Below are positions 1 through 64,000 of a stretch of 64,000 bases of DNA, one piece after another; positions within the stretch are counted from its first letter, which is position 1, and each line of letters opens with the position of its first letter. This DNA is from Actinoallomurus purpureus. GTDB lineage: Bacteria > Actinomycetota > Actinomycetes > Streptosporangiales > Streptosporangiaceae. Under the pieces are notes generated by a model, which saw nothing but the letters and a program-made list of their open reading frames with translations, made no database searches and was not told the DNA's origin. A program made the position numbers and the translations under genes. The stretch is from assembly GCF_024055795.1 (NCBI RefSeq), contig NZ_JAMXMY010000003.1:1-64000 (forward strand). Direction: 5' to 3'.

Positions 1-935
1 AGGGCGTCGCCCCCGTCGGGCAGCCGGTCCCCCCACCAGAAGCGGTAGCTCAGCCGCTCGCCGGTCAGCCCGAAGTAGTCCGCCGTAGCGTCCAGGAGCC
101 CGCGGGCCTGCTCCGCGTCGACGTGGCCGGCCGCCTGAGTGACGGCCTTGTCGACCGCGGGCCGGTAGGCGGCGGAGTTCTCCTTCTTCACGGCGTATTG
201 CACGTCCTGTGCCTCGCTGTACCGGCCGCCGATGCGGAACTTCACGCTGAGCTGTCCCAGCCGCGCCCCGGGGACGTCGGTCAGCACGGCACCGTGGTCG
301 GTCCGGACCGTTCGCACCACGCGGTACGCGGTGCCGTTCTTGTCGTGGGCGATGGCCGGTGACACCTTGACGTCCGTCATCGTCGGCGGACCGAGGACCA
401 GCAGCGGGCCGGTGTCACCGACGTACCAGACGATCGGGTCCGGGCGGCTGCTGTCGGCCATGAGGCTTTCATCGTCCATGGCGCGTGGCGCGGCACCCGA
501 GGCGCCCTGCCACACCGTGGTCCCCGCCGACCGCCCGCGCCCGGTGACGACCACGGCGACACGGTGCCGTCCGTCGTCGTGCGCGTAGAGGACGTGCTCA
601 ATGTCGCCCCCATGGTCTCGGCGCAGCGCCTCCTCGCTCAGCGCCCCCAGGAACGCCTTGTCACCGGCGAGCGAGCCGCGCAGCGGCCAGTGCAGCGCGT
701 CGTCGTGCCTCGCGGACATCGGCCCCCCGCGCGAGGCGAGGCCACGCAGCGCGGTGGGCGCGCCGACCGCCAGGACGGCACTGACCGCCAGTGCCCCGGC
801 GACGACGGCCCGCCGGCGCCGGCGGGCGCGGACGATGCGACGCACGGTGGCCGGATAGGGATCCGGGTCGGTCGGGACGCTCCGGGCCCGGGCCGCGAAG
901 GTCTCCCGCAGTTCGTCTTCCAGGTTCGTGCTCAT
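1..935 (-). CDS. CU044_5270-type membrane protein paired with a sigma factor (3' end outside window)
   Basis: The reading frame starts at ATG 935, overlapping the sigma-factor stop as ATGA, and is still open at base 1, so the C-terminus is missing. At least 311 codons are visible. The protein begins MSTNLEDELRETFAAR, has an Arg-rich stretch around residues 38-47 and one hydrophobic segment around 48-63, then a large hydrophilic, presumably extracytoplasmic part. This cytosolic N-terminus, single membrane segment and outer domain match CU044_5270-family proteins that sit next to SigE or ECF factors. A role as anti-sigma or sensor is inferred from context only. It is co-transcribed with the sigma gene. 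Confidence 0.75.
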   Translation of the reverse strand, partial: MSTNLEDELRETFAARARSVPTDPDPYPATVRRIVRARRRRRAVVAGALAVSAVLAVGAPTALRGLASRGGPMSARHDDALHWPLRGSLAGDKAFLGALSEEALRRDHGGDIEHVLYAHDDGRHRVAVVVTGRGRSAGTTVWQGASGAAPRAMDDESLMADSSRPDPIVWYVGDTGPLLVLGPPTMTDVKVSPAIAHDKNGTAYRVVRTVRTDHGAVLTDVPGARLGQLSVKFRIGGRYSEAQDVQYAVKKENSAAYRPAVDKAVTQAAGHVDAEQARGLLDATADYFGLTGERLSYRFWWGDRLPDGGDA

Positions 936-1444
936 CGGTCCCTCCGTACGGTCTCGGGTTCGCGTTCCAACACGACGCGCAGCCGGTCCAGGCCACGCGA
1001 GGTCTGGCTCTTCACCGTGCCGAGCGAGCAGTCAAGGACACGGGCCACCTCCGCCTCCGGCAGATCCTCGAAGTAGCGCAGCACGAGAACGGAACGCATC
1101 CGGGGCGGGAGGGTCAGCACCGCCGACCACAGCTCGTCCCGGACGTCGTAGGCGGCGTGCGGATCGGCGGAGGCCGGTTCCGGCAGGACGTCCGTCAGGT
1201 GCTCGGCGACCCGCTTCCGGCGCCATCGGCTGTTGTTGAGGTTGATCAGGATCCGCCGTATGTAGACCTCGGGGGCGTCCAACCGCCGGATGCGCGTCCA
1301 GTGACGATGCGCCCGGACCAGGGCCGTCTGCACCAGGTCCTCGGCCTGCCCGTGGTCACCCGTCAGTAGGTACGCCGTACGCCGGAGGGCGTGCCACCGT
1401 GCGGCGACGAACTCCCGGAACTGCTCTTCGGCTTCCGCGTTCAC
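932..1444 (-). CDS. SigE-family (ECF-like) RNA polymerase sigma factor
   Basis: A 170-residue sigma-70-like factor that would direct RNA polymerase to a specific promoter set. Region 2 is visible around residues 14-70 (LLTGDHGQAEDLVQ, then W and R residues). Region 4 lies near the C-terminus, with a helix-turn-helix around EAEVARVLDCSLGTVKSQTS. GTG 1444 is chosen because GGAG lies about 5 bases upstream; an in-frame GTG at 1486 would add 14 poorly conserved residues. Its stop overlaps the start of the CU044_5270-like partner. It is divergent from the LCP gene with about 125 bp between them, which must hold both promoters. The signal sensed cannot be told from sequence. Confidence 0.88.
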   Translation of the reverse strand: MNAEAEEQFREFVAARWHALRRTAYLLTGDHGQAEDLVQTALVRAHRHWTRIRRLDAPEVYIRRILINLNNSRWRRKRVAEHLTDVLPEPASADPHAAYDVRDELWSAVLTLPPRMRSVLVLRYFEDLPEAEVARVLDCSLGTVKSQTSRGLDRLRVVLEREPETVRRDR

Positions 1445-1568
1445 ACCACTCCGACGGCGCGCTGAGGCGGAAAGGTTGAACCGCACTCGGAAGAATGATG
1501 ATCCAGATGGGGTGAATCATCCGGGAAGGTGACGCGAGCAGTTGGTTCTTCCCTCTACGGTGGTGACC

Positions 1569-2606
1569 ATGAGTAATCGGCCGGAGCAGGGACGGGTCGG
1601 CGCGCCATCGTACGCCGGCACGCCGGGATCGTACGACCATGACGGCGCACCGCGGCGGCGGCCCCGCTGGGGGCGCCGCCTGCTGATCGCCTTCCTCGTC
1701 CTCCTGCTGCTGCTCGTGGGCGGCTACTTCTACCTCGACTCGCGGCTGCACCGCATCGACGTCTTCGAGGACTACGCCGGACGTCCGGGCGACACGCCGG
1801 GAACGAACTGGCTGATCGTCGGCTCCGACAGCCGCGAGGGCCTCTCGGCATCGCAGCGGAAGTCGTTCGCCACCGGCAAGGCCGCGGGGCGCCGGACGGA
1901 CACGATGATGCTGCTGCACACCGGCGACCACGGCACGACGCTGGTGAGCCTGCCCCGCGACTCGTACGTCCCGATCCCCGGTCACGGATCGAACAAGCTG
2001 AACGCCGCGTTCGCCTTCGGGGGCCCGAAGCTCCTCGTCCGCACGGTCGAGCAGGCGACGAAGATCCGGATCGACCACTACGCGGAGATCGGCTTCGCCG
2101 GGTTCGTCGGCATGACCGACGCGGTCGGCGGGGTGCGGATGTGCCTGCAGGAGCCCATGAAGGACCACAAGGCGGGCATCGACCTCAAGGCGGGCTGCCA
2201 GACGCTGAAGGGCGGGCAGGCCCTCGGCTTCGTCCGCAGCCGTGCGTTCGCCCGCGCCGACCTGCAGCGGGTCGAGAACCAGCGGAAGTTCCTCGCCGGG
2301 CTGGTGCACAAGGCCACCAGCCCTGGCGTGCTGCTGAACCCGTTCCGGATCATCCCGTTCGCGCTGCGCTCCACTGACAACTTCGCGGTGGACCAGGACG
2401 ACCACCTGTACAACCTGGTGGGCTTCGCCTCGGCGATGCGCGGCGTCACCAACGGCGACGGCCTGACGACGACGGTCCCGGTCGGTGGTGTCGGCTCGGC
2501 GGCGGGCGTCGGGGAGTACATCACGTGGGACACCTCGCGGGCCGGGACGCTGTTCCGCGACCTGCGCGAGGACCAGCCGGTGCCGAGGAGCTTCGGCACC
2601 CGGTAG
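1569..2606 (+). CDS. LytR-CpsA-Psr (LCP) family cell-wall glycopolymer ligase
   Basis: A 345-residue membrane-anchored LCP protein. The family transfers glycopolymers such as arabinogalactan or teichoic-acid-type polymers from a lipid carrier to peptidoglycan outside the membrane. A Pro/Arg-rich cytoplasmic head is followed by one membrane segment around residues 37-58. The LCP core then shows NWLIVGSDSR, RTDTMMLLH, SLPRDSYV and GFVRSRAFARADLQR, which contain the Arg and Asp residues that bind polyprenyl phosphate in the family. ATG 1569 is preferred; TTG 1542 and GTG 1560 and 1563 are in-frame alternatives with no better ribosome site. A strong hairpin follows the gene. The exact polymer substrate is unknown. 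Confidence 0.88.
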   Translation: MSNRPEQGRVGAPSYAGTPGSYDHDGAPRRRPRWGRRLLIAFLVLLLLLVGGYFYLDSRLHRIDVFEDYAGRPGDTPGTNWLIVGSDSREGLSASQRKSFATGKAAGRRTDTMMLLHTGDHGTTLVSLPRDSYVPIPGHGSNKLNAAFAFGGPKLLVRTVEQATKIRIDHYAEIGFAGFVGMTDAVGGVRMCLQEPMKDHKAGIDLKAGCQTLKGGQALGFVRSRAFARADLQRVENQRKFLAGLVHKATSPGVLLNPFRIIPFALRSTDNFAVDQDDHLYNLVGFASAMRGVTNGDGLTTTVPVGGVGSAAGVGEYITWDTSRAGTLFRDLREDQPVPRSFGTR

Positions 2607-2614
2607 CGCACCGG

Positions 2615-2653
2615 GAGCCCGGCGCCCGCCGACTCGAGGCGGGCGCCGGGCTC
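2615..2653 (+). terminator. GC-rich hairpin after the LCP gene
   Basis: A perfect 16-bp stem (2615-2630 with 2638-2653) with a 7-base loop begins 8 bases after the LCP stop codon. It has no T-tract, as is common for actinobacterial terminators. Confidence 0.75.
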
Positions 2654-2792
2654 GGGGGCGTACCGCCCGGCCCGGGGGGCACCGGAAACTTTTGCCGTTT
2701 CAGGTCACCGCTTTGCGGGGAGCCGCTGCTGTCCGCGGCCATAACTGGGAAGTTACTCCTTGTATCTCACTCGATGCGGGGAGTGACTCGCG

Positions 2793-2951
2793 ATGAAGAA
2801 GACATTCAAGTGGGGGGGCCTGGCGTTCCTGGCGTTCTACCTCATCAGCCGGCCGCACAGCGCGGCGAACGTCGTACACGGAGCGCTCGGCGGCATCAGC
2901 GGTGCGGCGAACTCGCTGTCCACCTTCGTCAGCGACCTGCCGAACAAGTAG
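2793..2951 (+). CDS. Small conserved-type actinobacterial protein, 52 aa
   Basis: A 52-residue ORF starting MKKTFKWGGLAFLAFYLIS and ending SDLPNK. GGGGAG lies 9 bases before ATG 2793, a good ribosome site. The hydrophobic segment at residues 8-19 is short and may be a membrane anchor or amphipathic helix; the rest is Ala/Gly/Ser-rich. Similar tiny proteins with Lys-rich starts and an AANxVHGAxxG-like stretch occur widely in actinomycetes, as recalled rather than searched. No function is known. It ends exactly where the convergent DUF72 gene ends, with no spacer. Confidence 0.72.
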   Translation: MKKTFKWGGLAFLAFYLISRPHSAANVVHGALGGISGAANSLSTFVSDLPNK

Positions 2952-3830
2952 TCACGAGGACGGGGCGAGCAGCGCGGCCAACTGGGCCGCGTTGCGCTGT
3001 GCGTAGTCCCGGTAGCAGTTGTTGAGGAGTACGTGCGTGGTGTCGGCGTCCTCGGCGAGCCTCCGCACCCGGGGCGCCCACTCCTTCAGCTCCTGCTCTG
3101 AGTAGAGGTAGCCGAAACGCTGATGGATGTCCTTGCTGTCCCACTTGTCGGAGTGGCCGTGGAAGCGCACCACGGCCAGGTCGGACGTCGCGGCCAGCAC
3201 CGGCGGGATCGAACTCGGATACCCCTGCGGCATGTCCACGCTGACGTACGGCACGTCGTACCTGCGCAGAAAGTCCAGCGTCTCCTCGCGGTTGTCCTCG
3301 CTCATCCAGGTCCGGTTGCGGAACTCCACGCAGACGCGCATCGGCTCGCACCGGCGCTTGGCCTGCAGGATGTACTCCTTGTTCGCCCGGCCGATCGGGA
3401 ACCACTGCGGGAACTGGAACAGCAGCGCGCCGAGTCGGCCCGCCTCGTGCAGCGGCCACAGCGAGTCGAGGAACCGCCGCCAGACCTCCTCGACCACGTC
3501 CCCGGGGACGTCCCGCAGGTACACCCTCTTCTTGTCCGGCACCCGCTCCCGCAGCTCCTTGTAGAGCGCGTCGCGGCGGGTCGGATGCTGCGTCAGCAGC
3601 GAGAAGGCCTTGACGTTGAACGTGAAGCCCGCCGACGTGCGATCCCGCCAGTAGCCGACCGTCCGCTCGGCCGGCGGGGCATAGTACGTGGAGTCGACCT
3701 CGACCAGCGGGAACCTGGACGCGTAGTACTTCAGGCGTTCCTCGGCCGTCTTCACGTGCGGGGGGTACCAGTCGGTCTCCAGGAGTGTCTTGTCCGTCCA
3801 CGACGCGGTGCCGACCAGGATCTCGCCCAT
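2952..3830 (-). CDS. DUF72 (YecE-like) TIM-barrel protein
   Basis: A 292-residue protein starting MGEILVGTASWTDKTLL, which fits the DUF72/YecE family. Typical signatures are the N-terminal VGTASWTD, VEVDSTYYA, GFTFNVKAFSLLTQHP, LLFQFPQWF, CVEFRNRTW and the late VVRFHGH. The family adopts a TIM-barrel fold and its biochemical role is unestablished. It is divergent from the glutathione-peroxidase gene with only 24 bases between the two start codons. A TAGTCT hexamer ends 6 bases before its ATG, so the mRNA may be leaderless. Confidence 0.87.
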   Translation of the reverse strand: MGEILVGTASWTDKTLLETDWYPPHVKTAEERLKYYASRFPLVEVDSTYYAPPAERTVGYWRDRTSAGFTFNVKAFSLLTQHPTRRDALYKELRERVPDKKRVYLRDVPGDVVEEVWRRFLDSLWPLHEAGRLGALLFQFPQWFPIGRANKEYILQAKRRCEPMRVCVEFRNRTWMSEDNREETLDFLRRYDVPYVSVDMPQGYPSSIPPVLAATSDLAVVRFHGHSDKWDSKDIHQRFGYLYSEQELKEWAPRVRRLAEDADTTHVLLNNCYRDYAQRNAAQLAALLAPSS

Positions 3831-3854
3831 GTCTTCAGACTAGAATTCGGAACC
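3831..3854. promoter_or_regulatory. Back-to-back leaderless-type promoters sharing CTA
   Basis: Plus strand: TAGAAT (3841-3846) ends 8 bases before GTG 3855. Minus strand: TAGTCT (3842-3837) ends 6 bases before ATG 3830. Both fit the TANNNT -10 of actinobacteria at the distance expected when transcription starts on the start codon. The two hexamers overlap by two bases, so polymerases on the two strands may compete. Confidence 0.5.
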
Positions 3855-4340
3855 GTGTCGATCTATGAAGTGGACATCGAGCGCCTTCAGGGCGGGCCCG
3901 CGGACCTCGGTCAGTACCGCGGCAAGACCGTTCTCATCGTGAACGTCGCCTCCAAGTGCGGCCTCACCCCGCAGTACGAAGGCCTCCAGCGGCTCCAGGA
4001 GACCTACGCCGACCGCGGGTTCACCGTGCTGGGCGTGCCGTGCAACCAGTTCGCCGGCCAGGAGCCCGGGACGGCCGAGGAGATCGCCGACTTCTGCTCG
4101 GCGACGTACGGCGTCGACTTCCCGCTCACCGAGAAGCTCGACGTCAACGGCGAGCACCGGCACCCGCTGTACGCCGAACTCGTCACCGTCCCGGACGCCG
4201 GCGGGTACACCGGCGACATCCGGTGGAACTTCGAGAAGTTCCTCATCGGCCCGGACGGCACCATCGTCGCGCGGTTCGACCCGCGCATGGAGCCGGACAC
4301 CGACGAGGTCATCGAGGCGATCGAGAGATCCCTCACCTGA
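3855..4340 (+). CDS. Glutathione peroxidase-like (thiol peroxidase) protein
   Basis: A 161-residue GPx-family protein that would reduce hydroperoxides. In actinomycetes the electron donor is more likely thioredoxin or mycothiol than glutathione. Visible signatures are NVASKCGLTPQY with the peroxidatic Cys (around residue 35), the LGVPCNQFAGQEPG block with the conserved Gln, and WNFEKFLIGPDG with the Trp and Asn of the catalytic tetrad. GTG 3855 is chosen because it fits the family N-terminus (SIYEVDIERL) and a -10 box sits directly upstream. The next gene starts 6 bases after its stop, suggesting an operon. Confidence 0.9.
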   Translation: MSIYEVDIERLQGGPADLGQYRGKTVLIVNVASKCGLTPQYEGLQRLQETYADRGFTVLGVPCNQFAGQEPGTAEEIADFCSATYGVDFPLTEKLDVNGEHRHPLYAELVTVPDAGGYTGDIRWNFEKFLIGPDGTIVARFDPRMEPDTDEVIEAIERSLT

Positions 4341-4345
4341 TCCAG

Positions 4346-4801
4346 GTGGCGGTGTGCGGCCCCCGGGACTGCACCGACGCCGAGCGCGACGCCGCGTACG
4401 AGGTCGGCAGGCTGCTGGCCGGGCGCGGCGCGGTCGTGCTCTGCGGCGGCTACACCGGTGTCATGGCTGCCGTGACGGAGGGGGCCCGCGCCGCCGGCGG
4501 CCTCGTGGTCGGCGTCCTCTCCCGGCCCGACCGGGAGGGCGCCGCCCCGGGCCTGAGCGCCGCGATCGCCACCGGCCTGGGAGAGGCGCGCAACGCCGTC
4601 CTCGTGGCCTCCGCCGACGCCGTCATCGTCATCGGCGGCTCCTGGGGGACCCTGTCGGAGCTGGCCCTGGCCATGCGGCGGGGCGACGTCCCCGTCGTGC
4701 AGCTGGGCGGCTGGCAGGTGCTCGACGGGCGCGGTGAGCCGCTGCCCGGCCCACGGCGCGCGGCGACCCCCGAGGAGGCCGTACGCCTCGCGGGCCTGTA
4801 G
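4346..4801 (+). CDS. TIGR00725-type LOG-like Rossmann protein
   Basis: A 151-residue protein with a Rossmann-like nucleotide-binding fold of the TIGR00725/LOG-related group. It shows VAVCGPRDCT at the start, then VVLCGGYTGVMAAVTEGA, and IVIGGSWGTLSELALAM near residue 95-115. The GGxxGT and E pattern resembles the PGGxGTxxE motif of lysine decarboxylase/LOG proteins, though here the Pro position is Ile. Cytokinin-riboside hydrolase activity therefore should not be assumed. GTG 4346 gives the family start; no good Shine-Dalgarno is present, but it lies 6 bases after the peroxidase stop, so translational coupling is likely. Confidence 0.78.
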   Translation: MAVCGPRDCTDAERDAAYEVGRLLAGRGAVVLCGGYTGVMAAVTEGARAAGGLVVGVLSRPDREGAAPGLSAAIATGLGEARNAVLVASADAVIVIGGSWGTLSELALAMRRGDVPVVQLGGWQVLDGRGEPLPGPRRAATPEEAVRLAGL

Positions 4802-4902
4802 CGGCGGAGCCATCGCCCGCCGGTCACGCGGCGACACCGGCACACCGCGTACGACGCCGTACCGCAGGCGACGACCGGCGCGCCGCTCTCGTGACGGGCG
4901 TC

Positions 4903-5490
4903 TCAGGCCAGCAGCGCCTCGATCCGGGCGACGGAGTCCGGTCCGGCGAGTTCGACCGGCGGAACGGGCCCGTCGGCCAGCCGGTCGGCCAGCGCGGAGA
5001 CCGCCTCGGCTCGGCGAACGACGTAATCGAGCTCCTCATCACGCGGCGGGCGGCCGCCCAGCAGGGTGGCGACCTCGACGAGCGCGAGATGCCCGGCGTC
5101 CAGCGCCATCCCCGGCCCGGTGGTACGGCGCAGCCGGCCGTACGCGGTGACGAGGCGGCGCACCGACGCGTGGGACACATCGAGCGGCACGCCGCGGTCG
5201 AGGGCTTTCGCCTGCCGCCTGAGCCTGCGGCGGCGCACCGCGCGCAGCGCCGCGGCCTGGGCGGGCAGGGCGAGACCCAGCGCGAGGCAGGCGACCGCCA
5301 CGACGGTCAGCCAGGCGGGCAGCCCGGCCACGAGGACGGCGACGAGCAGGGCGGCGCCGCCGGCGGCGAGCACCGCCTCGGGGACGCCCATCCCCGCCTC
5401 CTGCCCTTCGGCGGGCTCGCGGCCGTCCGCCACCGCCGGCGCGTCGACGAGCGGACCGGTCCGGTGCGGGACGATGACCTGCGACGGCAT
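4903..5490 (-). CDS. Uncharacterised membrane protein, 195 aa
   Basis: Starts at ATG 5490 (MPSQVIVPHRTG). About 35 polar residues are followed by two adjacent hydrophobic stretches (around 38-58 and 59-80) forming a membrane hairpin, a basic run (RAVRRRRLRRQAK), then a cytoplasmic helical domain to the end (DELDYVVRRAEAVSALADRLAD). I do not recognise a named family. Actinobacterial genomes carry many such two-helix proteins with a C-terminal coiled or helical domain. It is convergent with the TIGR00725 gene. The upstream stretch to 5685 is non-coding and carries the SDR promoter. Confidence 0.7.
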   Translation of the reverse strand: MPSQVIVPHRTGPLVDAPAVADGREPAEGQEAGMGVPEAVLAAGGAALLVAVLVAGLPAWLTVVAVACLALGLALPAQAAALRAVRRRRLRRQAKALDRGVPLDVSHASVRRLVTAYGRLRRTTGPGMALDAGHLALVEVATLLGGRPPRDEELDYVVRRAEAVSALADRLADGPVPPVELAGPDSVARIEALLA

Positions 5491-5685
5491 GATCCAATTA
5501 TCGACCGGGCCGACCGGCGTCAAACGGCCACCCGGCCGGAGTGTCGGGTGAACGGAAGATCGCGAGGCGCTTGGTAAGGGTCCGGCTCGCCGAGCGGACG
5601 CCCGCAGAGCCGACCGGGAGGCTCCCCGGTTCTCCACGGAGACCGAAACGCGTTCTAGTATGGTCCGCCAGTGGAGGTGGCGCGC

Positions 5686-6609
5686 ATGCCCAAGTGGACC
5701 ACCGGTGAGATCCCCGATCTCACCGGGAGACGAGCCGTCGTCACGGGCGCCAACAGCGGGCTCGGCCTGCGGACCGCGCTCGAACTGGCCCGCCACGCGG
5801 CCACCGTGATCCTCGCCTGCCGGAGCGCGGAACGAGGCCGCGCGGCCCTGGAGCAGATCCGTGCGGCCGTGCCCGGGTGCGATGTCGCGCTCGGCTCCCT
5901 CGACCTGGCGGACCTGGCCTCCGTCCGTGCCTTCGCCGAGGAGCACGGCGCGTCAGGGCTCGACCTGCTCGTCAACAACGCCGGCGTGATGGCCCTGCCG
6001 CGCCGGACGACCGCCGACGGGTTCGAGCTGCAGTTCGGTACCAACCATCTCGGGCACTTCGCGCTCACCGGTCTGCTGCTGCCCGCCCTGCTCGACCGTC
6101 CCGGCGCGCGGGTCGTCACGGTGACGAGCATGATGCACTGGCTCGGGCGCCTCGACTTCGACGATCTCGACGGCGAGCGCCGGTACGGGAAGTGGACGGC
6201 CTACTGCCGGTCCAAGCTCGCCAACCTGGTCTTCGCCAAGGAACTCGACCGCTGTGCCCAGGGGCGCCTGACCAGCGTCGCGGCCCATCCCGGGTACGCC
6301 GCGACGAACCTGCAGCAGGCCGGCCCCCGCATGAGCGGCAGCCGGATCGGCGAGATGCTCACCGGTGTGGCCAACACGCTCATCGCCCAGTCCGACGCCG
6401 CGGGCGCACAGCCCACGCTGTACGCGGCGACCGCCCCGGAGGTGCGCGGCGGGCAGTGCTACGGCCCGCGCGGGCCGGGGCAGAGCCGAGGAGCCCCGCG
6501 CCGCGTACCGACGCTGCGCAAGGCGGACGACCCCGAACTCGGCCGCCGCCTCTGGGAGATCTCCGAGAAGCGCACCGGCGTCACCTACGACCTGCTGCGG
6601 CAGACCTGA
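5686..6609 (+). CDS. SDR family oxidoreductase (retinol dehydrogenase-like)
   Basis: A 307-residue short-chain dehydrogenase/reductase. It has the cofactor motif TGANSGLG (around 23-30), an R in LACRSAERG suggesting NADPH preference, NNAGVM, a serine in VTVTSMMHW, and the YCRSK catalytic pair in place of the classical YxxxK. Length and layout fit the RDH11/WWOX-like branch. ATG 5686 is chosen over the in-frame GTG 5671 because GGAGGTGG (5672-5679) lies 6 bases upstream of it and overlaps the GTG. A TAGTAT -10 candidate lies at 5656-5661. The substrate is unknown. Confidence 0.88.
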
Positions 6610-6673
6610 CCGGCCAGCCAGCCGCCGAGCCAGGCGCAACTGATCAGCCGCATTCGCCTTACGTCTATGGAGA

Positions 6674-7372
6674 TCATCGGCTCTCCAAGTCGTCGAGCCA
6701 GCGGCCATCCCGCTCGAGGACCTCGGTGATGAACCGTGCCGCCGCCGCGCGATCACCCTCGGTGTCACGGCTGATGAGGGAAGTTGCATCATCAGGGACC
6801 GGCTGCCCGCGCTCAGCCGCAGGAACCTTGAGCTCGTTGAACCCTGGACCTGCGGCCGGGTCCCAGTCGAGGGTGGCGGGGATGGCGCCTTCCATGGTGA
6901 GGAGCCAGCGCTTGACCTCCACGCCGGAGCCGCCGCTGTACCCGCCGAGGCCGTCGGTGGCCACGACCCGGTGGCACGGCACGACGATCGGGATCGGGTT
7001 GGACCCCATGATCGAGCCGATCGCCCGTGCGGGAACGCCCGTGCCGCTGAGGTCGGCCAGCCGCCCGTACGTGACCGTCTCGCCGTAGGACACCCCGGCG
7101 TACAGCTTCTCCAGGACCTCTCTCTGGGCGCCGGACGTGTGGCGCCAGTCGATGGGGAGGTCGAAGCCGCGCAGCCCGTCCGCGAAGTAGGCGGTCAGCT
7201 GTTCCCGTACGGGCTCCGTGCGCGCCGGGGCGTCGGCCAGTGGGAGTCCCGAGCGCAGCAGCGCGCGGGCGCGCGGGGTGTCCCGGAAGGACAGCCCGCA
7301 CAGGCCTTCGGCGGTGCAGGCGAACGCCAGCCGGCCCAGCGGCGTCTCCAGTGATCCGATCGCGACATCCAC
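6674..7372 (-). CDS. ogt: Methylated-DNA--[protein]-cysteine S-methyltransferase with a C-terminal extension
   Basis: A DNA-repair protein that moves the methyl group from O6-methylguanine to its own cysteine. The active-site block IPIVVPCHRVV is present (Cys around 133), with the Arg-finger helix SGTGVPARAIGSIMGSNP before it and the GGYSGG loop after it. The usual end of the family is near VEVKRWLLTMEGA. Here about 65 further residues follow (GFNELKVPAAERGQ to LDDLESR), so the 232-residue protein is longer than the usual 160-180. The extension could be a gained tail or read-through into former intergenic DNA. It stands alone, convergent with the SDR. Confidence 0.9.
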   Translation of the reverse strand: MDVAIGSLETPLGRLAFACTAEGLCGLSFRDTPRARALLRSGLPLADAPARTEPVREQLTAYFADGLRGFDLPIDWRHTSGAQREVLEKLYAGVSYGETVTYGRLADLSGTGVPARAIGSIMGSNPIPIVVPCHRVVATDGLGGYSGGSGVEVKRWLLTMEGAIPATLDWDPAAGPGFNELKVPAAERGQPVPDDATSLISRDTEGDRAAAARFITEVLERDGRWLDDLESR

Positions 7373-7630
7373 CCTCTCTTCCTATCAATCCGCAGGGACG
7401 GACGCTCGCGAGAATCCGACATCGTGTCCGTTCAGCGGTGGTCGCGGTGCCGGTACGGCCGGTCGGCTGGCGCACGCCCTGGAGGAGTACGCCCGGGGTG
7501 CCCCGTTCCGCCCGCGGGCCATCTACACGGGCCCGCCCCGTGACGTGTGAGAAGGGGCCGCTGAGCAGGGACCGCGTCGTTCGGGCGGACCCGGGCCGGG
7601 ACGCGCCGGACGGGCGGGTACGCTCAAGAC

Positions 7631-7981
7631 GTGCGACGGTTCTTCAAGCCCGGCTGGCTCGGACTCCACCTGATCGCCATTGTGCTGATCGGCGTGTTCC
7701 TGCTGGCCGGCTGGTGGCAGCTGGCGCGTGCCCAGGGCGGCAATCTGCAGAGCTGGGCGTACGTCATCGAGTGGCCGATGTTCGCGATCTTCGTGGTCGC
7801 GATGTGGGTCCGGATGGTGCGGGACGAGCTGCGCGGCGAGACGGGTGACCCGGGCACGGTGACCCCGTCCGGAGCCGCGCCGTCGCGCCGGCACGCTGCA
7901 ATCGACGATGGGGACGACGAGGAGCTGGCGGCCTACAACCGCCGCCTCGCCCGGCTGAACGACGAGGCGTCGCGCGCCTGA
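7631..7981 (+). CDS. Small conserved actinobacterial membrane protein next to DUF3817
   Basis: A 116-residue protein with two membrane helices (around 8-27 and 42-60) and a charged cytosolic tail ending NRRLARLNDEASRA. Visible features are GWLGLHLIAIVLIGVFLLAGWWQLARA and SWAYVIEWPMFAIFVVAMWVRM. From memory, proteins with GWW, SWAY and EWP elements recur immediately upstream of DUF3817 genes in actinomycetes; their function is unknown. TACGCT (7619-7624) ends 6 bases before GTG 7631, so the transcript may be leaderless. The DUF3817 gene follows after 28 bases, so they likely form an operon. Confidence 0.8.
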   Translation: MRRFFKPGWLGLHLIAIVLIGVFLLAGWWQLARAQGGNLQSWAYVIEWPMFAIFVVAMWVRMVRDELRGETGDPGTVTPSGAAPSRRHAAIDDGDDEELAAYNRRLARLNDEASRA

Positions 7982-8009
7982 CGGCGCGGGCCTCACGGAG
8001 GGACGACCC

Positions 8010-8345
8010 GTGCAAGGAGCGGTGACCCGCTATCGCGTCATGGCGTACGTGACCGGTGTACTGCTGATCGTGCTGTGCTTCGTCGCGGTGCCGCTGAAGC
8101 TGTTCGCGCACAACGGGGTGCTCTCCACCGTCATCGGGATCCCCCACGGCATGATCTGCTACCCGCTGTACCTCCTGGCGACCTTCGACCTGTACCGCCG
8201 GGTCCGCTGGCCGCTGAGCAAGATGGTGGTGATCGTGCTGGCGGGGATCGTTCCGTTCCTGGCCTTCTACGTCGAGCGCCGGGTGGTGGCCGAGCTCCGC
8301 GAGCGGGCCGTCCCGGCCCCCCGCACCGACGCCGCCGGCGTCTGA
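8010..8345 (+). CDS. DUF3817 family membrane protein
   Basis: A 111-residue protein with three membrane segments and the DUF3817 pattern: RYRVMAYVTGVLLIVLC, a conserved HG in GIPHGMICYPLYLLATFDL, and a third helix before a basic tail. Its role is unknown. GTG 8010 is supported by GGAGGG 7 bases upstream. It forms a two-gene unit with the preceding small membrane protein. Confidence 0.87.
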   Translation: MQGAVTRYRVMAYVTGVLLIVLCFVAVPLKLFAHNGVLSTVIGIPHGMICYPLYLLATFDLYRRVRWPLSKMVVIVLAGIVPFLAFYVERRVVAELRERAVPAPRTDAAGV

Positions 8346-8389
8346 GTCTCGATCACGGTCTGGACCGTACGATCGCGCGTGGGCTATCT

Positions 8390-8414
8390 TTGACTGCGTC
8401 AACTTAATCGTTGA
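8390..8414 (+). promoter_or_regulatory. Overlapping palindromes, probable MarR autoregulatory operator
   Basis: TTGAC-TGC-GTCAA (8390-8402) overlaps TCAAC-TTAATC-GTTGA (8399-8414). These two inverted repeats sit 9 bases before the start of the MarR-GNAT gene, where repressor binding would block the promoter and ribosome site. Confidence 0.65.
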
Positions 8415-8422
8415 GGTGGTCA

Positions 8423-9346
8423 ATGAAACCTGCCGTGCCGCTGGATCGCATCGACGCCGTCCGCGCGTTCAACCGCTTCTACACCTCGGTCATCGGCGTG
8501 CTGAACGAGGGGCTGCTCGAGACGCCCTACTCGCTCACCGAGGGCAGGGTCATCTTCGAACTCGCCCGCCGGGGCGCCTGTGAGGTCGCCGCCCTCCGCC
8601 GGGCGCTCGACCTGGACGCCGGCTATCTCAGCCGGATGCTGTCCCGCTTCGAGGCCGGCGGGCTGGTCGCCCGCGGACGCGCCGAGGACGACGCCCGGCG
8701 GCAGATGGCGTGGCTGACCGAGCGGGGCCGCGAGGTCTTCGGGGACCTGGACGCGCGGTCGGCGGCCCAGATCGAGCAGATCCTGTCCGGGCTCACCGAG
8801 GGCGACCAGCGCCGGCTGCTGGGCGCCATGGGGGTGGTCGAGGGCCTGCTGGGGGAGCGTCCCCGGCCCGCGTCGTACCTGCTGCGGCCGCTCGGCCCTG
8901 GTGACCTCGGCTGGGTCGTCCAGCGGCACGGCGCGCTGTACGCCGCAGAGTACGGCTTCAACGCGACCTTCGAGACGCTCGTCGCCCGCGTCGTCGCCGA
9001 CTACGCCGAGCATCACGGCGAGGGCGACGACGCGTGGATCGCGGAGATCGACGGCGAGCCGGCCGGGTGCGTCTTCTGCGTACGGGAGAGCGAGCGCGTC
9101 GCGCGCCTGCGCCTCCTCTTGGTGGAACCGTTCGCGCGCGGCAGGGGAGTGGGCGGCCGCCTCGTCGAGGAGTGCGTCAGGTTCGCCCGGCGGTCGGGAT
9201 ACGAAGAGCTCGTGCTGTGGACCAACGACATCCTGACGGACGCCCGCCGCCTCTATGAGCGTGCCGGTTTCGAGCTGGTCGAGCAGCGGCCGTACGAGGG
9301 GTTCGGGCCGGAGACCAAGGAGCAGACCTGGCGGCTGGAACTCTGA
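8423..9346 (+). CDS. MarR-type regulator fused to GNAT acetyltransferase
   Basis: A 307-residue two-domain protein. Residues 1-145 form a MarR winged helix (TEGRVIFELARRGACEVAALRRAL, then LDAGYLSRMLSRFEAGG and a beta-wing RGRAEDDARR). Residues 150-307 form a GNAT domain with the acetyl-CoA loop region RLLLVEPFARGRGVGGRLVEECV and a late YERAGFELVE. The fusion is a recognised actinobacterial architecture; the acetylation substrate is unknown. ATG 8423 follows GAGGTGG by 4 bases. Overlapping palindromes just upstream suggest autoregulation. A terminator follows the stop codon. Confidence 0.88.
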   Translation: MKPAVPLDRIDAVRAFNRFYTSVIGVLNEGLLETPYSLTEGRVIFELARRGACEVAALRRALDLDAGYLSRMLSRFEAGGLVARGRAEDDARRQMAWLTERGREVFGDLDARSAAQIEQILSGLTEGDQRRLLGAMGVVEGLLGERPRPASYLLRPLGPGDLGWVVQRHGALYAAEYGFNATFETLVARVVADYAEHHGEGDDAWIAEIDGEPAGCVFCVRESERVARLRLLLVEPFARGRGVGGRLVEECVRFARRSGYEELVLWTNDILTDARRLYERAGFELVEQRPYEGFGPETKEQTWRLEL

Positions 9347-9353
9347 CCACGGG

Positions 9354-9393
9354 CACTGGCCCGCGGCGTCGTATGGTTCGCCGCGGGCCAGTG
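9354..9393 (+). terminator. Hairpin terminator after MarR-GNAT
   Basis: A perfect 14-bp stem (9354-9367 with 9380-9393), GC-rich, with a 12-base loop. It begins 7 bases after the stop codon. Confidence 0.75.
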
Positions 9394-9812
9394 GGACCGT
9401 TCAAGTCGAGAGGGTTTCAGGCGTCAGGTCATCCATGCTCCTTTCGCGCGGTCCGGATCGACGGATGGGGTGCCGGGCCGACGGCGAAACTCGGGAACAC
9501 CGCCGGCCCGGCCGGTGCGGCACTGATGCCGTGGGGGCGTACGGCACCGGCGCCGGAGGACCTGGAGGGCCGGGTGCCGCACGCTCTCGCCCTGAACGGG
9601 TGGGGGGAAATCACCCGCCGGTGTCGTGCGGTCATGCCGGCCCTCCCTCGAATCGCAGACGATGGGCGGGGTCCAGGATGTTTCCCCGACGATCCCATCA
9701 CGTGCCGTTGCGATCTCGTTACTGTGAGTACCCGTCGACCATGAGGGCGTAAACCCAGGTCAAGCGAGAAATCTGCGGGCGGGCCGACAGGGCAAAGATC
9801 GCGTTACCGCGG
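9394..9812. other. Gene-poor stretch
   Basis: About 420 bases between the MarR-GNAT terminator and the threonine-aldolase stop. Open frames exist on both strands but have low-complexity, Arg/Pro-rich translations, no good start site and no family resemblance. I see nothing functional here. Confidence 0.5.
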
Positions 9813-10913
9813 TCAGGGGGCGGTGGCGCGCCCGATCAGGCGCTCGCCGGCCTCGGCGACGTCCGCGGCCGTCCACTCGAGGGCGGGACCGGCGACGGTG
9901 ATCTCGGCCATGGCGACGCCGGGCACCTCCGTGTCCTGCCACCCGGCGGCGAACCAGGCCTTCTCCTCCTCGGCGAGTGCCAGTGCCGCGTCGTTGAGCG
10001 CCTGGGCGGGATGGGGCAGCCACAGGCGGAACCTGTGGGTGTGCGGCGGCTCCGGGAACACCCGTGCGTCGGGAAGCGTGGCCAGCGCGGCGGCGACCGT
10101 CCGCGCGTGCCGCACGTACTCGGGAATCCGCGGCAGCTCACGGTCGAGACAGGCGATCGCGGTCAACGCGGCGGGCCACTGCTGGAACACCTCACCGCCG
10201 TAGCGGTGCCGCCAGACCCGGGCGTACGAGGCGAGCTCCGCGCTTCCCGCGAGCGCGGCACCGCTGATGCCGCCCAGCGTCTTGTAGAAGGAGACGTACG
10301 TGCTGTCGGCGAGACCGGCGATCTCCGCGACGGAGTGCTCGAGGTACGGTGCGGACTCCCAGATCCGGGCGCCGTCGAGGTGCAGGCGCGCCCCGGCGCG
10401 ATGCGCGGCCGCCGCCGTGGCGGCCAGCTCGTCCCAGGTCGGCAGCACGAACCCGGCGTCGCGGAGCGGAAGCTCGAGGACGACGGAGCTCACAGGCTCG
10501 GCGAGCGCGTTGATCTCCTCGGCCGTCGGGTTGCGGGGCGCGGTGGTCGGCCAGACACCGCGCAGGCCGCTCAGCCGCGAGTACGCGTGGCTTTCGGACA
10601 GTTCCTGATGGCCGAGCGGGTGGAGTGCGACCGTCGGGTTCCCGGTACGGTCGGCGCCGTAACGCAGCGCCACCTGCTGGGCCATCGTGCCGGTGGCGAA
10701 GAACACCGCTGCCTCGGTGCCGAGGAGTCCGGCGACGCGCTCTTCCAGCGCCGTCACCGGCCCATCGCCGTAGAAGTCGGGCAGGGCGTCCAGATCCCCG
10801 CCCGCCTCCATGTCGGCGATCCGATCCCGCATCGTCGTGGGCCGGACCCCGGACAGGATCCGGTCGCAGCCTCGTAGCGCGGCCAGGCGGCGCTCCCGTG
10901 TGTTCTCAGGCAT
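9813..10913 (-). CDS. Low-specificity threonine aldolase / beta-eliminating lyase family enzyme
   Basis: A 366-residue PLP fold-type I protein that would cleave threonine or a related beta-hydroxy amino acid to glycine and an aldehyde. Landmarks are FYGDGPVTALEERVA, FFATGTMAQQVAL (cofactor-phosphate region), HLDGARIW with the PLP-binding Asp, and STYVSFYKTLGG with the Schiff-base Lys. In the family the loop after LDGAR distinguishes substrates, so the exact amino acid is uncertain. ATG 10913 is the first Met consistent with the family start; the frame stays open upstream without homology. It is divergent from the broken MFS gene. Confidence 0.87.
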   Translation of the reverse strand: MPENTRERRLAALRGCDRILSGVRPTTMRDRIADMEAGGDLDALPDFYGDGPVTALEERVAGLLGTEAAVFFATGTMAQQVALRYGADRTGNPTVALHPLGHQELSESHAYSRLSGLRGVWPTTAPRNPTAEEINALAEPVSSVVLELPLRDAGFVLPTWDELAATAAAAHRAGARLHLDGARIWESAPYLEHSVAEIAGLADSTYVSFYKTLGGISGAALAGSAELASYARVWRHRYGGEVFQQWPAALTAIACLDRELPRIPEYVRHARTVAAALATLPDARVFPEPPHTHRFRLWLPHPAQALNDAALALAEEEKAWFAAGWQDTEVPGVAMAEITVAGPALEWTAADVAEAGERLIGRATAP

Positions 10914-11079
10914 CGCCAGATCGTCGCACGGCCCCCACCCGACGTGCCAACCGGCTTCGCCCGCGCGGCCTGGAAGGGGGAGGGGAGGGGCCGGCTCGAT
11001 AGATATTTGACCGTTCGATCTAGACATCACTAGGGTCCTTCGTGGACCGATGTAGTGGTCAAAATGACGGGGTCGGGTT

Positions 11080-11538
11080 GTGGGGCTGGAGAATAGAACG
11101 ATCGATCTAGTTAGATCAAAGATCGCTTTCTTCGTGCTCGGGGCCGTGCAGCTCACGCTGATCGCGACGATCCGGCTCGGAATCCACCGTGTCCTGGCGG
11201 CCGGACTGGTCACCGCGTCCGCCGGTCTCGGCCTGCTGAGCCTTCTCGACATGCCGTACGCCGGGTTGCTCGTCTTCCCCTTCGGAGCCGGCATGACCTT
11301 CTCCGCCGCCCTGCTCGCCGCGATGCGCGGTGTGCGCGATGACCAGACCGGCCTGGCGGGCGGCCTGGTGAACACGGCGATGGAGATCGGCCCGCCCCTC
11401 GGCCTCGCGGTGCTGGTCTCCCTCGCCACCGCCCACTCACCGGACGCCACGAGCGGCGATGCCTTCGCCCTGCGCGTCGCCGCCGTGGCCCTTCTGACCA
11501 CCGCTGTGTTCGCGGCGCTCCCGCGCCGTACCCCATGA
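11080..11538 (+). pseudogene. C-terminal remnant of a DHA2-type MFS drug exporter
   Basis: Only the last four or so membrane helices of a 14-helix EmrB/QacA-like pump remain (152 codons from GTG 11080). The stretch GLAGGLVNTAMEIGPPLGLAVL is the antiporter-type motif found near the 13th helix of such pumps. The first 20 codons are AT-rich and look like former promoter DNA with an operator palindrome, fused in frame to the middle of the pump. This suggests an internal deletion of over 300 codons and probably loss of the TetR-type regulator usually encoded alongside. The SDR start is 14 bases downstream. Confidence 0.8.
11094..11109 (+). promoter_or_regulatory. TetR-type operator-like palindrome at the MFS deletion
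   Basis: TAGAACGATCGATCTA is palindromic apart from one base pair. The motif GATCTAG occurs here (11104-11110) and again at 11017-11023. The AT-rich patch stands out from its surroundings and now lies inside the start of the truncated MFS frame. Confidence 0.45.
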
Positions 11539-11552
11539 GAAGAGGAGAGAAG

Positions 11553-12311
11553 ATGTCCGCACGTTTCACCGGCAAGGTGGCCCTGGTCACCGGTGGCGGT
11601 TCCGGCATCGGCCGGGCGACCGCGCTGGCCTTCGCCCGCGAAGGCGCGATCGTCGTGGTCGCCGGGCGGGGCGCCGAGCCGCTCGACCGGACCGTGAGGC
11701 TGATCGAGGACGAAGGGGGCCGGGCGAGCGCCGTGACGGCCGACGTGTCCTCCTCCGAGGACACCGCCCGGCTCGTCTCCACCACGGTGGAGCGCCACGG
11801 CGGCCTGCACGTCGCGTTCAACAACGCGGGCGTTCTCGAGAGCGGGCCGATCGCGGACATGGACGAGGCCGCCTGGGACCGTCAGCTCTCCGTCAACGTG
11901 ACCGGCGTCTTCCTGTGCATGAGGCACGAGATCGCCCACATGCGCGCCAACGGCGGCGGCGTCATCGTCAACACCGCCTCCAACCTGGGCGCGCACCTTC
12001 GCGTGCCGTTCCTCGGCGCCTACGCGGCCTCGAAGGCGGCGGTGAGCGCGCTGACCCGCGCGGCGGCGAAGGAGTGCATCGGCGACGGCGTACGCATCAA
12101 CGCGATCAGCCCCGGTCCGATCGAGACCTCCATGTCCCTGCGGCCCGGCGAGACCGAGGCCGACCGCGCCGAACGGCTGAAGAGCGCGCTGCCGATCGGC
12201 AGGCCCGGCACCCTGGCCGAGGCCGCCGCCGCGGTGCTCTGGCTGGCCTCGCCCGAAGCGGGCTTCACCGTCGGCCACGACCTCGTCCTCGACGGGGGCG
12301 CCAGCGCCTGA
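11553..12311 (+). CDS. SDR family oxidoreductase
   Basis: A 252-residue classical SDR. It shows TGGGSGIGRA (residues 13-22), NNAGVL, NTASNLG with the catalytic Ser region, YAASKAA (Tyr/Lys pair), and the C-terminal GHDLVLDGGASA. It is likely an NAD(P)-dependent alcohol dehydrogenase or ketoreductase of unknown substrate. AGAGGAGAGA just before ATG 11553 is a good ribosome site. It follows the MFS remnant by 14 bases and probably was the second gene of a regulator-pump-reductase unit. Confidence 0.88.
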   Translation: MSARFTGKVALVTGGGSGIGRATALAFAREGAIVVVAGRGAEPLDRTVRLIEDEGGRASAVTADVSSSEDTARLVSTTVERHGGLHVAFNNAGVLESGPIADMDEAAWDRQLSVNVTGVFLCMRHEIAHMRANGGGVIVNTASNLGAHLRVPFLGAYAASKAAVSALTRAAAKECIGDGVRINAISPGPIETSMSLRPGETEADRAERLKSALPIGRPGTLAEAAAAVLWLASPEAGFTVGHDLVLDGGASA

Positions 12312-12342
12312 CCCGGAGGGCCCGCCCTCAAGGTCCTGAACG

Positions 12343-13050
12343 TCACGTCTCCTCGTGGGGGAGCGGCGGGAGCAGGCCCGCCTCATGGGCGAGGAGCGCG
12401 GCCTGGACGCGGTTGTCCAGGCCCAGGCGGGTGAGGATGCGGTTGACGCGGCTCTTGACGTTGGCCTGCGTCAGGCCGAGGGCATCGGCGATCTGAAGGT
12501 TGGACAGCCCTCGTGCGACCAGGATGAGAACCTCGAGCTCCCGTTCGGTGAGCGAGCCGATGAGTCCGTGGCGGCCGGACGCCGGGGTGGGCGTACCGGC
12601 GACGAGGCCGATGGGCAGCGCGGCGAACGCGTCGATGAGCCGGTGCGTGACGCTCGGGGCGAGCATGGCCTCACCTCCGGCGACGACGCGGATCGCGTGC
12701 GCGAGCTGGTCCGTCGGGCTGTTCTTCAGCAGGAAGCCGCAGGCACCGGCGCGCAGGGCGGAGTGCACGTACTCGTCCAGGTCGAAAGTGGTGAGCACGA
12801 GGACGCGTGGGGGCGGGTCGTCGTACGGCCACTCGGTGAGGATGCGCCGGGTGGCCTCGACGCCGGTCATGCCGGGCATGCGGACGTCCATGACCACGAC
12901 GTCGGGGCGCAGGCGGAACGCCGCGTCGACGGCCTGTCCGCCGTCGGCGGCGTCGCCGACGACGCACAGGTCCTCGCGGCGGTCGATGACGGCACGGAGC
13001 GCCGCCCGGACCATCTCCTGATCGTCGACCAGAAGCACACGGATGCTCAC
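12343..13050 (-). CDS. NarL/FixJ-family response regulator
   Basis: A 235-residue two-component response regulator. The receiver domain (1-120) has the acidic pair in LLVDDQE, the phospho-acceptor Asp in DVVVMDVRMPGMTG, the Thr in VLVLTTFD and the Lys in GFLLKNSP. A LuxR-type HTH occupies about 165-225 (LTERELEVLILVARGLSNLQIADAL). GTG 13050 is chosen because it overlaps the kinase stop as GTGA, while the longer frame adds unrelated residues. It is co-transcribed with the kinase. Targets are not visible. Confidence 0.92.
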   Translation of the reverse strand: MSIRVLLVDDQEMVRAALRAVIDRREDLCVVGDAADGGQAVDAAFRLRPDVVVMDVRMPGMTGVEATRRILTEWPYDDPPPRVLVLTTFDLDEYVHSALRAGACGFLLKNSPTDQLAHAIRVVAGGEAMLAPSVTHRLIDAFAALPIGLVAGTPTPASGRHGLIGSLTERELEVLILVARGLSNLQIADALGLTQANVKSRVNRILTRLGLDNRVQAALLAHEAGLLPPLPHEET

Positions 13051-14243
13051 TGGTGCCCCTGGAGCGGGAGCGTGGCGTTGACCCGCCACCCACCGTGCGG
13101 CCGCGGGCCGACCTCGAGAGCGCCGTCGAAGGCCGTGACACGTTCGCGGATGCCCATGAGTCCTCGGCCGGATCCGGGTACGGGCCGGTGGCCCGCGGGG
13201 ACCGGCTCGTTCTCGACCTCGACGGTCAGTCCGTCGTCGTCGATGCGCACGACGACCCTGACGTCGGTGGGACCGGCGTGCTTGATGACGTTCGTCAACG
13301 CCTCCTGCAGGATCCGGTAGGCCGAGACCTGAATCGCGGACGGCACCGCGTCGACCGACGGCTCCAGCGTCGCCGTCACGTGGCAGCCGGTCGCCTCGAC
13401 CGCCGCGATGAGCCGGTCGACGTGGCGAAGGGACGGTTCGGGGCCGGGATCCTCACGCCGGCCGGCGAGCAGGCCGAGAATGCGGCGCATCTCGATGAGC
13501 GCGACGTCGGCGGTCTCCGCGATGCGGACCACGCCCTGCATGCCGAGCCGCGGATCGTCCTGGAGGACGTCCTCGGTGGACCGCGCCTGTACGGCGATCG
13601 CGCTGACGTGGTGCGCGACCACGTCGTGGAGATCGCGGGCGATGCGGGCCCGCTCCGTGATGACGGCCTGGCGTGCGTTGACCTCCTGCTGCGCGCGGAG
13701 CCGAGCGTTGAGCTCCCGGAGCCGGAGGGCACTGATGTCGATCCGCCGTGCCCCGTATCCCAGAAGCCAGGCGACGCAGAAGAACGCGACGAAGGTGGTC
13801 GCGGTGATCGGCTCCAGGGAGTCGAGCCGGGGCGGCCCGGATCGGCCGCTGAGGAGGTCCGTCGTCACCGCGGCGGCGAGGGACAGCGCCGTCCCCGGCA
13901 CGCTCACCGTCGCCGGGGTCCAGCGGGCGAGCGCGAACACGGCGAAGATCAGGAAGTAGGGCCCCGGCGTCTTCCGCGGGACCGGGTCGGTCATCTCGAA
14001 GAGGACGAAGGCGACGGTCATCGCCGCCAGCACCAGGCGGGGGTGACGTCGCCGCCAGAACAGCGGAACCGTCTGCAGCCCCCAGAGCGTCAGGCCCACC
14101 GGGCTCGGCACCGGTGTCCTGCCCAGCAACGTCACCACGTCGAAGGCGGTGAGCCCGCCGCCGAGCGCCAGGTCGGTCAGCCATGGCCTGCCGGCGAGCC
14201 CGATGCGGGCGCCGCGCAGTCGGGCCGTCACGTAAGTCGTCAT
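13047..14243 (-). CDS. NarL-type sensor histidine kinase (HisKA_3)
   Basis: A 398-residue membrane kinase. Four to five hydrophobic segments fill about residues 25-165. The HisKA_3 dimerisation block is IARDLHDVVAHHVSAIAVQA with the phospho-His in DLHD. The ATPase domain has AYRILQEALTNVIKHA (N box) and GSGRGLMGIRERV (G box). ATG 14243 begins the homologous part; the frame runs further upstream without a plausible protein. It overlaps the response-regulator gene by 4 bases and is divergent from the Lnt-like gene with about 205 bases between. Confidence 0.9.
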   Translation of the reverse strand: MTTYVTARLRGARIGLAGRPWLTDLALGGGLTAFDVVTLLGRTPVPSPVGLTLWGLQTVPLFWRRRHPRLVLAAMTVAFVLFEMTDPVPRKTPGPYFLIFAVFALARWTPATVSVPGTALSLAAAVTTDLLSGRSGPPRLDSLEPITATTFVAFFCVAWLLGYGARRIDISALRLRELNARLRAQQEVNARQAVITERARIARDLHDVVAHHVSAIAVQARSTEDVLQDDPRLGMQGVVRIAETADVALIEMRRILGLLAGRREDPGPEPSLRHVDRLIAAVEATGCHVTATLEPSVDAVPSAIQVSAYRILQEALTNVIKHAGPTDVRVVVRIDDDGLTVEVENEPVPAGHRPVPGSGRGLMGIRERVTAFDGALEVGPRPHGGWRVNATLPLQGHQ

Positions 14244-14448
14244 GTCCGAGGGCAACGGTATGTGATCTGCGCGATCACGTCCTCGTCCACGAGGCCGCAT
14301 CCAAAGTTGCGCGGACCGGCGACAGATCGGCGATGAGGACGACGCGGCGCCCGGACACGCTCTCCTAGCGTTTGAACGCGGCCGGAGACTCGCGTTCCAC
14401 GAATTCTCCGAACGGCTGCCGCACCCCAGGGAAAGGGCAGATGAAAAG

Positions 14449-16023
14449 ATGGGCGACGACCGGCGTGCGACGCCGACATGGTTGCGATGTGCGCTGTTGG
14501 CCCTCGGTACCGTGGCGACGCTCTTCGCGGTCGGTGGCCGTTGGGACATCCCTCTCGCGGCTTGGATCTTCCCGGTCCTTCTGCTGCGTTTCGCCCGCAC
14601 CGGCCGGGCCTGGTCCGGGGCGGTATGGATCCTACTGGCCCACATCGCCGCGGCCGTGTTCTGGATATACGAATCGGCGCTGGGATTCAACGCCGTCATC
14701 ATCGGGGGAGCGGTCGGCCTCGCCGCATTGCAGATGCTGCCATTCCTCCTTGACCGGTTGCTCGTCGGCCGATTGCGCCCCTGGATGTCGCTGCTGACAT
14801 TCCCGGCGGCGGTCGCCGGATCGGAATTCCTCATCACACTGCTGTCGCCGTTCGGCACCGCCTACGGTTCCCTGACGGTCACCCAGTACGGCGACCTGCC
14901 TCTGCTGCAGGTCACGTCGATCACCGGCTCGTACGGCATCGGATTCCTGATCGCCTGGTTCGCCAGTGTCGCCAACCGTCTCTGGGAGGACCGCTCGTGG
15001 CCGTCGGTCCGCAGCGGTGTCGTGTACGGGGCCGCGCTGTCCGCCGTCATCCTCGGCGGTGGAGCCCGGCTCGCCTTCGCTCCGGAGGACGGCGCGACGG
15101 TCCGGATCGCCGGCGTCAGCCCCGGCAGGGAGGTCAGTGAGGCCCAGCAGGCCGTCCTCCGGCGGATTCCCGGTCGACGCCGCGACGTCGCCGCCGCGCC
15201 CCCTGCGGAGGTCGAGCCCGCCATGAGGGCCGTGGAGGACGACCTGCTCGCGGTCACACGTCGGGAGGCCAGAGCCGGAGCAAAGATCGTGATCTGGCCC
15301 GAAGAGGCGGTCAAGACGCTCGCGGCGGGCGAACAGCCCGCAATCGCGGTGGCACGGGACGAGGCACGAAAGTCGGGGATCTATCTCGAGATCGGTTTGG
15401 GCGTGTACAGCACGACCGCGCCGGCCTACGGGAAGGACGAGACGGTCTTCATCGGTCCCGACGGAAGGGTCCTGTGGACGTATCAGAAGGCCCATCCCAT
15501 TCCAGGCTCGGAGACCTTCACCCCGGGAGACGGGCACGTGCCGGTGGTCGACACCCCGTACGGCCGGATCGCGAACGTCATCTGCTACGACGCTGATTTC
15601 CCCGACCTGATGCGCGTGCGCGCGGACATCATGCTCGTGCCCTCGCACGACTGGCGTGAGTACGGACGCGCGCACACCGAGAAGGCCGCTCTGCGCGCCG
15701 TCGAAGGCGGGTACGCGCTCGTGCGCCAGGACTCGGAGGGAGTGTCCACCACCTTCGACGATCAGGGACGTGTCCTCGCCACCACGGACTACTTCACGAC
15801 GGACCGGCAGACCACCGTGGCCTACGTGCCGACGCACGGCACCACGACGATCTACGACCTGATCGGCGACACCTTCGCCTGGCTCTGTCTCGCCGCTGTC
15901 GGCGGCCTCGCGGTCATCGGCCTCCTCCGTCCCGTACGGAACGACCGGCGCGTCCGGCCGGAAGCCGCCCCGCTGCCGGTCGCCGCCGACGGCGTCACAT
16001 CCGTCCTTCGGGATCCGTCATAG
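14449..16023 (+). CDS. lnt: Apolipoprotein N-acyltransferase-like protein
   Basis: A 524-residue Lnt-like enzyme that would N-acylate the lipid-modified Cys of lipoproteins at the outer face of the membrane. About six N-terminal membrane segments lead into a nitrilase (CN hydrolase) domain around residues 215-465, with a last membrane helix near 475-495. The catalytic triad is visible: Glu in IVIWPEEAV, Lys in TYQKAHPIPGSE, Cys in VICYDADFP. ATG 14449 gives the best N-terminus; a nearby ATG at 14441 lies in another frame. Many actinomycetes have several lnt paralogues, so this may not be the housekeeping copy. Confidence 0.86.
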   Translation: MGDDRRATPTWLRCALLALGTVATLFAVGGRWDIPLAAWIFPVLLLRFARTGRAWSGAVWILLAHIAAAVFWIYESALGFNAVIIGGAVGLAALQMLPFLLDRLLVGRLRPWMSLLTFPAAVAGSEFLITLLSPFGTAYGSLTVTQYGDLPLLQVTSITGSYGIGFLIAWFASVANRLWEDRSWPSVRSGVVYGAALSAVILGGGARLAFAPEDGATVRIAGVSPGREVSEAQQAVLRRIPGRRRDVAAAPPAEVEPAMRAVEDDLLAVTRREARAGAKIVIWPEEAVKTLAAGEQPAIAVARDEARKSGIYLEIGLGVYSTTAPAYGKDETVFIGPDGRVLWTYQKAHPIPGSETFTPGDGHVPVVDTPYGRIANVICYDADFPDLMRVRADIMLVPSHDWREYGRAHTEKAALRAVEGGYALVRQDSEGVSTTFDDQGRVLATTDYFTTDRQTTVAYVPTHGTTTIYDLIGDTFAWLCLAAVGGLAVIGLLRPVRNDRRVRPEAAPLPVAADGVTSVLRDPS

Positions 16024-16061
16024 CAGCGGAACCAATCGAAGATCCAGGAAGGAAGCCCGTC

Positions 16062-16541
16062 ATGACGACCGAGTCGCGACTCCCCAACCCCGTCAAGCTC
16101 GTTCCCGAGTTCGGGCCGGTCACCGGAGCCCTGTTCAAGGCCACCGGGAACGGTACGGTCCCGCAGACCACCATCGGCCTGATGCAACTGCGCGCCGGCC
16201 AGATCGTGGGCAACACCTATCTGACCGTCCTGCACGCCGGCGGCTTGCGCAAGGCCGGGGAGTCCGAAGAGCGCATCACCGCCGTGGCGACCTGGAAGGA
16301 CGCGCCCTACTTCACCGAGGCCGAGCGTGTCGCGCTCGCGCTGGTCGAGGCCGTGCTGACCCCGAACCCCCGCGGCGAGCGCGTCCCTGACGAGCTCTAT
16401 GCCCTGGCGTCCGAGCACTATGACGACAAGGCTCTCGCGACGCTGGCCATCGCGATCGGCCAGGTGAACTTCTTCGTCCCCCTCGCCCTCATCGGCAGGC
16501 CGTTCCCCGGCACGTCCCCCGCGAAGCAGTGGCGGGAGTAA
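16062..16541 (+). CDS. AhpD-like (carboxymuconolactone decarboxylase fold) protein lacking the CxxC cysteines
   Basis: A 159-residue protein with the AhpD-like helical layout: QLRAGQIVGNTYLTVLHAGGLRKAGESEERI aligns in feel with the usual block containing C-x-x-C and H, and later WKDAPYFTEAERVALALVEAV is typical of the family. The two cysteines expected in the first block are replaced by Asn and Leu, and no Cys occurs in the protein at all, while the His is kept. Peroxidase or disulfide chemistry is therefore unlikely. GGAAGGA upstream supports ATG 16062. It follows the Lnt-like gene by 38 bases. Confidence 0.75.
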   Translation: MTTESRLPNPVKLVPEFGPVTGALFKATGNGTVPQTTIGLMQLRAGQIVGNTYLTVLHAGGLRKAGESEERITAVATWKDAPYFTEAERVALALVEAVLTPNPRGERVPDELYALASEHYDDKALATLAIAIGQVNFFVPLALIGRPFPGTSPAKQWRE

Positions 16542-16659
16542 GACCCCCGAACGGTGTTCCTCCGGCCGCTCCGACAGGGAGGACACGGCGTGGCTCCATG
16601 AAGGTCACGGGCGGTCGGCCGCGTCGCCCGGCATGGACGACGCGGCCGGCCGGTGAGGA

Positions 16660-16800
16660 TCAGCGGACCTTGGCGAAGAACTCGCGCATGTCGGCGGCGA
16701 AGTGATCGGGCTGGTCCATGGCGATGAAGGCCGATTCCGTGGCTGTGCGGTGCGTCGAAAGCGGACGGTTGGTCGTGTGACTCCGGCCGCCTCCACGTCC
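16660..16800 (-). pseudogene. C-terminal tail of an alpha/beta hydrolase
   Basis: The minus strand reads TESAFIAMDQPDHFAADM and then REFFAKVR before TGA at 16660. This is a typical end of alpha/beta-hydrolase or epoxide-hydrolase-like proteins. Upstream the frame quickly loses resemblance and no start codon or catalytic residues can be found, so only about 25-45 codons survive. The rest of 16542-16885 contains nothing else I can support. Confidence 0.55.
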
Positions 16801-16885
16801 CCAACCGGCTGTGGCCGATCGGGGACTGGTGGTCGGCGGATAAGTCGTGCACCGTGCGGAGTGGTTCTGAACCTTCCGGTGCCGG

Positions 16886-19800
16886 TCAGGACGTCGCGTC
16901 GGTCAGTTCGGTGAGCAGCTCCGAGGCCGTGATCGGGTCGAGGTCGCCGAAGGGCCGCCCCTCGCGTCCCGTCGACCAGTGGTCGTCGTCGGGACGGTCA
17001 TCGAGCCGGATCTCCTCCAGCAGCTGGTCGCCGCTGTCGTCCAGGCGGCCGATCACGATCCCGGGGTTCAGCTTGATGGTGATGAACAGGCCGCCGGGGA
17101 GTTCGCGGTAGACGCAGCCCTGGATCCCGGCGTCCATGGGACTGCTGCGCCGCCAGCCGCGTCGTTCCAGCCCGAGCACGGCCTCGGCCGGTACGGCGAC
17201 GCCCTGAAACCTCTCCAGGCGCCGGCCGGCGCGTTCCGCGTCGGCCAGGGCGTGCACCGTGCGGCCGAGTTGCGGGAACGGTTGCAGGATCTCGTGGTCG
17301 GCGAAGAGCGCCGACCACGCGCTGAGCGTTCCGCCGAGCTCCAGGGGATGGGGGATGCCGATCCCGGCCTGGTCCGGCAGCGTCAGCGCGTCGTCGTCGA
17401 TGTCGGCGTACGTGCGTTCCTCGGTGACGCGGAACGCGGTCTCCCCGGCGACCCACACCAGCCGCCGCGCGATGTGCCAGATCAGCGGATGCTCCACGAA
17501 CAGGCGCCGGAACTCCCCAGCCGTCCAGCGGCGCCGCGCCACCATCGCCGCCTCCAGCCGCCGGATCTGGTCGGCGGCCACCCGCACGTCCTTCTTCAGC
17601 GTGGTGAACAGCGTGTACGCGGCGGGCGCGAGTTCCTCGTCGTCCTTGGCCCCGGGCTTGGGCGGGGACGAGCGGCGGGTGCCGTCCTCGCCGGTCACGT
17701 ACGGCTTGAGCCGCTCGTCGAAGCCGACGACGAAACGGCGCCGCCCGTAGTCCAGGACGAGCCCGCCGTCGGCGTCCAGACCGAAGTCGGGGACCAGCCG
17801 GTCGCCGAGCTGATCGGGCGTCAGGCCCCGCCCGTCGGCGACCTCCTCGATCTTCTCCTGCGCCCGCTCCTTGAGGCCCTTGAACTTGACCTTCTGCGCG
17901 AGGCCGTACAGGTTCATCAGCGCGGCGTCCGTGCCGATGGCCGCCAGGACGTTCAGGCCGGCGACCGCCTTGGCGTGGCCGCCGTCTCCCGGCCACGCGC
18001 GGATGAGGGGCGTCAGCGCGCGTACGGTCTCGTCGTCGCCGAGCCATCCCAGTTGCGCCAGCGCCCAGCCGTCCTTCGGCGGCGCGCCGTGCCGCTGCCA
18101 CTGCTGGAACAGCGCCCATCCGAACGCCGCCAGCGAGTCGGCGTCGCACACGTCCTTGACGATCTCGACGCCTGAGTAGACCTCGTCGGACGTGGACATG
18201 GCCAGCATCGTCAGCAGATGGCGGATGGCGTCGAGTGGGAGCGCGTCCTCACGGTCGCGGAGCCGGATCCGCGGGAGCAGGTTCACGTCGGCCCACTCGC
18301 CCGGCACCGGTATGCGGGAGGGGAGAAGCTCCAGCGGATCCACCGCCAGCATGGCCTCGATGGCACCGGCCGCCTCGCCGCCGTGCGCGCGTGCCGCGTC
18401 GACGACCTTCTCGCTTCCGTGCCGGTCGGCGAGCAGGCGCAGCGCGCGCTCCGCCTGGCGCCGCGGGGTGACGGGTTTGCCCACCGCGGCCGGGACCAGC
18501 AGCGGCACCGTGTCGAGGCCATGCCGGTCGAACCACGCGAGCGCGAGCTTGCGGGTCTTCGGCCGGGCCAGGCGCTCGGCCATCAGCCGCGCCAAACCGG
18601 CGTCCAGGAACGGCAGCGCCCGATCAGCGAGACCCGGATCGGCCTCCGCGATCCGCAGTGCGACGGGGAGCGCATCGACCTCGAACCGGGCCACGACCGG
18701 CCTCAGCCACATCTCGGCCTCCCACAGTTGCGGCTTCCAGTCGGCCAGCAGCGGGCGGACCTTCTCCACGGGGCCGTACGTGAGGACACCGAACCCGTAT
18801 CCGTAGGCGCGTCCGGCGCGGAACTCCTCGACCAGTTCGTCCCAGTCGTCACTGGCCGGGACGCGATGCCGCCAGTCGGTCTTCGCCCACAGCTCCTGCT
18901 CGCCCGGCTCCCACCGCATCCGAGGCTCGGCGGGCGCCGTGAGCCCTCCGACGACGGCCGGCTTGGCCGCCTTGGTCGTACGCAGCCACGGCGGGTCGAC
19001 CAGCGGCCGCGGCAGGGCGTCCGCCGGTGCGTCGGGCAGCAGGTCGTGGTCGGTGGCCGGCCGGTCGGCCGCGAGTTCGGGGTGGGCCTGAAGGTGTTGG
19101 GCCAGCAGGTCGGCGAGCTTCGGCTCGCCAGAGACCGCCAGCAGCCGCCGCGCCCGCGTGGGGAAGCGTTTCATCGCCGCGAGCAGGGCGGGCTGTACGT
19201 ACTTCTGGTCGACGCGGTCCATGAGCGCCTGGAACGCCTCGTCGCCCGGCAGGATCGCCAGCATCTCCAGGAACAGCCTCCGCCCGGCGGTGTGCCAGGG
19301 ATCGGCGTCGAACGCCTTGACGAGCAGCGGCGCCATCGCCGCCCCCACACCGTCCGCCATGGTGGCCAGAAGCGCCCGGTCCCACGAGTACTGGTGGACG
19401 AGTCCGTACCGTGCGAGCCGGTCGACCTGGCCGGGTGAACCCAGCGAGCCGTACAACATCCACCAGAAGCCCCTCTGGTAGTCGGCGTCGGGCGGTGCGG
19501 CGCAGCACTCCTCCACCCAGTCGTGCCGGGTGGGCACCAGGAAGGAGACCACCACCCGCTGGGACGCGGTACGCCGGCACCCCGCCAGGCGATCCACCGC
19601 CTCCTGGTACTCCTGGTCGTCGGCGGTGGCCAGCAGGGCGCGCAACCGCGCACCGGCCGTCGCCACCTTCGTCGACGCGACCGAGTGGCCGCCAGGATTC
19701 CCCCGACGGTGCTCGTCGACGAGTTCGAGCCCGGGGCAGTGCCAGAGAATCTGGCTGAACTCGGCGAACGCGCAGGCCGCGAAGGGCAACCCGTGCCCGG

Positions 19801-20143
19801 TCACCCAGGAGTCCGCCGCCTGCACCGAGATCTTCTCGATCTCGTGCTGCCGCGCGTCCTGGATCAGCAGCGCGGCGACCACGGCCGCGCCCAGGGGATC
19901 CGTGCCGCCGGACAGGTACTCCCGCATGGCCTCGGCCATGTCCGGGCCGACGCCGTCCCGCTCGGCGAGCGGTCGCGAAGCCTCCATCCGGCCGACGCGT
20001 TCGCGCACGGCCGCACCCGCGTACCGATCGATCGTGACGACCGGGCCCGGCGGCCCGCCCCGCCGCGGATACATCCGGCGCCGCCACGAGTCGGGAATGG
20101 TCAGGGTGTTCTCGTCCGACGCCGGACCGAGGCCGTCTTCCAT
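16886..20143 (-). CDS. Large DUF4132 protein, 1085 aa
   Basis: A 1085-residue soluble protein. The C-terminal part, around residues 740-930, carries DUF4132 features: EVADGRGLTPDQLGDRLVPDFG, VGFDERLKPYV, LKKDVRVAADQIRRLEAAM and HPLIWHIARRLVW. The N-terminal two thirds is helical, HEAT-like material. No signal peptide or membrane segment is visible. Many DUF4132 proteins also carry a WGR domain; none is seen here. The function is unknown, but the family often lies in variable regions. The start ATG 20143 overlaps the tail of a broken upstream frame by 43 bases. Confidence 0.82.
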   Translation of the reverse strand: MEDGLGPASDENTLTIPDSWRRRMYPRRGGPPGPVVTIDRYAGAAVRERVGRMEASRPLAERDGVGPDMAEAMREYLSGGTDPLGAAVVAALLIQDARQHEIEKISVQAADSWVTGHGLPFAACAFAEFSQILWHCPGLELVDEHRRGNPGGHSVASTKVATAGARLRALLATADDQEYQEAVDRLAGCRRTASQRVVVSFLVPTRHDWVEECCAAPPDADYQRGFWWMLYGSLGSPGQVDRLARYGLVHQYSWDRALLATMADGVGAAMAPLLVKAFDADPWHTAGRRLFLEMLAILPGDEAFQALMDRVDQKYVQPALLAAMKRFPTRARRLLAVSGEPKLADLLAQHLQAHPELAADRPATDHDLLPDAPADALPRPLVDPPWLRTTKAAKPAVVGGLTAPAEPRMRWEPGEQELWAKTDWRHRVPASDDWDELVEEFRAGRAYGYGFGVLTYGPVEKVRPLLADWKPQLWEAEMWLRPVVARFEVDALPVALRIAEADPGLADRALPFLDAGLARLMAERLARPKTRKLALAWFDRHGLDTVPLLVPAAVGKPVTPRRQAERALRLLADRHGSEKVVDAARAHGGEAAGAIEAMLAVDPLELLPSRIPVPGEWADVNLLPRIRLRDREDALPLDAIRHLLTMLAMSTSDEVYSGVEIVKDVCDADSLAAFGWALFQQWQRHGAPPKDGWALAQLGWLGDDETVRALTPLIRAWPGDGGHAKAVAGLNVLAAIGTDAALMNLYGLAQKVKFKGLKERAQEKIEEVADGRGLTPDQLGDRLVPDFGLDADGGLVLDYGRRRFVVGFDERLKPYVTGEDGTRRSSPPKPGAKDDEELAPAAYTLFTTLKKDVRVAADQIRRLEAAMVARRRWTAGEFRRLFVEHPLIWHIARRLVWVAGETAFRVTEERTYADIDDDALTLPDQAGIGIPHPLELGGTLSAWSALFADHEILQPFPQLGRTVHALADAERAGRRLERFQGVAVPAEAVLGLERRGWRRSSPMDAGIQGCVYRELPGGLFITIKLNPGIVIGRLDDSGDQLLEEIRLDDRPDDDHWSTGREGRPFGDLDPITASELLTELTDATS

Positions 20144-20373
20144 GACGCATCACCGTAGAACAGGCGTCCGACGTTCCGTGCCCTCGGTGCGACAGGTCTC
20201 TGTCGCCCGAAGACCCCGATGTCCGGCTTCTCCGACATCCAGAAGTCGCTGTTGTACTCACGTCCCTTGCACTGCGTGCCGAACGGCAGGAAGTCCACCT
20301 TCGGCGGCACGCCGAAGGCGGGCAGCTTCTGCTCGACCCGTTCGGGATGGGTGAACTCCACCAGGTGAGCCAC
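20101..20373 (-). pseudogene. Truncated gene: coding-like N-terminal fragment
   Basis: From GTG 20373 the minus strand encodes VAHLVEFTHPERVEQKLPAF and so on through TQCKGREYNSDFWMSEKP to DIGVFG, with strong G/C third positions as in real genes. After about residue 56 the codon bias collapses (CGA CAG AGA CCT) and the frame runs into the DUF4132 start. I do not recognise the family. Best reading: the 5' part of a gene whose 3' part was lost when the DUF4132 gene was joined on. It could also be a short intact protein with a diverged tail. Confidence 0.4.
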
Positions 20374-20471
20374 GATGAGCCGTCCGGGACACGCTCGACG
20401 GCGTTCGCCCCCACGCTCTTGTCCTCGGTAAGGGCGGGTACAGTGCCCGAAGCATGCCCATCCGTCCCCGT

Positions 20472-21035
20472 CTAATCGAACCAGCCAAGGCCGCTCTGCC
20501 AGCGCCGGATCCACTCCAGGAACCCGATTCCATCCGCGTCCTGATCCGCCGAGCCCGGATAGGGAGAGGCGCCGATCTCTGACAGCAGCCAGATCCGGGC
20601 GCGCTGCGGTCCGGTGACGACAAGCAGCCAGTACATCGGTCCGTCCTCGCCACCCAATACGACCGAGCCGTGCTGATAGATCGCGTTGATCAACGGCGCG
20701 GTCGTATCGGCTGGGCCGGGATCCTCCTCCCACGTCCATGCCTCAGCCAGCGGGAATGGTGCCAACAGATCCCGTTCCTTCATCTCCTCGGGCCAGTCGG
20801 CGGGCAACCACCCCAGCGGCAATAGCCCGCCGTCCTCCGGTGGGCCTTGAGACGAGCCGGCGGCGATTTCAGCGACGAACGTGCGGTACGGCTCCGGGAG
20901 CACCACGCCCTGATCGTCCTCCCACGCCTGCACCGCCGCCCATCCCAGCGCAGGTTCTCGCCACTCCTCGGGAAACGCCTCAGCCAGCTCCCGCAACTCG
21001 GCTGCGGCCACCTGACTCGATCCTTGATCATCCAT
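20472..21035 (-). CDS. SMI1/KNR4 (SUKH-like) family protein
   Basis: A 187-residue acidic protein. The LPEPYRTFVAEIAAG block with the preceding WEDDQGVVLP is the SUKH/SMI1-KNR4 start, and later LLPLGWLPADWPEEM and GEDGPMYWLLVVTGPQRARIWLL match the family. SUKH proteins often neutralise polymorphic toxins, but many are orphans with unrelated roles. ATG 21035 starts the protein. It lies just upstream of the DUF4132 region on the same strand and 314 bases from a divergent Imm52-like gene, so an immunity-gene cluster is possible. Confidence 0.75.
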   Translation of the reverse strand: MDDQGSSQVAAAELRELAEAFPEEWREPALGWAAVQAWEDDQGVVLPEPYRTFVAEIAAGSSQGPPEDGGLLPLGWLPADWPEEMKERDLLAPFPLAEAWTWEEDPGPADTTAPLINAIYQHGSVVLGGEDGPMYWLLVVTGPQRARIWLLSEIGASPYPGSADQDADGIGFLEWIRRWQSGLGWFD

Positions 21036-21348
21036 GGCTCCCAGCAGTACCAGTCACCAGGGACGGCTGTCCCCTCCGCTCCGCCTGGAGGTCGCCAGCG
21101 TCTGATGGCTGATCTGGGGTTCGCAAGGCAGCCCGAACGACGGCGCGCGAGGCATGCACCCAATGTTGAATGGCCGGGCGGCTCAGGGCGGCCTGGCCGC
21201 ACCGGGACCAGGCCGCGTTTGCGGCGAGGGAACCCCACGCCCCGGACCACCCAGGATCAGTGATCGCTGAAACGCGATCAGACGAACAACGATTCCGGAC
21301 CCAAAGCTCTAGGGTGACGGCGGTCGGACCTGATCCGAGAGGGGAAGG
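21036..21348. other. Divergent intergenic region with one inverted repeat
   Basis: No gene is seen in these 313 bases. A 7-bp inverted repeat, TGATCGC at 21261-21267 and GCGATCA at 21274-21280 with a 6-base spacer, lies about 70 bases before the Imm52-like gene and could be an operator or a small hairpin. Confidence 0.4.
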
Positions 21349-22053
21349 ATGCGACGTCTGGTGCGGGGCTTCTGGGGCCCTCGGGAGGAGTCGGTCGAGG
21401 TGCTGGCCGAGCGCTGGAAGGCGACGCTGGAGCAGTTGGTCCGGCTGCTTCCGGAAGCTGGCCTGCCCGGGGTGTGGAACGTGGTCCGCGGGGCCGGTCC
21501 GGCTCCGCAGGTGTCGGCGGACGAGCGCTCCCTGCGTGCTGCCCTGCGGGCGGCCCAGGCCGCGGACGACTGGTCGGAGGGTAACGGCACCGCGCTGAGA
21601 CTCGTCGCCGAGGGCGCACCGGGCTGGCAGGCCGAGGCGAGCGGACTGGCGGGCGGCAGCCCCGAGTTCCTGCTCCAGTCGCTGGTGATCGGTATCCGCT
21701 CACCGGCGAACGCGGAGCTTCCCGGCGCCGAACTCCTCACCACCGTTGCCGAGTTCTGGGAGCCCGACTTCGGTGACGTGACGGACGACGACGTGCTCGA
21801 CGCCCTGGAGGACCAGGCCGGGTACGAGGTCGGCGACCCGTGCGTGGGGTGGGCCGGGTACCTCTCCCGGATGCGCGCGGGACTCCTGCCGGACGGCTTG
21901 GCCGCACCGCGCAAGGAGGTGCGGGGCGGCGGCGTCCTGCTCGACATCGCCGGGCCGGGTGACACGGAGACCGTGGTCCAGACGTACGTACGGCTACGGA
22001 AGACCGGCGCGCTCTGCCCCCTGCCCCGCCCCCTGAACCGGGCCACGCTGTGA
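21349..22053 (+). CDS. Possible Imm52-family immunity protein
   Basis: A 234-residue protein beginning MRRLVRGFWGPREESVEVLA, followed by ERWKATLEQLVRLLPEAG. An early FWGPRxES motif followed by a W-rich helix resembles Imm52 proteins of polymorphic-toxin systems, as recalled rather than searched. Later parts (EFLLQSLVIGIRSPAN, VGDPCVGWAGYLSRMR) are consistent with a compact alpha/beta immunity protein. GAGGGGAAGG just before ATG 21349 is a strong ribosome site. No matching toxin gene lies next to it, so it may be an orphan or act on toxins of neighbouring cells. Confidence 0.55.
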   Translation: MRRLVRGFWGPREESVEVLAERWKATLEQLVRLLPEAGLPGVWNVVRGAGPAPQVSADERSLRAALRAAQAADDWSEGNGTALRLVAEGAPGWQAEASGLAGGSPEFLLQSLVIGIRSPANAELPGAELLTTVAEFWEPDFGDVTDDDVLDALEDQAGYEVGDPCVGWAGYLSRMRAGLLPDGLAAPRKEVRGGGVLLDIAGPGDTETVVQTYVRLRKTGALCPLPRPLNRATL

Positions 22054-22298
22054 CCGCCCGCGTCGGTTCCACGTGAGCAACCACTCTCTGGTCAGGGCAA
22101 CGCTCGTCGGAGGGCCCGAGGCGTCCTGGGCCGACCCGGCACGGACGTCCTGGTCTTCACCACCACAAGGACCTCAGCAGAGAGGCAGAAGCTTCGCCGA
22201 TCTCGGGACTTCTTCAAGCGCCATGCCGACTGCCATGCCTGAAGAACGCCCTGGTCCTGAGGCTGGACAACCTGAAGAGGCGTACGGGAAATCGGAGG

Positions 22299-22772
22299 TT
22301 ATTTCTTATACGGGGTGTAGCGTTCCGGGTCGCAGAGTTTCCAGGTGCCGGCTTCCTTGCGTAGGTACAGCGTGGCGGGATGTTGGGCGGGGCGGGTCAC
22401 GCGGGCTTGGGCGACGTCGCCGGTGACACGGATGTTCGAGACCTTGATCGGGCGTTCGTGGTCGGGGTCGAGGACGCGGTTGTCGGAGGAGGGTTCGCCG
22501 TCGGCGATGACGGCCTCGGCCTCTTCCTCACAGAGCATGGAGATCATGGTGCTTCTGTCTTCTCGGTCGGCCGTGTGGGCGAACTTCTCTACCGTCTTTC
22601 GGATCTGGGCCTCATCCTGATGCGTCCAGGCGATGGCGCCGTAGGCGATGGCTGCGGACGCTGCCAGGACGGTGATCATCGCGGTGATCAGTAGGGGCTT
22701 CCGGCGGGGTCTGGGGGGCCGGTGGGGTTGCGGTGGGGAAGTTGGGGCCTGGTGCTCCATCTGGGGGTCCAT
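22299..22772 (-). CDS. Membrane-anchored NTF2/DUF4878-like protein
   Basis: A 157-residue protein. A Pro-rich cytosolic head (residues 1-26) and one membrane helix (about 28-50) lead into an outer domain of about 105 residues starting DEAQIRKTVEKFAHTADRED and ending WKLCDPERYTPYKK. The layout and the late W-KLC match Rv0361-like lumazine-binding/NTF2-type membrane proteins. Two cysteines (CEEEA and LCDP) could pair. The gene starts 4 bases after the HNH-like secreted protein ends, on the same strand, so the two form an operon. ATG 22760 is an alternative start. Confidence 0.65.
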   Translation of the reverse strand: MDPQMEHQAPTSPPQPHRPPRPRRKPLLITAMITVLAASAAIAYGAIAWTHQDEAQIRKTVEKFAHTADREDRSTMISMLCEEEAEAVIADGEPSSDNRVLDPDHERPIKVSNIRVTGDVAQARVTRPAQHPATLYLRKEAGTWKLCDPERYTPYKK

Positions 22773-22776
22773 CGGT

Positions 22777-23703
22777 TCAGGCCCTCTGGCTCTTGAGAAG
22801 CGCGTCGATGAGTTCCTGTACTTCCATCTCGGTTTTCTCCCTGAGTTTCGCCTGAGCCTGTATCCATGCAGGGTCCGCGCCCGAAATGAAGGCCGAACTT
22901 CCGGATAGCTTCGAGGAGTTCGCCGAGCCGGATAGCCATTGTGTATTGGCAGGAGAGTTGGCGACGATATACATGTTTCTCGGGGTGAGTTTCGGGAAGT
23001 TGGGAAGGACTACCAGTCGCCTCAACGGGATTATATGATCGAATGCCACGCTATTAATCCTCCGACCCTGGTAAGCGGGGTCGGAGGATCCGATTTTCGG
23101 TGCCTGCACGCCTTGAAGATATGCAGTCGAGGGTACTCTGGGTCGAGATTTATCGAGCGCTTTATAGACCGCATAGATGGTCGGCGAAGTCTTTCGAAGA
23201 TCCGCTGGCGCTCTATCCACCCGCTTGGTCATGCCCCGCTTCCCGGTCCCGTAGTTGAGGAAGTCGTAGGTCTTCGGGTTCCATCGAGCGCCGGCTCTCT
23301 TCTCTTCGTCGGTCAATCTACTGACCGCTGCCGCGATTTTGCTGAGATCCGCCGGGCTGGGGGTGACAACTGTCGATAGTGGGTGGTTGGCCTTCATCCG
23401 ATCGAACGCCCGCTCGCAAGCCATCAGCCTGGCAAAGGCCTGGTTCTGCTGAAAGCGGAGAGTTTCCGCTTCGGCGTTGTATGAAGCGACGGCCGATGCG
23501 TCTGTGCTTACCCCCCCGGGTGCCTGCCGGGCGTTGTGCGCGCTGATCTTCTCGTGTACTGCCTTCAGTTCCGCGACTGGGCCCGCGCAGATTTCCTTGT
23601 AATCGTCAGCGGTCGCCGCCTCCGGCGAGGCGCCGACCATCACGAGGCTGGCCAAAGAAACCAAGGTCAGGGTTCCGGCAATCCATCGGGATGTTCGCGG
23701 CAT
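22777..23703 (-). CDS. Secreted HNH-like nuclease candidate
   Basis: A 308-residue protein with a signal peptide (about 1-33, hydrophobic core LTLVSLASLVMVGA, likely cut after AATA). A helical middle region with two Cys (CAGP and ACERAFDR) follows. The C-terminal domain has VAFDHIIPLRRLVVLPNFPK and later PRNMYIVANSPANTQWLSGS. The D-H-I-x-P-L, then N and N-x-x-W pattern resembles the beta-beta-alpha metal fold of HNH endonucleases, with Asn in place of the last His. Codon use is visibly less GC-rich than its neighbours (TAT, ATA and AGA codons), suggesting transfer. It is followed by a membrane partner. Confidence 0.6.
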   Translation of the reverse strand: MPRTSRWIAGTLTLVSLASLVMVGASPEAATADDYKEICAGPVAELKAVHEKISAHNARQAPGGVSTDASAVASYNAEAETLRFQQNQAFARLMACERAFDRMKANHPLSTVVTPSPADLSKIAAAVSRLTDEEKRAGARWNPKTYDFLNYGTGKRGMTKRVDRAPADLRKTSPTIYAVYKALDKSRPRVPSTAYLQGVQAPKIGSSDPAYQGRRINSVAFDHIIPLRRLVVLPNFPKLTPRNMYIVANSPANTQWLSGSANSSKLSGSSAFISGADPAWIQAQAKLREKTEMEVQELIDALLKSQRA

Positions 23704-23774
23704 GTTTCTCGTCCCCTCGCTCGATGCGGCGATCGGCGCTCATATAGATGCTGATGTCTATTTGAAGACTACAG

Positions 23775-24005
23775 TCACGACATCCTCGGCCGCCACCAGG
23801 CCGCCGCTCTCCACACGTGATCGCCATCGGCTATCAGGACGGGTGCGCCACGCACCCGCAGCGCGACCCCAGCGAAGAACACGGGCTGTGCGAGGTAGTC
23901 GAGGGACTGGGCGGCGATCATGCGGGCTGCGAAGCGGCGTGCTCGGTCGTTGGTCGCGGCGGTGAAGGTGTGGGCGCTGGCCCAAGAAGAGGATGAGGAT
24001 GAGGA
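23775..24005 (-). pseudogene. Unidentified gene fragment without a start codon
   Basis: One minus-strand frame reads WASAHTFTAATNDRARRFA, then ARMIAAQSLDYLAQPVFFAG and on to AWWRPRMS before TGA at 23775. Third codon positions are mostly G/C and the sequence looks like real protein. An in-frame stop at 24006-24008 precedes it and no start codon lies before residue 23. I do not recognise the family. The remainder up to 24349 shows nothing I can support. Confidence 0.4.
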
Positions 24006-24349
24006 TCAGCGGCGGACTGACGATGCGATCGCAGCGTTAGCGGTGCTGGATGATGTCTGGCGGCCAGTGCGCAAACTGCAAAGGGGGTGGGCATGGATGG
24101 TCGCGTACTCGGCCAGGCGCTTGGGGCGATGCGGAACGTCGGATCGGCCGGTCGACGATTCCGGTGGACCGCGAATCGTCAGGTCAGGTGGCATGTGATT
24201 GCGATAAAGGCCCGATGTCGTCGAACGCATGGGCGTAAGGCCTGGCTATTCCGACGACATCTAGGCTTGACGGCGGTATGGGTCGCATTGAATATCAGGA
24301 CGTCGGCGGGACCCGCGGCAGGCCGATGGTTCCCGCCGATCCTGCTGAT

Positions 24350-25390
24350 TCAGCGGGCGGTCGGGTGATCAGCGACGTCCACCGTGAGCAATGCGGACGC
24401 GTACGTGACAGTGCCTGCCGCCGGCCTGCCCTTGGGCACCCGGTAGGGCGTGGCTCCCGGGAACGGAGTGATGAGCTTGCCGTCGGCGGGTGGACCGGCG
24501 ATGCTCCGGGATCCCAAGTACTGGTAGGTCCGCCGATCAAAGATCATCTCGTTGTGTCCGCCGAGGCCGTCGGGAACTGAGATGGCGATCCCCGCTCGTC
24601 CGATGGCGTCGGTGGCGTTGCGGTCGAGTGTCGCGCCGGGGAGGTTGCCGATGACCTCGAAAAGCGCAGCCCGTACCTTCGGCGGAAGGTACTGCTCATT
24701 GATCAGGTCCTGGATGGTCTCCCACCGAAGTTGCGGGCGAGCCTTACCCGCGCCGGATTCGATTTTGTCGATGGCCTTCAGCAGCTTGGCAGGATCCGTC
24801 GGCAGCGACCGGAGCGCCGCCGTGCTGTCCGGGGTTGGAGCACCTGCCCGTTTGTCCCCCGGCAGCGGCCTGTCGCAGCTTCGGCGAGGCGGGCAGGGGC
24901 TCTGCCTCAGTAGACCGGTGCGGCGCCCATCGACAGACAGCCACAACTCGCGATTAGTGCGCGGCAGCCTTTCAACCGTGTGGCGGCCGTTCTTGCCGAA
25001 GACGTCGGCCGATACCGTGACTTCGACCGACTTCACATGGATGAACTGGTCGTCGCGCGGGTGGAGGTCAGGCCGGTTCCGGGCCGCCGAAGCGACCAGG
25101 CTCGTCACTTGAGCGACATCGGACGCCCGGACGGTCGATGGACCGGCAGGGCCGGAACCGCCGCGTGTGAGCACGATGGCACCAGCGGCGACGGTGGCAG
25201 CCACGCCGCTGGCGACGGCCGCCCGGACCAGCAGGCGGCGACGGAGCCGGGGCGCGTCTCGCGTCACGCCGAGGGCCGTGACATTGGCCAGCAGATCCCG
25301 GGCGGCCGGCCGGTTTTCGAATCCGGCCAGAGAATCGTCGTGAACGTAAGCGATCTTACGCACCAGGTCATCGTTGGTATGAGGCTTCAT
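24350..25390 (-). CDS. CU044_5270-family membrane protein, second copy of the type
   Basis: A 346-residue protein. A cytosolic head starting MKPHTNDDLVRKIAYVHDD and a basic run (RLRRRLLVRA) precede one membrane helix around 54-74. The large outer domain has FIHVKSVEVTVSADVFGK, RELWLSVDGRRTGLLR, TAALRSLPTDPAKLLKAI and LFEVIGNLPGATLDRN, all typical of CU044_5270 proteins. It overlaps the upstream ECF sigma gene as ATGA. In function it is probably a membrane partner of the sigma factor; direct anti-sigma activity is inferred from pairing only. Confidence 0.85.
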   Translation of the reverse strand: MKPHTNDDLVRKIAYVHDDSLAGFENRPAARDLLANVTALGVTRDAPRLRRRLLVRAAVASGVAATVAAGAIVLTRGGSGPAGPSTVRASDVAQVTSLVASAARNRPDLHPRDDQFIHVKSVEVTVSADVFGKNGRHTVERLPRTNRELWLSVDGRRTGLLRQSPCPPRRSCDRPLPGDKRAGAPTPDSTAALRSLPTDPAKLLKAIDKIESGAGKARPQLRWETIQDLINEQYLPPKVRAALFEVIGNLPGATLDRNATDAIGRAGIAISVPDGLGGHNEMIFDRRTYQYLGSRSIAGPPADGKLITPFPGATPYRVPKGRPAAGTVTYASALLTVDVADHPTAR

Positions 25391-25929
25391 GTCAGGGATC
25401 CCCGCTCGCTCATGGGGTGGTTCATAGTCGGGGGCATTAGATCGATTCCCGCCGCGTGGAGTGCCTGGGAGAAGCGTCTGCGTGCCCGATGGAGCCGGAC
25501 ACGCGCGGCTCCTTTCGAGCAGCCGAGGACGGCGGCGATGCCGGAGTGGTCGAGGCTTTCCCAGGCGACGAGACCGAGCAACTCCCGGTCATCATCGGAC
25601 AGGTCCCCGAACGTCCGGCGAATGGCCAACGCATCGACAGGATCCGCGCCGACCACGGCGATCTCGTCCCGAAGCTGTGTGGTCCGCAGCCGCCGCCGTG
25701 ACTCGCCGCGCCGATGGTTGGCCAAGACCCGGCGTGCGACGCCGTACAGCCAGAGCCGCGCCTTCTCGCCAGCGGGTACCTCCTCGAACCGCCGCCAGGC
25801 GACGGTGAAGGTCTCCGCGACGACATCGGCCGCATCCTCTGGGGAGGAACAGCGTCGCAACGCGTATCCCAGGATCGGACTGTACGTCGCGGCGTACATC
25901 TCCTCGAATCTGGTCTTGCGGTCATCCAT
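25387..25929 (-). CDS. ECF-type sigma-70 family factor
   Basis: A 180-residue ECF sigma factor. Region 2 lies at about 8-75 (MYAATYSPILGYALRRCSSPEDAADVVAETF, then WRRFEEVP) and region 4 at about 115-165 (LSDDDRELLGLVAWESLDHSGIAAVLGCSKGAARVRLHRARRR). ATG 25929 matches the family start; the longer frame from 25995 adds residues with no homology. Its stop overlaps the CU044_5270 start by 4 bases. This pair repeats the layout at 1-1444 but the two sigma factors differ in region 4, so they are not recent duplicates. Confidence 0.88.
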   Translation of the reverse strand: MDDRKTRFEEMYAATYSPILGYALRRCSSPEDAADVVAETFTVAWRRFEEVPAGEKARLWLYGVARRVLANHRRGESRRRLRTTQLRDEIAVVGADPVDALAIRRTFGDLSDDDRELLGLVAWESLDHSGIAAVLGCSKGAARVRLHRARRRFSQALHAAGIDLMPPTMNHPMSERGSLT

Positions 25930-26070
25930 CGAAGGTCCGGTGGCCGGAGTGCCGATGTCGCACGCGATCTCCTTCACTCGGGGGGAGGTGAACACCCCCT
26001 ACGTGTCGAGAACACGGCGAGTGTTACCGACGAATCGCCTTATGTCTGGGCGGGCACGTTCCCGCGGAAC

Positions 26071-26104
26071 GCCGATCTTGTTCGGACTTACTTCGCATTT
26101 TCGG
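26071..26104 (-). repeat. 34-bp left-end motif, copy C
   Basis: This matches 31 of 34 bases of 34443-34476 in the complete Tn7-like element and also resembles 41162-41195 in the mini-element. It contains an inverted TnsB-type site (GTTCGGACTTAC). It is the only clear trace of a transposon end on this side. Confidence 0.7.
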
Positions 26105-26150
26105 CGGCCGAGCGGCCGGCGACGGGGGTGGAGGGCTGAAAGGCGAAAGA

Positions 26151-26186
26151 CCGGCCCTCGCCCACCCAAAGGTGGCGAAGGCCGGC
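26151..26186. terminator. Imperfect hairpin downstream of a small hypothetical gene
   Basis: CCGGCC-C-TCGCC-c-ACC pairs with GGT-GGCGA-A-GGCCGG around a CAAA loop. It lies about 85 bases past the stop of the minus-strand gene at 26272. Confidence 0.55.
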
Positions 26187-26271
26187 TTCTTCCTCAACCG
26201 CCCAGCGTCTCTCGAACGCCGTGCTGGACGGCTGCACCGTCAGACGATGCGGCTAGCGATTCAGCCCCGGC

Positions 26272-26712
26272 TCAGCACCGCTTCATCGCCTTGCGCAGGA
26301 ACTTCGCCGACCGCAGCGCCAGCTTGGTCATCCGCTTCGGATCCTTCGCGGCCTTCGCGGCTGCCACAGCCTTCGCGGCCCTTGCGACCCTGGTCTCCTG
26401 CAGCACAGAGACCGCCGCACGTTCCGCGGCGACCGTGGCGATGCTGGCGAGCTGGACCTGGCGCTCCGGATCCGGCTCAGCCGGGATGCCCTCCGCGATG
26501 ACGAAGGCGAAGGCACCCAGCGGACGGTTCTGTTGCGGGTCCTTCGAGCCGGATCGCGAAAGCTCCTGTTCCAGCTCAGCCTGCTCCTCCGTGCTCATCG
26601 GGGATTGCAGGACCTGTTCGGCCTGCTTTTCCAGGTCAGACCGCCACTTCCACTCCTGGATTTGATCCCCGAACGCCAGCATTGCGCCCATGAGCAGCAG
26701 TCGCTCCAACAT
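26272..26712 (-). CDS. Hypothetical helical protein with basic tail, 146 aa
   Basis: Starts at ATG 26712 (MLERLLLMGAMLAFGDQIQE), with AAAGG 10 bases upstream. The protein is almost entirely helical: an acidic Gln/Glu-rich centre (TEEQAELEQELSRSG), then an Ala-rich stretch and a strongly basic end (DPKRMTKLALRSAKFLRKAM then KRC). There is no membrane segment beyond a weak one at 5-15. The longer frame from 26937 only reads the antisense of the 153-bp repeat. I recognise no family. It lies in the region of gene debris. Confidence 0.5.
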   Translation of the reverse strand: MLERLLLMGAMLAFGDQIQEWKWRSDLEKQAEQVLQSPMSTEEQAELEQELSRSGSKDPQQNRPLGAFAFVIAEGIPAEPDPERQVQLASIATVAAERAAVSVLQETRVARAAKAVAAAKAAKDPKRMTKLALRSAKFLRKAMKRC

Positions 26713-26866
26713 CTGATCAGCCTTTCTGTGTTGTGGACCGGCTGTGTTTGCACAGCCGGACAGGTCAGAGACCTGCAAAATCCACTGTCCGAGGTGAGCT
26801 GTGATGTGCACGGGGTGACGTGGGTTACGGTCGCGAACCTCGTGGGGAATGAGTCCGTGTTCCGTG

Positions 26867-27019
26867 CCCAGCTCGTCGAAGGCTGCGACGCGGACGCCTG
26901 ACGCATCGCTGGCATCAGACTCAACCAGGCGGTTCATGGAGCCGGTGGCTCTAGAAGTACTGATGGCCCGCAGACCAGATGCCGTGCATCACGCCTGATT
27001 CACTTCGGTGGTCAGAGCC
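26867..27019. repeat. 153-bp dispersed repeat, copy 1
   Basis: Matches 34211-34363 base for base except for five substitutions and no gaps. It contains no complete gene: on the plus strand it carries the last codons of an unknown frame (QLVEGCDADA then TGA), and the sequence on both sides of the two copies is unrelated. Confidence 0.9.
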
Positions 27020-27100
27020 CATGCGCTGGCGGGGTTGCATGGCCGGTCGGCTCGGTGCGGGTTTGGCCGGCGGAAAGGGTGCAGCCGAAGCTGATCGTTT

Positions 27101-27364
27101 CAGTCGGGCCAACGGCATGCGGACAAGCGCCTCGGCACCCGGACCGCCGATCGGATCGCCACCGGCCGGCTGACGGCACAGGCACTCCAGCAGTACCCAG
27201 CGCCCGTGCACGCGGCGGCCCGCGTCGCCGTCTCCGACGGCATCCATGCCATGGCCATCGGCGCCACCATCCTGGGCCTCATCGCCTTCGTCCTGGCCTG
27301 GTTCATCCGCGAGGTCCCCTTGCGTGACCGGATGCCCGCCGAACCCGCCACGACGGCGGCATGA
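27101..27364 (+). pseudogene. C-terminal fragment of a DHA2-type MFS transporter
   Basis: The frame ending at TGA 27362-27364 reads TAQALQQYPAPVHAAARV, then VSDGIHAMAIGATILGLIAF and VLAWFIREVPLRD. This is the usual end of EmrB/QacA-type pumps: a final membrane helix followed by W-F-x-R-E-V-P-L-R. Upstream of about 27101 the resemblance stops and no start is present. Its stop overlaps the ATG of the DsbA-like frame (ATGA), showing that the two were translationally coupled before decay. Confidence 0.7.
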
Positions 27365-27963
27365 GGGTCCGCATGTCGTACGAACGACAGAGCGTGCACG
27401 TCCGCATCGTGTTGGACGTCATCTGCGCGCACTCCTACCTCGGCTACACCCGCTTCACCCGCGCCGCGGACCGCCTCCGCGACGACGGTGTCCAGGTGAC
27501 AGTGAAGTTCCTGCCTTTCGAACTCGCGCCCGGAGCCTCCACCGAGGGCCGGCCGCTGCTCGCCGTACTGGAACAGACCTTCGGCCCCGAGGCCGTCTCC
27601 GGCACGGCGCACTTCGCCGAACACGCCGCACGGGAGGGCCTGCGTTTCGAGTACGGCAAAGCCGTGGCGACCGGCACCTTCGAAGCGCACCGGCTCATCG
27701 CGAGCGCCGCCCACCGGAACAAAGCCGGGCAGATGACAGAGCGTCTGTTCCGCGCCCACTTCACCGACGGGCTCCACATCGGCGACGCTGCCACCCTCGC
27801 CCGCCTGGCCGCCGAGGTCGGCGTCGCCATGGACGACTTCCCACCCGGCGAACTGCGCGCCCGGCTCCACCGGGTACGCGCCCTGGGCATCACCGCCAGG
27901 ACGGCCGGCCCAAGGACCCGAACGGGCCGGCGATGGCCGCCAAGACGCTGCTCGACCAGCTGA
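27361..27963 (+). pseudogene. DsbA/FrnE-like protein truncated by deletion
   Basis: About 178 residues of a DsbA-family thioredoxin-fold protein remain: DVICAHSYLGYTRFTRAADRL (one Cys, where the FrnE branch usually has C-x-x-C or C-x-x-S), VKFLPFELAP, FEAHRLIASAAHRNKAGQM and LFRAHFTDGLHIGD. The frame then passes RALGIT, where the cis-Pro motif and last strand should follow, and at about 27897 switches to unrelated sequence. The missing C-terminal 40 residues include the conserved VP-F, so it should not fold normally. Confidence 0.7.
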
Positions 27964-28019
27964 CCTGGTGGGCACGAGTGCTGCGCGACGCCAAGGCCAC
28001 CACTCCCTACAACGCGTAA
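27897..28019 (+). pseudogene. C-terminal tail of an NAD(P)H-dependent FMN reductase
   Basis: In the frame ending at TAA 28017-28019 the sequence reads GRPKDPNGPAMAAKTLL, then DQLTWWARVLRDAKATTPY. This is the usual last helix of NADPH-dependent FMN reductases. It begins exactly where the DsbA homology ends and is out of frame with it, marking a deletion joint. Confidence 0.65.
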
Positions 28020-28034
28020 CGGAAAGGCATGAAC

Positions 28035-28784
28035 ATGACGTCATTGACCGGAAAGACGGCGCTGGTGACCGGCGGGAGCAGGGGCATCGGCCGAGCCATC
28101 GCCACCCGGCTCGCGAGGGAGGGGACTCGGGTCGCCGTGCACTACGGCAGTAACCACACCGCGGCGAAGGACACGGTCTCGGCCATCGAAACGGCGGGCG
28201 GGCAGGCCTTCGCCGTCCACGCCGAGCTGGGTGCACCAGGAGACGCCGAAACGCTGTGGGCCGCGTTCGACGCCCACGCCGACGGCCTCGACATCCTGGT
28301 CAACAACGCCGGAATCCTCGGCGACCAGGCCGAGATCGACGGCGTGACCCGAGAGGGCTTCGAGCGGCTGCTCGCCGTCAACACCACGGCCCCGTTCTTC
28401 ATCACCCAGCTCGCCCTGCCGCGGCTGCGCGACGGCGGCCGGATCGTCACGGTCGGCACCATGCTGACCCGGGGCCCGGCCATGCCACGGGCCATCGACT
28501 ACGCCATGTCCAAGGCGGCCCTCGACGTGCTCACCTCGACGCTCGCCAAGCAAGTGGGCCCGCGCGGCATCACGGTCAACATCGTTGCACCGGGAGTGAT
28601 CGACACCGACATGCACCAGGGACGGCTGGTCGGCGATGCCCTGACGTGGCTGGAATCCCTGTCGCCGCTGGGCCGGCTGGGCACACCGGAGGATGTCGCC
28701 GACACGGTGGCGTTCCTGGCCTCCGACGACAGCCGCTACATGACCGGCCACCGCCTGGACGTGTCAGGCGGGACGACCGTATAG
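28035..28784 (+). CDS. SDR family oxidoreductase
   Basis: A 249-residue classical SDR, apparently intact. It shows TGGSRGIGRA, NNAGILG, a catalytic Ser/Thr region in IVTVGTMLTRG (Thr instead of the usual Ser), YAMSKAALD (Tyr/Lys) and a C-terminal GHRLDVSGGTTV. ATG 28035 is preferred over 28029 because GGAAAGG ends 7 bases before it and only 1 base before the other. It is the only whole gene in the 27-28.8 kb debris and likely once formed an operon with the FMN reductase. Substrate unknown. Confidence 0.85.
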   Translation: MTSLTGKTALVTGGSRGIGRAIATRLAREGTRVAVHYGSNHTAAKDTVSAIETAGGQAFAVHAELGAPGDAETLWAAFDAHADGLDILVNNAGILGDQAEIDGVTREGFERLLAVNTTAPFFITQLALPRLRDGGRIVTVGTMLTRGPAMPRAIDYAMSKAALDVLTSTLAKQVGPRGITVNIVAPGVIDTDMHQGRLVGDALTWLESLSPLGRLGTPEDVADTVAFLASDDSRYMTGHRLDVSGGTTV

Positions 28785-28861
28785 CCCGAACGACCGCCTG
28801 AGAGCTGGACGCCTCAGGAGCGACCGCAGCCCCGGAGGCGTCCCAAATCGGGTGGAAGCTT

Positions 28862-28957
28862 TAGTCGGAACCTGGCACCGCGACTGGAAACCTAAGTCCG
28901 GAATCGGAAAGACTCCCATCTAGGTCCGGAACCTGCCAGGTTGGCGCGGATGGGACT
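28862..28957 (+). repeat. Degenerate right-end-like repeats
   Basis: AACCTAAGTCCGGAA (28889-28903) is identical to part of the complete element's right end (41037-41051). TAGGTCCGGAA and a CAGGTTGGCGCGGATGGGAC stretch follow and resemble the TnsB-type sites and tip of that end. Spacing is uneven and the terminal ACA is changed to ACT. Confidence 0.5.
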
Positions 28958-29282
28958 TGGCAGTTTCGGGTGTCGGCACTGACCCCACCAGGTACACGCG
29001 TCACCGAGCGTGACGGGCTAGTAGACATGACGTCTCGACCCGAGCGCCACCAGGCCCTCCCCGCAGTCCCCGGAACCCAGGCCCTGATGTGGCCTTGTCC
29101 TGATGCGGCCCCTCCCGGCCCGTTAATTGAGGCCCTTCGCTCGAGTCCGTTTCAACCAGCCAAAAAGCGGCACTGGGTGCTCGAGATATCGCCTTTAACT
29201 GGTAACTATCCGCGATAGTCGACCTCGCGACCTGCGGAAATGCGCTGGAGGTCATGGATTGGTTCACGTCACAAATCGGATA
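28958..29282. other. Gene-poor stretch
   Basis: No convincing gene. The second half is clearly less GC-rich than the surroundings and leads into the promoter region of the secreted protein at 29354. Confidence 0.45.
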
Positions 29283-29343
29283 TGACACCTCGATCGAGGT
29301 GTCAGTGTTTATACGGATGCTCTGTCTGATTCGTTATCCGTAT
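29283..29343 (+). promoter_or_regulatory. Two inverted repeats before a secreted-protein gene
   Basis: A perfect 22-bp palindrome (29283-29304, arms TGACACCTCGA / TCGAGGTGTCA) is followed by ATACGGAT (29311-29318) and ATCCGTAT (29336-29343) separated by 17 bases. The second pair lies directly before the start codon of the downstream gene. Either could be an operator; the first could also be a terminator hairpin. Confidence 0.45.
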
Positions 29344-29353
29344 GGTGGCGTTT

Positions 29354-29929
29354 ATGTCAATTTCACGAAGGGTCATGCTGCCCGTAACAATGGCCGCGGT
29401 CACGGTCGTTAGCGGAGCTGGTGTCGCATCCGCCGGAACTTCGACCGCCGACGTCGCGGCGCCGGCACCGTCGGCCGGGAACGTGTCCGCCGCGGCGGCT
29501 CCCGGCCTCGGGTCGGCGGTGGTCCTCGGCAAGACCGAAATCGTCTTCTCCTCCACCTCGTCCCACACCGACAAAGCCCTCGCCGCCAGGGTCATCCACT
29601 GCGAGATGGTGTTCATCGGCGCCAATCACGGTGCGCCTCACCACTCCGGCCACGTGCCGGGCACGGTCAACGTCCGGGTCCGCGTGACCTGCACCAAGCC
29701 GATCAGGATGATCCGCGGAAAGATCGGCCTCTTCAGCAGCCACGGATCGAAGATCAAGGCCTACAGCAGCGTCGGGCGGGCCACCGCCAAGGGCAACGCG
29801 GCGCTCGTCTGTCGGACCGGCTACTACCAGGGCGAGTCAGCCGCTCAACTCACCGCGCCCCCCGGGTACAGCCCGCCCACCGTGAACATCGGCGCCAAGA
29901 CCGCCAAGGTGCACCTCAAGAAGTGCTGA
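29354..29929 (+). CDS. Secreted protein of unknown function, about 191 aa
   Basis: An N-terminal signal peptide (MSISRRVMLPVTMAAVTVVS, cleavage likely after GVASA) precedes an Ala/Pro linker and a domain rich in beta-strand-like stretches (VNVRVRVTCTKPIRMIRGKIG). Four Cys (HCEMV, VTCTK, LVCRTG and the final KKC) could form two disulfides. ATG 29354 gives a standard signal sequence; ATG 29342 adds four residues. It ends with a Cys-terminal VHLKKC. No family recognised, no partner gene. The promoter region carries two inverted repeats. Confidence 0.7.
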   Translation: MSISRRVMLPVTMAAVTVVSGAGVASAGTSTADVAAPAPSAGNVSAAAAPGLGSAVVLGKTEIVFSSTSSHTDKALAARVIHCEMVFIGANHGAPHHSGHVPGTVNVRVRVTCTKPIRMIRGKIGLFSSHGSKIKAYSSVGRATAKGNAALVCRTGYYQGESAAQLTAPPGYSPPTVNIGAKTAKVHLKKC

Positions 29930-29938
29930 CCCTGGGAA

Positions 29939-30712
29939 TCAGCGATTGACCTCATCGCTGTCCGCCCACACCGGATCGGTCACCTCGACCGGCACGGCCT
30001 CCAGTCGCCCATCCGCCAGCACCTCGGCGACGAGCGCCGCCGTGCCGCCGAGATAGGTGGAGTCGAGGTCGATCTCCGTCGCGACACACCAGGCCCGGTC
30101 GTCGGGCCAGAACAGGTTGGGGGACTGCGGGAAGAGTGACATCGCCAGTTCCCCGGCGGCGTCGAGCGGGCCCTCGAGCAGGAGATAGCTGCGTTCCGGC
30201 AGTTCCACTCGAGGGCCATTCGCGATGTCTGGCGGGAACTCCGGCGGAAGCAGATCCGGCTCCGGAGGCCCGTCCCCCTCCGACGTGAAAATGACGGTCG
30301 CGCGACCGTCCGACGTGGCCCCGTACCCGTCCCAGGCGCAGAACCAGCAGCGGTCACCCGACGTGGTGTGCCGGGCCAGGACGTCACACAGCGCCGCCAA
30401 CATGGCAGGGGGCAGCGTGCCTGGGTCGGGCTCCTCCTCCCAAGGCTTCGCCGCTCGCACATCCGACGCGGGAGTGGCGAGCGCCCGGAACTGTACCCGC
30501 GGATGCACCACCCTGCCCGACCATGCGGCCACCTCCGCCCACGTCACAGGGCTTCCGTCAGACGCCAACGCCGGATGCAGAATCCGGGCGTACGCCTCGA
30601 ACCCGTGCGGCACAAGAGCACCCACGCCGGACCCGAACGGCCCGACCCCTGCAACCACCCAGTCGGCCGGTGCCACATCCCCCACCGAACGCAGTCGCGA
30701 ACGCCGAACCAT
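29939..30712 (-). CDS. Conserved-type hypothetical protein, 257 aa
   Basis: A soluble acidic protein starting MVRRSRLRSVGDVAPADWVV. It has a recurrent-looking N-terminal part (GALVPHGFEAYARILHPA, then TWAEVAAWSGRVVHPRVQF), a Trp/Cys core (GDRCWFCAWDGYG) and later RSYLLLEGPLDAAGEL and SPNLFWPDDRAWCVATEIDLD. From memory this matches a family common in actinomycetes with no known role. ATG 30712 is chosen because GGAGG lies 8 bases upstream; the GTG at 30721 sits inside that ribosome site. It is convergent with the secreted protein. Confidence 0.75.
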   Translation of the reverse strand: MVRRSRLRSVGDVAPADWVVAGVGPFGSGVGALVPHGFEAYARILHPALASDGSPVTWAEVAAWSGRVVHPRVQFRALATPASDVRAAKPWEEEPDPGTLPPAMLAALCDVLARHTTSGDRCWFCAWDGYGATSDGRATVIFTSEGDGPPEPDLLPPEFPPDIANGPRVELPERSYLLLEGPLDAAGELAMSLFPQSPNLFWPDDRAWCVATEIDLDSTYLGGTAALVAEVLADGRLEAVPVEVTDPVWADSDEVNR

Positions 30713-30932
30713 AGCCTGCACCTCCTGCGACCGTCGCCCCGGCCTGTTTCGAACCCGTCAGGGGCAAGAGCACCCCACCGGCGGCGGGCCCGCTAAGCCC
30801 TTCGCCCACGTACAAACCTACGAGGAGGCCCTCCGCTCCCGAACGTGTTCTCAGCCGCCAGGTAGCAGAACGTCACCGGCCAGGGGGGCCGGGTTGACAT
30901 AGCGTTCGGACCCGACCACAGGACTCACTTAT

Positions 30933-31694
30933 CTAGGAGATCTTGCGGCGGTAGATGACCATCGAGAAGGCGAAGGCGACCATGAGGATGCCGACGCACC
31001 AGGCGAGGGCGGTCCAGATGTCGCTGCTGACCGGCTGCTCGGTGAACAGATCGCGGATCGCGTTGACGATCGACGTCACCGGCTGGTGTTCGGCGAAGGC
31101 GCGCACCGGTCCAGGCATGGTGTGGGTGGGTACGAAGGCGGAGCTGATCATCGGCAGGAAGATGAGCGGGTAGGAGAAGGCGCTCGCGCCCCCCATGGTC
31201 TTCGCGGTGAGACCGGGGATGACCGCGATCCACGTCAACGCGAGCGTGAACAGGAGCAGGATGCCGGCGACCGCGAGCCAGTCCAGCACGTTCGCTCCCG
31301 TGCGGAAGCCCATGAGGAGAGCGACGCCGACGACGATCACGAGCGAGATGAGGTTGGCGATGAGCGAGGTCAGCACGTGCGCCCACAGCACGCCGGATCG
31401 GGCGATTGGCATGGACTGGAAGCGTTCGAAGATCCCGGCCTGCATATCGGTGAAGAGCCGGAACGCGGTGTAGGAGATGCCTGAGGCGATCGTGATGAGC
31501 AGGATGCCCGGCAGAAGGTAGCCCACATACGAATCCGAGCCGGTGTTGATCGCGCCGCCGAACACGTAGACGAACAGCAGCATCATGGCGATCGGGACGA
31601 TCGCGGTGGTGATGATGGTGTCGATGCTGCGCGTGACGTGCTTCAGAGACCGTCCGGTGAGGACGGCGGCGTCGCCGAAGAAGTGTGTGGTCAT
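30933..31694 (-). CDS. ABC-2 type transporter permease (DrrB-like)
   Basis: A 253-residue integral membrane protein with six membrane segments. It has ABC-2/DrrB features: VYVFGGAINTG in the first outer loop, YLLPGILLITIASG, TDMQAGIFERFQSMPIARSGVLW in the cytosolic coupling region, and FLPMISSAFVPTHTMPG near the fifth helix. It would form the channel of an exporter with the ATPase encoded just upstream (9 bases). It is the last gene of the PadR operon. Confidence 0.88.
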   Translation of the reverse strand: MTTHFFGDAAVLTGRSLKHVTRSIDTIITTAIVPIAMMLLFVYVFGGAINTGSDSYVGYLLPGILLITIASGISYTAFRLFTDMQAGIFERFQSMPIARSGVLWAHVLTSLIANLISLVIVVGVALLMGFRTGANVLDWLAVAGILLLFTLALTWIAVIPGLTAKTMGGASAFSYPLIFLPMISSAFVPTHTMPGPVRAFAEHQPVTSIVNAIRDLFTEQPVSSDIWTALAWCVGILMVAFAFSMVIYRRKIS

Positions 31695-31703
31695 CGTCGT
31701 TCC

Positions 31704-32525
31704 TCACTTCGTGTTCGACGTGGTACTCGCGTCATTGCTGCTCTTGTCCGCGTCGCCGTCTTTGCCGTCGTCGCCGACGAGGGCGAAGAAGACGTCTTCG
31801 AGGGTCGGCTGCTTCTCGACGTATTCGACCTTGGCGGGCGGGAGCAGTTTCTTGAGCTCGTCGAGGGTGCCGTTCACGATGATCCGGCCCTTGTGCAGGA
31901 TCGCGATCCGATCCGCGAGCTGTTCCGCCTCGTCGAGGTACTGCGTCGTCAGCAGCACCGTTGTGCCGTACCCGGCCAACTCCTTCACGGTCTGCCACAC
32001 CTCGATGCGCGCCTCCGGGTCCAGCCCCGTCGTCGGCTCGTCCAGGAAGATCACCGGCGGGTTGCCGATGAGGCTCATCGCGATGTCCAGCCGGCGGCGC
32101 ATGCCACCCGAGTACGTCAACACCTTCCGCCGTGCCGCACCAGTCAACCCGAAACGCTCCAGCAGGGTGTCTGCGACCGCGCCGGGGTTATCGAGGTGCC
32201 GCAATTGGGCGATCAGCACCAGGTTCTCCCGCCCGCTGAGGATCTCATCCACCGCCGCGAACTGCCCGGTAAGGCTGAAGGACTCCCGGACTTTCGCCGG
32301 TTGTGTGACGACATCGAAGCCGTTCACGCTGACCGTGCCCGCGTCGGCCTTCAGCAGCGTGGAGAGGATTCTGATGGCCGTGGTCTTGCCCGCCCCGTTC
32401 GAGCCCAGCAGGGCGAAGATGCTGCCCCGCGCCACGTCGAAGTCCACGCCCCGCAGCACCTCCACCTCCTTGAACGACTTCTTCAGGTCCCGCACGTGGA
32501 TCGCCGGGGCTTGCTGTGTGTTCAT
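31704..32525 (-). CDS. ABC transporter ATP-binding protein (DrrA-like)
   Basis: A 273-residue ATPase. Walker A GSNGAGKTT, Q-loop in SLTGQFAAVDE, signature YSGGMRRRLD, Walker B VIFLDEPTTGLDP and the switch His in VLLTTQYLDE (Q replacing H, as in DrrA-type proteins) are visible. A C-terminal extension with VFFALVGDD follows. It would drive export of a small hydrophobic compound with the permease. ATG 32525 overlaps the stop of the DUF1048 fragment. Confidence 0.9.
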   Translation of the reverse strand: MNTQQAPAIHVRDLKKSFKEVEVLRGVDFDVARGSIFALLGSNGAGKTTAIRILSTLLKADAGTVSVNGFDVVTQPAKVRESFSLTGQFAAVDEILSGRENLVLIAQLRHLDNPGAVADTLLERFGLTGAARRKVLTYSGGMRRRLDIAMSLIGNPPVIFLDEPTTGLDPEARIEVWQTVKELAGYGTTVLLTTQYLDEAEQLADRIAILHKGRIIVNGTLDELKKLLPPAKVEYVEKQPTLEDVFFALVGDDGKDGDADKSSNDASTTSNTK

Positions 32526-32805
32526 CGGACCATCCCGTCCCTTCCGGTGTCTTCTCCTGCGGCGCGCTCGACGGTGTTGATCAGCCGTTTCGGCTCTCGG
32601 TCGGGGACATATCCGCCCTTCGTGTAGTTCTGAGCGAACGCCTCGACGAACTCCACGGGGTCGTCCCCGACGATCTCGCGGATCGGCTTTCCATCAGCTG
32701 CAGCCTGTTCGAACAGATCCGCAAGATCCTCGAACTCCGACGCCACACTGTCGCCGTCCGCCGGCACGAAGTGCATCAGGTACCGCTCGATTGCGTCGAC
32801 CGCCG
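32522..32805 (-). pseudogene. DUF1048 protein missing its N-terminus
   Basis: From about 32805 the minus strand encodes AVDAIERYLMHFVPADG, then SEFEDLADLFEQAAADGKPI and REIVGDDPVEFVEAFAQNY. These match the second half of DUF1048 proteins such as the two intact neighbours. The first 40 or so residues (K-x-W-R, V-K-A-L-P-x-D-Y) are absent and replaced by unrelated sequence. Its stop still overlaps the ABC ATPase start as ATGA, so it was the third DUF1048 gene of the operon. Confidence 0.65.
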
Positions 32806-32975
32806 TGCGGGCGGATGTCCACCAGCCGAGCGCCGCGGGCGACCGCGACGGTGGCTTCGGCGGGAGACAGCCGGCGCAACTCGGCGCGCGCAGCGGCAAG
32901 CGGGCTGTCGACGGTCAGGGGCCCGATGTTCTCCTTCGGCTCACCCTTCGAAGAACTCCGCCAGCACCGGTCGAC
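32806..32975 (-). pseudogene. N-terminal fragment of a rhodanese-like protein
   Basis: The frame reads ENIGPLTVDSPLAAARAEL, then RRLSPAEATVAVARGARLV and DIRPHGG. This is the usual first strand and helix of a rhodanese (LSPAEA then LVDIR). No standard start codon is found and the frame ends at the joint with the DUF1048 tail near 32805. The active-site Cys loop is lost. Confidence 0.55.
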
Positions 32976-32980
32976 GGGTG

Positions 32981-33307
32981 TTACTTCTCGGCCGTGCCGG
33001 GTTTCCCGCTGATGGACTCCTGATAGATGTCCGCGTAGGTGCGCGAGTCCTTGATCAGGTCGTCGCAGAAGGCAGCGACATCGTTGCCGATGAGTTCCAG
33101 GACTCCCTTGCCGGACGCCACGCCCTCCTCGAAGAAATCGACAATCCCTGAGAGCAGGTTCCCGTCAGGCAAGTCGATCGGTCCGACCTTGAAGAGGTAC
33201 CTCTGAATCTCCTTGTAGACGATCTGGTAGTCCGGCGGGAGCGCCTTGACCCGCGCCATGTGCGCCCGCCACTGCTTCTTGCCCTCGATGATGTCTTGGA
33301 TGCCCAC
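32981..33307 (-). CDS. DUF1048 family protein
   Basis: A 108-residue DUF1048 protein: GKKQWRAHMARVKALPPDYQIVYKEIQRYLFK followed by IVDFFEEGVASGKGVLELIGNDVAAFCDDLI. The family occurs in PadR-ABC exporter operons and has unknown function. GTG 33307 is supported by AGGAGG 6 bases upstream. It sits between a second DUF1048 gene and the rhodanese/DUF1048 debris. Confidence 0.85.
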   Translation of the reverse strand: MGIQDIIEGKKQWRAHMARVKALPPDYQIVYKEIQRYLFKVGPIDLPDGNLLSGIVDFFEEGVASGKGVLELIGNDVAAFCDDLIKDSRTYADIYQESISGKPGTAEK

Positions 33308-33308
33308 G

Positions 33309-33665
33309 TCAGCCTCCTAGCCGGCCCAGTTTCTTTGCGACGTTCCTGTTCAACTGCTCGCGCCATCGGTCGCGATAGCTCCGAGCCCCTTCTCCGCCGG
33401 TCAGCGCCGCGCAGAAGCCGCCGATGTCGTCGCCGAGGACCTCGTGAACGCTCAGCCCATCCGCCGCTGTTTCTTCGAGCAGCCCCAGGACGCCATCAAG
33501 AATCGGCGTCAGGTTGCGACCCGTGAAGTTCGAGTGAGGGTAGACGTTAACCTTGACCTGTTCCCACGCCGCCCGGTAGTCGGCCGGCAATACCTCGGCC
33601 CGGACTTCGAACGCCTTCCATTCCCTGGTGAGATCGCTGCCTGTCATGGTCTCCCAGAAGTTCAT
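33309..33665 (-). CDS. DUF1048 family protein
   Basis: A 118-residue DUF1048 protein with a typical but diverged core: LTREWKAFEVRAEVLPADYRAAWEQVK, then ILDGVLGLLEETAADGLSVHEVLGDDIGGFC. ATG 33665 overlaps the PadR stop (ATGA) and begins MNFWETMTGSD like other members. Within the operon, the first DUF1048 gene after the regulator. Confidence 0.83.
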   Translation of the reverse strand: MNFWETMTGSDLTREWKAFEVRAEVLPADYRAAWEQVKVNVYPHSNFTGRNLTPILDGVLGLLEETAADGLSVHEVLGDDIGGFCAALTGGEGARSYRDRWREQLNRNVAKKLGRLGG

Positions 33666-33991
33666 CTTCCGCCCTCCTTGAGCTTGTCGATCCGTGATGT
33701 GATGTACTCCCATTTAGCCCAGAACGTTGCGAGTTCTTCGCGCCCCGCGTCGTTGAGCGCATAGAACTTGCGCGGCGGGCCCAGCCCGGACGGTCGTTTC
33801 GTCACCTGGACGAGCCCGTTCTTCTCCAGCCGCAGCAGGATGGTGTACACCGTCCCCTCGACGACGTCGGCGAAGCCGAGTTCGTTCAGCCGACGCGTGA
33901 TGGCGTACCCGTAGGTCTCCTCGCTGCCGATGATTTCAAGCACGCAGCCCTCAAGCGTGCCCTTCAGCATCTCCGTCAGGTCGTCCATCAT
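33662..33991 (-). CDS. PadR family transcriptional regulator
   Basis: A 109-residue PadR-type winged-helix repressor: LKGTLEGCVLEIIGSEETYGYAITRRLNELG, VVEGTVYTILLRLEKNGLVQV, and RKFYALNDAGREELATFWAKW. Such proteins repress their own multidrug-exporter operon and are released by substrate. ATG 33991 follows GAGG by 5 bases; ATG 33988 is equivalent. AT-rich direct repeats of AGTACT (around 34009-34031) precede it and may be its operator, which would control the whole five-gene unit. Confidence 0.9.
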   Translation of the reverse strand: MMDDLTEMLKGTLEGCVLEIIGSEETYGYAITRRLNELGFADVVEGTVYTILLRLEKNGLVQVTKRPSGLGPPRKFYALNDAGREELATFWAKWEYITSRIDKLKEGGR

Positions 33992-34210
33992 GGGTCCTCT
34001 TCGGTCTCTCAGTACTTTGTAGTACTGAGTACTACTATAAAGTACCACAGAGTAGTGAATCAATGCCTAGCGAGCGGCGAGCGCAGACCACGGAAGCGAT
34101 TCGAATCATCGGCCCGCGACTGGATGCTCGACATCACCCCCTGGCCCGGCGACGTCGACTCCTTCGTTGACGCCATGGTCTGGCTGGTCAGCGCCATACC
34201 CCTTGGCGCC

Positions 34211-34363
34211 CCCAGCTCGTCGAAGGCTGCGACGCGGACGCCTGACGCATCGCTGGCATCAGACTCGACCAGGCGGTTCATGGAGCCGGTTGCTCTGGAA
34301 GTACTGATGGCCCGCAGGCCAGATGCCGTGCCTCACGCCTGATTCACTTCGGTGGTCAGAGCC
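34211..34363. repeat. 153-bp dispersed repeat, copy 2
   Basis: Nearly identical to 26867-27019 (5 substitutions in 153, no gaps). Its last base is the first base of the CAACC target duplication, so the Tn7-like element begins immediately after it. No gene is seen between the PadR gene and this copy. Confidence 0.9.
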
Positions 34364-34367
34364 AACC
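34363..34367. repeat. Left 5-bp target-site duplication (CAACC)
   Basis: CAACC directly precedes the TGT tip at 34368. The same five bases directly follow the ACA tip at 41078-41082. Confidence 0.85.
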
Positions 34368-34476
34368 TGTCCGTTCCGCGCCAAGGTGGCGAGTGGTCGG
34401 CGCGCTGAGCAGCCGCTCGCAGGGTAGGTCCGAACAGCGACCGCCGATCTTGTTCAGACTTACCTTGCATTTTCGG
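34368..34476 (+). repeat. Left end with TnsB-type sites
   Basis: Holds the TGTCC tip, a forward site (34417-34435, TCGCAGGGTAGGTCCGAAC) and an inverted site (34452-34469) 16 bases further on. The 109 bases align without gaps to the start of the mini-element (41087-41195). Confidence 0.8.
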
Positions 34477-34544
34477 TGAGGACGGTCCGCTGACACCGGT
34501 GGCGGGAGCGTCTGAAGCGTGCGGTCCCGTCCCGGTCCGCACCG

Positions 34545-35423
34545 TCAAGGTGTCATCAGGCCGGCCGGAGGATCAGGCTCGGCCTGCTTGCGGGAGAGGG
34601 ACAATCGGCGGCGTTCGCGATCCAGGCCGATGATGGTCACCTTGATGCGGTCACCGACGTGAACGACCTGGTCGGGGGTTTCGACCGGGATAGGGGCGAG
34701 TTCGTCCAGGTGCACCAGGCCCTCAACGCCGTCCACGACGCTGACGAAGGCTCCGAACGGGACGAGCTTGGTCACCGTTCCGCAGAACGCTTGTCCCTCG
34801 CGAGCCGTGTCGGCGAACTCCTGGAAGGGGTCGGGTTCACGTGCGCGAAGGGAGAGCCTGGCTTCGCCGTTCGTGGTGTCGAAGCCGAGGACGGAACAGA
34901 TGACCCGTTGCCCTACCTCGACGACTTCGGAGACCTTCTCGAGGTGCCGCCAGGACAGCTCGGGGATCGTGATGAAACCTACTCCTGGATAGACCGGATG
35001 TGGTGGCCCATCGTCCAGCGCCACGAACACGCCGAACGGCTGCACGTCCGCCACCACACCGCTGAGCACCTCGTCAGGGCGGAGTGCTTTCAAGAACGCC
35101 CAGAGCTCGGGATTCTCGGTCGCGGCCAGGGACAGGCCGATCGTTGCCTGCTCTCGATCGACAGCGATTACTTCAGCGGTGACGCGCTGGCCGACCTGGA
35201 CGGCCTCATCCGACCGGCGGGTCCAAGAGGCGTCCAGAGGCCCGATGTCCGCCGGTATCAGGCTCAGGTGCCCGTCGAGTCTCACCGCAGCCCCGCGAGG
35301 ACGTCTTACCTCAGTGACCGTCCCGGAGATGACGTCGCCGACCCGCACGGTCTTCAAGATCTCGACTACAGCTTGATCCTCCGTCGGCCCATCCATGCTG
35401 TCCACTTTCTCATGGCCGCTCAC
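34545..35423 (-). CDS. Cargo: protein with three S1 RNA-binding-like domains
   Basis: A 292-residue protein made of three S1-type OB folds at roughly 25-100, 112-195 and 205-285. Each has the S1 pattern (VGDVISGTVTEVRRPRGAAV; LSGVVADVQPFGVFVAL; FCGTVTKLVPFGAFVSVVDG followed by VEGLVHLDEL), ending in the R-R-R-L-S-L-S typical of S1 repeats. It has no ribosome-binding N-terminal part of ribosomal S1. Function is unknown; RNA binding is likely from the family. It lies between the left end and the unknown cargo gene, on the same strand as the transposition genes. Confidence 0.82.
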   Translation of the reverse strand: MSGHEKVDSMDGPTEDQAVVEILKTVRVGDVISGTVTEVRRPRGAAVRLDGHLSLIPADIGPLDASWTRRSDEAVQVGQRVTAEVIAVDREQATIGLSLAATENPELWAFLKALRPDEVLSGVVADVQPFGVFVALDDGPPHPVYPGVGFITIPELSWRHLEKVSEVVEVGQRVICSVLGFDTTNGEARLSLRAREPDPFQEFADTAREGQAFCGTVTKLVPFGAFVSVVDGVEGLVHLDELAPIPVETPDQVVHVGDRIKVTIIGLDRERRRLSLSRKQAEPDPPAGLMTP

Positions 35424-35500
35424 TTGCGCGATCGGCGATCAGTGCTGTGCACATTTCTCAATCCTTCCCTACTGCGGGTAGTCCGGGCCCTCAGTGATCC

Positions 35501-35920
35501 TCACCTGGGCGGGCGCATCTCGCGGGAAGTGCCAGAGCTGACGGTCGTCTCGTTGAGCTCGACAGAGGAGAACGGATTGGAGTGTTGGGAGATCGCGAGC
35601 CACTCCAAGGTCTCCTCGCCGAGTCGAATCAGCGCTACCCAGCCGATACTTCCGTGGGCGGCTGACTCGCCTGCGAGGGCCCGGATTCCGTCCTGAGTGC
35701 ACGAGGCCAAGGTGATATCGACGTCGAGCCAGTTGGTCGGTGTCCACTGCTTTGCCCGCACGACTTCCGACCATTCCCACCGTATGGGGTCGGCGAACTC
35801 GTGGAATTCCATTACGGACAGAGTGCCGTCGCCGAAAAGTATGAGGTCACCGTCCGGTGCCTCCCGGGCGCGCCAGCGAGCCTGCACGTCCTCGACCGTA
35901 ACAGCCTGGTTGTTTGCCAT
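35501..35920 (-). CDS. Cargo: hypothetical protein, 139 aa
   Basis: A soluble acidic protein beginning MANNQAVTVEDVQARWRARE. It has several Trp (RWEWSEVV, QWTPTNWLDVD, IGWVALI, LEWLAIS) and a possible beta-rich core. No membrane segment or known motif. It follows tniQ by 65 bases on the same strand. Its place inside the transposon makes it cargo; an accessory role in the host or in target choice is possible but not shown. Confidence 0.6.
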   Translation of the reverse strand: MANNQAVTVEDVQARWRAREAPDGDLILFGDGTLSVMEFHEFADPIRWEWSEVVRAKQWTPTNWLDVDITLASCTQDGIRALAGESAAHGSIGWVALIRLGEETLEWLAISQHSNPFSSVELNETTVSSGTSREMRPPR

Positions 35921-35985
35921 TCGTCCCTCACGTCATGGTCACGGTTCTGCCACCACAATGCGAGGGGCAGGAAACCTGTTGGGAC

Positions 35986-37086
35986 TCAGTTTGCCGTTTC
36001 GGCGAGTCGGGCGCGTTGGCGGGCGTAGGGGCCAGGTTGGGGGTAGTAGGTCTCGATGACGGGTGCGTTGGTGTGGTGGTGGTAGATCAGAGTGTTGGCG
36101 GCGTAGCGGTTCTTTGCGAAGTAGCGGGCTGCCTGGTGGTGTTTGCGCAGCGTCCGGGTCGAGGGCGCGGGTGGCGTGCCGTCGGTGTTCTTCAGGCGCC
36201 GTTCGGGGAACGTGGTGGGGGTCATGTGGGGCTGGGCGGCGTGGTGGTCGGCCCATAGGTGGAGCGGGTGTTTTTGGTCTTCGGGGTAGTACTCGCGCAG
36301 GCCGAGGCGCAGGCCGAATTGTTCGCAGAGCTCCCAGCGGTCGTCGGTGTCCGGGTCGCCGAACGGGGCGGTGGCTTTGGCCCGCCAGGTGGGGGAGGCC
36401 AGGAGTCCGGCGATGGTGACGGCTTCGGGGTAGATGGCGGCGTAGCAGCCTGAGTGGCTGAACATCTTCTGGGAGTCGGTCTTGGGGATGATGCGGTCGA
36501 GGCGCTGGTCCCAGTGCCACCAGCGGCTGTCGCCGTAGGTCTCTTCGGGGCCGTTCTTCCAGAGCACGGCGCAGATCTTGAAAGCGTGGATGAGCGCGTC
36601 GAAGACTGGGATCGGACCATAAGCGCGCACCAGCCGGTGGTGCTTGCGTTGCGCGCTGAGGATCTCCGGAAGGTCGGCGAGGTGCCGGAGGCTGTGGTCT
36701 TGGCCGACGTCGGGTGGACCGAGCCAGTAGCCGTGACGTCGGCAGGCGTACTCGTGGTGGGCGAACAGCCGCATGACGTGCCCGCCGCCGTGCCGGGCGG
36801 TGCAGCGCGAGCAGGCGAATTGCGGGGTGTCACGCAGGAGCAGCCAGTCGGTGTCGGGGTTCAGTTCGGGCAGGGCCTTGGCCAGGTGGTCCAGCGCGTA
36901 GCCGGTGGCCTCGGCGAGCCGCTGGCCGCAGAGCACTCTGGCTTTGGCGCCGGCATCGCCCGGGACGCTGACCCAGGTCCACATTTCCTGGTAGATGACG
37001 TCGTGGACGGTGGCGAGCCGAAGCAGGTAGGACTTCACCGTCTCGTTCGCGGCGGGCGGGATCGGGATCGGCAGTCGGCGCAGCAT
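35986..37086 (-). CDS. tniQ: TniQ-family target-selection protein
   Basis: A 366-residue TniQ protein (TnsD-like group). The start MLRRLPIPIPPAANETVKSYLLRLA is the TniQ N-terminus. A zinc-binding region follows with CSRCTARHGGGH and YACRRHGYWLG (C-x-x-C then C-x-x-H). The rest is helical, DNA-binding-like. In Tn7 relatives such proteins recognise the insertion site and recruit TnsC. ATG 37086 overlaps the tnsC stop as TGATG; GTG 37089 is an alternative. Its length is between short TniQ and full TnsD proteins. Confidence 0.88.
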   Translation of the reverse strand: MLRRLPIPIPPAANETVKSYLLRLATVHDVIYQEMWTWVSVPGDAGAKARVLCGQRLAEATGYALDHLAKALPELNPDTDWLLLRDTPQFACSRCTARHGGGHVMRLFAHHEYACRRHGYWLGPPDVGQDHSLRHLADLPEILSAQRKHHRLVRAYGPIPVFDALIHAFKICAVLWKNGPEETYGDSRWWHWDQRLDRIIPKTDSQKMFSHSGCYAAIYPEAVTIAGLLASPTWRAKATAPFGDPDTDDRWELCEQFGLRLGLREYYPEDQKHPLHLWADHHAAQPHMTPTTFPERRLKNTDGTPPAPSTRTLRKHHQAARYFAKNRYAANTLIYHHHTNAPVIETYYPQPGPYARQRARLAETAN

Positions 37087-38171
37087 CACACGACCTCCGC
37101 TGATGCGGGCTGGTCACCGTGGCGGCGCCGGGAGGTTGAGGCGGTGTAGGTGGTCTGTGCGGCGTAGTCGACGGGGACGAGGTCGAGGTGTTCCCGGGTG
37201 ATCTTTTCGGCGCCGTCTTCGATGGCCAGGATCGCCGCTCCGCGGATGAGCTGGGACAGGCTGCCGATCATTCCGCCGCTGCGCCGGTAGAGGTATTCGG
37301 CGAGACCCGCCAGAGTCCCAGGCGCGTGGTGCTGCAGGCGCAGGGTGGTCTCCAAGGTGGCGATGAGGGAGTGCCAGGCGTCGCGTTGTTCGCTGGTGCC
37401 GTAGGCGAATGCGGTCGTCGGGACGACGGTGAACCGTCCGGCGATCTGGCGGCCGCGGGCTCCGGCGAACAGCCCTTGGGCTTCGACCTCGACGCCGGCG
37501 TAGATGAACGTGGCGGGCAGTCGTTCGGCGAAGTACTTCAGCTGGTCGGAGACCTCGGCGCCGGTGCGGGTGGCCAGGCTGATGTTGTGGATCTCATCGA
37601 CTAGGACGAGGTCGACATGGGTGTGGGCCGCGACGGAGCAGACGGCGTTGGTGATGTCGGTCAGGTTGTAGCGGCTGGTGAACTCCAGTCCGAGGAAGCG
37701 GGCGAACTCCACTGCGAGCATCCGGGAGGTCGCCGCAGGCGGGACGGTGACGTAGATGACCGGCAGCCGAGTCTTGTCATCGGGGTGGCGTTTGCGGATG
37801 GCCAGTTCGTGGGCGCGGCCGAGTTGGGTCAGCGCGGTGGTCTTGCCGGTCCCGGATGCGCCGCTGATGATCGCGCCGCGGCGGGCGGAGATCTGCCGCC
37901 GGTTGAGCTGGACCAGCAGGCGTCCGGTGGAGATCACTCGGTGGATCGTCGGGGTGTTCACCAGCGGCAGGTCGGAGTGATAGTCCCGCCGCATCTCGTC
38001 GTAGGCGCTCCGGCGGCGAGGCGAAAGAGCGACTAACTCGTCAGCCGTGAGCAGCATTGGCGGCTCGGGAGCGTGACGGACGAACGCACCCCACCCTTCT
38101 TTGGTGGTGAGGGGATTGTCGGGCGGGACCTCGTCATTGGGCGTGGTCGCGGTGTGAGGGGCGCTGGTCAT
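37086..38171 (-). CDS. tnsC: TnsC/TniB-family AAA+ ATPase
   Basis: A 361-residue AAA+ regulator that links target recognition to the transposase. Walker A GASGTGKTT lies around residue 106, Walker B LVLVDEIHN around 190, a sensor-like region in ATFIYAGVEVE around 224, and an arginine-rich RGRQIAGRF afterwards. ATG 38171 overlaps the tnsB stop (ATGA); GTG 38177 is an alternative two codons earlier. The C-terminal tail is basic (STSRRRHGDQ), a usual site for contact with the transposase. Confidence 0.92.
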   Translation of the reverse strand: MTSAPHTATTPNDEVPPDNPLTTKEGWGAFVRHAPEPPMLLTADELVALSPRRRSAYDEMRRDYHSDLPLVNTPTIHRVISTGRLLVQLNRRQISARRGAIISGASGTGKTTALTQLGRAHELAIRKRHPDDKTRLPVIYVTVPPAATSRMLAVEFARFLGLEFTSRYNLTDITNAVCSVAAHTHVDLVLVDEIHNISLATRTGAEVSDQLKYFAERLPATFIYAGVEVEAQGLFAGARGRQIAGRFTVVPTTAFAYGTSEQRDAWHSLIATLETTLRLQHHAPGTLAGLAEYLYRRSGGMIGSLSQLIRGAAILAIEDGAEKITREHLDLVPVDYAAQTTYTASTSRRRHGDQPASAEVV

Positions 38172-40210
38172 ATCCACTTCTCGGCTTCGGCGTGGGCATC
38201 GAAGATCCCGAACGGGATCACGGCTGCGGTCGGTGGCGGCGCGTCGGCGTCGGGTTCGGTGTCCTCGGCCGGCCGCGGCCGGTGGGCGGCGGCTGCGACC
38301 TTGGTTCGGGCTGCGATGCGCTTGCTGCGTCGCGTGGCCGAGCGGTCGGTCGGCCCTTCCTGAGCCCGCGTCAGCAGGTTGTCCAGGACACGAGCGACGT
38401 CGGTCTCGTTGGTGTCATCCAGCCCTTTGTCGGCGGCCAGACGGCGGGCGTGCCGCCAGGTGAAGTCGGCGAACGGAGCCGAGACCATCGGCAGGTGCGT
38501 CCAGGGGACGGTGATCCATCCGGTGCGGGTGCGTACGAACACCTGGGACAAGTCATACGGGTCGTAGTGGACCTCCCACAGTCCCTTCTTGGCAGTGACG
38601 CCCGAGTGCTGCCGCCGCCAGGGGCCGAGGTCGACGTGGTCGTAGGTGCGGTAGTCGATCCGGATGCCGTAGTCATTGATCGCCCGCCAGGCCACCGGCA
38701 ACAACTCCAGATAGTCCTCACCGGTCAGAGTGAGCGGCAGGTAGCCGGCAGCGGCCACGAGCGAGGCGTACTTGTCGTTCGGCGACATCGCCCGGCGAGG
38801 GAAGTACGGGTCACGCAGGCTGTCGTGCGGGCGAGGCTGCCACCCGGCGATCAGCCACTCATCCAGCAGGTCCTGCAACTCCGGGATCGTCCAGACGGCC
38901 TCATCGTCGACGCGCTCGCCACGGCGGCTGGTGTTCGACCCGGTGTAGGCGGCCACGTGCTGGCAGAACAGCGTGTTGATCGACCCGAACGTCGCCTCGA
39001 CGATCGCCTTGTCGGTCGGCGTATTCGGGCGGGCCTTCTGGACCGAGATCCCCAGGCGTTCGCAGGCACGGGTGAAGGTCTCGGAGATGAACACCCGTCC
39101 GCCGTCGATGACGATGGTGTCCGGCACGATCACCGGCTTGGCCGCCGCCAGCTCCATCCGGGTGTCGATGTCGACCAGACGGGCGTGTGGCAGCCGGGAC
39201 GCCGACATCCGCAACGCCGTCGACCAGCCGGGTCGCATCGGCTCGGGCACCAGCATCTTGGCCACCAACAGGGACGCGTCCACCGCCTTGGTCCCCACCG
39301 GGCGCAGCACTGCGGCGCAGATCGTGCGTGTCGCGACATCGACCGCGATGGTCAGATCCGCGCGGTCAGCCAGGCCGGAGTCCAGCAGCACCATCACGTC
39401 CAGCGGGGTGGAGTCGATCTGCACCTGCTCGCCAGGCCGGGCTGCGAACGTCGGCGTGAACGGCCCGTCCGGCCGGTTCGCCGTCTGCCGACGCGTGACC
39501 GCCGACTCGAAGCTGTGGCGTCCCGTCGAGAGCACCTCGATCAGCCGGTAGAAGGTGGTCTTGCCAGGCAGCGGCACCGCTCCGGGCCCGTAGGCGTCCT
39601 CCAGCGATTTCGTCACCCGCCGGATCAACCGCGACCGTGTCCCCGTCGACGCGTTCGTCTCGGCGTCCAAGGCCTCGCGGATCGCGGTCACCACCCGGGC
39701 ATCCGCCCGTCCGGTCGCCTCCCAATCCCGGATGACTCGCTGGTCCACCAATCCCCACAGACCCTGCGCGGCGTAGCGAGCGCGACGGCTCTGGATCGTG
39801 CGGACGCTGACGCCCAGTTCCTCAGCCTTGGCTTGGTCGCGCTGGGCGAGAGTGCTTGTCGCCGGGTCGTACTTCGCCTGCGGGACCGCTCCGGGCGCCG
39901 CATCCGGGGGCAAGCCACTGGTGACCTCAACGACGTGTCGCTCCCATTCCCTGGCTGCCGCGAGAACCTCGGCCGGGAGACTGTCGAGCAGGCCGAACGG
40001 CTCCACTTGCGGAAGTGGCTCGCCGTCGATTAAGGCGAAGCCCGGTGCGCCCATCAGATGCGAGGCCAGCACCACCGACTCACCGCCTGCGGCCGATCGC
40101 AGCCGTACCGACATCCCGGCCAGACCAACCACCTGGTGTTCGCCGCCGTCGAATTGGACCCAATCGCCCGGACGCAGCACCGGCCGTGAGACGCTGCGCT
40201 CGCCCGTCAT
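38168..40210 (-). CDS. tnsB: TnsB-family DDE transposase
   Basis: A 680-residue Mu/TnsB-type integrase that binds the end repeats and makes the 3' strand cuts and joins. An N-terminal beta region and helix-turn-helix (LAQRDQAKAEELGVSVRTIQSRRARYAAQGLWGL) precede the RNase-H-fold core with Asp in VQIDSTPLDVM, Asp in DTIVIDGGRVF and Glu in TDKAIVEATFGS. A C-terminal beta-barrel and a basic tail follow. ATG 40210 overlaps the tnsA stop (ATGA). The DDE residues are all kept, so it looks active. Confidence 0.94.
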   Translation of the reverse strand: MTGERSVSRPVLRPGDWVQFDGGEHQVVGLAGMSVRLRSAAGGESVVLASHLMGAPGFALIDGEPLPQVEPFGLLDSLPAEVLAAAREWERHVVEVTSGLPPDAAPGAVPQAKYDPATSTLAQRDQAKAEELGVSVRTIQSRRARYAAQGLWGLVDQRVIRDWEATGRADARVVTAIREALDAETNASTGTRSRLIRRVTKSLEDAYGPGAVPLPGKTTFYRLIEVLSTGRHSFESAVTRRQTANRPDGPFTPTFAARPGEQVQIDSTPLDVMVLLDSGLADRADLTIAVDVATRTICAAVLRPVGTKAVDASLLVAKMLVPEPMRPGWSTALRMSASRLPHARLVDIDTRMELAAAKPVIVPDTIVIDGGRVFISETFTRACERLGISVQKARPNTPTDKAIVEATFGSINTLFCQHVAAYTGSNTSRRGERVDDEAVWTIPELQDLLDEWLIAGWQPRPHDSLRDPYFPRRAMSPNDKYASLVAAAGYLPLTLTGEDYLELLPVAWRAINDYGIRIDYRTYDHVDLGPWRRQHSGVTAKKGLWEVHYDPYDLSQVFVRTRTGWITVPWTHLPMVSAPFADFTWRHARRLAADKGLDDTNETDVARVLDNLLTRAQEGPTDRSATRRSKRIAARTKVAAAAHRPRPAEDTEPDADAPPPTAAVIPFGIFDAHAEAEKWI

Positions 40211-40968
40211 GTGAGCGGGGTCCGCGACACGATGGCCGCCTGGTGCAGCGGCACCGAAAGGTCCACGACCAACTCCTGCCGCCAAAGCAGGTGGAACAGC
40301 ACCGGCAACACCGCGATCGGATCGCCCACGGCCTCTGCACCGGCCAGCAGTCCGCGCGGTGAGTGGAAGGCGTCCCCCAACGCCGTAGCGATCTCAGGAA
40401 GCGAATGACGCGGGTGCCGGTAGCCCCCCAGCCACCGCACATTCGCCGTCACGATCGAATCCGGGGCGCCCACCAGCCGGTACTCCCACCCCACCAGTCC
40501 GCACGCCTTCCTGGTGGCCTCGAACGCCGCCAGGTCGCGCGGCTTACGTCGTTCAGCAGGACGGCAGTCGACGACCACTCCGGATCCATCCGCCTTCCGC
40601 GCGAAGTAATCCGGCGCATGCGACCGGCCCTTCCGCCGATCCTCCGTCGACCAGAACAACCAGAACGGCTGGGAAGCGATCCCGATGATCGCGGGATCGA
40701 AGTCGAGCAACATCAGGTGATCGCGTTCCAGCCACGACTCGTACCCGACATGTCCTTCCTCCGTGGCCGTCCACCACCGACCCGGGAAGTGCCGCTGCCC
40801 CTTGTAGGAGGCGAAGCTCCGCGCGGGCGGCGCGGACTCCAGCCGCACGCTCCACGCATCCGTCAGCGGAACCCGCACCTGCGCTCCGTCCGGCGTCAGG
40901 TACCCGATCTCGAAGCCATCGGCCGGCGGATCAACCCCATCGCCGATCACCATGCGTAAGCCCTTCAT
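40207..40968 (-). CDS. tnsA: TnsA-like endonuclease subunit
   Basis: A 253-residue TnsA-like protein, which would cut the 5' strands at the transposon ends so that the element moves by cut-and-paste. The restriction-fold core is visible: Glu in GYESWLERDHL, a QPFWLFW strand, Asp in SHAPDYFARK and VVDCRPAER, where the usual V-D-V-K Lys appears as Arg. The C-terminal half is helical, as in TnsA. ATG 40968 starts the operon, 109 bases inside the right end. Confidence 0.86.
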   Translation of the reverse strand: MKGLRMVIGDGVDPPADGFEIGYLTPDGAQVRVPLTDAWSVRLESAPPARSFASYKGQRHFPGRWWTATEEGHVGYESWLERDHLMLLDFDPAIIGIASQPFWLFWSTEDRRKGRSHAPDYFARKADGSGVVVDCRPAERRKPRDLAAFEATRKACGLVGWEYRLVGAPDSIVTANVRWLGGYRHPRHSLPEIATALGDAFHSPRGLLAGAEAVGDPIAVLPVLFHLLWRQELVVDLSVPLHQAAIVSRTPLT

Positions 40969-41000
40969 GACCGAGGATTCTTCACGACCCGGCCGCCGCC

Positions 41001-41077
41001 TCGCAGGGTTAATCCGAACTTCGCAAGATCACTCGCAACCTAAGTCCGGAACTCGCAAGGTTCGCCCGGACAGGACA
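41001..41077 (+). repeat. Right end with three TnsB-type sites
   Basis: Three units of the type TCGCAnGGTnnGTCCGGAC lie at about 41001-41019, 41033-41051 and 41053-41072, ending in GGACA. The whole 77 bp recurs at 41267-41343 with six substitutions. Confidence 0.85.
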
Positions 41078-41082
41078 CAACC
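41078..41082. repeat. Right 5-bp target-site duplication (CAACC)
   Basis: Matches 34363-34367 exactly. Its last C is also the first base of the CCCGG duplication of the neighbouring mini-element. Confidence 0.85.
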
Positions 41083-41086
41083 CCGG

Positions 41087-41343
41087 TGTCCGTTCCGGCC
41101 GAACCCTGCCAGCGGTCAGCGCGCCGAGCTGCGGGTTGAAAAGTAGGTCCGGACAGTGACCGCCGATCTTGTTCGGACCTACCTTGCGAATTCGGTGGAG
41201 AGGGACTGCCGACCGGCGTTGCTGGGGTGCTGCGAACGGTCGGTTCGTCCCGCGATGCCCGACCGTTCGCAGGGTTGGTCCGGACTTCGCAAGATCGCTC
41301 GCAAGGTAAGTCCGGAACTCGCAAGGTTCGCCCGGACAGGACA
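41087..41343. mobile_element. 257-bp gene-less derivative of the Tn7-like element
   Basis: Starts TGTCCGTTCCG and ends CGGACAGGACA like the complete element, and is flanked by CCCGG on both sides (41082-41086 and 41344-41348). Its left 109 bases align to the left end and its last 77 bases to the right end of the 6.7-kb element. It contains no gene, so it must have been moved by a transposase supplied elsewhere, as MITEs are. Confidence 0.92.
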
Positions 41344-41398
41344 CCCGGCGATCGCTGTGGGCGAACGGGCGATCGGAAATTTATCGGGACTCTTCTTT

Positions 41399-41419
41399 CT
41401 TGAGTGTGGGTGACTCAAG
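41399..41419 (+). promoter_or_regulatory. HAIR element (HspR-binding site) of lon
   Basis: CTTGAGT-N7-ACTCAAG is a perfect match to the HAIR consensus bound by the heat-shock repressor HspR. It lies 13 bases before the lon start codon. In Streptomyces HspR represses lon along with dnaK and clpB. Confidence 0.9.
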
Positions 41420-41432
41420 CTTTGGAGGCCTG

Positions 41433-43832
41433 ATGAGCAAGATCGTCACCCTGCCGGTGCTGCCGCTCGACGACGAGGTCGTGCTGCCGGCGATGGTCGT
41501 GCCGCTCGACCTGTCGGAGAGCGACGTGCGGGCGGCGATCGACGCCGCGCGTGCGACCGCCGTCTCCCAGGGGCCGGGCATCCGGTCGGAGGACAAGCCG
41601 CGGGTGCTGCTGGTGCCCCGGCTGAACGGGAAGTACGCGGCCGTCGGCACCCTCGCCGTCGTCGAGCAGGTGGGCACGCTGCCCGGCGGCGGGCCGGGCG
41701 CCGTCGTCCGCGGCGTGGCCCGCGTGCGCATCGGTTCCGGGACGACCGGTCCGGGCGCGGCCCTGTGGGTCGAGGGGACCGAGGTCGAGGACGCCGGTCT
41801 CGGACCGCGGGCCGACGAACTGGCCAAGGAGTACAAGGCGCTGGTCGTCGGGGTGCTGGAGAAGCGCGGCGCCTGGCAGGTCGTCGACATGGTCCAGCAG
41901 ATCGAGGACCCGTCGGTGATGGCCGACCGGGCGGGCTACGCGTCCTACCTCAGCGCCGACCAGAAGGTACGCATCCTGGAGACCGCCGACGTCACCGAGC
42001 GGCTGGAGCTCGCGATCGGCTGGACCCGGGAGCACCTCGCGGAGCTGGACGTCGCCGAGACGATCCGCAAGGACGTCGAGGAGGGCGTGGAGAAGCAGCA
42101 GAAGGAGTTCCTGCTCCGCCAGCAGCTCGCCGCGATCCGCAAGGAGCTGAACGAGCTCAACGGCGACCCGTCCTCCGAAGAGGAGGACTACCGGGCCCGC
42201 GTCGAGGCGGCCGACCTGCCGGAGAAGGTCCGCGAGGCGGCCCTGAAGGAGGTCGACAAGCTCGAGCGGACGTCCGACCAGTCGCCGGAGGGCGGCTGGA
42301 TCCGCACCTGGCTGGACACGGTCCTGGACATCCCCTGGAACGACCGGACCGAGGACGCCTACGACATCGCCGGCGCCCGGGAGATCCTCGACGAGGACCA
42401 CACGGGACTCGACGACGTCAAGGAGCGGATCGTGGAGTACCTCGCCGTGCGCAAGCGGCGGGAGGACCGGGGCCTCGGCGTGATCGGCGGCCGGCGGTCC
42501 GGCGCCGTCCTCGCGCTCGTCGGCCCGCCCGGCGTCGGCAAAACGTCCTTGGGCGAGTCGGTGGCGCGGGCGATGGGCCGTGAGTTCGTCCGCGTGGCGC
42601 TCGGCGGCGTCCGCGACGAGGCCGAGATCCGGGGTCACCGGCGCACGTACGTCGGCGCGCTGCCCGGCCGTATCGTCCGGGCGATCCGCGAGGCCGGCAC
42701 GATGAACCCGGTCGTGCTGCTCGACGAGATCGACAAGGTCGGCGCGGACTACCGCGGCGACCCGACGGCGGCGCTGCTGGAGGTGCTGGACCCGGCGCAG
42801 AACCACACGTTCCGGGACCACTACCTCGAGGTCGAGCTCGACCTGTCCGACGTCGTGTTCCTCGCGACGGCCAACGCGCTCGAGACCATCCCCGGCCCGC
42901 TGCTGGACCGCATGGAGCTCGTCTCCCTCGACGGCTACACCGAGGACGAGAAGGTCGCCATCGCGCGCGACCACCTGCTGCGGCGTCAGCTCGACAAGGC
43001 GGGCCTGACCGCCGACGAGGTGACGATCGACGACGGCGCGCTACGGCTGCTGGCGGCCGAGTACACCCGCGAGGCGGGCGTACGGAGCCTGGAGCGGGCG
43101 ATCGCCCGGGTGCTGCGCAAGGTCGCGGCGAAGGTCGCGCTGGAGCAGACGACGCTTCCGCTGACGGTCGGCGCCGACGACCTGCGCGACTACCTCGGCC
43201 GTCCGCGCTTCACGCCGGAGACGTCGCTGAACGAGTCCGAGCGGCGTACGGCGGTGCCGGGCGTGGCGACCGGGCTCGCGGTGACCGGGGCCGGCGGCGA
43301 CGTGCTCTACATCGAGGCGTCCCTGGCGGACAAGGAGACCGGTGACACCGGCGTGACCCTGACCGGCCAGCTCGGCGACGTCATGAAGGAGTCGGCGCGG
43401 ATCGCGCTGTCCTACCTGCGCTCGCGCGGCGCGGAGCTGGAACTGCCGGTCGGTGACCTGAAGGACCGTGGCGTGCACGTCCACGTGCCGGCCGGCGCCG
43501 TGCCCAAGGACGGGCCCAGCGCGGGCGTCACGATGACCACGGCGCTCGCGTCGCTGCTGTCCGGGCGGCTGGTCCGCACGGACGTCGCGATGACCGGTGA
43601 GGTGTCGCTGACCGGGCGGGTCCTGCCCATCGGCGGCGTCAAGCAGAAGCTGCTGGCCGCGCACCGGGCGGGGATCACCACGGTGATCATCCCGAAGCGC
43701 AACGAGCCGGACCTGGACGACGTGCCGGCCGAGGTCCTGGAGCAGCTGACCGTCCACCCGGTCAGCGACGTCCGGGACGTCCTCGACCTGGCACTGGAGC
43801 CGGCGACGACGCGGGACGTCGTCGCCGCCTGA
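41433..43832 (+). CDS. lon: ATP-dependent protease Lon
   Basis: A 799-residue Lon protease of the bacterial LonA type, which degrades misfolded and regulatory proteins in the cytosol. The N-terminal substrate-binding domain begins LPVLPLDDEVVLPAMVVP. The AAA+ core has Walker A GPPGVGKTS (around 370) and Walker B VVLLDEIDKV. The protease domain has the catalytic Ser in KDGPSAGVTM and Lys in GGVKQKLLAAHRAG. ATG 41433 follows TGGAGG by about 4 bases. An HspR site overlaps the promoter. Two transposon insertions end 84 bases upstream of the coding sequence. A strong terminator follows. Confidence 0.97.
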   Translation: MSKIVTLPVLPLDDEVVLPAMVVPLDLSESDVRAAIDAARATAVSQGPGIRSEDKPRVLLVPRLNGKYAAVGTLAVVEQVGTLPGGGPGAVVRGVARVRIGSGTTGPGAALWVEGTEVEDAGLGPRADELAKEYKALVVGVLEKRGAWQVVDMVQQIEDPSVMADRAGYASYLSADQKVRILETADVTERLELAIGWTREHLAELDVAETIRKDVEEGVEKQQKEFLLRQQLAAIRKELNELNGDPSSEEEDYRARVEAADLPEKVREAALKEVDKLERTSDQSPEGGWIRTWLDTVLDIPWNDRTEDAYDIAGAREILDEDHTGLDDVKERIVEYLAVRKRREDRGLGVIGGRRSGAVLALVGPPGVGKTSLGESVARAMGREFVRVALGGVRDEAEIRGHRRTYVGALPGRIVRAIREAGTMNPVVLLDEIDKVGADYRGDPTAALLEVLDPAQNHTFRDHYLEVELDLSDVVFLATANALETIPGPLLDRMELVSLDGYTEDEKVAIARDHLLRRQLDKAGLTADEVTIDDGALRLLAAEYTREAGVRSLERAIARVLRKVAAKVALEQTTLPLTVGADDLRDYLGRPRFTPETSLNESERRTAVPGVATGLAVTGAGGDVLYIEASLADKETGDTGVTLTGQLGDVMKESARIALSYLRSRGAELELPVGDLKDRGVHVHVPAGAVPKDGPSAGVTMTTALASLLSGRLVRTDVAMTGEVSLTGRVLPIGGVKQKLLAAHRAGITTVIIPKRNEPDLDDVPAEVLEQLTVHPVSDVRDVLDLALEPATTRDVVAA

Positions 43833-43867
43833 CCGGCACCGGTCGGCCCCGCGGCACGCGGTGCGAG

Positions 43868-43903
43868 ACGGCGCCCCTCCGGACCTTTCCGGAGGGGCGC
43901 CGT
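43868..43903 (+). terminator. Hairpin terminator after lon
   Basis: A perfect 15-bp stem (43868-43882 with 43889-43903) with a 6-base loop, 36 bases after the lon stop codon. Confidence 0.85.
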
Positions 43904-43987
43904 TCGCGTCTCCGGACGGCCTGCGGGCACCGCGGCCGGTCGACACCGCGCCGGGTTCCCGCACGGCCCGCCGACACGTCCGGCGGC

Positions 43988-45625
43988 TCAGCCCCGCGGC
44001 TGAAGGCGGAAGACCCGCAGCTCGCGGCCGGAGCGCTCGACGTACGTGTCGTAGGTCGGCCATGCCTTCAGCAGCCGGGGCCAGACCTCGGCGCGCTCGG
44101 CCCCTTCCAGCAGTCGCGCGGTGACCGGGATCGTACGGCCACGGTGGCTGACCTCGGCGCTCGGATCGTGCAGGAGGTTGGTCGTCCACGCGGGGTGGTT
44201 CTCGCGGCCGAAGTTGCTGCCGACCACCACGTACGAGCCGTCCGGCTCGGGCAGGCAGGCCAGCGGCGTCTGGCGGGGCAGGCCGCTGCGGTGCCCGGTG
44301 GCCTTCAGCACGAGGCTGGGCACGACGTACTGCCCCATGAGGAGACGGCCGCCCGACAGCCGGTGCAGCGCGCGGTCCAGCGGGGGGACGATCTTGGGTG
44401 CGATCTTGGCGAACCACGGTGAACCGGACACCCGCTGAACCGTCGGGGTGATCGCGGCCTGGAGCCTGCTTCGCGGCATGACCTGCCCTGCCTCTCTGTC
44501 CGGCGCACCCCCGGTGCGCTCCGGGGGATCCGTTCTGCCCGGGACGCCCTCGGCGCCGCCCGGAACGCTGTCATCGGGAATCCGCCCGGGGCCGGCCCGT
44601 ACGGGACGGGGCGGGGCGAGCCGCCCGGCCCGCGCCGGGGAGAGATGCCCGGCGGCCGCGAGCCACCGCAGGGCGTCCGCCAGGCTCTCCTCCACCGGCC
44701 GGAGCGTGACGCCGAGCGCGTCGATGGCCGCGGTGTCGTCGGAGGGCACGAGCGTCACCATGAACTGCGCGGCGTCCCGGGTCAACGGGTAGTCGAAGGA
44801 GCGCACGCGCTTGGCCGCGTCCAGCAGTGACCCCAGCGCGATCATCAGCCCGCCGGGCACCACGACGCGGCGGCAGCGCACGCCGGTGAGGGCGTCGCAG
44901 TGGTCGGCCAGCCCCGGCCAGGTCAGGTAATGGCCGCCGAGCGTGTACCGGCGCGGCCCCCGGCCGGGGACGACCGCGCGGGCCAGGGCCTCGCCGAGGT
45001 CGCGGACGTCGACGAGGGACACGCCGCCGCTCGGCATCGGCCAGATCATGTTGAGGGCGCCGGCCAGGCCCTCCATCATCGCGTCCAGGCGCGGTTGCCG
45101 CGGGCCGATGACACCGCCGGGGTAGACGATCGTGATGGGGGCGCCGTCGGCCTGCAGGCCGCGCACGTAGCGTTCGGCCGCGACCTTCGAACGGCCGTAG
45201 TCCGTACGCGGGTGTGCGAGCGGGTCCTCCGCCCGGATCATCGGCCCCGCCGGCGGCACGAACACCGCGATGGTGGACACGTGGATCACCGGGTCGAGCC
45301 CCCGGGCGACGGCGCCGCCGACCACGGCGCGCGTGCCGGCGACGTTGACCTCCAGGACGTCCGTACGGGTGTCGGTGACGCCGAGCGCGGCGGCGGCGTG
45401 CACGACGGCGTCACACCCGTCGAGGGCCTGGGCGACGGCCTCCTCGTCGAGCATGTCGCCGGGGTGCATTTCCACCGCCTCGGCCTCGACCCCGATCGCC
45501 CCGAGGATCTCGACCGCCCGGCCGGGATCGCGCACGAGGACCCTCACATGGTGACCGGCCGCGAGCAGCGCGCGGACGGTGTAGGAGCCGACGAATCCCG
45601 ATCCGCCGGTGACGAGAACACGCAT
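43988..45625 (-). CDS. NAD-dependent epimerase fused to deazaflavin (F420)-dependent nitroreductase
   Basis: One 545-residue frame holds two enzymes. Residues 1-345 are an extended-SDR epimerase/dehydratase: VTGGSGFVGSYTV (NAD), HAAAALG, HVSTIAVF and DYGRSKVAAERY. Residues 385-545 are a Ddn-type nitroreductase (VLKATGHRSGLPRQTPL, YVVVGSNFGRENHPAWTTNLL) that uses F420. The 40-residue link is Pro/Gly/Arg-rich and looks like former intergenic DNA. An internal ATG after GAGAGGCAGG at about 44480 would start the second protein separately. So this may be a stop-loss fusion of two genes. TAGTTT ends 6 bases before ATG 45625, so the message may be leaderless. Confidence 0.8.
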   Translation of the reverse strand: MRVLVTGGSGFVGSYTVRALLAAGHHVRVLVRDPGRAVEILGAIGVEAEAVEMHPGDMLDEEAVAQALDGCDAVVHAAAALGVTDTRTDVLEVNVAGTRAVVGGAVARGLDPVIHVSTIAVFVPPAGPMIRAEDPLAHPRTDYGRSKVAAERYVRGLQADGAPITIVYPGGVIGPRQPRLDAMMEGLAGALNMIWPMPSGGVSLVDVRDLGEALARAVVPGRGPRRYTLGGHYLTWPGLADHCDALTGVRCRRVVVPGGLMIALGSLLDAAKRVRSFDYPLTRDAAQFMVTLVPSDDTAAIDALGVTLRPVEESLADALRWLAAAGHLSPARAGRLAPPRPVRAGPGRIPDDSVPGGAEGVPGRTDPPERTGGAPDREAGQVMPRSRLQAAITPTVQRVSGSPWFAKIAPKIVPPLDRALHRLSGGRLLMGQYVVPSLVLKATGHRSGLPRQTPLACLPEPDGSYVVVGSNFGRENHPAWTTNLLHDPSAEVSHRGRTIPVTARLLEGAERAEVWPRLLKAWPTYDTYVERSGRELRVFRLQPRG

Positions 45626-46006
45626 GAGGTCAAACTAGCGCTTGGTAAGAGACCTGGGTCATGCCGACGTTCTGTCAGGCCTCTTCGTTTGCCGAGAAAT
45701 ATGTGAAGTGGATCACATAGCGGCGGGCGAGGTGCTCGTCGAGGGACGCCGTCGGTGCCGGGGCGCGCCCGAGGCGGCCGCCGCCGATGGGGCGCGCGAT
45801 GCCCGAGGTCGGCCACCCGATGGACGAGTCTTGCGATGCGGTCTAGGTTAGGTATTACCTCTTAATGTCATGACAATCGCACTCTGGCGATGGAGCGTTC
45901 TAACGGCGATACCGGAGTCCTTGAGCCTCCCTCGAGGACTCCAGAGCCGTCCATCTGCGCCGGTTTCGCGAGCGTCCGACACGACGTCGCCCACCAGGAG
46001 GACTCT
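45626..46006. promoter_or_regulatory. Divergent control region with two inverted repeats
   Basis: No gene is seen in 381 bases. The perfect palindrome TGTCATGACA lies at 45866-45875, in an AT-rich patch, and an 8-bp inverted repeat (GGAGTCCT 45914-45921, AGGACTCC 45935-45942) lies in the likely 5' leader of the downstream dehydrogenase. The first looks like a GntR- or LacI-class operator; the second could be a leader hairpin. Confidence 0.45.
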
Positions 46007-47014
46007 ATGAGAATCGGGCTCGCAGGGGCAGGCCGCATCGGTGCCCGGCACGCTGAGACCCTTCGCGCGCTGCCCTCCGTCGAATCCTTCGTGGTGGCCG
46101 ATCCGGACGCCGACCGGGCGCGCCGGATCGCCGAGGAGTACGGCGGGGTCGTCGCCGATTCGGTCGACGCGCTCTTCGACGCCGGGCTGGACGGCCTGGT
46201 CGTCGCCGCCGCGACGGACGCGCACGCCGAGCTCGTGACCCGCGCCGCGCGGGCGGGCATCCCGACCTTCTGCGAGAAGCCCGTCGCGCCGGACAGTATT
46301 GGAACGCTCCAAGTCGTCCGGGCGGTCCGTGCGGCCGGAACCCCCGTCCAGGTCGGATTCCAGCGCCGCTTCGACGCGGGTCACGCCGCGCTCCGGGACG
46401 CCATCGCGGCCGGCCGCCTCGGCAGGCTCCACACGGTGCGGTCCTGCACGCTCGATCCCGCGCCGCCGCCCGCCGCCTACGTCCGTGTCTCCGGGGGCAT
46501 CTTCCGCGACTGCGCCGTTCACGACATCGACGCGATCCGGTTCGTCACCGGACGACAGGTCGTCGAGGTCACGGCGACGGGGGCCAACAAGGGAGAGGAG
46601 TACTTCGCCGCGAGCGGCGACGTGGACACCTCCGCCGCCCTTCTCACCCTGGACGACGGGACCCTCGCCATCATCTCCGAGACCCGCTACAACGGGGCCG
46701 GCTACGACGTCCGCTTCGAGGCGCTCGGATCCAAGGACAGCCTCGCGGCCGGATTCGGCGAGCAGACGCCGCTCACGCCGGTCGACGGGGGTTCTGCGGC
46801 CGGAACGCTCGGCGCTCTGCCCTCCCAGGGCTTCCTCGAGCGCTTCGGGCCGGCGTACGAGGCCGAACTCGAGGAGTTCGTCCGGGTCGTCGCCGGGAAG
46901 GCCGACAGCCCGTGCCCGCCGGAGGAGGCCCTGGAGGCGTTCTACGTGGCCGAGGCGTGCGACCGCTCCCGCCGGGAGCGGCGCACCGTGACGATCGATG
47001 AGGTCCGGCAGTGA
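46007..47014 (+). CDS. Gfo/Idh/MocA oxidoreductase (inositol 2-dehydrogenase-like)
   Basis: A 335-residue NAD-dependent dehydrogenase. The Rossmann start GLAGAGRIGARHAETL is followed by EKPVAPD (the family EKP motif), VGFQRRFDAGH, the catalytic-type DCAVHDIDAIRFVTG (Asp and His), and GSKDSLAAG. These are features of myo-inositol 2-dehydrogenases. Oxidation of inositol or a related polyol is likely but not certain. AGGAGGA lies 4 bases before ATG 46007. It forms a unit with the isomerase gene 42 bases downstream. Confidence 0.88.
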   Translation: MRIGLAGAGRIGARHAETLRALPSVESFVVADPDADRARRIAEEYGGVVADSVDALFDAGLDGLVVAAATDAHAELVTRAARAGIPTFCEKPVAPDSIGTLQVVRAVRAAGTPVQVGFQRRFDAGHAALRDAIAAGRLGRLHTVRSCTLDPAPPPAAYVRVSGGIFRDCAVHDIDAIRFVTGRQVVEVTATGANKGEEYFAASGDVDTSAALLTLDDGTLAIISETRYNGAGYDVRFEALGSKDSLAAGFGEQTPLTPVDGGSAAGTLGALPSQGFLERFGPAYEAELEEFVRVVAGKADSPCPPEEALEAFYVAEACDRSRRERRTVTIDEVRQ

Positions 47015-47056
47015 CGGTCGAGGAGGTTCCCGCATGAGAACCGAGGAGGTCCGGCG

Positions 47057-47935
47057 GTGAGGATCGCGGGTGCGCCCATCTCCTGGGGCGTGTGCGAGGT
47101 ACCGGGGTGGGGTCACCAGATGTCCCCGGACCGGGTGCTGGCCGAGATGCGCGACACGGGACTGACCGCCACCGAGTTCGGCCCGGACGGGTTCCTGCCG
47201 GCGGACCCGGCCGAACGCGAGGCGCTGCTGACCTCGTACGGCCTGGCGGCGGCCGGCGGATTCGTCGCCGTGGTCCTGCACGAGCCGGCGCGTGATCCGC
47301 TGCCGGAGGTGGAGCGGGCGCTGCGCGGGTTCGGCGACGCGCCGATGCTCGTTCTCGCGGCCGCGACCGGCCGGGACGGGTACGACGAGCGTCCCGTGCT
47401 GTCCGCCGAGCACTGGGCGACGCTGCTGGCCAACCTCGACCGCGTCGCCGCGTACGTGGCCGGGCTCGGGCGCCGGACCGCGCTGCACCCGCACGTCGGC
47501 ACGATCGTCGAGGGACCCGATGAGGTCCACCGGGTCCTGGCCTGCTCCGGCGTCCCGCTCTGCCTGGACACCGGGCACCTGCTCATCGGCGGTACCGACC
47601 CGCTCGCCCTGGCGCGGGCGGCCGCGGACCGTGTCGCGCACGTGCACCTCAAGGACGTCGACGCGAGCGTCGCCGACCGCGTCCGCGGCGGCGAGCGCAC
47701 CTACACCGAAGCCGTACGCGACGGGCTCTATCGCCCGCTCGGCGCCGGGGACGTGGACGTCGCGGCGATCGTGGCAGCGCTCGACCAGGCCGGTTACCAG
47801 GGGTGGTACGTCCTGGAACAGGACACGATCCTGGACGCCGAGCCGGCGCCGGGCGCGGGCCCCGTGGCCGACGTCCGGCGCGGCGTCGCCTTCCTGAACG
47901 GCTTGAAAAGCGTTGCCGACGTGCGGGGACGTTAA
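47057..47935 (+). CDS. Sugar phosphate isomerase/epimerase family TIM barrel (IolE-like)
   Basis: A 292-residue xylose-isomerase-like TIM barrel: APISWGVCEVPGWGHQMS at the start, TATEFGPDGFL, ALHPHVGTIVEG (metal His), LCLDTGHLLIGG (Asp and His), AHVHLKDVD and YVLEQDTIL (Glu). The pattern fits inosose dehydratase/isomerase-type enzymes that act after inositol dehydrogenase. GAGGAGG lies 7 bases before GTG 47057. A 27-base echo (ATG to GAGGTCCGGC) of the previous gene's end occurs in the spacer, a trace of a small duplication. Confidence 0.87.
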   Translation: MRIAGAPISWGVCEVPGWGHQMSPDRVLAEMRDTGLTATEFGPDGFLPADPAEREALLTSYGLAAAGGFVAVVLHEPARDPLPEVERALRGFGDAPMLVLAAATGRDGYDERPVLSAEHWATLLANLDRVAAYVAGLGRRTALHPHVGTIVEGPDEVHRVLACSGVPLCLDTGHLLIGGTDPLALARAAADRVAHVHLKDVDASVADRVRGGERTYTEAVRDGLYRPLGAGDVDVAAIVAALDQAGYQGWYVLEQDTILDAEPAPGAGPVADVRRGVAFLNGLKSVADVRGR

Positions 47936-48011
47936 CCGCCCGGCGATCGGGGAATGATCGCCCGCGTCAAGATGGGCAAGCCACCCCCCGGCCCATGTCC
48001 GAGATCGGCCG

Positions 48012-49481
48012 GTGCGCGGGGGTTGTGCGGTGTTCACTGGGTTCGTCGGGTCAGGATCCTTCCCTTCAGGCCGTAGAGGCTCACGTGCGGGCCGGCCGGC
48101 ACGCCACTGGCCGGCCCTCGCCGCGGCGGCGCTGCTCGGGGTCGTCGCCGGATGCTCCGGCGACTCCCACAAGGGGCACGGGCCGACCTCCGCCGAGACG
48201 GCCTTGAAACCCGTCTCGTCCGAGGTCCAGGAGGCCGTGGCCCGGGTGTGGCCCGAAGCCCCGAAGATCTGGCCCGGAACCGTCCTAAAGGACCGGCGGA
48301 TCATCCTCGGTGACGGCGTCGGCACACGGTTGATCAGCGTGGACGGCGTGACGAACCTGAGCCCGTCCGAGCTCCGGAAGAGGAAGATCGCCATTCCGCG
48401 CAGCGGGTCCTCCTACGCCAGTTGGGACGGGCACCCGGCGGTCGTCATGAACGCCGCCGACCCCTCGTACCGATCGGACGCGGCGGCGGCACGGATGAGC
48501 CTGTCCGCCACGTTGTTCGCCGCCGCGACGGATGAGCTGTACCACGCGACGCAGCAGCGCTGGCAGGCCTGGAAGAAGGGCGGGGAAATGCGGGGCACGG
48601 AGTACCCGCTCGCCGTCACGCCCCGGCTCTACCGCGCCATGCTCTACAACGACCTGGTCGCGGCCTACGCCGATCCGAAGCAGCGGAACGGCCGGCTCGC
48701 CGGCGCGGCGTACTGGCGGTCGATGTGGCAGAAGGAGTACGCGGGCGAGGCCAAGCGGGCCGCCGCGACCGACATCGGCGAGGGGGCGGCCGGCTACTTC
48801 GGCGCCGTCGCCACGGCCATGGCGATGGGAGCCAAACAGGACGACCCCCGGGAGATCCGCAAGAGGTCGCAGCTCCGGCCGATGGACCGGACACTCGATG
48901 CCGGGCAGGTCACCGTGGACGGGGAGAGCACCGCGCTGGGCAGCGTCGCCGGGCTTCTCCTGGACGAGAGGCGCAAGGGCTGGAAGCGGGAGGTCACCCA
49001 GGGCAGCACGCCCGTCGACCTGTTGCTCTCGGGCGTCACCCCGGTCGCCGAGCAGCCGTCGGACTCGCTCCGGCAGTCCATCCAGGACGTCCTCAGCAAG
49101 CTGAACACCGACCTGATCCCGCGGCTGAACCCGCTGGTCGCCTCCTACCGCAACACCGCGCATCCCCTGTTGCTCATCCCGATGAGCACGGCCCAGGGCG
49201 ACCTGGACGCCGGCGGTTACTACGTCTCCCGCGACGTCCCGTACGCGATCCTGGCCCGGCTCAACGGCACGTTCCGTCTGTCGAGCGGGACGATCGAGGC
49301 CAAGGAGGCGTCGGTGCTCGCGGGGATGGTCGGCGGCCACTCGTACCTGATCATGCCGATCGACCGGGACAAGAGCGGGGTGACGGCGAACCACGTGAAC
49401 CTGCGCGGCGGAGCCGTGACCGGCTCCTTCCAGGTGTCGGCACACCGCGCGAAGGGGCGCGAGGAGCTCATCGCCCGCTGA
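48012..49481 (+). CDS. Lipoprotein of unknown function, 489 aa
   Basis: The N-terminus has a basic region (RRGSRAGRPARHW), a hydrophobic stretch (PALAAAALLGVV) and the lipobox VAGCSG, so the mature protein is anchored by a lipid-modified Cys around residue 48. The mature part has a repeated helical pattern (ARMSLSATLFAAATDELYHA, then WKKGGEMRGTEYP and YRAMLYNDLVAAYAD) and ends in a beta-rich part (GGYYVSRDVPYAILARLNG). No family recognised. The unusually long basic N-terminus suggests the true start may be internal, for example GTG 48030. It stands alone. Confidence 0.75.
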   Translation: MRGGCAVFTGFVGSGSFPSGRRGSRAGRPARHWPALAAAALLGVVAGCSGDSHKGHGPTSAETALKPVSSEVQEAVARVWPEAPKIWPGTVLKDRRIILGDGVGTRLISVDGVTNLSPSELRKRKIAIPRSGSSYASWDGHPAVVMNAADPSYRSDAAAARMSLSATLFAAATDELYHATQQRWQAWKKGGEMRGTEYPLAVTPRLYRAMLYNDLVAAYADPKQRNGRLAGAAYWRSMWQKEYAGEAKRAAATDIGEGAAGYFGAVATAMAMGAKQDDPREIRKRSQLRPMDRTLDAGQVTVDGESTALGSVAGLLLDERRKGWKREVTQGSTPVDLLLSGVTPVAEQPSDSLRQSIQDVLSKLNTDLIPRLNPLVASYRNTAHPLLLIPMSTAQGDLDAGGYYVSRDVPYAILARLNGTFRLSSGTIEAKEASVLAGMVGGHSYLIMPIDRDKSGVTANHVNLRGGAVTGSFQVSAHRAKGREELIAR

Positions 49482-49594
49482 CGCCCCGCCCGCGGATCCG
49501 GAGTCCTCGCCGTGTTCCCGCTCGGTGCGGAATCCGAGGCGGCCGTGGGATCAGCCGGAGGACGGGGGCGCCGTCGCCGACCTGGCAGAACAGC

Positions 49595-51295
49595 TCAGCG
49601 CGGCGACGTGGAGGGCGGTTCGGGCGTGCCGATGGTGCGGGCCCGGAGGTGGCCGATGCCGGACCGGGTGGCGAGCACGACCAGCCGGTCTCCGGGGATC
49701 AGAAGGTAGCCGTTCTGCAGGTCCCAGTCGAAGCGCGGCCGGCCGCGGCGGCCGAGCGCCAGCACCCGGGCCTCTCCCGGGAGGTTCGCCTCCCGCAGGG
49801 GCCGTCCGTCGAGTTCTGAGCTCGCGCCGATCGGCATGTCGGCGATGAGCATCACGCTGCGGCCGACCGGGATCGTCCCGATGACCTGGCGTTCCATCAT
49901 GGCGGCGGCGAACGCCGGTGCGGCGAGGAAGGACACGCTGCGCGACACCGGGATCTTGAAGTTGCGGTGTACGCGCGCCGCCAGGTCGTCGTCGAAGAGC
50001 CGCAGCACCACGCGGACGTTGTCGCGCAGCGCACGGGCGTTCAGCCCGGCCTCCAGGTTGGTGATGTCGTCGCTGGTGACCGTGACCACGGCGCGGCAGG
50101 TGCCGACCCACGCCGTACGCAGGGTCTCGCCCCGGGTGGCGTCGCCGAAGACGATCGGCAGTCCGAGGCGGCGGGCCAGCGGAACGCCGACGGCGTCCTC
50201 GTTCGCCTCGACGCAGACCACCTGGACACCGAGGTCGTGGAGCTGCGATACGACACGGAGGCCCACCTCGCCGAGGCCGACGACCACGACGTGCCCGTTG
50301 ATCGGATCGCGCAGCTGCTCGAGCGGCCCGGCGAGCCGGGCCCGGACCAGCGTGTCGACGACCGCGGCGGTGATCGCGGGCACCAGCGCGAGACTGGCCA
50401 GCGTAATGATCACCTGCGTGACCTTCGCCGGCCCGCTGAGCTGCGGATCCGGGTTGGCCGCCCCGGCGATGTCGAGGAGGACCAGGTACAGCGAGTAGGT
50501 GAAGCCGTGACGGTCGCCGATGCTCAGCGCGGTGCTGCCGACGACGATCAGCACGAGAAGGGCCATCGCCACCTGTAGCAGGCGCCGGCTGAGGATCAGC
50601 CGCAGATTGCGGGTGAGCGTGGTGACCGGCCGGCGGTTCACCGGCGGGCCGGCGAGGGACGTGCGCGATGTGCCGTCGGCGACCGCGAGCACCAGGTTGG
50701 CCCGTTCCTGGTCCACTGGGAGCAACCGGGGCGCCCCGTCCGACCTGCGGGTGTCCGCGAGCCCGCAGACGACGTTGCGGACCCGGTCGCTCCGGTGGGC
50801 GACGTACAGCGTGCGGCCCGCCACCCGCACGTGGCTGGGCGGCAGGTCACCGAGGGCGGCGGCCACGAACGACGGCGCGGCGACCGCGCCGTCCGACAGC
50901 ACCGCGCAGTCCTTGAACAGCGTGCGGATGCGGTTTCCCAGTGCGGTGTTCGACATCCGGATGACCAGCCGGATGTCCGGATTGAGCTCCTGGACCCGCA
51001 ACGCCGCGTGGATGTTGCCGACCTCGCTGTTGCCGACGAGGGCGACCGCGCGCGCCGACTCGGTGTGCACGGCCCGGAACGTCTCGTCGTCCAGCTCCGC
51101 CGCCTCGTGCACCCGTACGCGGGGCAGGTCGGTGATCTGGGGCCCGTGGTTACGTCGCTTGGAGGAGACGATGACCGTGACGTCCTGGAGGTAGCGCGTC
51201 GACAGCTCGTCGGCGAGCCGGAAGGCGAGCGGAGTGTCACCGCAGATGATCAGGCGACCGCGCAGGGGGCTTCGGAGGCGGGGAACGGTCGGCAC
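49595..51295 (-). CDS. RCK domain - ion channel - RCK domain protein
   Basis: A 566-residue protein with NAD-binding RCK-like domains at both ends. Residues 14-150 include LIICGDTPLAFRLADEL and VALVGNSEVGNIHAAL. A membrane part (around 240-330) has two helices around a pore-like loop (SLYLVLLDIAGAANPD) where a classical TVGYG filter is not seen. Residues 340-560 form a second RCK (VVVVGLGEVGLRVVSQL and VEANEDAVGVPLA). The layout recalls CASTOR/DMI1-type channels and related bacterial proteins. Ion and ligand are unknown. Confidence 0.82.
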   Translation of the reverse strand: MPTVPRLRSPLRGRLIICGDTPLAFRLADELSTRYLQDVTVIVSSKRRNHGPQITDLPRVRVHEAAELDDETFRAVHTESARAVALVGNSEVGNIHAALRVQELNPDIRLVIRMSNTALGNRIRTLFKDCAVLSDGAVAAPSFVAAALGDLPPSHVRVAGRTLYVAHRSDRVRNVVCGLADTRRSDGAPRLLPVDQERANLVLAVADGTSRTSLAGPPVNRRPVTTLTRNLRLILSRRLLQVAMALLVLIVVGSTALSIGDRHGFTYSLYLVLLDIAGAANPDPQLSGPAKVTQVIITLASLALVPAITAAVVDTLVRARLAGPLEQLRDPINGHVVVVGLGEVGLRVVSQLHDLGVQVVCVEANEDAVGVPLARRLGLPIVFGDATRGETLRTAWVGTCRAVVTVTSDDITNLEAGLNARALRDNVRVVLRLFDDDLAARVHRNFKIPVSRSVSFLAAPAFAAAMMERQVIGTIPVGRSVMLIADMPIGASSELDGRPLREANLPGEARVLALGRRGRPRFDWDLQNGYLLIPGDRLVVLATRSGIGHLRARTIGTPEPPSTSPR

Positions 51296-51405
51296 GCCGC
51301 GATCTTAACGGTCGCCGACTCGTCGCCGTGTGTACGGATGCACGCAGCGAAGTGACCATCCGGTGCGGGGTTGCCCGCCCCCGGTTCGTTCTCTAGGGTC
51401 CCAAG

Positions 51406-51415
51406 CAAGCGCTTG
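51406..51415. promoter_or_regulatory. CAAGCGCTTG palindrome before the NIPSNAP-like gene
   Basis: A perfect 10-bp palindrome 22 bases before the start codon, within the extended context CCAAGCAAGCGCTTG. The same core occurs at 53237-53246. Confidence 0.6.
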
Positions 51416-51437
51416 TGGCAGCGAATGGGAGCGGTGC

Positions 51438-52190
51438 ATGCGGCGAGGCATTTATCTGCTCGAAGAGGTCGAATTCCATCCGATGAACTCGCGGAGGCCG
51501 CTGGAGTACCTCCAGTGGCTCACGGCCTACAAGAAGGAGGACGAGGCGCTCGAGTCCGGCCGGCATGTGCTCACCAAGGGAGAGTCGATCCGTTCCCGCG
51601 ACATCGACCTGGTCGGCGCGTTCTACGCCGTCGGCATCACCGGGCACCCGCAGTTCAAGGTCGTCACCCTGTGGGACTGCCACGGGGGCTGGGACGGCGG
51701 CTGGCGGCAGATGCTGGAGATCTACACCGGCGTCAAGGAGAACCTCTTCCTGTCGGCCATCGACGACCTGCGCTTCACCGCGTTCTCCCGCCCGCTGGGC
51801 GCCGCTCCCGGCAGCCCGGCGCTCGCCGACGCCACGGGAGCGGAGTTCTTCGTCCTCGAGAGCGCGCGCGTCCGGCCCGGCGCGGCCCTCGACTACCTGG
51901 CGGCGGTCCGGGAGGAGCGCGTCCCCCTGCTCGCCGACCACGGCCACCGCCCCGTCGGCCTGTACGAGGTGCTGCTGTGCGACACCGAGGTCGTCACCGT
52001 CTGGGCGACCGACCTCGACTCCCACCTCGCGCTGCAGCGGTCGTACGACGCCGCGCTCGGCCTGGACGACGAGATCGACGCCGACGAGCGCCTGCTCGGC
52101 TGGCGCAAGCGCGCCCGTGAGTTCCTCGACGGCACCTGGCGCGAGACGCTCCTGTCCCCGTACCCCGGCTCGCGCCTCGCCCCTACCTGA
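51438..52190 (+). CDS. NIPSNAP-like dimeric alpha/beta-barrel protein
   Basis: A 250-residue protein with two similar halves (RGIYLLEEVEFHPMN and, later, AEFFVLESARVRPGAALDYLAAVREE), each like one ferredoxin-type barrel subunit. This suggests a NIPSNAP/Dabb-like fold. The second half ends KRAREFLDGTWRETLLSPYPG. Function unknown; such genes accompany catabolic or tailoring clusters. ATG 51438 follows GGGAGCGG. It converges with the LLM oxidoreductase gene, with a shared terminator between. Confidence 0.65.
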   Translation: MRRGIYLLEEVEFHPMNSRRPLEYLQWLTAYKKEDEALESGRHVLTKGESIRSRDIDLVGAFYAVGITGHPQFKVVTLWDCHGGWDGGWRQMLEIYTGVKENLFLSAIDDLRFTAFSRPLGAAPGSPALADATGAEFFVLESARVRPGAALDYLAAVREERVPLLADHGHRPVGLYEVLLCDTEVVTVWATDLDSHLALQRSYDAALGLDDEIDADERLLGWRKRAREFLDGTWRETLLSPYPGSRLAPT

Positions 52191-52224
52191 CGGGCGCGCG
52201 CCGGAGATGCCGCCGACGCTCCCC

Positions 52225-52296
52225 GCTCCGTTGAGTTCGGGATCGTTGCCCTTGCGCGCCGCCCGGAAACGGCGATTCTCCCGAGATCAACGGAGC
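52225..52296. terminator. Long imperfect hairpin between convergent genes
   Basis: GCTCCGTTGA (52225-52234) pairs perfectly with TCAACGGAGC (52287-52296), and pairing continues inward with mismatches (TTCGGGA with TCCCGAG). Suited to stop transcription from both sides. Confidence 0.6.
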
Positions 52297-52306
52297 GGCG
52301 GGCGGG

Positions 52307-53221
52307 TCAGGTGCCGGCGAGACGGTCGACGACGGGGATGAACGCGTCGAGGTCCGCCTCGTTGTGCAGGACGTAGTAGGAGAGGCCCAGCTCGTCACGC
52401 CAGTGGCGGAGGGCGTCGCATACGGCCGCGAGCTCGCCTGCCAGTACCTGCGGGGTTCCCGTCTGGGCGGAGGGGTTCGCCGCACTCCACGCTTCGGGGT
52501 CGCGGCCCGGGCCGATCCGCAGGACGGAGGTGCCGAGCTCGATCGCGTCGAACCGCGACCCGGCCGCCTCCCGGACGACCTCGATCTTCCGCCGGAAGGC
52601 GTCGGGGCCGCCGTCGGTGGTGTCCGGGCCGGAGCCGTCCGCCCGCACCCGCATGGTCAGATTGACGACGTCGGCCTCGCGGGCGGCCAGGCGGAGCATC
52701 CGAGGGCCCCCGCCGCCCAGGACCAGCGGGGGATGCGGGCGCTGGACGGGGAGCGGCCGCTGCTCCAGCCCGCTGACGGTGTAGTGCTCGCCGGCGAAGG
52801 AGAACGGGCCGCCGCGCCAGAGGCCCTTGAGCACATCGATCGCCTCGGCCAGGCGCGTGACGCGGATGCCGGGAGGGTCGAGCGGCAGACCGGCGCTCTG
52901 GTAGTCCCGGGCCATCCAGCCGGTGCCGAGGCCGAGTTCGAGCCGCCCGTCGGACAGCAGGTCGACCGTTGCCGCCTCCTTGGCCAGGACGGCCGGATGC
53001 CGGAAGTCGTTGGCGAACACCAGCGTGCCGATCCGCAGCCGGGTGGTCGCGCACGCCGCGGCGGTCAGCGCGGCGATCGGCGCGAAACGGGGGCCCACGA
53101 GATGGTCGGGGACGAGGAGGACGTCGAAGCCGGAGTCCTCCAGCCTGCGGGCCTTGGCGGCCCACGCGGCGGCCGTGTCCGCGTCGCGGATGACGGCGCC
53201 GAATCGGAACGGGCGCTTCAC
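52307..53221 (-). CDS. LLM-class F420-dependent oxidoreductase (TIGR03621-like)
   Basis: A 304-residue luciferase-like TIM barrel that would use reduced or oxidised F420. Visible: FRFGAVIRDADTAAAWAAKARRLEDSGFDVLLVPDHLV, FANDFRHPAVLAKEAATVDLLSDGRLELGLGTGW and PLVLGGGGPRMLRLAAREADVVN. The start and length fit TIGR03621. GTG 53221 is preceded by TATAGT with 8 bases between, so the mRNA is probably leaderless. A CAAGCGCTTG palindrome sits just upstream of that -10, where a repressor would block it. It is divergent from the PhyH operon. Confidence 0.9.
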   Translation of the reverse strand: MKRPFRFGAVIRDADTAAAWAAKARRLEDSGFDVLLVPDHLVGPRFAPIAALTAAACATTRLRIGTLVFANDFRHPAVLAKEAATVDLLSDGRLELGLGTGWMARDYQSAGLPLDPPGIRVTRLAEAIDVLKGLWRGGPFSFAGEHYTVSGLEQRPLPVQRPHPPLVLGGGGPRMLRLAAREADVVNLTMRVRADGSGPDTTDGGPDAFRRKIEVVREAAGSRFDAIELGTSVLRIGPGRDPEAWSAANPSAQTGTPQVLAGELAAVCDALRHWRDELGLSYYVLHNEADLDAFIPVVDRLAGT

Positions 53222-53229
53222 CGCAGCAG

Positions 53230-53246
53230 ACTATACCAAGCGCTTG
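53230..53246 (-). promoter_or_regulatory. TATAGT promoter with adjacent CAAGCGCTTG operator
   Basis: On the minus strand TATAGT (53235-53230) is the -10 of the LLM gene. The palindrome CAAGCGCTTG (53237-53246), in the wider form ACCAAGCGCTTGCT, lies directly upstream and also near the start of the divergent operon, so one regulator could control both. Confidence 0.6.
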
Positions 53247-53390
53247 CTCGATGCACGGGAGAGCGTCTATGGTCGCGGCAGGACGACGTTCCGGCGTCCG
53301 GCGGCCCGAGCGGTGACCCTCCGGCGGTCGCCCCAGGCGACGGAGGCCGACGACGGTGGCCGCCGGCGACGGCGACTCAAGGCGGTGGCG

Positions 53391-54164
53391 ATGGCTGCAC
53401 CCGTACGGGATGTGACCGAGGAAGAGGCCCGCTTCTTCCGGGAGAACGGCTGGGTGCGGCTGCCCGGCCTGGTCGCCCCGGACTTCGTCGAACGGCTCCG
53501 GCGGCGGGCGCTGGACCGGCTGGCGGCGCGCCGGCGGACCCCCGGCACCGGCTTCGTCGACCAGGCGTTCGGCCAGGACCGCGACATCGCCGAGCGCGAG
53601 GAGGAGTTCCACGTGCTGGCGACCTCGCCGGCCCTCGCCCGCGGCGCGGTCCGGCTGCTGACCGGCGTCGAACGGGTACGCCTGCAGGTCACGAACCTGC
53701 TGGTGAAGGAGCCCGGCGAACACGGCCAGACCGTATTTCACCAGGACTTTCCGTGGATGCCGATGGACACCTCCGCGATGCTCACCGTCTGGCTGGCCCT
53801 GGCCGACGTGCCCGCCGACATGGGCTCGCTGCGGTTCTTCACCGGATCGCACCGGTACGGCACCCTCGGGCGCAGCTTCGTCCGGGAGGGCGATGACGCG
53901 CTCACGCGGCATCCGTGGCTGCGCGAGCTGGAGCTCTCCCCGCCCCTGGACCTCGCCGCCGGTGACGCCACGGTGCACAGCGCGCTGACCGTCCACGGTG
54001 CGCCACAGAACCACCGCGACGCCCCCCGTCTGTCGTTCACCGCCACCTACTTCGACGCCGCCGCCCTCTACACGGGCGCGCCGTACGGCCAGACCGACGG
54101 GCTGGGCCTGAAGGTCAACCGGCCCTTCGACCACCTCAGATTCCCCCTCGTCCCCACGGAGTGA
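53391..54164 (+). CDS. Phytanoyl-CoA dioxygenase (PhyH) family protein
   Basis: A 257-residue Fe(II)/2-oxoglutarate dioxygenase-like protein: VTEEEARFFRENGWVRLPGLV at the start, the iron motif HQDFPW (H-x-D), the Trp-rich VWLALADVPADMGSLRFFTGSH, the distal iron His in VHGAPQNHRDAPRLSF with the Arg for 2-oxoglutarate. It would hydroxylate a small lipophilic or natural-product-like substrate. ATG 53391 is preferred; GTG 53385 is in frame two codons earlier. It is the first gene of an operon with a phosphotriesterase-like protein, P450 and SDR. Confidence 0.88.
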   Translation: MAAPVRDVTEEEARFFRENGWVRLPGLVAPDFVERLRRRALDRLAARRRTPGTGFVDQAFGQDRDIAEREEEFHVLATSPALARGAVRLLTGVERVRLQVTNLLVKEPGEHGQTVFHQDFPWMPMDTSAMLTVWLALADVPADMGSLRFFTGSHRYGTLGRSFVREGDDALTRHPWLRELELSPPLDLAAGDATVHSALTVHGAPQNHRDAPRLSFTATYFDAAALYTGAPYGQTDGLGLKVNRPFDHLRFPLVPTE

Positions 54165-54234
54165 GATGAGTACGGTCAACCGGCCCTTCGACCACCCGAA
54201 GATCCCCCTCGTCCCGGCGGAGTGAGATGAGTCC
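54113..54234 (+). repeat. 61-bp tandem duplication across the PhyH stop and next start
   Basis: 54113-54173 and 54174-54234 are two copies of the same 61 bases with eight substitutions and no gaps. The unit holds the last 16 codons of the PhyH gene, its stop and the ATG-AGT start of the following gene. Confidence 0.9.
54166..54225 (+). CDS. 19-codon mini-ORF created by the duplication
   Basis: ATG 54166 opens MSTVNRPFDHPKIPLVPAE and stops at 54223-54225, one base before the next start codon. It repeats the last 16 residues of the PhyH protein with four changes. It has a standard start and the same upstream context as the following gene, so ribosomes could translate it; whether the peptide matters is unknown. 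Confidence 0.35.
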   Translation: MSTVNRPFDHPKIPLVPAE

Positions 54235-55195
54235 GGTGCAGACCGTGCGCGGCCCGGTGGCCGACCCCGGGGCGACGCTCATGCACGAGCACGTCTTCGG
54301 CCTCAGTCCGGAGATCCTCTGGAACTGGCCCGACATTCCCGAGGGCTGGGACCTGGAAGAACGCGCCCGCGAGGCCGCCGGAAAGCTGAACGAGCTGAAG
54401 GCCGCCGGCATCGACACGATCGTCGACCTCACCGTCGTCGGGCTGGGACGGTACGTCCCGGCCGTGCAGCGCGTGGCCGAGCAGACCGACGTCCACATCG
54501 TCGCGGCGACCGGCCTGTACACCTACGACGCCCTGCCGCCGTACTTCGGCAACCGCGGACCCGGCACGCTGTTCGGCGGGCCGGACCGGCTGGCCGAGTT
54601 CTTCGTCCGCGACATCACCGACGGCATCGGCCGTACGGGCGTGCGGGCGGGCATGCTCAAGTGCGCCACCGGGCGGCAGGGGATCACACCCGGCGTGGAG
54701 CGGGTGATGCGCGCGGTCGCCGAGGCGCACCGCGCCACGGGCGTGCCGATCACCACCCACAGCGAGTCGGCCACCCGCAACGGGCTCGACCAGCAGAAGC
54801 TCCTCGCGGCCGAGGGCGTGGACCTGGACCGCGTGGTGATCGGCCACGCCGGCGACTCCACGGACCTGGCCTACCTGGAGGAGCTCATCGCCAACGGCTC
54901 GTACATCGGCATGGACCGGTTCGGCATCGAGTTCACCTCGTTCGAAGACCGGGTCGCGACGGTCGCCGCGCTGTGCGAGCGCGGCCACGCCGGGCGGATG
55001 GTGCTGTCCCACGACTCGTACTGCTTCAACGACCGCTTCGACCCCGAGGTCGTACGGCGGCGGCATCCGAACTACCACCTGCTGCACGTCTCACGGGACG
55101 TGCTCCCCGCCCTGCGCGAGCGCGGCGTCACCGAGGAACAGATCCACCGGATGCTGGTCGACAACCCACGTCGCATCCTGGGAGGCGGCTCTTGA
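54227..55195 (+). CDS. Phosphotriesterase-family amidohydrolase
   Basis: A 322-residue binuclear-metal TIM barrel. The metal ligands are visible: His-x-His in LMHEHVFG, a bridging Lys in GMLKCATG, His in ITTHSES, His in VIGHAGDS and Asp in VLSHDSYCF. The family includes lactonases and hydrolases more often than true organophosphatases. ATG 54227 follows a duplicated start region. The P450 gene overlaps its stop. Confidence 0.9.
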   Translation: MSPVQTVRGPVADPGATLMHEHVFGLSPEILWNWPDIPEGWDLEERAREAAGKLNELKAAGIDTIVDLTVVGLGRYVPAVQRVAEQTDVHIVAATGLYTYDALPPYFGNRGPGTLFGGPDRLAEFFVRDITDGIGRTGVRAGMLKCATGRQGITPGVERVMRAVAEAHRATGVPITTHSESATRNGLDQQKLLAAEGVDLDRVVIGHAGDSTDLAYLEELIANGSYIGMDRFGIEFTSFEDRVATVAALCERGHAGRMVLSHDSYCFNDRFDPEVVRRRHPNYHLLHVSRDVLPALRERGVTEEQIHRMLVDNPRRILGGGS

Positions 55196-56421
55196 GTACA
55201 CCCGAGACGGCGACGGACTTCGACATCACCGCCGACTGGCACGTCGCCGACCCCTACCCGTTCCTGACCCGCCTGCGACACGAGCGGCCGGTGTTCTGGA
55301 GCGAGCACCTGCGCATGTGGGTGCTCACCCGTTACGAGGACGTACGCGACGGCTACCGCGACCACCGGCGGTTCTCCTCGATCGGCTCCCTCACCATCTC
55401 CCGTACGCTCACCGACGAGGTCAAGGAGTCGCTCGGCGAGCACCGGTCCTTCCTCGACAACTTCGCCGCCAACGTCGACCCGCCGCAGCACACCCGGATC
55501 CGCCGGGCCATCTCCCGGGCCTTCACGCCGCGCGCCGTCGACCGGCTGGGCGACGCCTTCGGCACCCAGGTCGACGCCGTACTGGACGCCGTCGAGCAGA
55601 GGCGGCACGGCGACCTGGTCGCCGACCTCGCCCACCCGCCGTCGGCCCGGCTGACGGCGGCGTTCATCGGCGTGCCGCCCGAGGACGAGCACCAGGTCAA
55701 GCAGTGGGTGTACTCCTGGTTCCAGTTGTTCCTGTCGCCGCAGCCGCCCGCCCGTCAGCGGGAGCTGGCCCAGGAGTTCCTCAAGTACCTCGACTACGTC
55801 GACCGCCTCGTCACCGAACGCCGCGCCGAACCCCGTGACGACTTCGCCGGGCTCATGGCGGGCCTGATCGACACCGGCCCGGACGGCCTGTCGCACCGGG
55901 AGGTCGTCGAGACCATCAGCGCGCTGCTGCTCGGCGGCAACGACACCGTGCCGAACGGCCTGTGCAACGCCGTCCATCGGATGCAGCGGGATCGCATGTC
56001 GTGGGAGGCGGTCGTCGCCGACCCCGGGCTCATCCCCAACATGATCGAGGAGACGCTCCGCATGGACGGCGCCAGCCTCGGCAGCTTCCGCCGCACCACC
56101 GAGGACGTCACCCTGCACGGCGTCACGATCCCGGCCGGGTCGGAGGTCTTCCTGCACGCCGACTCCGCGAGCCACGACGAGACGGTCTTCCCCGACCCCG
56201 AGCGGTTCGACGTCCACCGCGCCAACGCCCGCGACCACATGGTCTTCGGGTACGGCATCCACCACTGCGTCGGCGCGGCGCTCTCCCGCCTCGAACTCCG
56301 CATCGCCCTGGAGCGGATCGCCGCCCGGATGCCCGGCCTGCGCCTCACGCCGGACCAGGAGATCGGCTACCGCAAGAGCCTGGTCGGCCGCGGGCTGCCC
56401 CGGCTCCTCGTCGAGTGGTGA
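55192..56421 (+). CDS. Cytochrome P450
   Basis: A 409-residue bacterial P450. The I-helix has LLLGGNDTVPN (G-x-D-T for oxygen activation), the K-helix EETLRMDG (E-x-x-R), and the haem loop FGYGIHHCVGAALSR carries the Cys ligand. It needs a ferredoxin and reductase, not encoded here. TTG 55192 overlaps the previous stop (TTGA) and follows GGGAGG by 7 bases; the frame upstream is the phosphotriesterase antiphase. It likely hydroxylates the same compound class as the PhyH enzyme. Confidence 0.93.
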   Translation: MSTPETATDFDITADWHVADPYPFLTRLRHERPVFWSEHLRMWVLTRYEDVRDGYRDHRRFSSIGSLTISRTLTDEVKESLGEHRSFLDNFAANVDPPQHTRIRRAISRAFTPRAVDRLGDAFGTQVDAVLDAVEQRRHGDLVADLAHPPSARLTAAFIGVPPEDEHQVKQWVYSWFQLFLSPQPPARQRELAQEFLKYLDYVDRLVTERRAEPRDDFAGLMAGLIDTGPDGLSHREVVETISALLLGGNDTVPNGLCNAVHRMQRDRMSWEAVVADPGLIPNMIEETLRMDGASLGSFRRTTEDVTLHGVTIPAGSEVFLHADSASHDETVFPDPERFDVHRANARDHMVFGYGIHHCVGAALSRLELRIALERIAARMPGLRLTPDQEIGYRKSLVGRGLPRLLVEW

Positions 56422-57239
56422 CCGTGCCGGGGGAGAGGTTCACCGGCCGGGTGGCGCTGATCACGGGCGGCGGCTCGGGCATCGGCCGCGCCGTCGCGGT
56501 GCGCCTGGCGGCCGAGGGCGCGCGGGTGGCGGTCGCCGACATCCGGTACGACACCGCCCGAGAGACGGCGGAGATCCTGGAAAAGGCGGGCGCGACGGCC
56601 CTCGCCCTGGCCGCCGACGTGAGCGACGAGGAGGCCGTACGCCGGATGGTGGCCGACACCGTACGGGAGTTCGGGCGCCTCGACGTGCTGCACAACAACG
56701 CCGCCGCCCTCGGCCGCGAGGTCTACGGCCGTGACCTCGACCTCACCACCATGGACGTCGAGGTCTGGGACCGCACCCTCGCGGTGAGCCTGCGCGGCGC
56801 GATGCTGGGCTGCAAGTACGCCGTGCCCGTGATGCGCGACGGCGGCGCGATCGTCAACACGTCGTCGGTGTCGGGCCTGCTCGGCGACACCGACCACGCG
56901 GCGTACGGCTCCGCCAAGGCCGCCCTGACCTCGCTCACCCGCTACGTCGCGACCATGTACGGCGCGCGCGGCGTCCGCTGCAACGCCGTCGCCCCCGGCC
57001 TCGTCCTGACCGACGTCGCCCGCGCCGTGATGACGCCCGAACGCCTCGCGGAGAAGGCCGCCGAGCGTGTCCTGCCCCACGCCGCCGAACCCGCGGACGT
57101 CGCGGCCCTGGTCGCCTTCCTCGCCTCCGACGAGGCCCGCTGCATCACCGGCCAGACCGTCGTCATCGACAGCGGCACCACCGTTCACCGCCCCGAACAC
57201 GCCATCCGCCAGGCGTTCGGAACCGGTACCGACATGTAG
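56418..57239 (+). CDS. SDR family oxidoreductase
   Basis: A 273-residue classical SDR. TGGGSGIGRA cofactor motif, Asp in VAVADIR (NAD preference), NNAAALG, catalytic Ser in NTSSVSG, YGSAKAALTS with Tyr and Lys, and a C-terminal GQTVVIDSGTTVHRP with about 20 extra residues. GTG 56418 overlaps the P450 stop (GTGA); GTG 56424 is also possible. It is the last gene of the PhyH operon and would oxidise or reduce the alcohol or ketone made by the oxygenases. Confidence 0.88.
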   Translation: MTVPGERFTGRVALITGGGSGIGRAVAVRLAAEGARVAVADIRYDTARETAEILEKAGATALALAADVSDEEAVRRMVADTVREFGRLDVLHNNAAALGREVYGRDLDLTTMDVEVWDRTLAVSLRGAMLGCKYAVPVMRDGGAIVNTSSVSGLLGDTDHAAYGSAKAALTSLTRYVATMYGARGVRCNAVAPGLVLTDVARAVMTPERLAEKAAERVLPHAAEPADVAALVAFLASDEARCITGQTVVIDSGTTVHRPEHAIRQAFGTGTDM

Positions 57240-57264
57240 TCGAGTGTGGGGCGAGCCCGTGGAA

Positions 57265-60200
57265 TCAGCCGGGATCTGGGTGAGCCGTCCTGAGTTCCCG
57301 GCGCAGCCGGGCCGGGTCGACTTCGGTCACGGCCGTCTTCCGGTCCAGCTCCCAGCCTTCGGCGTACGCCGCGGCGAAGGCTTCCTCGCCCAGCGCGGCC
57401 CGCCCTCGGCGGGTGAGCTCGCGAACCTGCCGATCGGTGCGGTCGTGAGCGCCGCGCAGCCGTGAGGCGGCGCCGAGCAGGACGGCCACGTCACGGTACC
57501 GCCCGTACAGCGCGGCGAGGCCGGCCACGGTCACCGCCACCGTCGCCAGGATCGGCATGTCCCTGCTGTCGACCGCCGCCGCGTACGCCCCGCTCAGCGC
57601 CTCCTCGGCGCCCGGCCCGTCGCCGAGCTCGAGACAGAGCGCTCCCCGCGCCCTGCCGATCAGCACCTGCCCGTGGTCGCCGCCGAACGGGAGCTGCTCG
57701 GACAGCCCGGCCTCGGCCGACTCGACCAGCTCGCGCGCCCGGTCCAGGTCACCGGCCCGCACCCACAGGCCGGCCTCCAGCGCGTCGAGCAGAATCGCCA
57801 TCTCGGGCGACGCCGAGCGCAGCACGCGCTCCCGGGTCGCGGCGATCATCTCGGTCGCCCGCGCGGTCTCGTCGAGCCGCACGTCCAGGTCGATCCAGCG
57901 CAGGTCGATGAAGATCTCGTCGCTGAGGCTGAGCGACCCGAACTCGCGGGCCAGCCGTTTGGCCTCGTTCAGGTCGGCCAGCGCGCCGTCGAGATCGCCG
58001 TCGTACTGCCGCAGCAGCGCGCGCAGCGGCAGCGTCGTGGCCAGGCCCCAGCGGTCGCCCGCCCGGGCGAAGCATTCCAGGGCGGCGGTCACGTCGCTGC
58101 GGACCTGGTCGAGGCGGCCCTCGTTCTCGGCGAACTGGGCCCGGAACATGCGGGCCAGCCCGGCCAGCCACACGTCCGGCCCGTCGACCAGCCGCTGGAT
58201 GATCGTCGGCGACGCCTCGGTCAGGGAGGCCAGCCTGACCGCGGTCAGCGCGCCGCCGACGCCCGGCAACTCCGGATGGCTCAGCAGCCGGTCGGTGAGC
58301 GCCCGCAGCTCCTTGATCGAGTCGTCGTCCGGCGCGCTCTGGGCGGCGATGGTGTTGAGCAGCAGCACCCCCTCGGCGATGTCGCGCTCCACACTCGGCC
58401 GCTCGACCGGCAACGCGACCGCCTCGCCGAGCCAGTAGGCCGCGTCGGGGTGCCGGCCGAGCATCTGCCAGTACCAGGTCAGGTTTACCGCGAGCCCGAT
58501 CGCGCCGACGGCGTCGCCGGTGTCACAGAGGTGGCGCAGGGCGGCGAGCACGTTGTCGTACTCGGCGCGCAGCACGTGGAGTGCGTCGAGCTGCTCGGGG
58601 CCGCGCAGCAGCAGGTCGTAGCGGGCGACCAGCTTGGTGAGGTAACGGGCGGCCAGGTCCCGCACGCCGGTCAGGGTGCCCTGCCCGGCCAGGCTCTCCA
58701 GGCCGTACTCGCGGATCGTCTCCAGCATCCGGTACCGGCCGGTGTCCGGCGCGAGCTGCAGCAACGACCGGTCGACCAGGCCCGCGAGCAGCTCCGGGAT
58801 CTCGGCGGCCGGCACCGCGGTGCCGGCACAGACCGCGGTGGCCGAGGCCGGCGTGACGCCGCCGGGCAGGACCGAGATCCGCTCCGCGACCGTACGCGCG
58901 TCCGCGCCGAGCAGGTCCCAGCTCCACGCGATGACCGCCCGCAGCGTGCGGTGCCGCGGGAAGGCGGTCCGGCTGCCGGTGGTGAGCAGGCGGAACCGGT
59001 CGGACAGGCCGGCGGCCAGGTCGGCCAGCGAGAGCGTACGCAGGCGGGCCGCGGCCAGCTCGAGCGCGAGCGGCATGCCGTCCAGGCCGCGGACGATGCG
59101 CAGCACCTCGCCGAGGTTGTGCTCGTCGACGTCGAACCCGGGCCGCACGGCCGCCGCCCGCTCGGTGAACAGGCGCACCGACGCCGTACGGCGGGCCTGC
59201 TCGACGCCGTCGTCCGGCTCGGGCAGGGTGAGCGGGCCGAGCGGGACCAGGGCCTCGCCGTCGACCGCGAGGGGTTCGCGGCTGGTGGCCAGCACCCGCA
59301 GCCCGGAGCAGCGGGACAGCAGCGCCGAGATCAGGTGCGCCACGGCGTCGATAAGGTGCTCGCAGTTGTCCACCACGAGCAGGCTCTCCCGGCCGCCGAA
59401 CTGGTCGGCCAGCACGTCCAGCTCGCAGACCAGCTCGCCGCGCAGCTTGGCCGAAGCCTCGAACAGCGCCGAGCCGCGCAGCCCGATCCCGGCGAGCACG
59501 GCCGCGCCGACCTTGGCCGGCTCGGTGACCGAGGCCAGGTCGATCATCCAGGCGCCGTCGCGGTACTCGTGGCGGTGGCGGCGGGCGGCCTCGACGGCGA
59601 GGCGCGTCTTGCCGGCGCCGCCGGGACCGAGCACGGCGACCAGGCGCCCGGCGGCGAGCAGCGTGTCGATCCGGGCGAGGTCGTCGTCGCGCCCGATGAA
59701 GCTGGTCAGCGGCGCGGGCAGGTTACTCGGCCTGGTCCGCGCGGCGTCGGCGGCCGGGGCGGGCCGCTCGGCGCGCAGCAGGCGCAGGTGGCGCTCTTGC
59801 AGGGCGGTGCCCGGGCCGGTGCCGAGGACGTCGGCCAGGGTTTCGCGGACCCGCTCGTACAGGGCCAGGGCTTCGGCCTGGCGCCCCTGGGCGGCGAGCG
59901 CGTCCATGAGCAGCGCGGCCGCCCGCTCGTGGACCGGCTGCTCGGCGAGCAGGGCGGCCAGGCGGGCGGCGGCCGCGTCGGCACGGCCCAGGGACAGCTC
60001 GGCGTCGGCGAGGTCGGCGACGGCCTCGACCGAGGCGTGGGCCAGCCGGGTCGCGGCGGCGGGCGCGACCGCGGCGACGACCGTGGGCTCGGCGCCGGGA
60101 CGGTCGCCCCACAGCGCCACGGCCTCGCCGAGCAGCGCCGCCGCGGCGTTCGGGTCGCCGGCGCGCAGCCGGTCACGGCCGGCGGCGGCCAGTTGCTCGA

Positions 60201-60516
60201 ACCGCAGCGCGTCCACGTCGGCCGCGTCCACGGCCAGCCGGTAGCCGCCCGCGACCTGGGAGACGTCGCCGGCCGAGCCGAGGGTCCGGCGCAGCCGCGA
60301 GACGAGGGCCTGCAGAGCGTGGGCAGGGCCGGCCGGCGGGTCCTCGGCCCAGATCGCGTCGACCAGGGCGCTCTGCTCGACCGCGCGCCCGCCGGCGAGC
60401 GCCAGCCGTACGACCAGACCCCGCAACCGCGCACCCGGAACGGCCAGGTCGGCGTCACCGCGAGACACCTGAAAGGCACCGAGCAGCGTGACGCGAAGCC
60501 GCCCATCCCCGTCCAT
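57265..60516 (-). CDS. AfsR/SARP-like regulator with BTAD and ATPase domains
   Basis: A 1083-residue regulator. Residues 1-90 are an OmpR-type winged helix (LRVTLLGAFQVSRGDADLAV; LVSRLRRTLGS). Residues 95-250 are a BTAD domain (GRQAEALALYERVRETLADVLG). An NB-ARC-like ATPase (290-560) has Walker A GPGGAGKTRLAV, Walker B LLVVDNCEHL and GMPLALELAAARLR. The C-terminal third is TPR-like. Such proteins activate secondary-metabolite genes. ATG 60516 is the first Met of the domain, after GGGGG. It is divergent from the FAD monooxygenase, with SARP-type direct repeats between. Confidence 0.93.
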   Translation of the reverse strand: MDGDGRLRVTLLGAFQVSRGDADLAVPGARLRGLVVRLALAGGRAVEQSALVDAIWAEDPPAGPAHALQALVSRLRRTLGSAGDVSQVAGGYRLAVDAADVDALRFEQLAAAGRDRLRAGDPNAAAALLGEAVALWGDRPGAEPTVVAAVAPAAATRLAHASVEAVADLADAELSLGRADAAAARLAALLAEQPVHERAAALLMDALAAQGRQAEALALYERVRETLADVLGTGPGTALQERHLRLLRAERPAPAADAARTRPSNLPAPLTSFIGRDDDLARIDTLLAAGRLVAVLGPGGAGKTRLAVEAARRHRHEYRDGAWMIDLASVTEPAKVGAAVLAGIGLRGSALFEASAKLRGELVCELDVLADQFGGRESLLVVDNCEHLIDAVAHLISALLSRCSGLRVLATSREPLAVDGEALVPLGPLTLPEPDDGVEQARRTASVRLFTERAAAVRPGFDVDEHNLGEVLRIVRGLDGMPLALELAAARLRTLSLADLAAGLSDRFRLLTTGSRTAFPRHRTLRAVIAWSWDLLGADARTVAERISVLPGGVTPASATAVCAGTAVPAAEIPELLAGLVDRSLLQLAPDTGRYRMLETIREYGLESLAGQGTLTGVRDLAARYLTKLVARYDLLLRGPEQLDALHVLRAEYDNVLAALRHLCDTGDAVGAIGLAVNLTWYWQMLGRHPDAAYWLGEAVALPVERPSVERDIAEGVLLLNTIAAQSAPDDDSIKELRALTDRLLSHPELPGVGGALTAVRLASLTEASPTIIQRLVDGPDVWLAGLARMFRAQFAENEGRLDQVRSDVTAALECFARAGDRWGLATTLPLRALLRQYDGDLDGALADLNEAKRLAREFGSLSLSDEIFIDLRWIDLDVRLDETARATEMIAATRERVLRSASPEMAILLDALEAGLWVRAGDLDRARELVESAEAGLSEQLPFGGDHGQVLIGRARGALCLELGDGPGAEEALSGAYAAAVDSRDMPILATVAVTVAGLAALYGRYRDVAVLLGAASRLRGAHDRTDRQVRELTRRGRAALGEEAFAAAYAEGWELDRKTAVTEVDPARLRRELRTAHPDPG

Positions 60517-60584
60517 CCCCCGATCTTCGCGCGCACCCCCTCGGGCCCCCAAATCAGGGCGTCGCAGGACGAGAGCGTCAGACC

Positions 60585-60635
60585 CGTGTCAGCGCCGTGT
60601 GCGCCCCGTGTCAGCGCCGTGTGCGCCCCGTGTGA
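60585..60635 (+). promoter_or_regulatory. Five 11-bp direct repeats, SARP-type operator
   Basis: CGTGT recurs at 60585, 60596, 60607, 60618 and 60629, exactly 11 bases apart. The full units alternate CGTGTCAGCGC and CGTGTGCGCCC. SARPs bind heptamer direct repeats with 11-bp pitch on one face of the helix, upstream of the -10. A CAGTCT (60647-60652) lies where the -10 of the monooxygenase would be. Confidence 0.75.
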
Positions 60636-60692
60636 GCGGCCCGCGTCAGTCTTTGCGTGCCTCAGAGAAGAGGCTTCGGAAAGGGAGTTCTC

Positions 60693-62213
60693 GTGCATGA
60701 CGTAGTGATCGTGGGCGCCGGCCCGGTCGGTCTGTTCCTCGCCTGCGAGCTTGGCCTCGCGGGCTGCTCTGTCCTGGTGCTCGAGCGGGAGCCGGAGCCC
60801 CGCTCCCCGTGGAAGGCGAACCCGCTCGGCATGCGGGGCCTGTCCGCCGCGTCGGTCGAGGCGTTCTACCGCCGCGGGATGCTGCACCCGCTGCTGACGG
60901 CGTCGGGCGTGGGCGACGATCCCGGCGCGAACCCCGACGCGGACGAGCCGCCACCCCCTCGCAGCGCGGGCCACTTCGCCGGCATGGTGCTCGATCCGGC
61001 CAAGGTCGACGTCGCCGCCCTGCCGTTCCGGCTTGCCGGCCCGGCCCTGGAGGGCGTGTTGACAAGCCTCGAAGCGGTCGAGACGGTGCTGTCCGAGCGG
61101 GCATCCAAACTCGGCGTGGAGGTCAGGCGCGGCGTCACGGTCTCAGCAATCGCGCAGAACGATGCGAGCGTGGTCGCGCACGCCGGCGAGCACGAGTACG
61201 CGGCGCGCTGGCTCGTCGGCTGCGATGGCGGACGCAGCGCGGTGCGCGGGCTCGCGGGCTTCGAGTTCGTCGGCACCGAGCCGCAGTTCACCGGCTACAC
61301 CATGCACGCCACCATCGCCGATCCCGAGAAGCTGCGCCCTGGGTTCAATCCGACGCCGACCGGCATGTACCTCCAGACGCCCCTGAAAGGGCACGTCGGC
61401 ATGATGGACTTCGACGGCGGCGCGTACGATCGCTCGCAGCCGCCGACTCGCGAACATCTCCAGGCGGTTCTGCGCCGTGTATCCGGCACCGACGTGACAC
61501 TGAGCGACGTCCATCTCGCCTCCAGCTTCACCGATCGGGCGATGCAGACGACGACCTACCGGCAGGGACGCGTCCTGCTCGCGGGCGACGCCGCTCACAT
61601 CCACTCTCCCCTCGGAGGGCAGGGACTCAACCTCGGCATCGGCGACGCCATGAACCTGGGATGGAAGCTCGCGGCGACCGTGCACGGGTACGCGCCGGAC
61701 GGGCTTCTCGACACCTACACCCGCGAGCGCCATCCGTTCGGCGCATGGGTGCTCGACTGGTCGCGCGCCCAGGTGGCGGCCATGAGGCCGGACCCGCATG
61801 CCCAGGCGATCCAAGGAGTGATTCGCGACCTGATCGGGACCCGCGACGGAACGACCTACGTGTTCGACAAGGTGTCGGGATCGTCGATCCGCTACGACCT
61901 TGGCAGCGAGCAGCCGCTGGTCGGCCGCAACGCCCCGGACCTTCGTCTTGAGGACGGCACTCGCCTCGGCGACCTGATGCAGGATGGACGAGGCGTCGCG
62001 CTCGATCTCAGCATCGACCGATGCCTGCACGGTTCGGCGATGGGCTGGGAGAGCCGGATCCGGTATGTCGCCGGGCCGGCCAGAAACGACCTCGGATTCG
62101 GTGCCGTGCTCGTCCGACCTGACGGCATAGTCGCCTGGGCAGGCGATCGCGACCCTGACCGTGAAGCGTTCGAGCGGGCCGCCGCCCACTGGTTCGGTAG
62201 TCCGGCGCTCTGA
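60693..62213 (+). CDS. Class A FAD-dependent aromatic monooxygenase
   Basis: A 506-residue flavoprotein of the PheA/TfdB, Rox and polyketide-hydroxylase type. It has VIVGAGPVGLFLACELG (FAD ADP-binding), WLVGCDGGRSAVR (the D-G motif) and VLLAGDAAHIHSPLGGQGLNLGIGDAMNLGWKLA (G-D motif and FAD ribityl binding), with a C-terminal thioredoxin-like part. It would hydroxylate an aromatic substrate using NADPH and oxygen. GTG 60693 follows GGGAG by 5 bases. The operator repeats upstream suggest control by the divergent SARP. Confidence 0.9.
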   Translation: MHDVVIVGAGPVGLFLACELGLAGCSVLVLEREPEPRSPWKANPLGMRGLSAASVEAFYRRGMLHPLLTASGVGDDPGANPDADEPPPPRSAGHFAGMVLDPAKVDVAALPFRLAGPALEGVLTSLEAVETVLSERASKLGVEVRRGVTVSAIAQNDASVVAHAGEHEYAARWLVGCDGGRSAVRGLAGFEFVGTEPQFTGYTMHATIADPEKLRPGFNPTPTGMYLQTPLKGHVGMMDFDGGAYDRSQPPTREHLQAVLRRVSGTDVTLSDVHLASSFTDRAMQTTTYRQGRVLLAGDAAHIHSPLGGQGLNLGIGDAMNLGWKLAATVHGYAPDGLLDTYTRERHPFGAWVLDWSRAQVAAMRPDPHAQAIQGVIRDLIGTRDGTTYVFDKVSGSSIRYDLGSEQPLVGRNAPDLRLEDGTRLGDLMQDGRGVALDLSIDRCLHGSAMGWESRIRYVAGPARNDLGFGAVLVRPDGIVAWAGDRDPDREAFERAAAHWFGSPAL

Positions 62214-62273
62214 AGCAGACACCACGTAATCGATGTGGAATTTCCTTTCCTCAACCGAGTTCCAGGAGCGCAC

Positions 62274-62936
62274 ATGACGATCACCCTCCGACCGGGAAGC
62301 ACCGTGATGTTCACCGGCGATTCGATCACCGACTGCCAACGGCTGGAGAGCGAACAGGGCCTCGGGTTCGGCTACCCGCTGCGCATCGCGGGCGAGTGGG
62401 GACTCCGGCACCCGGACCGGGCCGTGACCTGGCTGAACTCCGGGATCGCGGGCAACAAGGTGATGGACCTCGAAGCCCGATGGCAGGCGGACGTGCTCGA
62501 CGCGCGCCCGGACGTGGTGTCGGTCCTCGTCGGCGTCAATGACGTCGGCTGGCACACGTACGACCCGGACGGCTACGTGATCCCCGCGGAGGACTACGCG
62601 GCAGGTTACGACCGCCTGCTCGCGCCCCTCGCCGAGACCGGCGCCGACCTGATCCTCATCGAGCCGTTCCTCCTGCCGATTCGCGGCGGTCTCGAGGTCG
62701 GCGACGCGCACCTCGACCTTGAGGACCAGAAGAAGTGGCGCGCCGACCTGGACCCGAAGATCCAGGTCGTGCGCGAGCTCGCCCGCGAGTACGGCGCGCA
62801 CCTGCTCGCCGCTGACGGCATGTTCGCCGAGCTCGCCGCGACGACCGGGCCGGAGTACTGGGCTGCGGACGGCGTACACCCGACGCCGGCCGGCCACACC
62901 GCACTCGCGGCGGCCTGGCTGCGCCTGGTCGCGTGA
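62274..62936 (+). CDS. SGNH/GDSL-type hydrolase
   Basis: A 220-residue SGNH hydrolase. Block I is FTGDSITD with the nucleophilic Ser, block II has the Gly in NSGIAGN, block III is VGVNDVGWH with the Asn, and block V is DGVHPTPAGH with Asp and His. Such enzymes deacylate sugars or lipids; no signal peptide is seen, so it acts in the cytosol. AGGAG lies 5 bases before ATG 62274. It follows the monooxygenase by 60 bases on the same strand. Confidence 0.9.
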   Translation: MTITLRPGSTVMFTGDSITDCQRLESEQGLGFGYPLRIAGEWGLRHPDRAVTWLNSGIAGNKVMDLEARWQADVLDARPDVVSVLVGVNDVGWHTYDPDGYVIPAEDYAAGYDRLLAPLAETGADLILIEPFLLPIRGGLEVGDAHLDLEDQKKWRADLDPKIQVVRELAREYGAHLLAADGMFAELAATTGPEYWAADGVHPTPAGHTALAAAWLRLVA

Positions 62937-62940
62937 CCGG

Positions 62941-62977
62941 TCCTCACGATCGCCCGCGACACGGGCGATCGTGAGGA
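62941..62977. terminator. Hairpin terminator after the GDSL hydrolase
   Basis: A perfect 16-bp stem (62941-62956 with 62962-62977) with loop CGACA, directly after the stop codon, between convergent genes. Confidence 0.8.
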
Positions 62978-63000
62978 GCTTCACCGGCCTTCAGCGAGGA

Positions 63001-63025
63001 GTGCTGAACGGTCTCATTTCAGCAC
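63001..63025. terminator. Second inverted repeat between convergent genes
   Basis: GTGCTGAA (63001-63008) and TTCAGCAC (63018-63025) form an 8-bp stem with a 9-base loop, 10 bases past the stop of the minus-strand gene. It probably serves that gene. Confidence 0.55.
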
Positions 63026-63034
63026 GTCAATGCG

Positions 63035-64000
63035 TCAGGTCGCGGGCGTGAGGCGGGCGGCGATCTGGTCGAGGGTGCGGGCGATGGCGACGGTCTCGTC
63101 GAGGGGCATGGCGGGTGACTCGGTCAGACCGGCTTCGAGGCAGCGGGCGACCGCCTCGGCCTGGTAGGTGAAGCCGTGGCCGGGCAGGTCGGCGGTGAAC
63201 GCCTCCGGCTCCGCGCCGGTCCGGTGCAGGGTCATGGCGGACGGCCGCCACGCCGGCGCCGCGACCTCGATGCGCCCGGTCGTGCCGACGACCGTCGCGG
63301 TCTGGGGTGAGTCGGCCAGCAGGCCGCAGTGCAGCAGCGCCACCGCGCCGGATGCGTAGCCGAGCAGGATGCCGGTGTTGGCGTCGACGCCGGTCGGCGC
63401 GCTCGTCGTGACCGCCTGCACGCCGTCCGGCTCGCCGAGCAGCATCCAGGCGAAGGACACCGGGTAGACGCCCAGGTCGAGCAGGGCCCCGCCGGCCAGC
63501 TCGGGCGCCCAGAGCCGGTGCTCCGGGTCGTACTCCGCGGCGAAGGAGAAGTCGGCGTACACCGCCTTCACCTCGCCGATCGCACCCTCGGCCACCAGTT
63601 CGCGCAGTCGGGTGACGATCGGGTTGAACCGCGTCCACATCGCCTCCATGGCGAACAGGCCGCGGTCGCGCGCGAGGGCGACGAGCTTCTCCGCGTCCGC
63701 CGCGCTGGTGGTGAACGGCTTCTCCACCAGCACGCCGCGCCCGGCCTCCAGGCAGACGCGGGCCGCGTCGTAGTGGCCGCTGTGCGGCGTCGCGACGTAC
63801 ACGACGTCGACCCGGTCGTCGGCCGCGAGCTCGGCGTACGACCCGTACGCACCGTCGATGCCGTAGCGGTCGGCGAACGCCTGAGCGGTGTGCGGCGCGC
63901 GGGAGCCGACCGCCGCCACCTTGTGGCCGAGCAGGAGCAGATCCTCGGTGAACGTCCGCGCGATGCCGCCGGTCCCGAGAATTCCCCACCGAATCGTCAT
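63035..64000 (-). CDS. Gfo/Idh/MocA family oxidoreductase
   Basis: A 321-residue NAD(P)-dependent sugar-type dehydrogenase: WGILGTGGIARTF Rossmann motif, VEKPFTTSAADAEKL (E-K-P), a M-W-T-R-F-N-P stretch after it, and GGALLDLGVYPVSFAWMLLG with the catalytic-region Asp and Tyr. The subgroup resembles dihydrodiol or xylose-type dehydrogenases. The ATG at 64000 is the first base of the window edge on this strand; the N-terminus looks complete, but an upstream start outside the window cannot be excluded. Confidence 0.88.
   Translation of the reverse strand: MTIRWGILGTGGIARTFTEDLLLLGHKVAAVGSRAPHTAQAFADRYGIDGAYGSYAELAADDRVDVVYVATPHSGHYDAARVCLEAGRGVLVEKPFTTSAADAEKLVALARDRGLFAMEAMWTRFNPIVTRLRELVAEGAIGEVKAVYADFSFAAEYDPEHRLWAPELAGGALLDLGVYPVSFAWMLLGEPDGVQAVTTSAPTGVDANTGILLGYASGAVALLHCGLLADSPQTATVVGTTGRIEVAAPAWRPSAMTLHRTGAEPEAFTADLPGHGFTYQAEAVARCLEAGLTESPAMPLDETVAIARTLDQIAARLTPAT

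Follow-up and report, generated by a model that had tools for sequence, protein, structure and literature searches.

Which site does a Tn7-like transposon of an actinomycete use, and how is that site recognised? The question is raised by a locus of Actinoallomurus purpureus, analysed here within a stretch of 64,000 nucleotides (positions 1 to 64,000 of contig NZ_JAMXMY010000003.1), which we call the window. A large element of 6,710 bp spans positions 34368-41077; it starts with TGTCCGTTCCGC at 34368, runs to 41077 with CCGGACAGGACA, and has the tips TGTCC...GGACA. Its left end (34368-34494, plus strand) and its right end (40978-41077, plus strand), the latter with repeated TnsB-type sites, are bracketed by the 5-bp target-site duplication CAACC at 34363-34367 and 41078-41082. 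Beside tips fixed in advance, a 5-bp match has a chance probability of about 1 in 1,000. The preliminary description of this DNA had placed the ends and the duplication at these positions, and they are exact to the base. The hallmarks on which it had assigned the element to the Tn7 family, namely TGT/ACA tips, repeated end sites and the 5-bp duplication, are also present.

The genes tnsA, tnsB, tnsC and tniQ had been described as lying in order with overlapping junctions, and both the reading frames and the family matches bear this out. They form a single run on the minus strand. The tnsA-like gene (40207-40968) encodes an endonuclease subunit of 253 aa that matches NF033179 (TnsA_like_Actin, E 8.5e-94) and, below the Pfam cut-off, Tn7_TnsA-like_N (E 8.4e-4). 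TnsB, a DDE transposase of 680 aa (38168-40210), matches Mu-transpos_C (E 6.3e-5) and the TnsB of Tn6677 (9y7b, E 9.9e-10), and TnsC, a TniB-like AAA+ ATPase of 363 aa (37086-38177), matches Pfam TniB (E 6e-16) and VchTnsC (7rzy, E 9.7e-9). TniQ, the presumed target selector of 367 aa (35986-37089), matches Pfam TniQ below the cut-off (E 4e-4). Of the four proteins, TnsA is assigned with strong support and TnsC with moderate support; for TnsB and TniQ the matches are weaker yet consistent. Leftward of tniQ, two cargo genes unrelated to tns are found on the same strand. One encodes a protein of 139 aa (35501-35920) with no match in Pfam, NCBIfam or PADLOC, and the other a protein of 292 aa (34545-35423) with three S1 RNA-binding domains (Pfam/NCBIfam). 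Neither cargo gene matched a target selector in Pfam or NCBIfam, and no cas genes were found when the six genes of the element were checked against these databases. PADLOC gave no match for the two cargo proteins or for a 221-aa protein, and Rfam gave none over 33900-41600. A 43% homologue of the S1-domain protein is encoded elsewhere in the host genome (L126, G000:C39, around 16 kb). The host genome also contains a second, distant Tn7-like element (L125, G000:C11, around 750-754 kb; TnsB 52-54%).

The DDE, Walker and zinc residues had been called intact, and they are kept across relatives. The TnsB triad D266, D369 and E405, assigned by eye, is conserved in 77/77 rows of the relatives' alignment. 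In TnsC, the Walker A lysine K112 is present in 69 of 70 rows and D194/E195 in all 70, and the TniQ zinc ligands C93/C96/C116/H119 are conserved in 68/68. TnsA retains E77, D120, D134 and R136 in 75/75 rows. In a weak alignment (E 0.016), its D134-x-R136 corresponds to E-x-K of a solved TnsA, and the catalytic Lys appears as Arg throughout the TnsA proteins of this element group (75/75 rows). The predicted TniQ model has a pLDDT of 81. Foldseek on this model gave no row with E <= 0.001, the best second-look structure rows being weak matches to TniQ/TnsD chains, and the TniQ profile had no match among PDB sequences. The large element looks intact and is a Tn7-like transposon of the TnsABC+TniQ type, and it is plausible that it is recent enough to be mobile. 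It had also been proposed as a reference element. It is one among many in an actinobacterial Tn7-like group.

Comparison of the large element with its own genome revealed that both of its ends recur just to the right, in a second element that had escaped the preliminary description. This mini-element of 257 bp (41087-41343, plus strand) also has the tips TGTCC...GGACA and contains no tns gene. Its left end is 76% identical to that of the large element over 127 bp and its right end 92% over 77 bp. It is flanked on both sides by a 5-bp duplication of its own, CCCGG, at 41082-41086 and 41344-41348; base 41082 is common to this duplication and to CAACC. Only 9 bp separate the two elements. Two perfect and different 5-bp duplications side by side speak for two separate insertion events. 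With both family ends, a duplication and no transposase gene, the mini-element has, as far as its sequence goes, the makeup of a miniature non-autonomous element of this family. No other full-length copy was found in the host genome, and a comparison with plasmids gave no match. A reading of the 257 bp as a folded RNA (z -5) was set aside, since inverted ends fold by construction.

The target of these insertions had likewise gone unnoticed. The gene to the right of both elements is lon, which encodes a stress protease (endopeptidase La, 41433-43832, plus strand; TIGR00763, E 2.9e-247), and the mini-element lies on the lon side of the large one. Upstream of lon, on the plus strand, are a palindrome resembling a ClgR operator, GATCGCTGTGGGCGAAC (41350-41366), and an inverted repeat that follows the HspR consensus, the HAIR (HspR-type) sequence CTTGAGT-N7-ACTCAAG (41399-41419). 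The large element is 10 bp from the palindrome when the mini-element is taken out, and the mini-element is 6 bp from it. Operator, promoter and the lon gene itself were left undamaged by the insertions. In the genome, GATCGCTNNNNGCGAAC has a single exact match, at lon. A role for ClgR at the lon gene of Streptomyces was reportedly described by Bellier and Mazodier in 2004. The palindrome fits the ClgR core consensus CGC-N5-GCG given in the available text of PMC3613350 and, with two mismatches, the longer consensus TNCGCT-N3-GGCGNAA in that of PMC9004370. HspR binds the lon promoter in S. coelicolor, according to the available text of PMC2687793.

The same arrangement is seen in related elements. 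A TnsB scan of named genomes yielded 79 loci, drawn from the best 80 of 154 relatives, and in nine of these 79 lon stands directly beside the tnsA end: L039 and L060 in Actinomadura, L042, L044-L047 and L108 in Streptomyces, and L043 in Streptantibioticus. In all nine, which have the same orientation, 9-11 bp lie between the tip and the palindrome and 59-61 bp between the tip and the HAIR core; this fixed-distance, fixed-orientation site is shared with the large element of the window. The junction bases and the exact offsets differ between the lon loci; as in Tn7, the insertion point shows no conserved bases. Random insertion is ruled out by the fixed offset and orientation. The lon start codon was rejected as the ruler, since its distance varies and those to the palindrome and HAIR do not; the value for L039 (70) was measured to a wrong ATG. 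A simple exact search, run without a shuffled control, found tips of the TGTCC/TGTCT...GGACA type with a matching 5-mer in 19 of the 79 loci (best 80 of 154). In another locus, L134 (G120), a different Tn7-like element (TnsB 58%) with the apparent tip TGTCA adjoins lon, about 26 bp from the palindrome as judged by eye.

A TnsB tree was built from 77 of the 80 rows; L059, L094 and L108, the last of them at lon, were left out because their frames were short. Counting that of the window, nine rows are at lon, and all fall within one clade of 13 rows (support 96). Among the other 64 rows lon is not seen, although nine of these have fewer than 262 bases before tnsA and could not show it. The distribution of lon on the tree needs four label changes, and none of 500 shuffles was as clustered. 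Four of the 13 clade rows (L040, L041, L050 and L062) lie elsewhere. L040 and L041 adjoin TrwC relaxase genes; by analogy with the two pathways of Tn7, conjugative plasmids or ICEs may be targets of a second kind. The TniQ of the window is 74% identical to that of L039, 71% to that of L060 and 60% to that of L041, which is not at lon. The Streptomyces-type TniQ, only 34-35% identical to it, is also found at lon, and the TniQ of L040, a non-lon locus, is 75-80% identical to those of L042, L044 and L046. The target is not cleanly tracked by TniQ, as both TniQ types occur at lon.

Traces of repeated use of the site are found outside the TnsB loci. Significant remains of occupants are present left of lon in four of the seven other genomes of the same genus. 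G005 and G006 retain right-end sequence, G003 a fragment of tnsB together with end fragments, and G002 fragments of tnsA and tnsC. In G004 the right end is matched weakly (E 0.09) at the expected offset, and nothing significant was found left of lon in G007 and G001. The tips of relics in L118 and L119 were picked by eye. It had been predicted that an empty site in related genomes would read AGAGCCAACCCCGG, with a single CAACC. This sequence is absent from the lon regions of the seven other genomes of the genus; a single 10-base stretch of it is present in L121, at a distance from the junction. In the genus of G057, from the wider family, a strict junction pattern was found in two of three genomes, G057 and G096, and the G057 locus resembles that of L060. 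G096 has, in order, an older right end GGGACA, the five bases ATCGA, an element of 2,407 bp (TGTCC...GGGACA), ATCGAGGTT and the palindrome. This element has a perfect duplication of the same five bases that follow the older right end, and lies on its lon side. From this order, a second insertion hit exactly these five bases, on the lon side of the resident. No tns match was found inside the 2,407 bp, which contain genes for an FMN reductase-like protein and a MarR regulator-like protein and, judged by eye, a disrupted short-chain dehydrogenase gene.

In a Streptomyces-like genus, the junction pattern was found in 6 of 392 genomes and not at all in the control, and all six matches are at lon. 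Our estimate, which allows a free 5-mer and five offsets, is of roughly one or two matches by chance among these 392 genomes. L216, L217 (the same genome as L047) and L219 contain tns pieces, and end repeats are visible by eye in L218. L215 and L220 have neither and may be chance matches. A loose junction pattern searched for class-wide matched 11 of 394 genomes, with 3 in the control; apart from the window, these matches were read as chance overall, not case by case. Across 16 occupied or relic lon sites, the conserved columns are those of the palindrome, of HAIR and of two blocks, GG.AA and CTC. Unoccupied lon promoters were compared as well, with 23 of 25 rows parsed. For the L124 row of this comparison, a wrong palindrome was picked up (spacing 67). 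Ten of them (L169, L170, L174, L175, L177, L178, L180 and L183-L185) have 4 bp more between the palindrome and HAIR, and most of these ten have TTAC-N4-TTAC before the palindrome. All ten were grouped as unoccupied, and 17 occupied or relic sites have the shorter spacing; this may reflect phylogeny only.

The history of the two neighbouring insertions can be read in more than one way. The mini-element could be the leftover of a full element that inserted on the lon side and later lost its interior, and not a mobile miniature. It is single-copy in the genome, and with ends only 92% and 76% identical to those of the large element it need not derive from that element, which makes such a loss a serious possibility, one that we place somewhat short of even. 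Its ends and duplication are perfect, however, and G096 has another tns-less element with a perfect duplication at the same site, which favours the reading as a miniature element. The order of events is a separate matter. Since both duplications are perfect, relative age cannot be read from them, and the mini-element might have arrived first, with the large element inserted beside it afterwards. This order is unlikely: the large element would then have been 272 bp from the palindrome, whereas without the mini-element it is 10 bp away, the spacing of the family, and in G096 the newcomer is on the lon side. The spacing and the tandem in this relative point to the large element as the first arrival and the mini-element as the second.

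We consider it highly probable that this locus is the attachment site of a Tn7-like clade, that TniQ directs insertion there, and that gene-less copies are mobilised in trans. Transposition activity and the recognised bases are what we infer from the comparisons. In the proposed mechanism, TniQ, acting here like TnsD, would bind a conserved stretch of lon promoter DNA that lies roughly between the palindrome and HAIR. It would recruit TnsC, and TnsC would hold the TnsAB transpososome at a set distance. A resident would not block the next insertion, so newcomers would stack on the lon side, and gene-less copies would be moved by TnsABC-TniQ in trans. For Tn7, what matters is the TnsD site alone, at +23 to +58, according to the available text of PMC2918618; by analogy, the bases read here would begin at about the palindrome's right edge and extend to HAIR. 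The beacon could instead be a host protein, ClgR (or HspR) bound to the lon operator, on which TniQ or TnsC docks. Such docking would suit the constant spacing of 9-11 bp from the ClgR-like palindrome and of about 60 bp from HAIR, as well as the presence of quite different TniQ sequences at one site. We regard it as quite unlikely, given that TnsD of Tn7 reads DNA directly. ClgR also acts at clpP1P2 and clpC, according to the available text of PMC3613350, but in looking through the loci none was noticed beside those genes. A very unlikely reading is that insertion specificity is loose and lon merely a permissive hotspot, the clustering being inherited from a few old insertions. It would accommodate the 64 of 77 tree rows that lie outside the clade and show no lon, as well as the four of 13 clade rows found elsewhere, and one insertion could be common to near relatives. 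Most insertions nevertheless look separate, since junction bases and exact offsets differ between loci, and the stacked pairs in the window and in G096 each used the same few bases. Taken further, the preferred reading of a TniQ-directed attachment site could make this the first Tn7-like lineage that homes on a transcription-factor operator: the selector would read the composite ClgR/HspR-controlled lon promoter or the bound regulator, and elements that lack transposase genes, moved in trans, would use the site as a stacking dock. This extension is doubtful. If true, it would tie the site of transposition, and perhaps its timing, to the protein-quality stress circuit of the host.

The proposed system resembles Tn7, with its TnsABC+TnsD and attTn7 at glmS, in having TnsA, TnsB, TnsC and a TniQ/TnsD protein, TGT...ACA tips, repeated end sites, a 5-bp duplication of unconserved sequence, and a fixed distance and orientation beside a conserved housekeeping locus. 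It differs in its target, the upstream promoter edge of lon in place of the 3' end of a coding gene, in its single TniQ of 367 aa, and in the Arg for Lys of TnsA. Tn5053/Tn402-type (TniABQ) elements likewise have a TniB-like ATPase and TniQ. They are not known to have tnsA and they carry a resolvase, whereas tnsA is present here and no resolvase match was found in Pfam or NCBIfam. Tn6022/TnsF elements (Faure et al. 2023) are also TnsABC-TniQ transposons with a dedicated chromosomal site; in the available text of PMC10293859, TnsF has an inactive tyrosine-recombinase domain and insertion is into comM. None of the six genes of the large element matched a tyrosine-recombinase domain in Pfam or NCBIfam. 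Benler et al. (2021) described a TnsB clade 2, mainly of Actinobacteria and with no experimentally characterised member (PMC8649781, available text). The element of the window very likely belongs to this group, judging from the description of the clade and not from a joint tree. The whole words 'lon', 'ClgR' and 'Streptomyces' do not occur in the main text of that paper. Lon as an attachment site is absent from the available texts of PMC8649781, PMC10293859 and PMC11406308, with supplements and subscription papers outside this scope; PMC12150760 and PMC12669027 each contain one unrelated 'lon' and no lon attachment site. The machinery is known, and the type of target is apparently undescribed. 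Landing at the edge of a promoter would add a further type to the targets of Tn7. Exact ends, a natural 257-bp mini-element as donor template and about 60 bp of conserved target make targeting in the actinobacterial branch directly testable, and a site-specific integration system for Streptomyces and its relatives could follow.

Other features were seen in distant loci and elsewhere in the window. In all six of the Micromonosporaceae loci L049 and L051-L055, tnsA starts where a relaxase frame (Pfam PF03432, MobA/VirD2-like, E 1e-6 to 8e-10) ends. These are perhaps Tn7-like elements with a mobilisation gene of their own in the tns run; their ends were not found. In the window, a left-end-like relic is present at 26067-26104 (plus strand; 89% over 38 bp, E 3e-9) and a right-end-like one, with repeated sites and a decayed tip, at 28864-28957 (plus strand; E 0.003 and 0.010, extent judged by eye). 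The two enclose genes for a DsbA-like protein and a short-chain dehydrogenase, and may be the decayed remains of an older occupant. The window also has a direct repeat of 153 bp (96.7%), at 26867-27019 and 34211-34363, and its second copy ends exactly on the first base of the left duplication of the large element. The 7.3 kb between the repeat copies may be an older island or a duplication.
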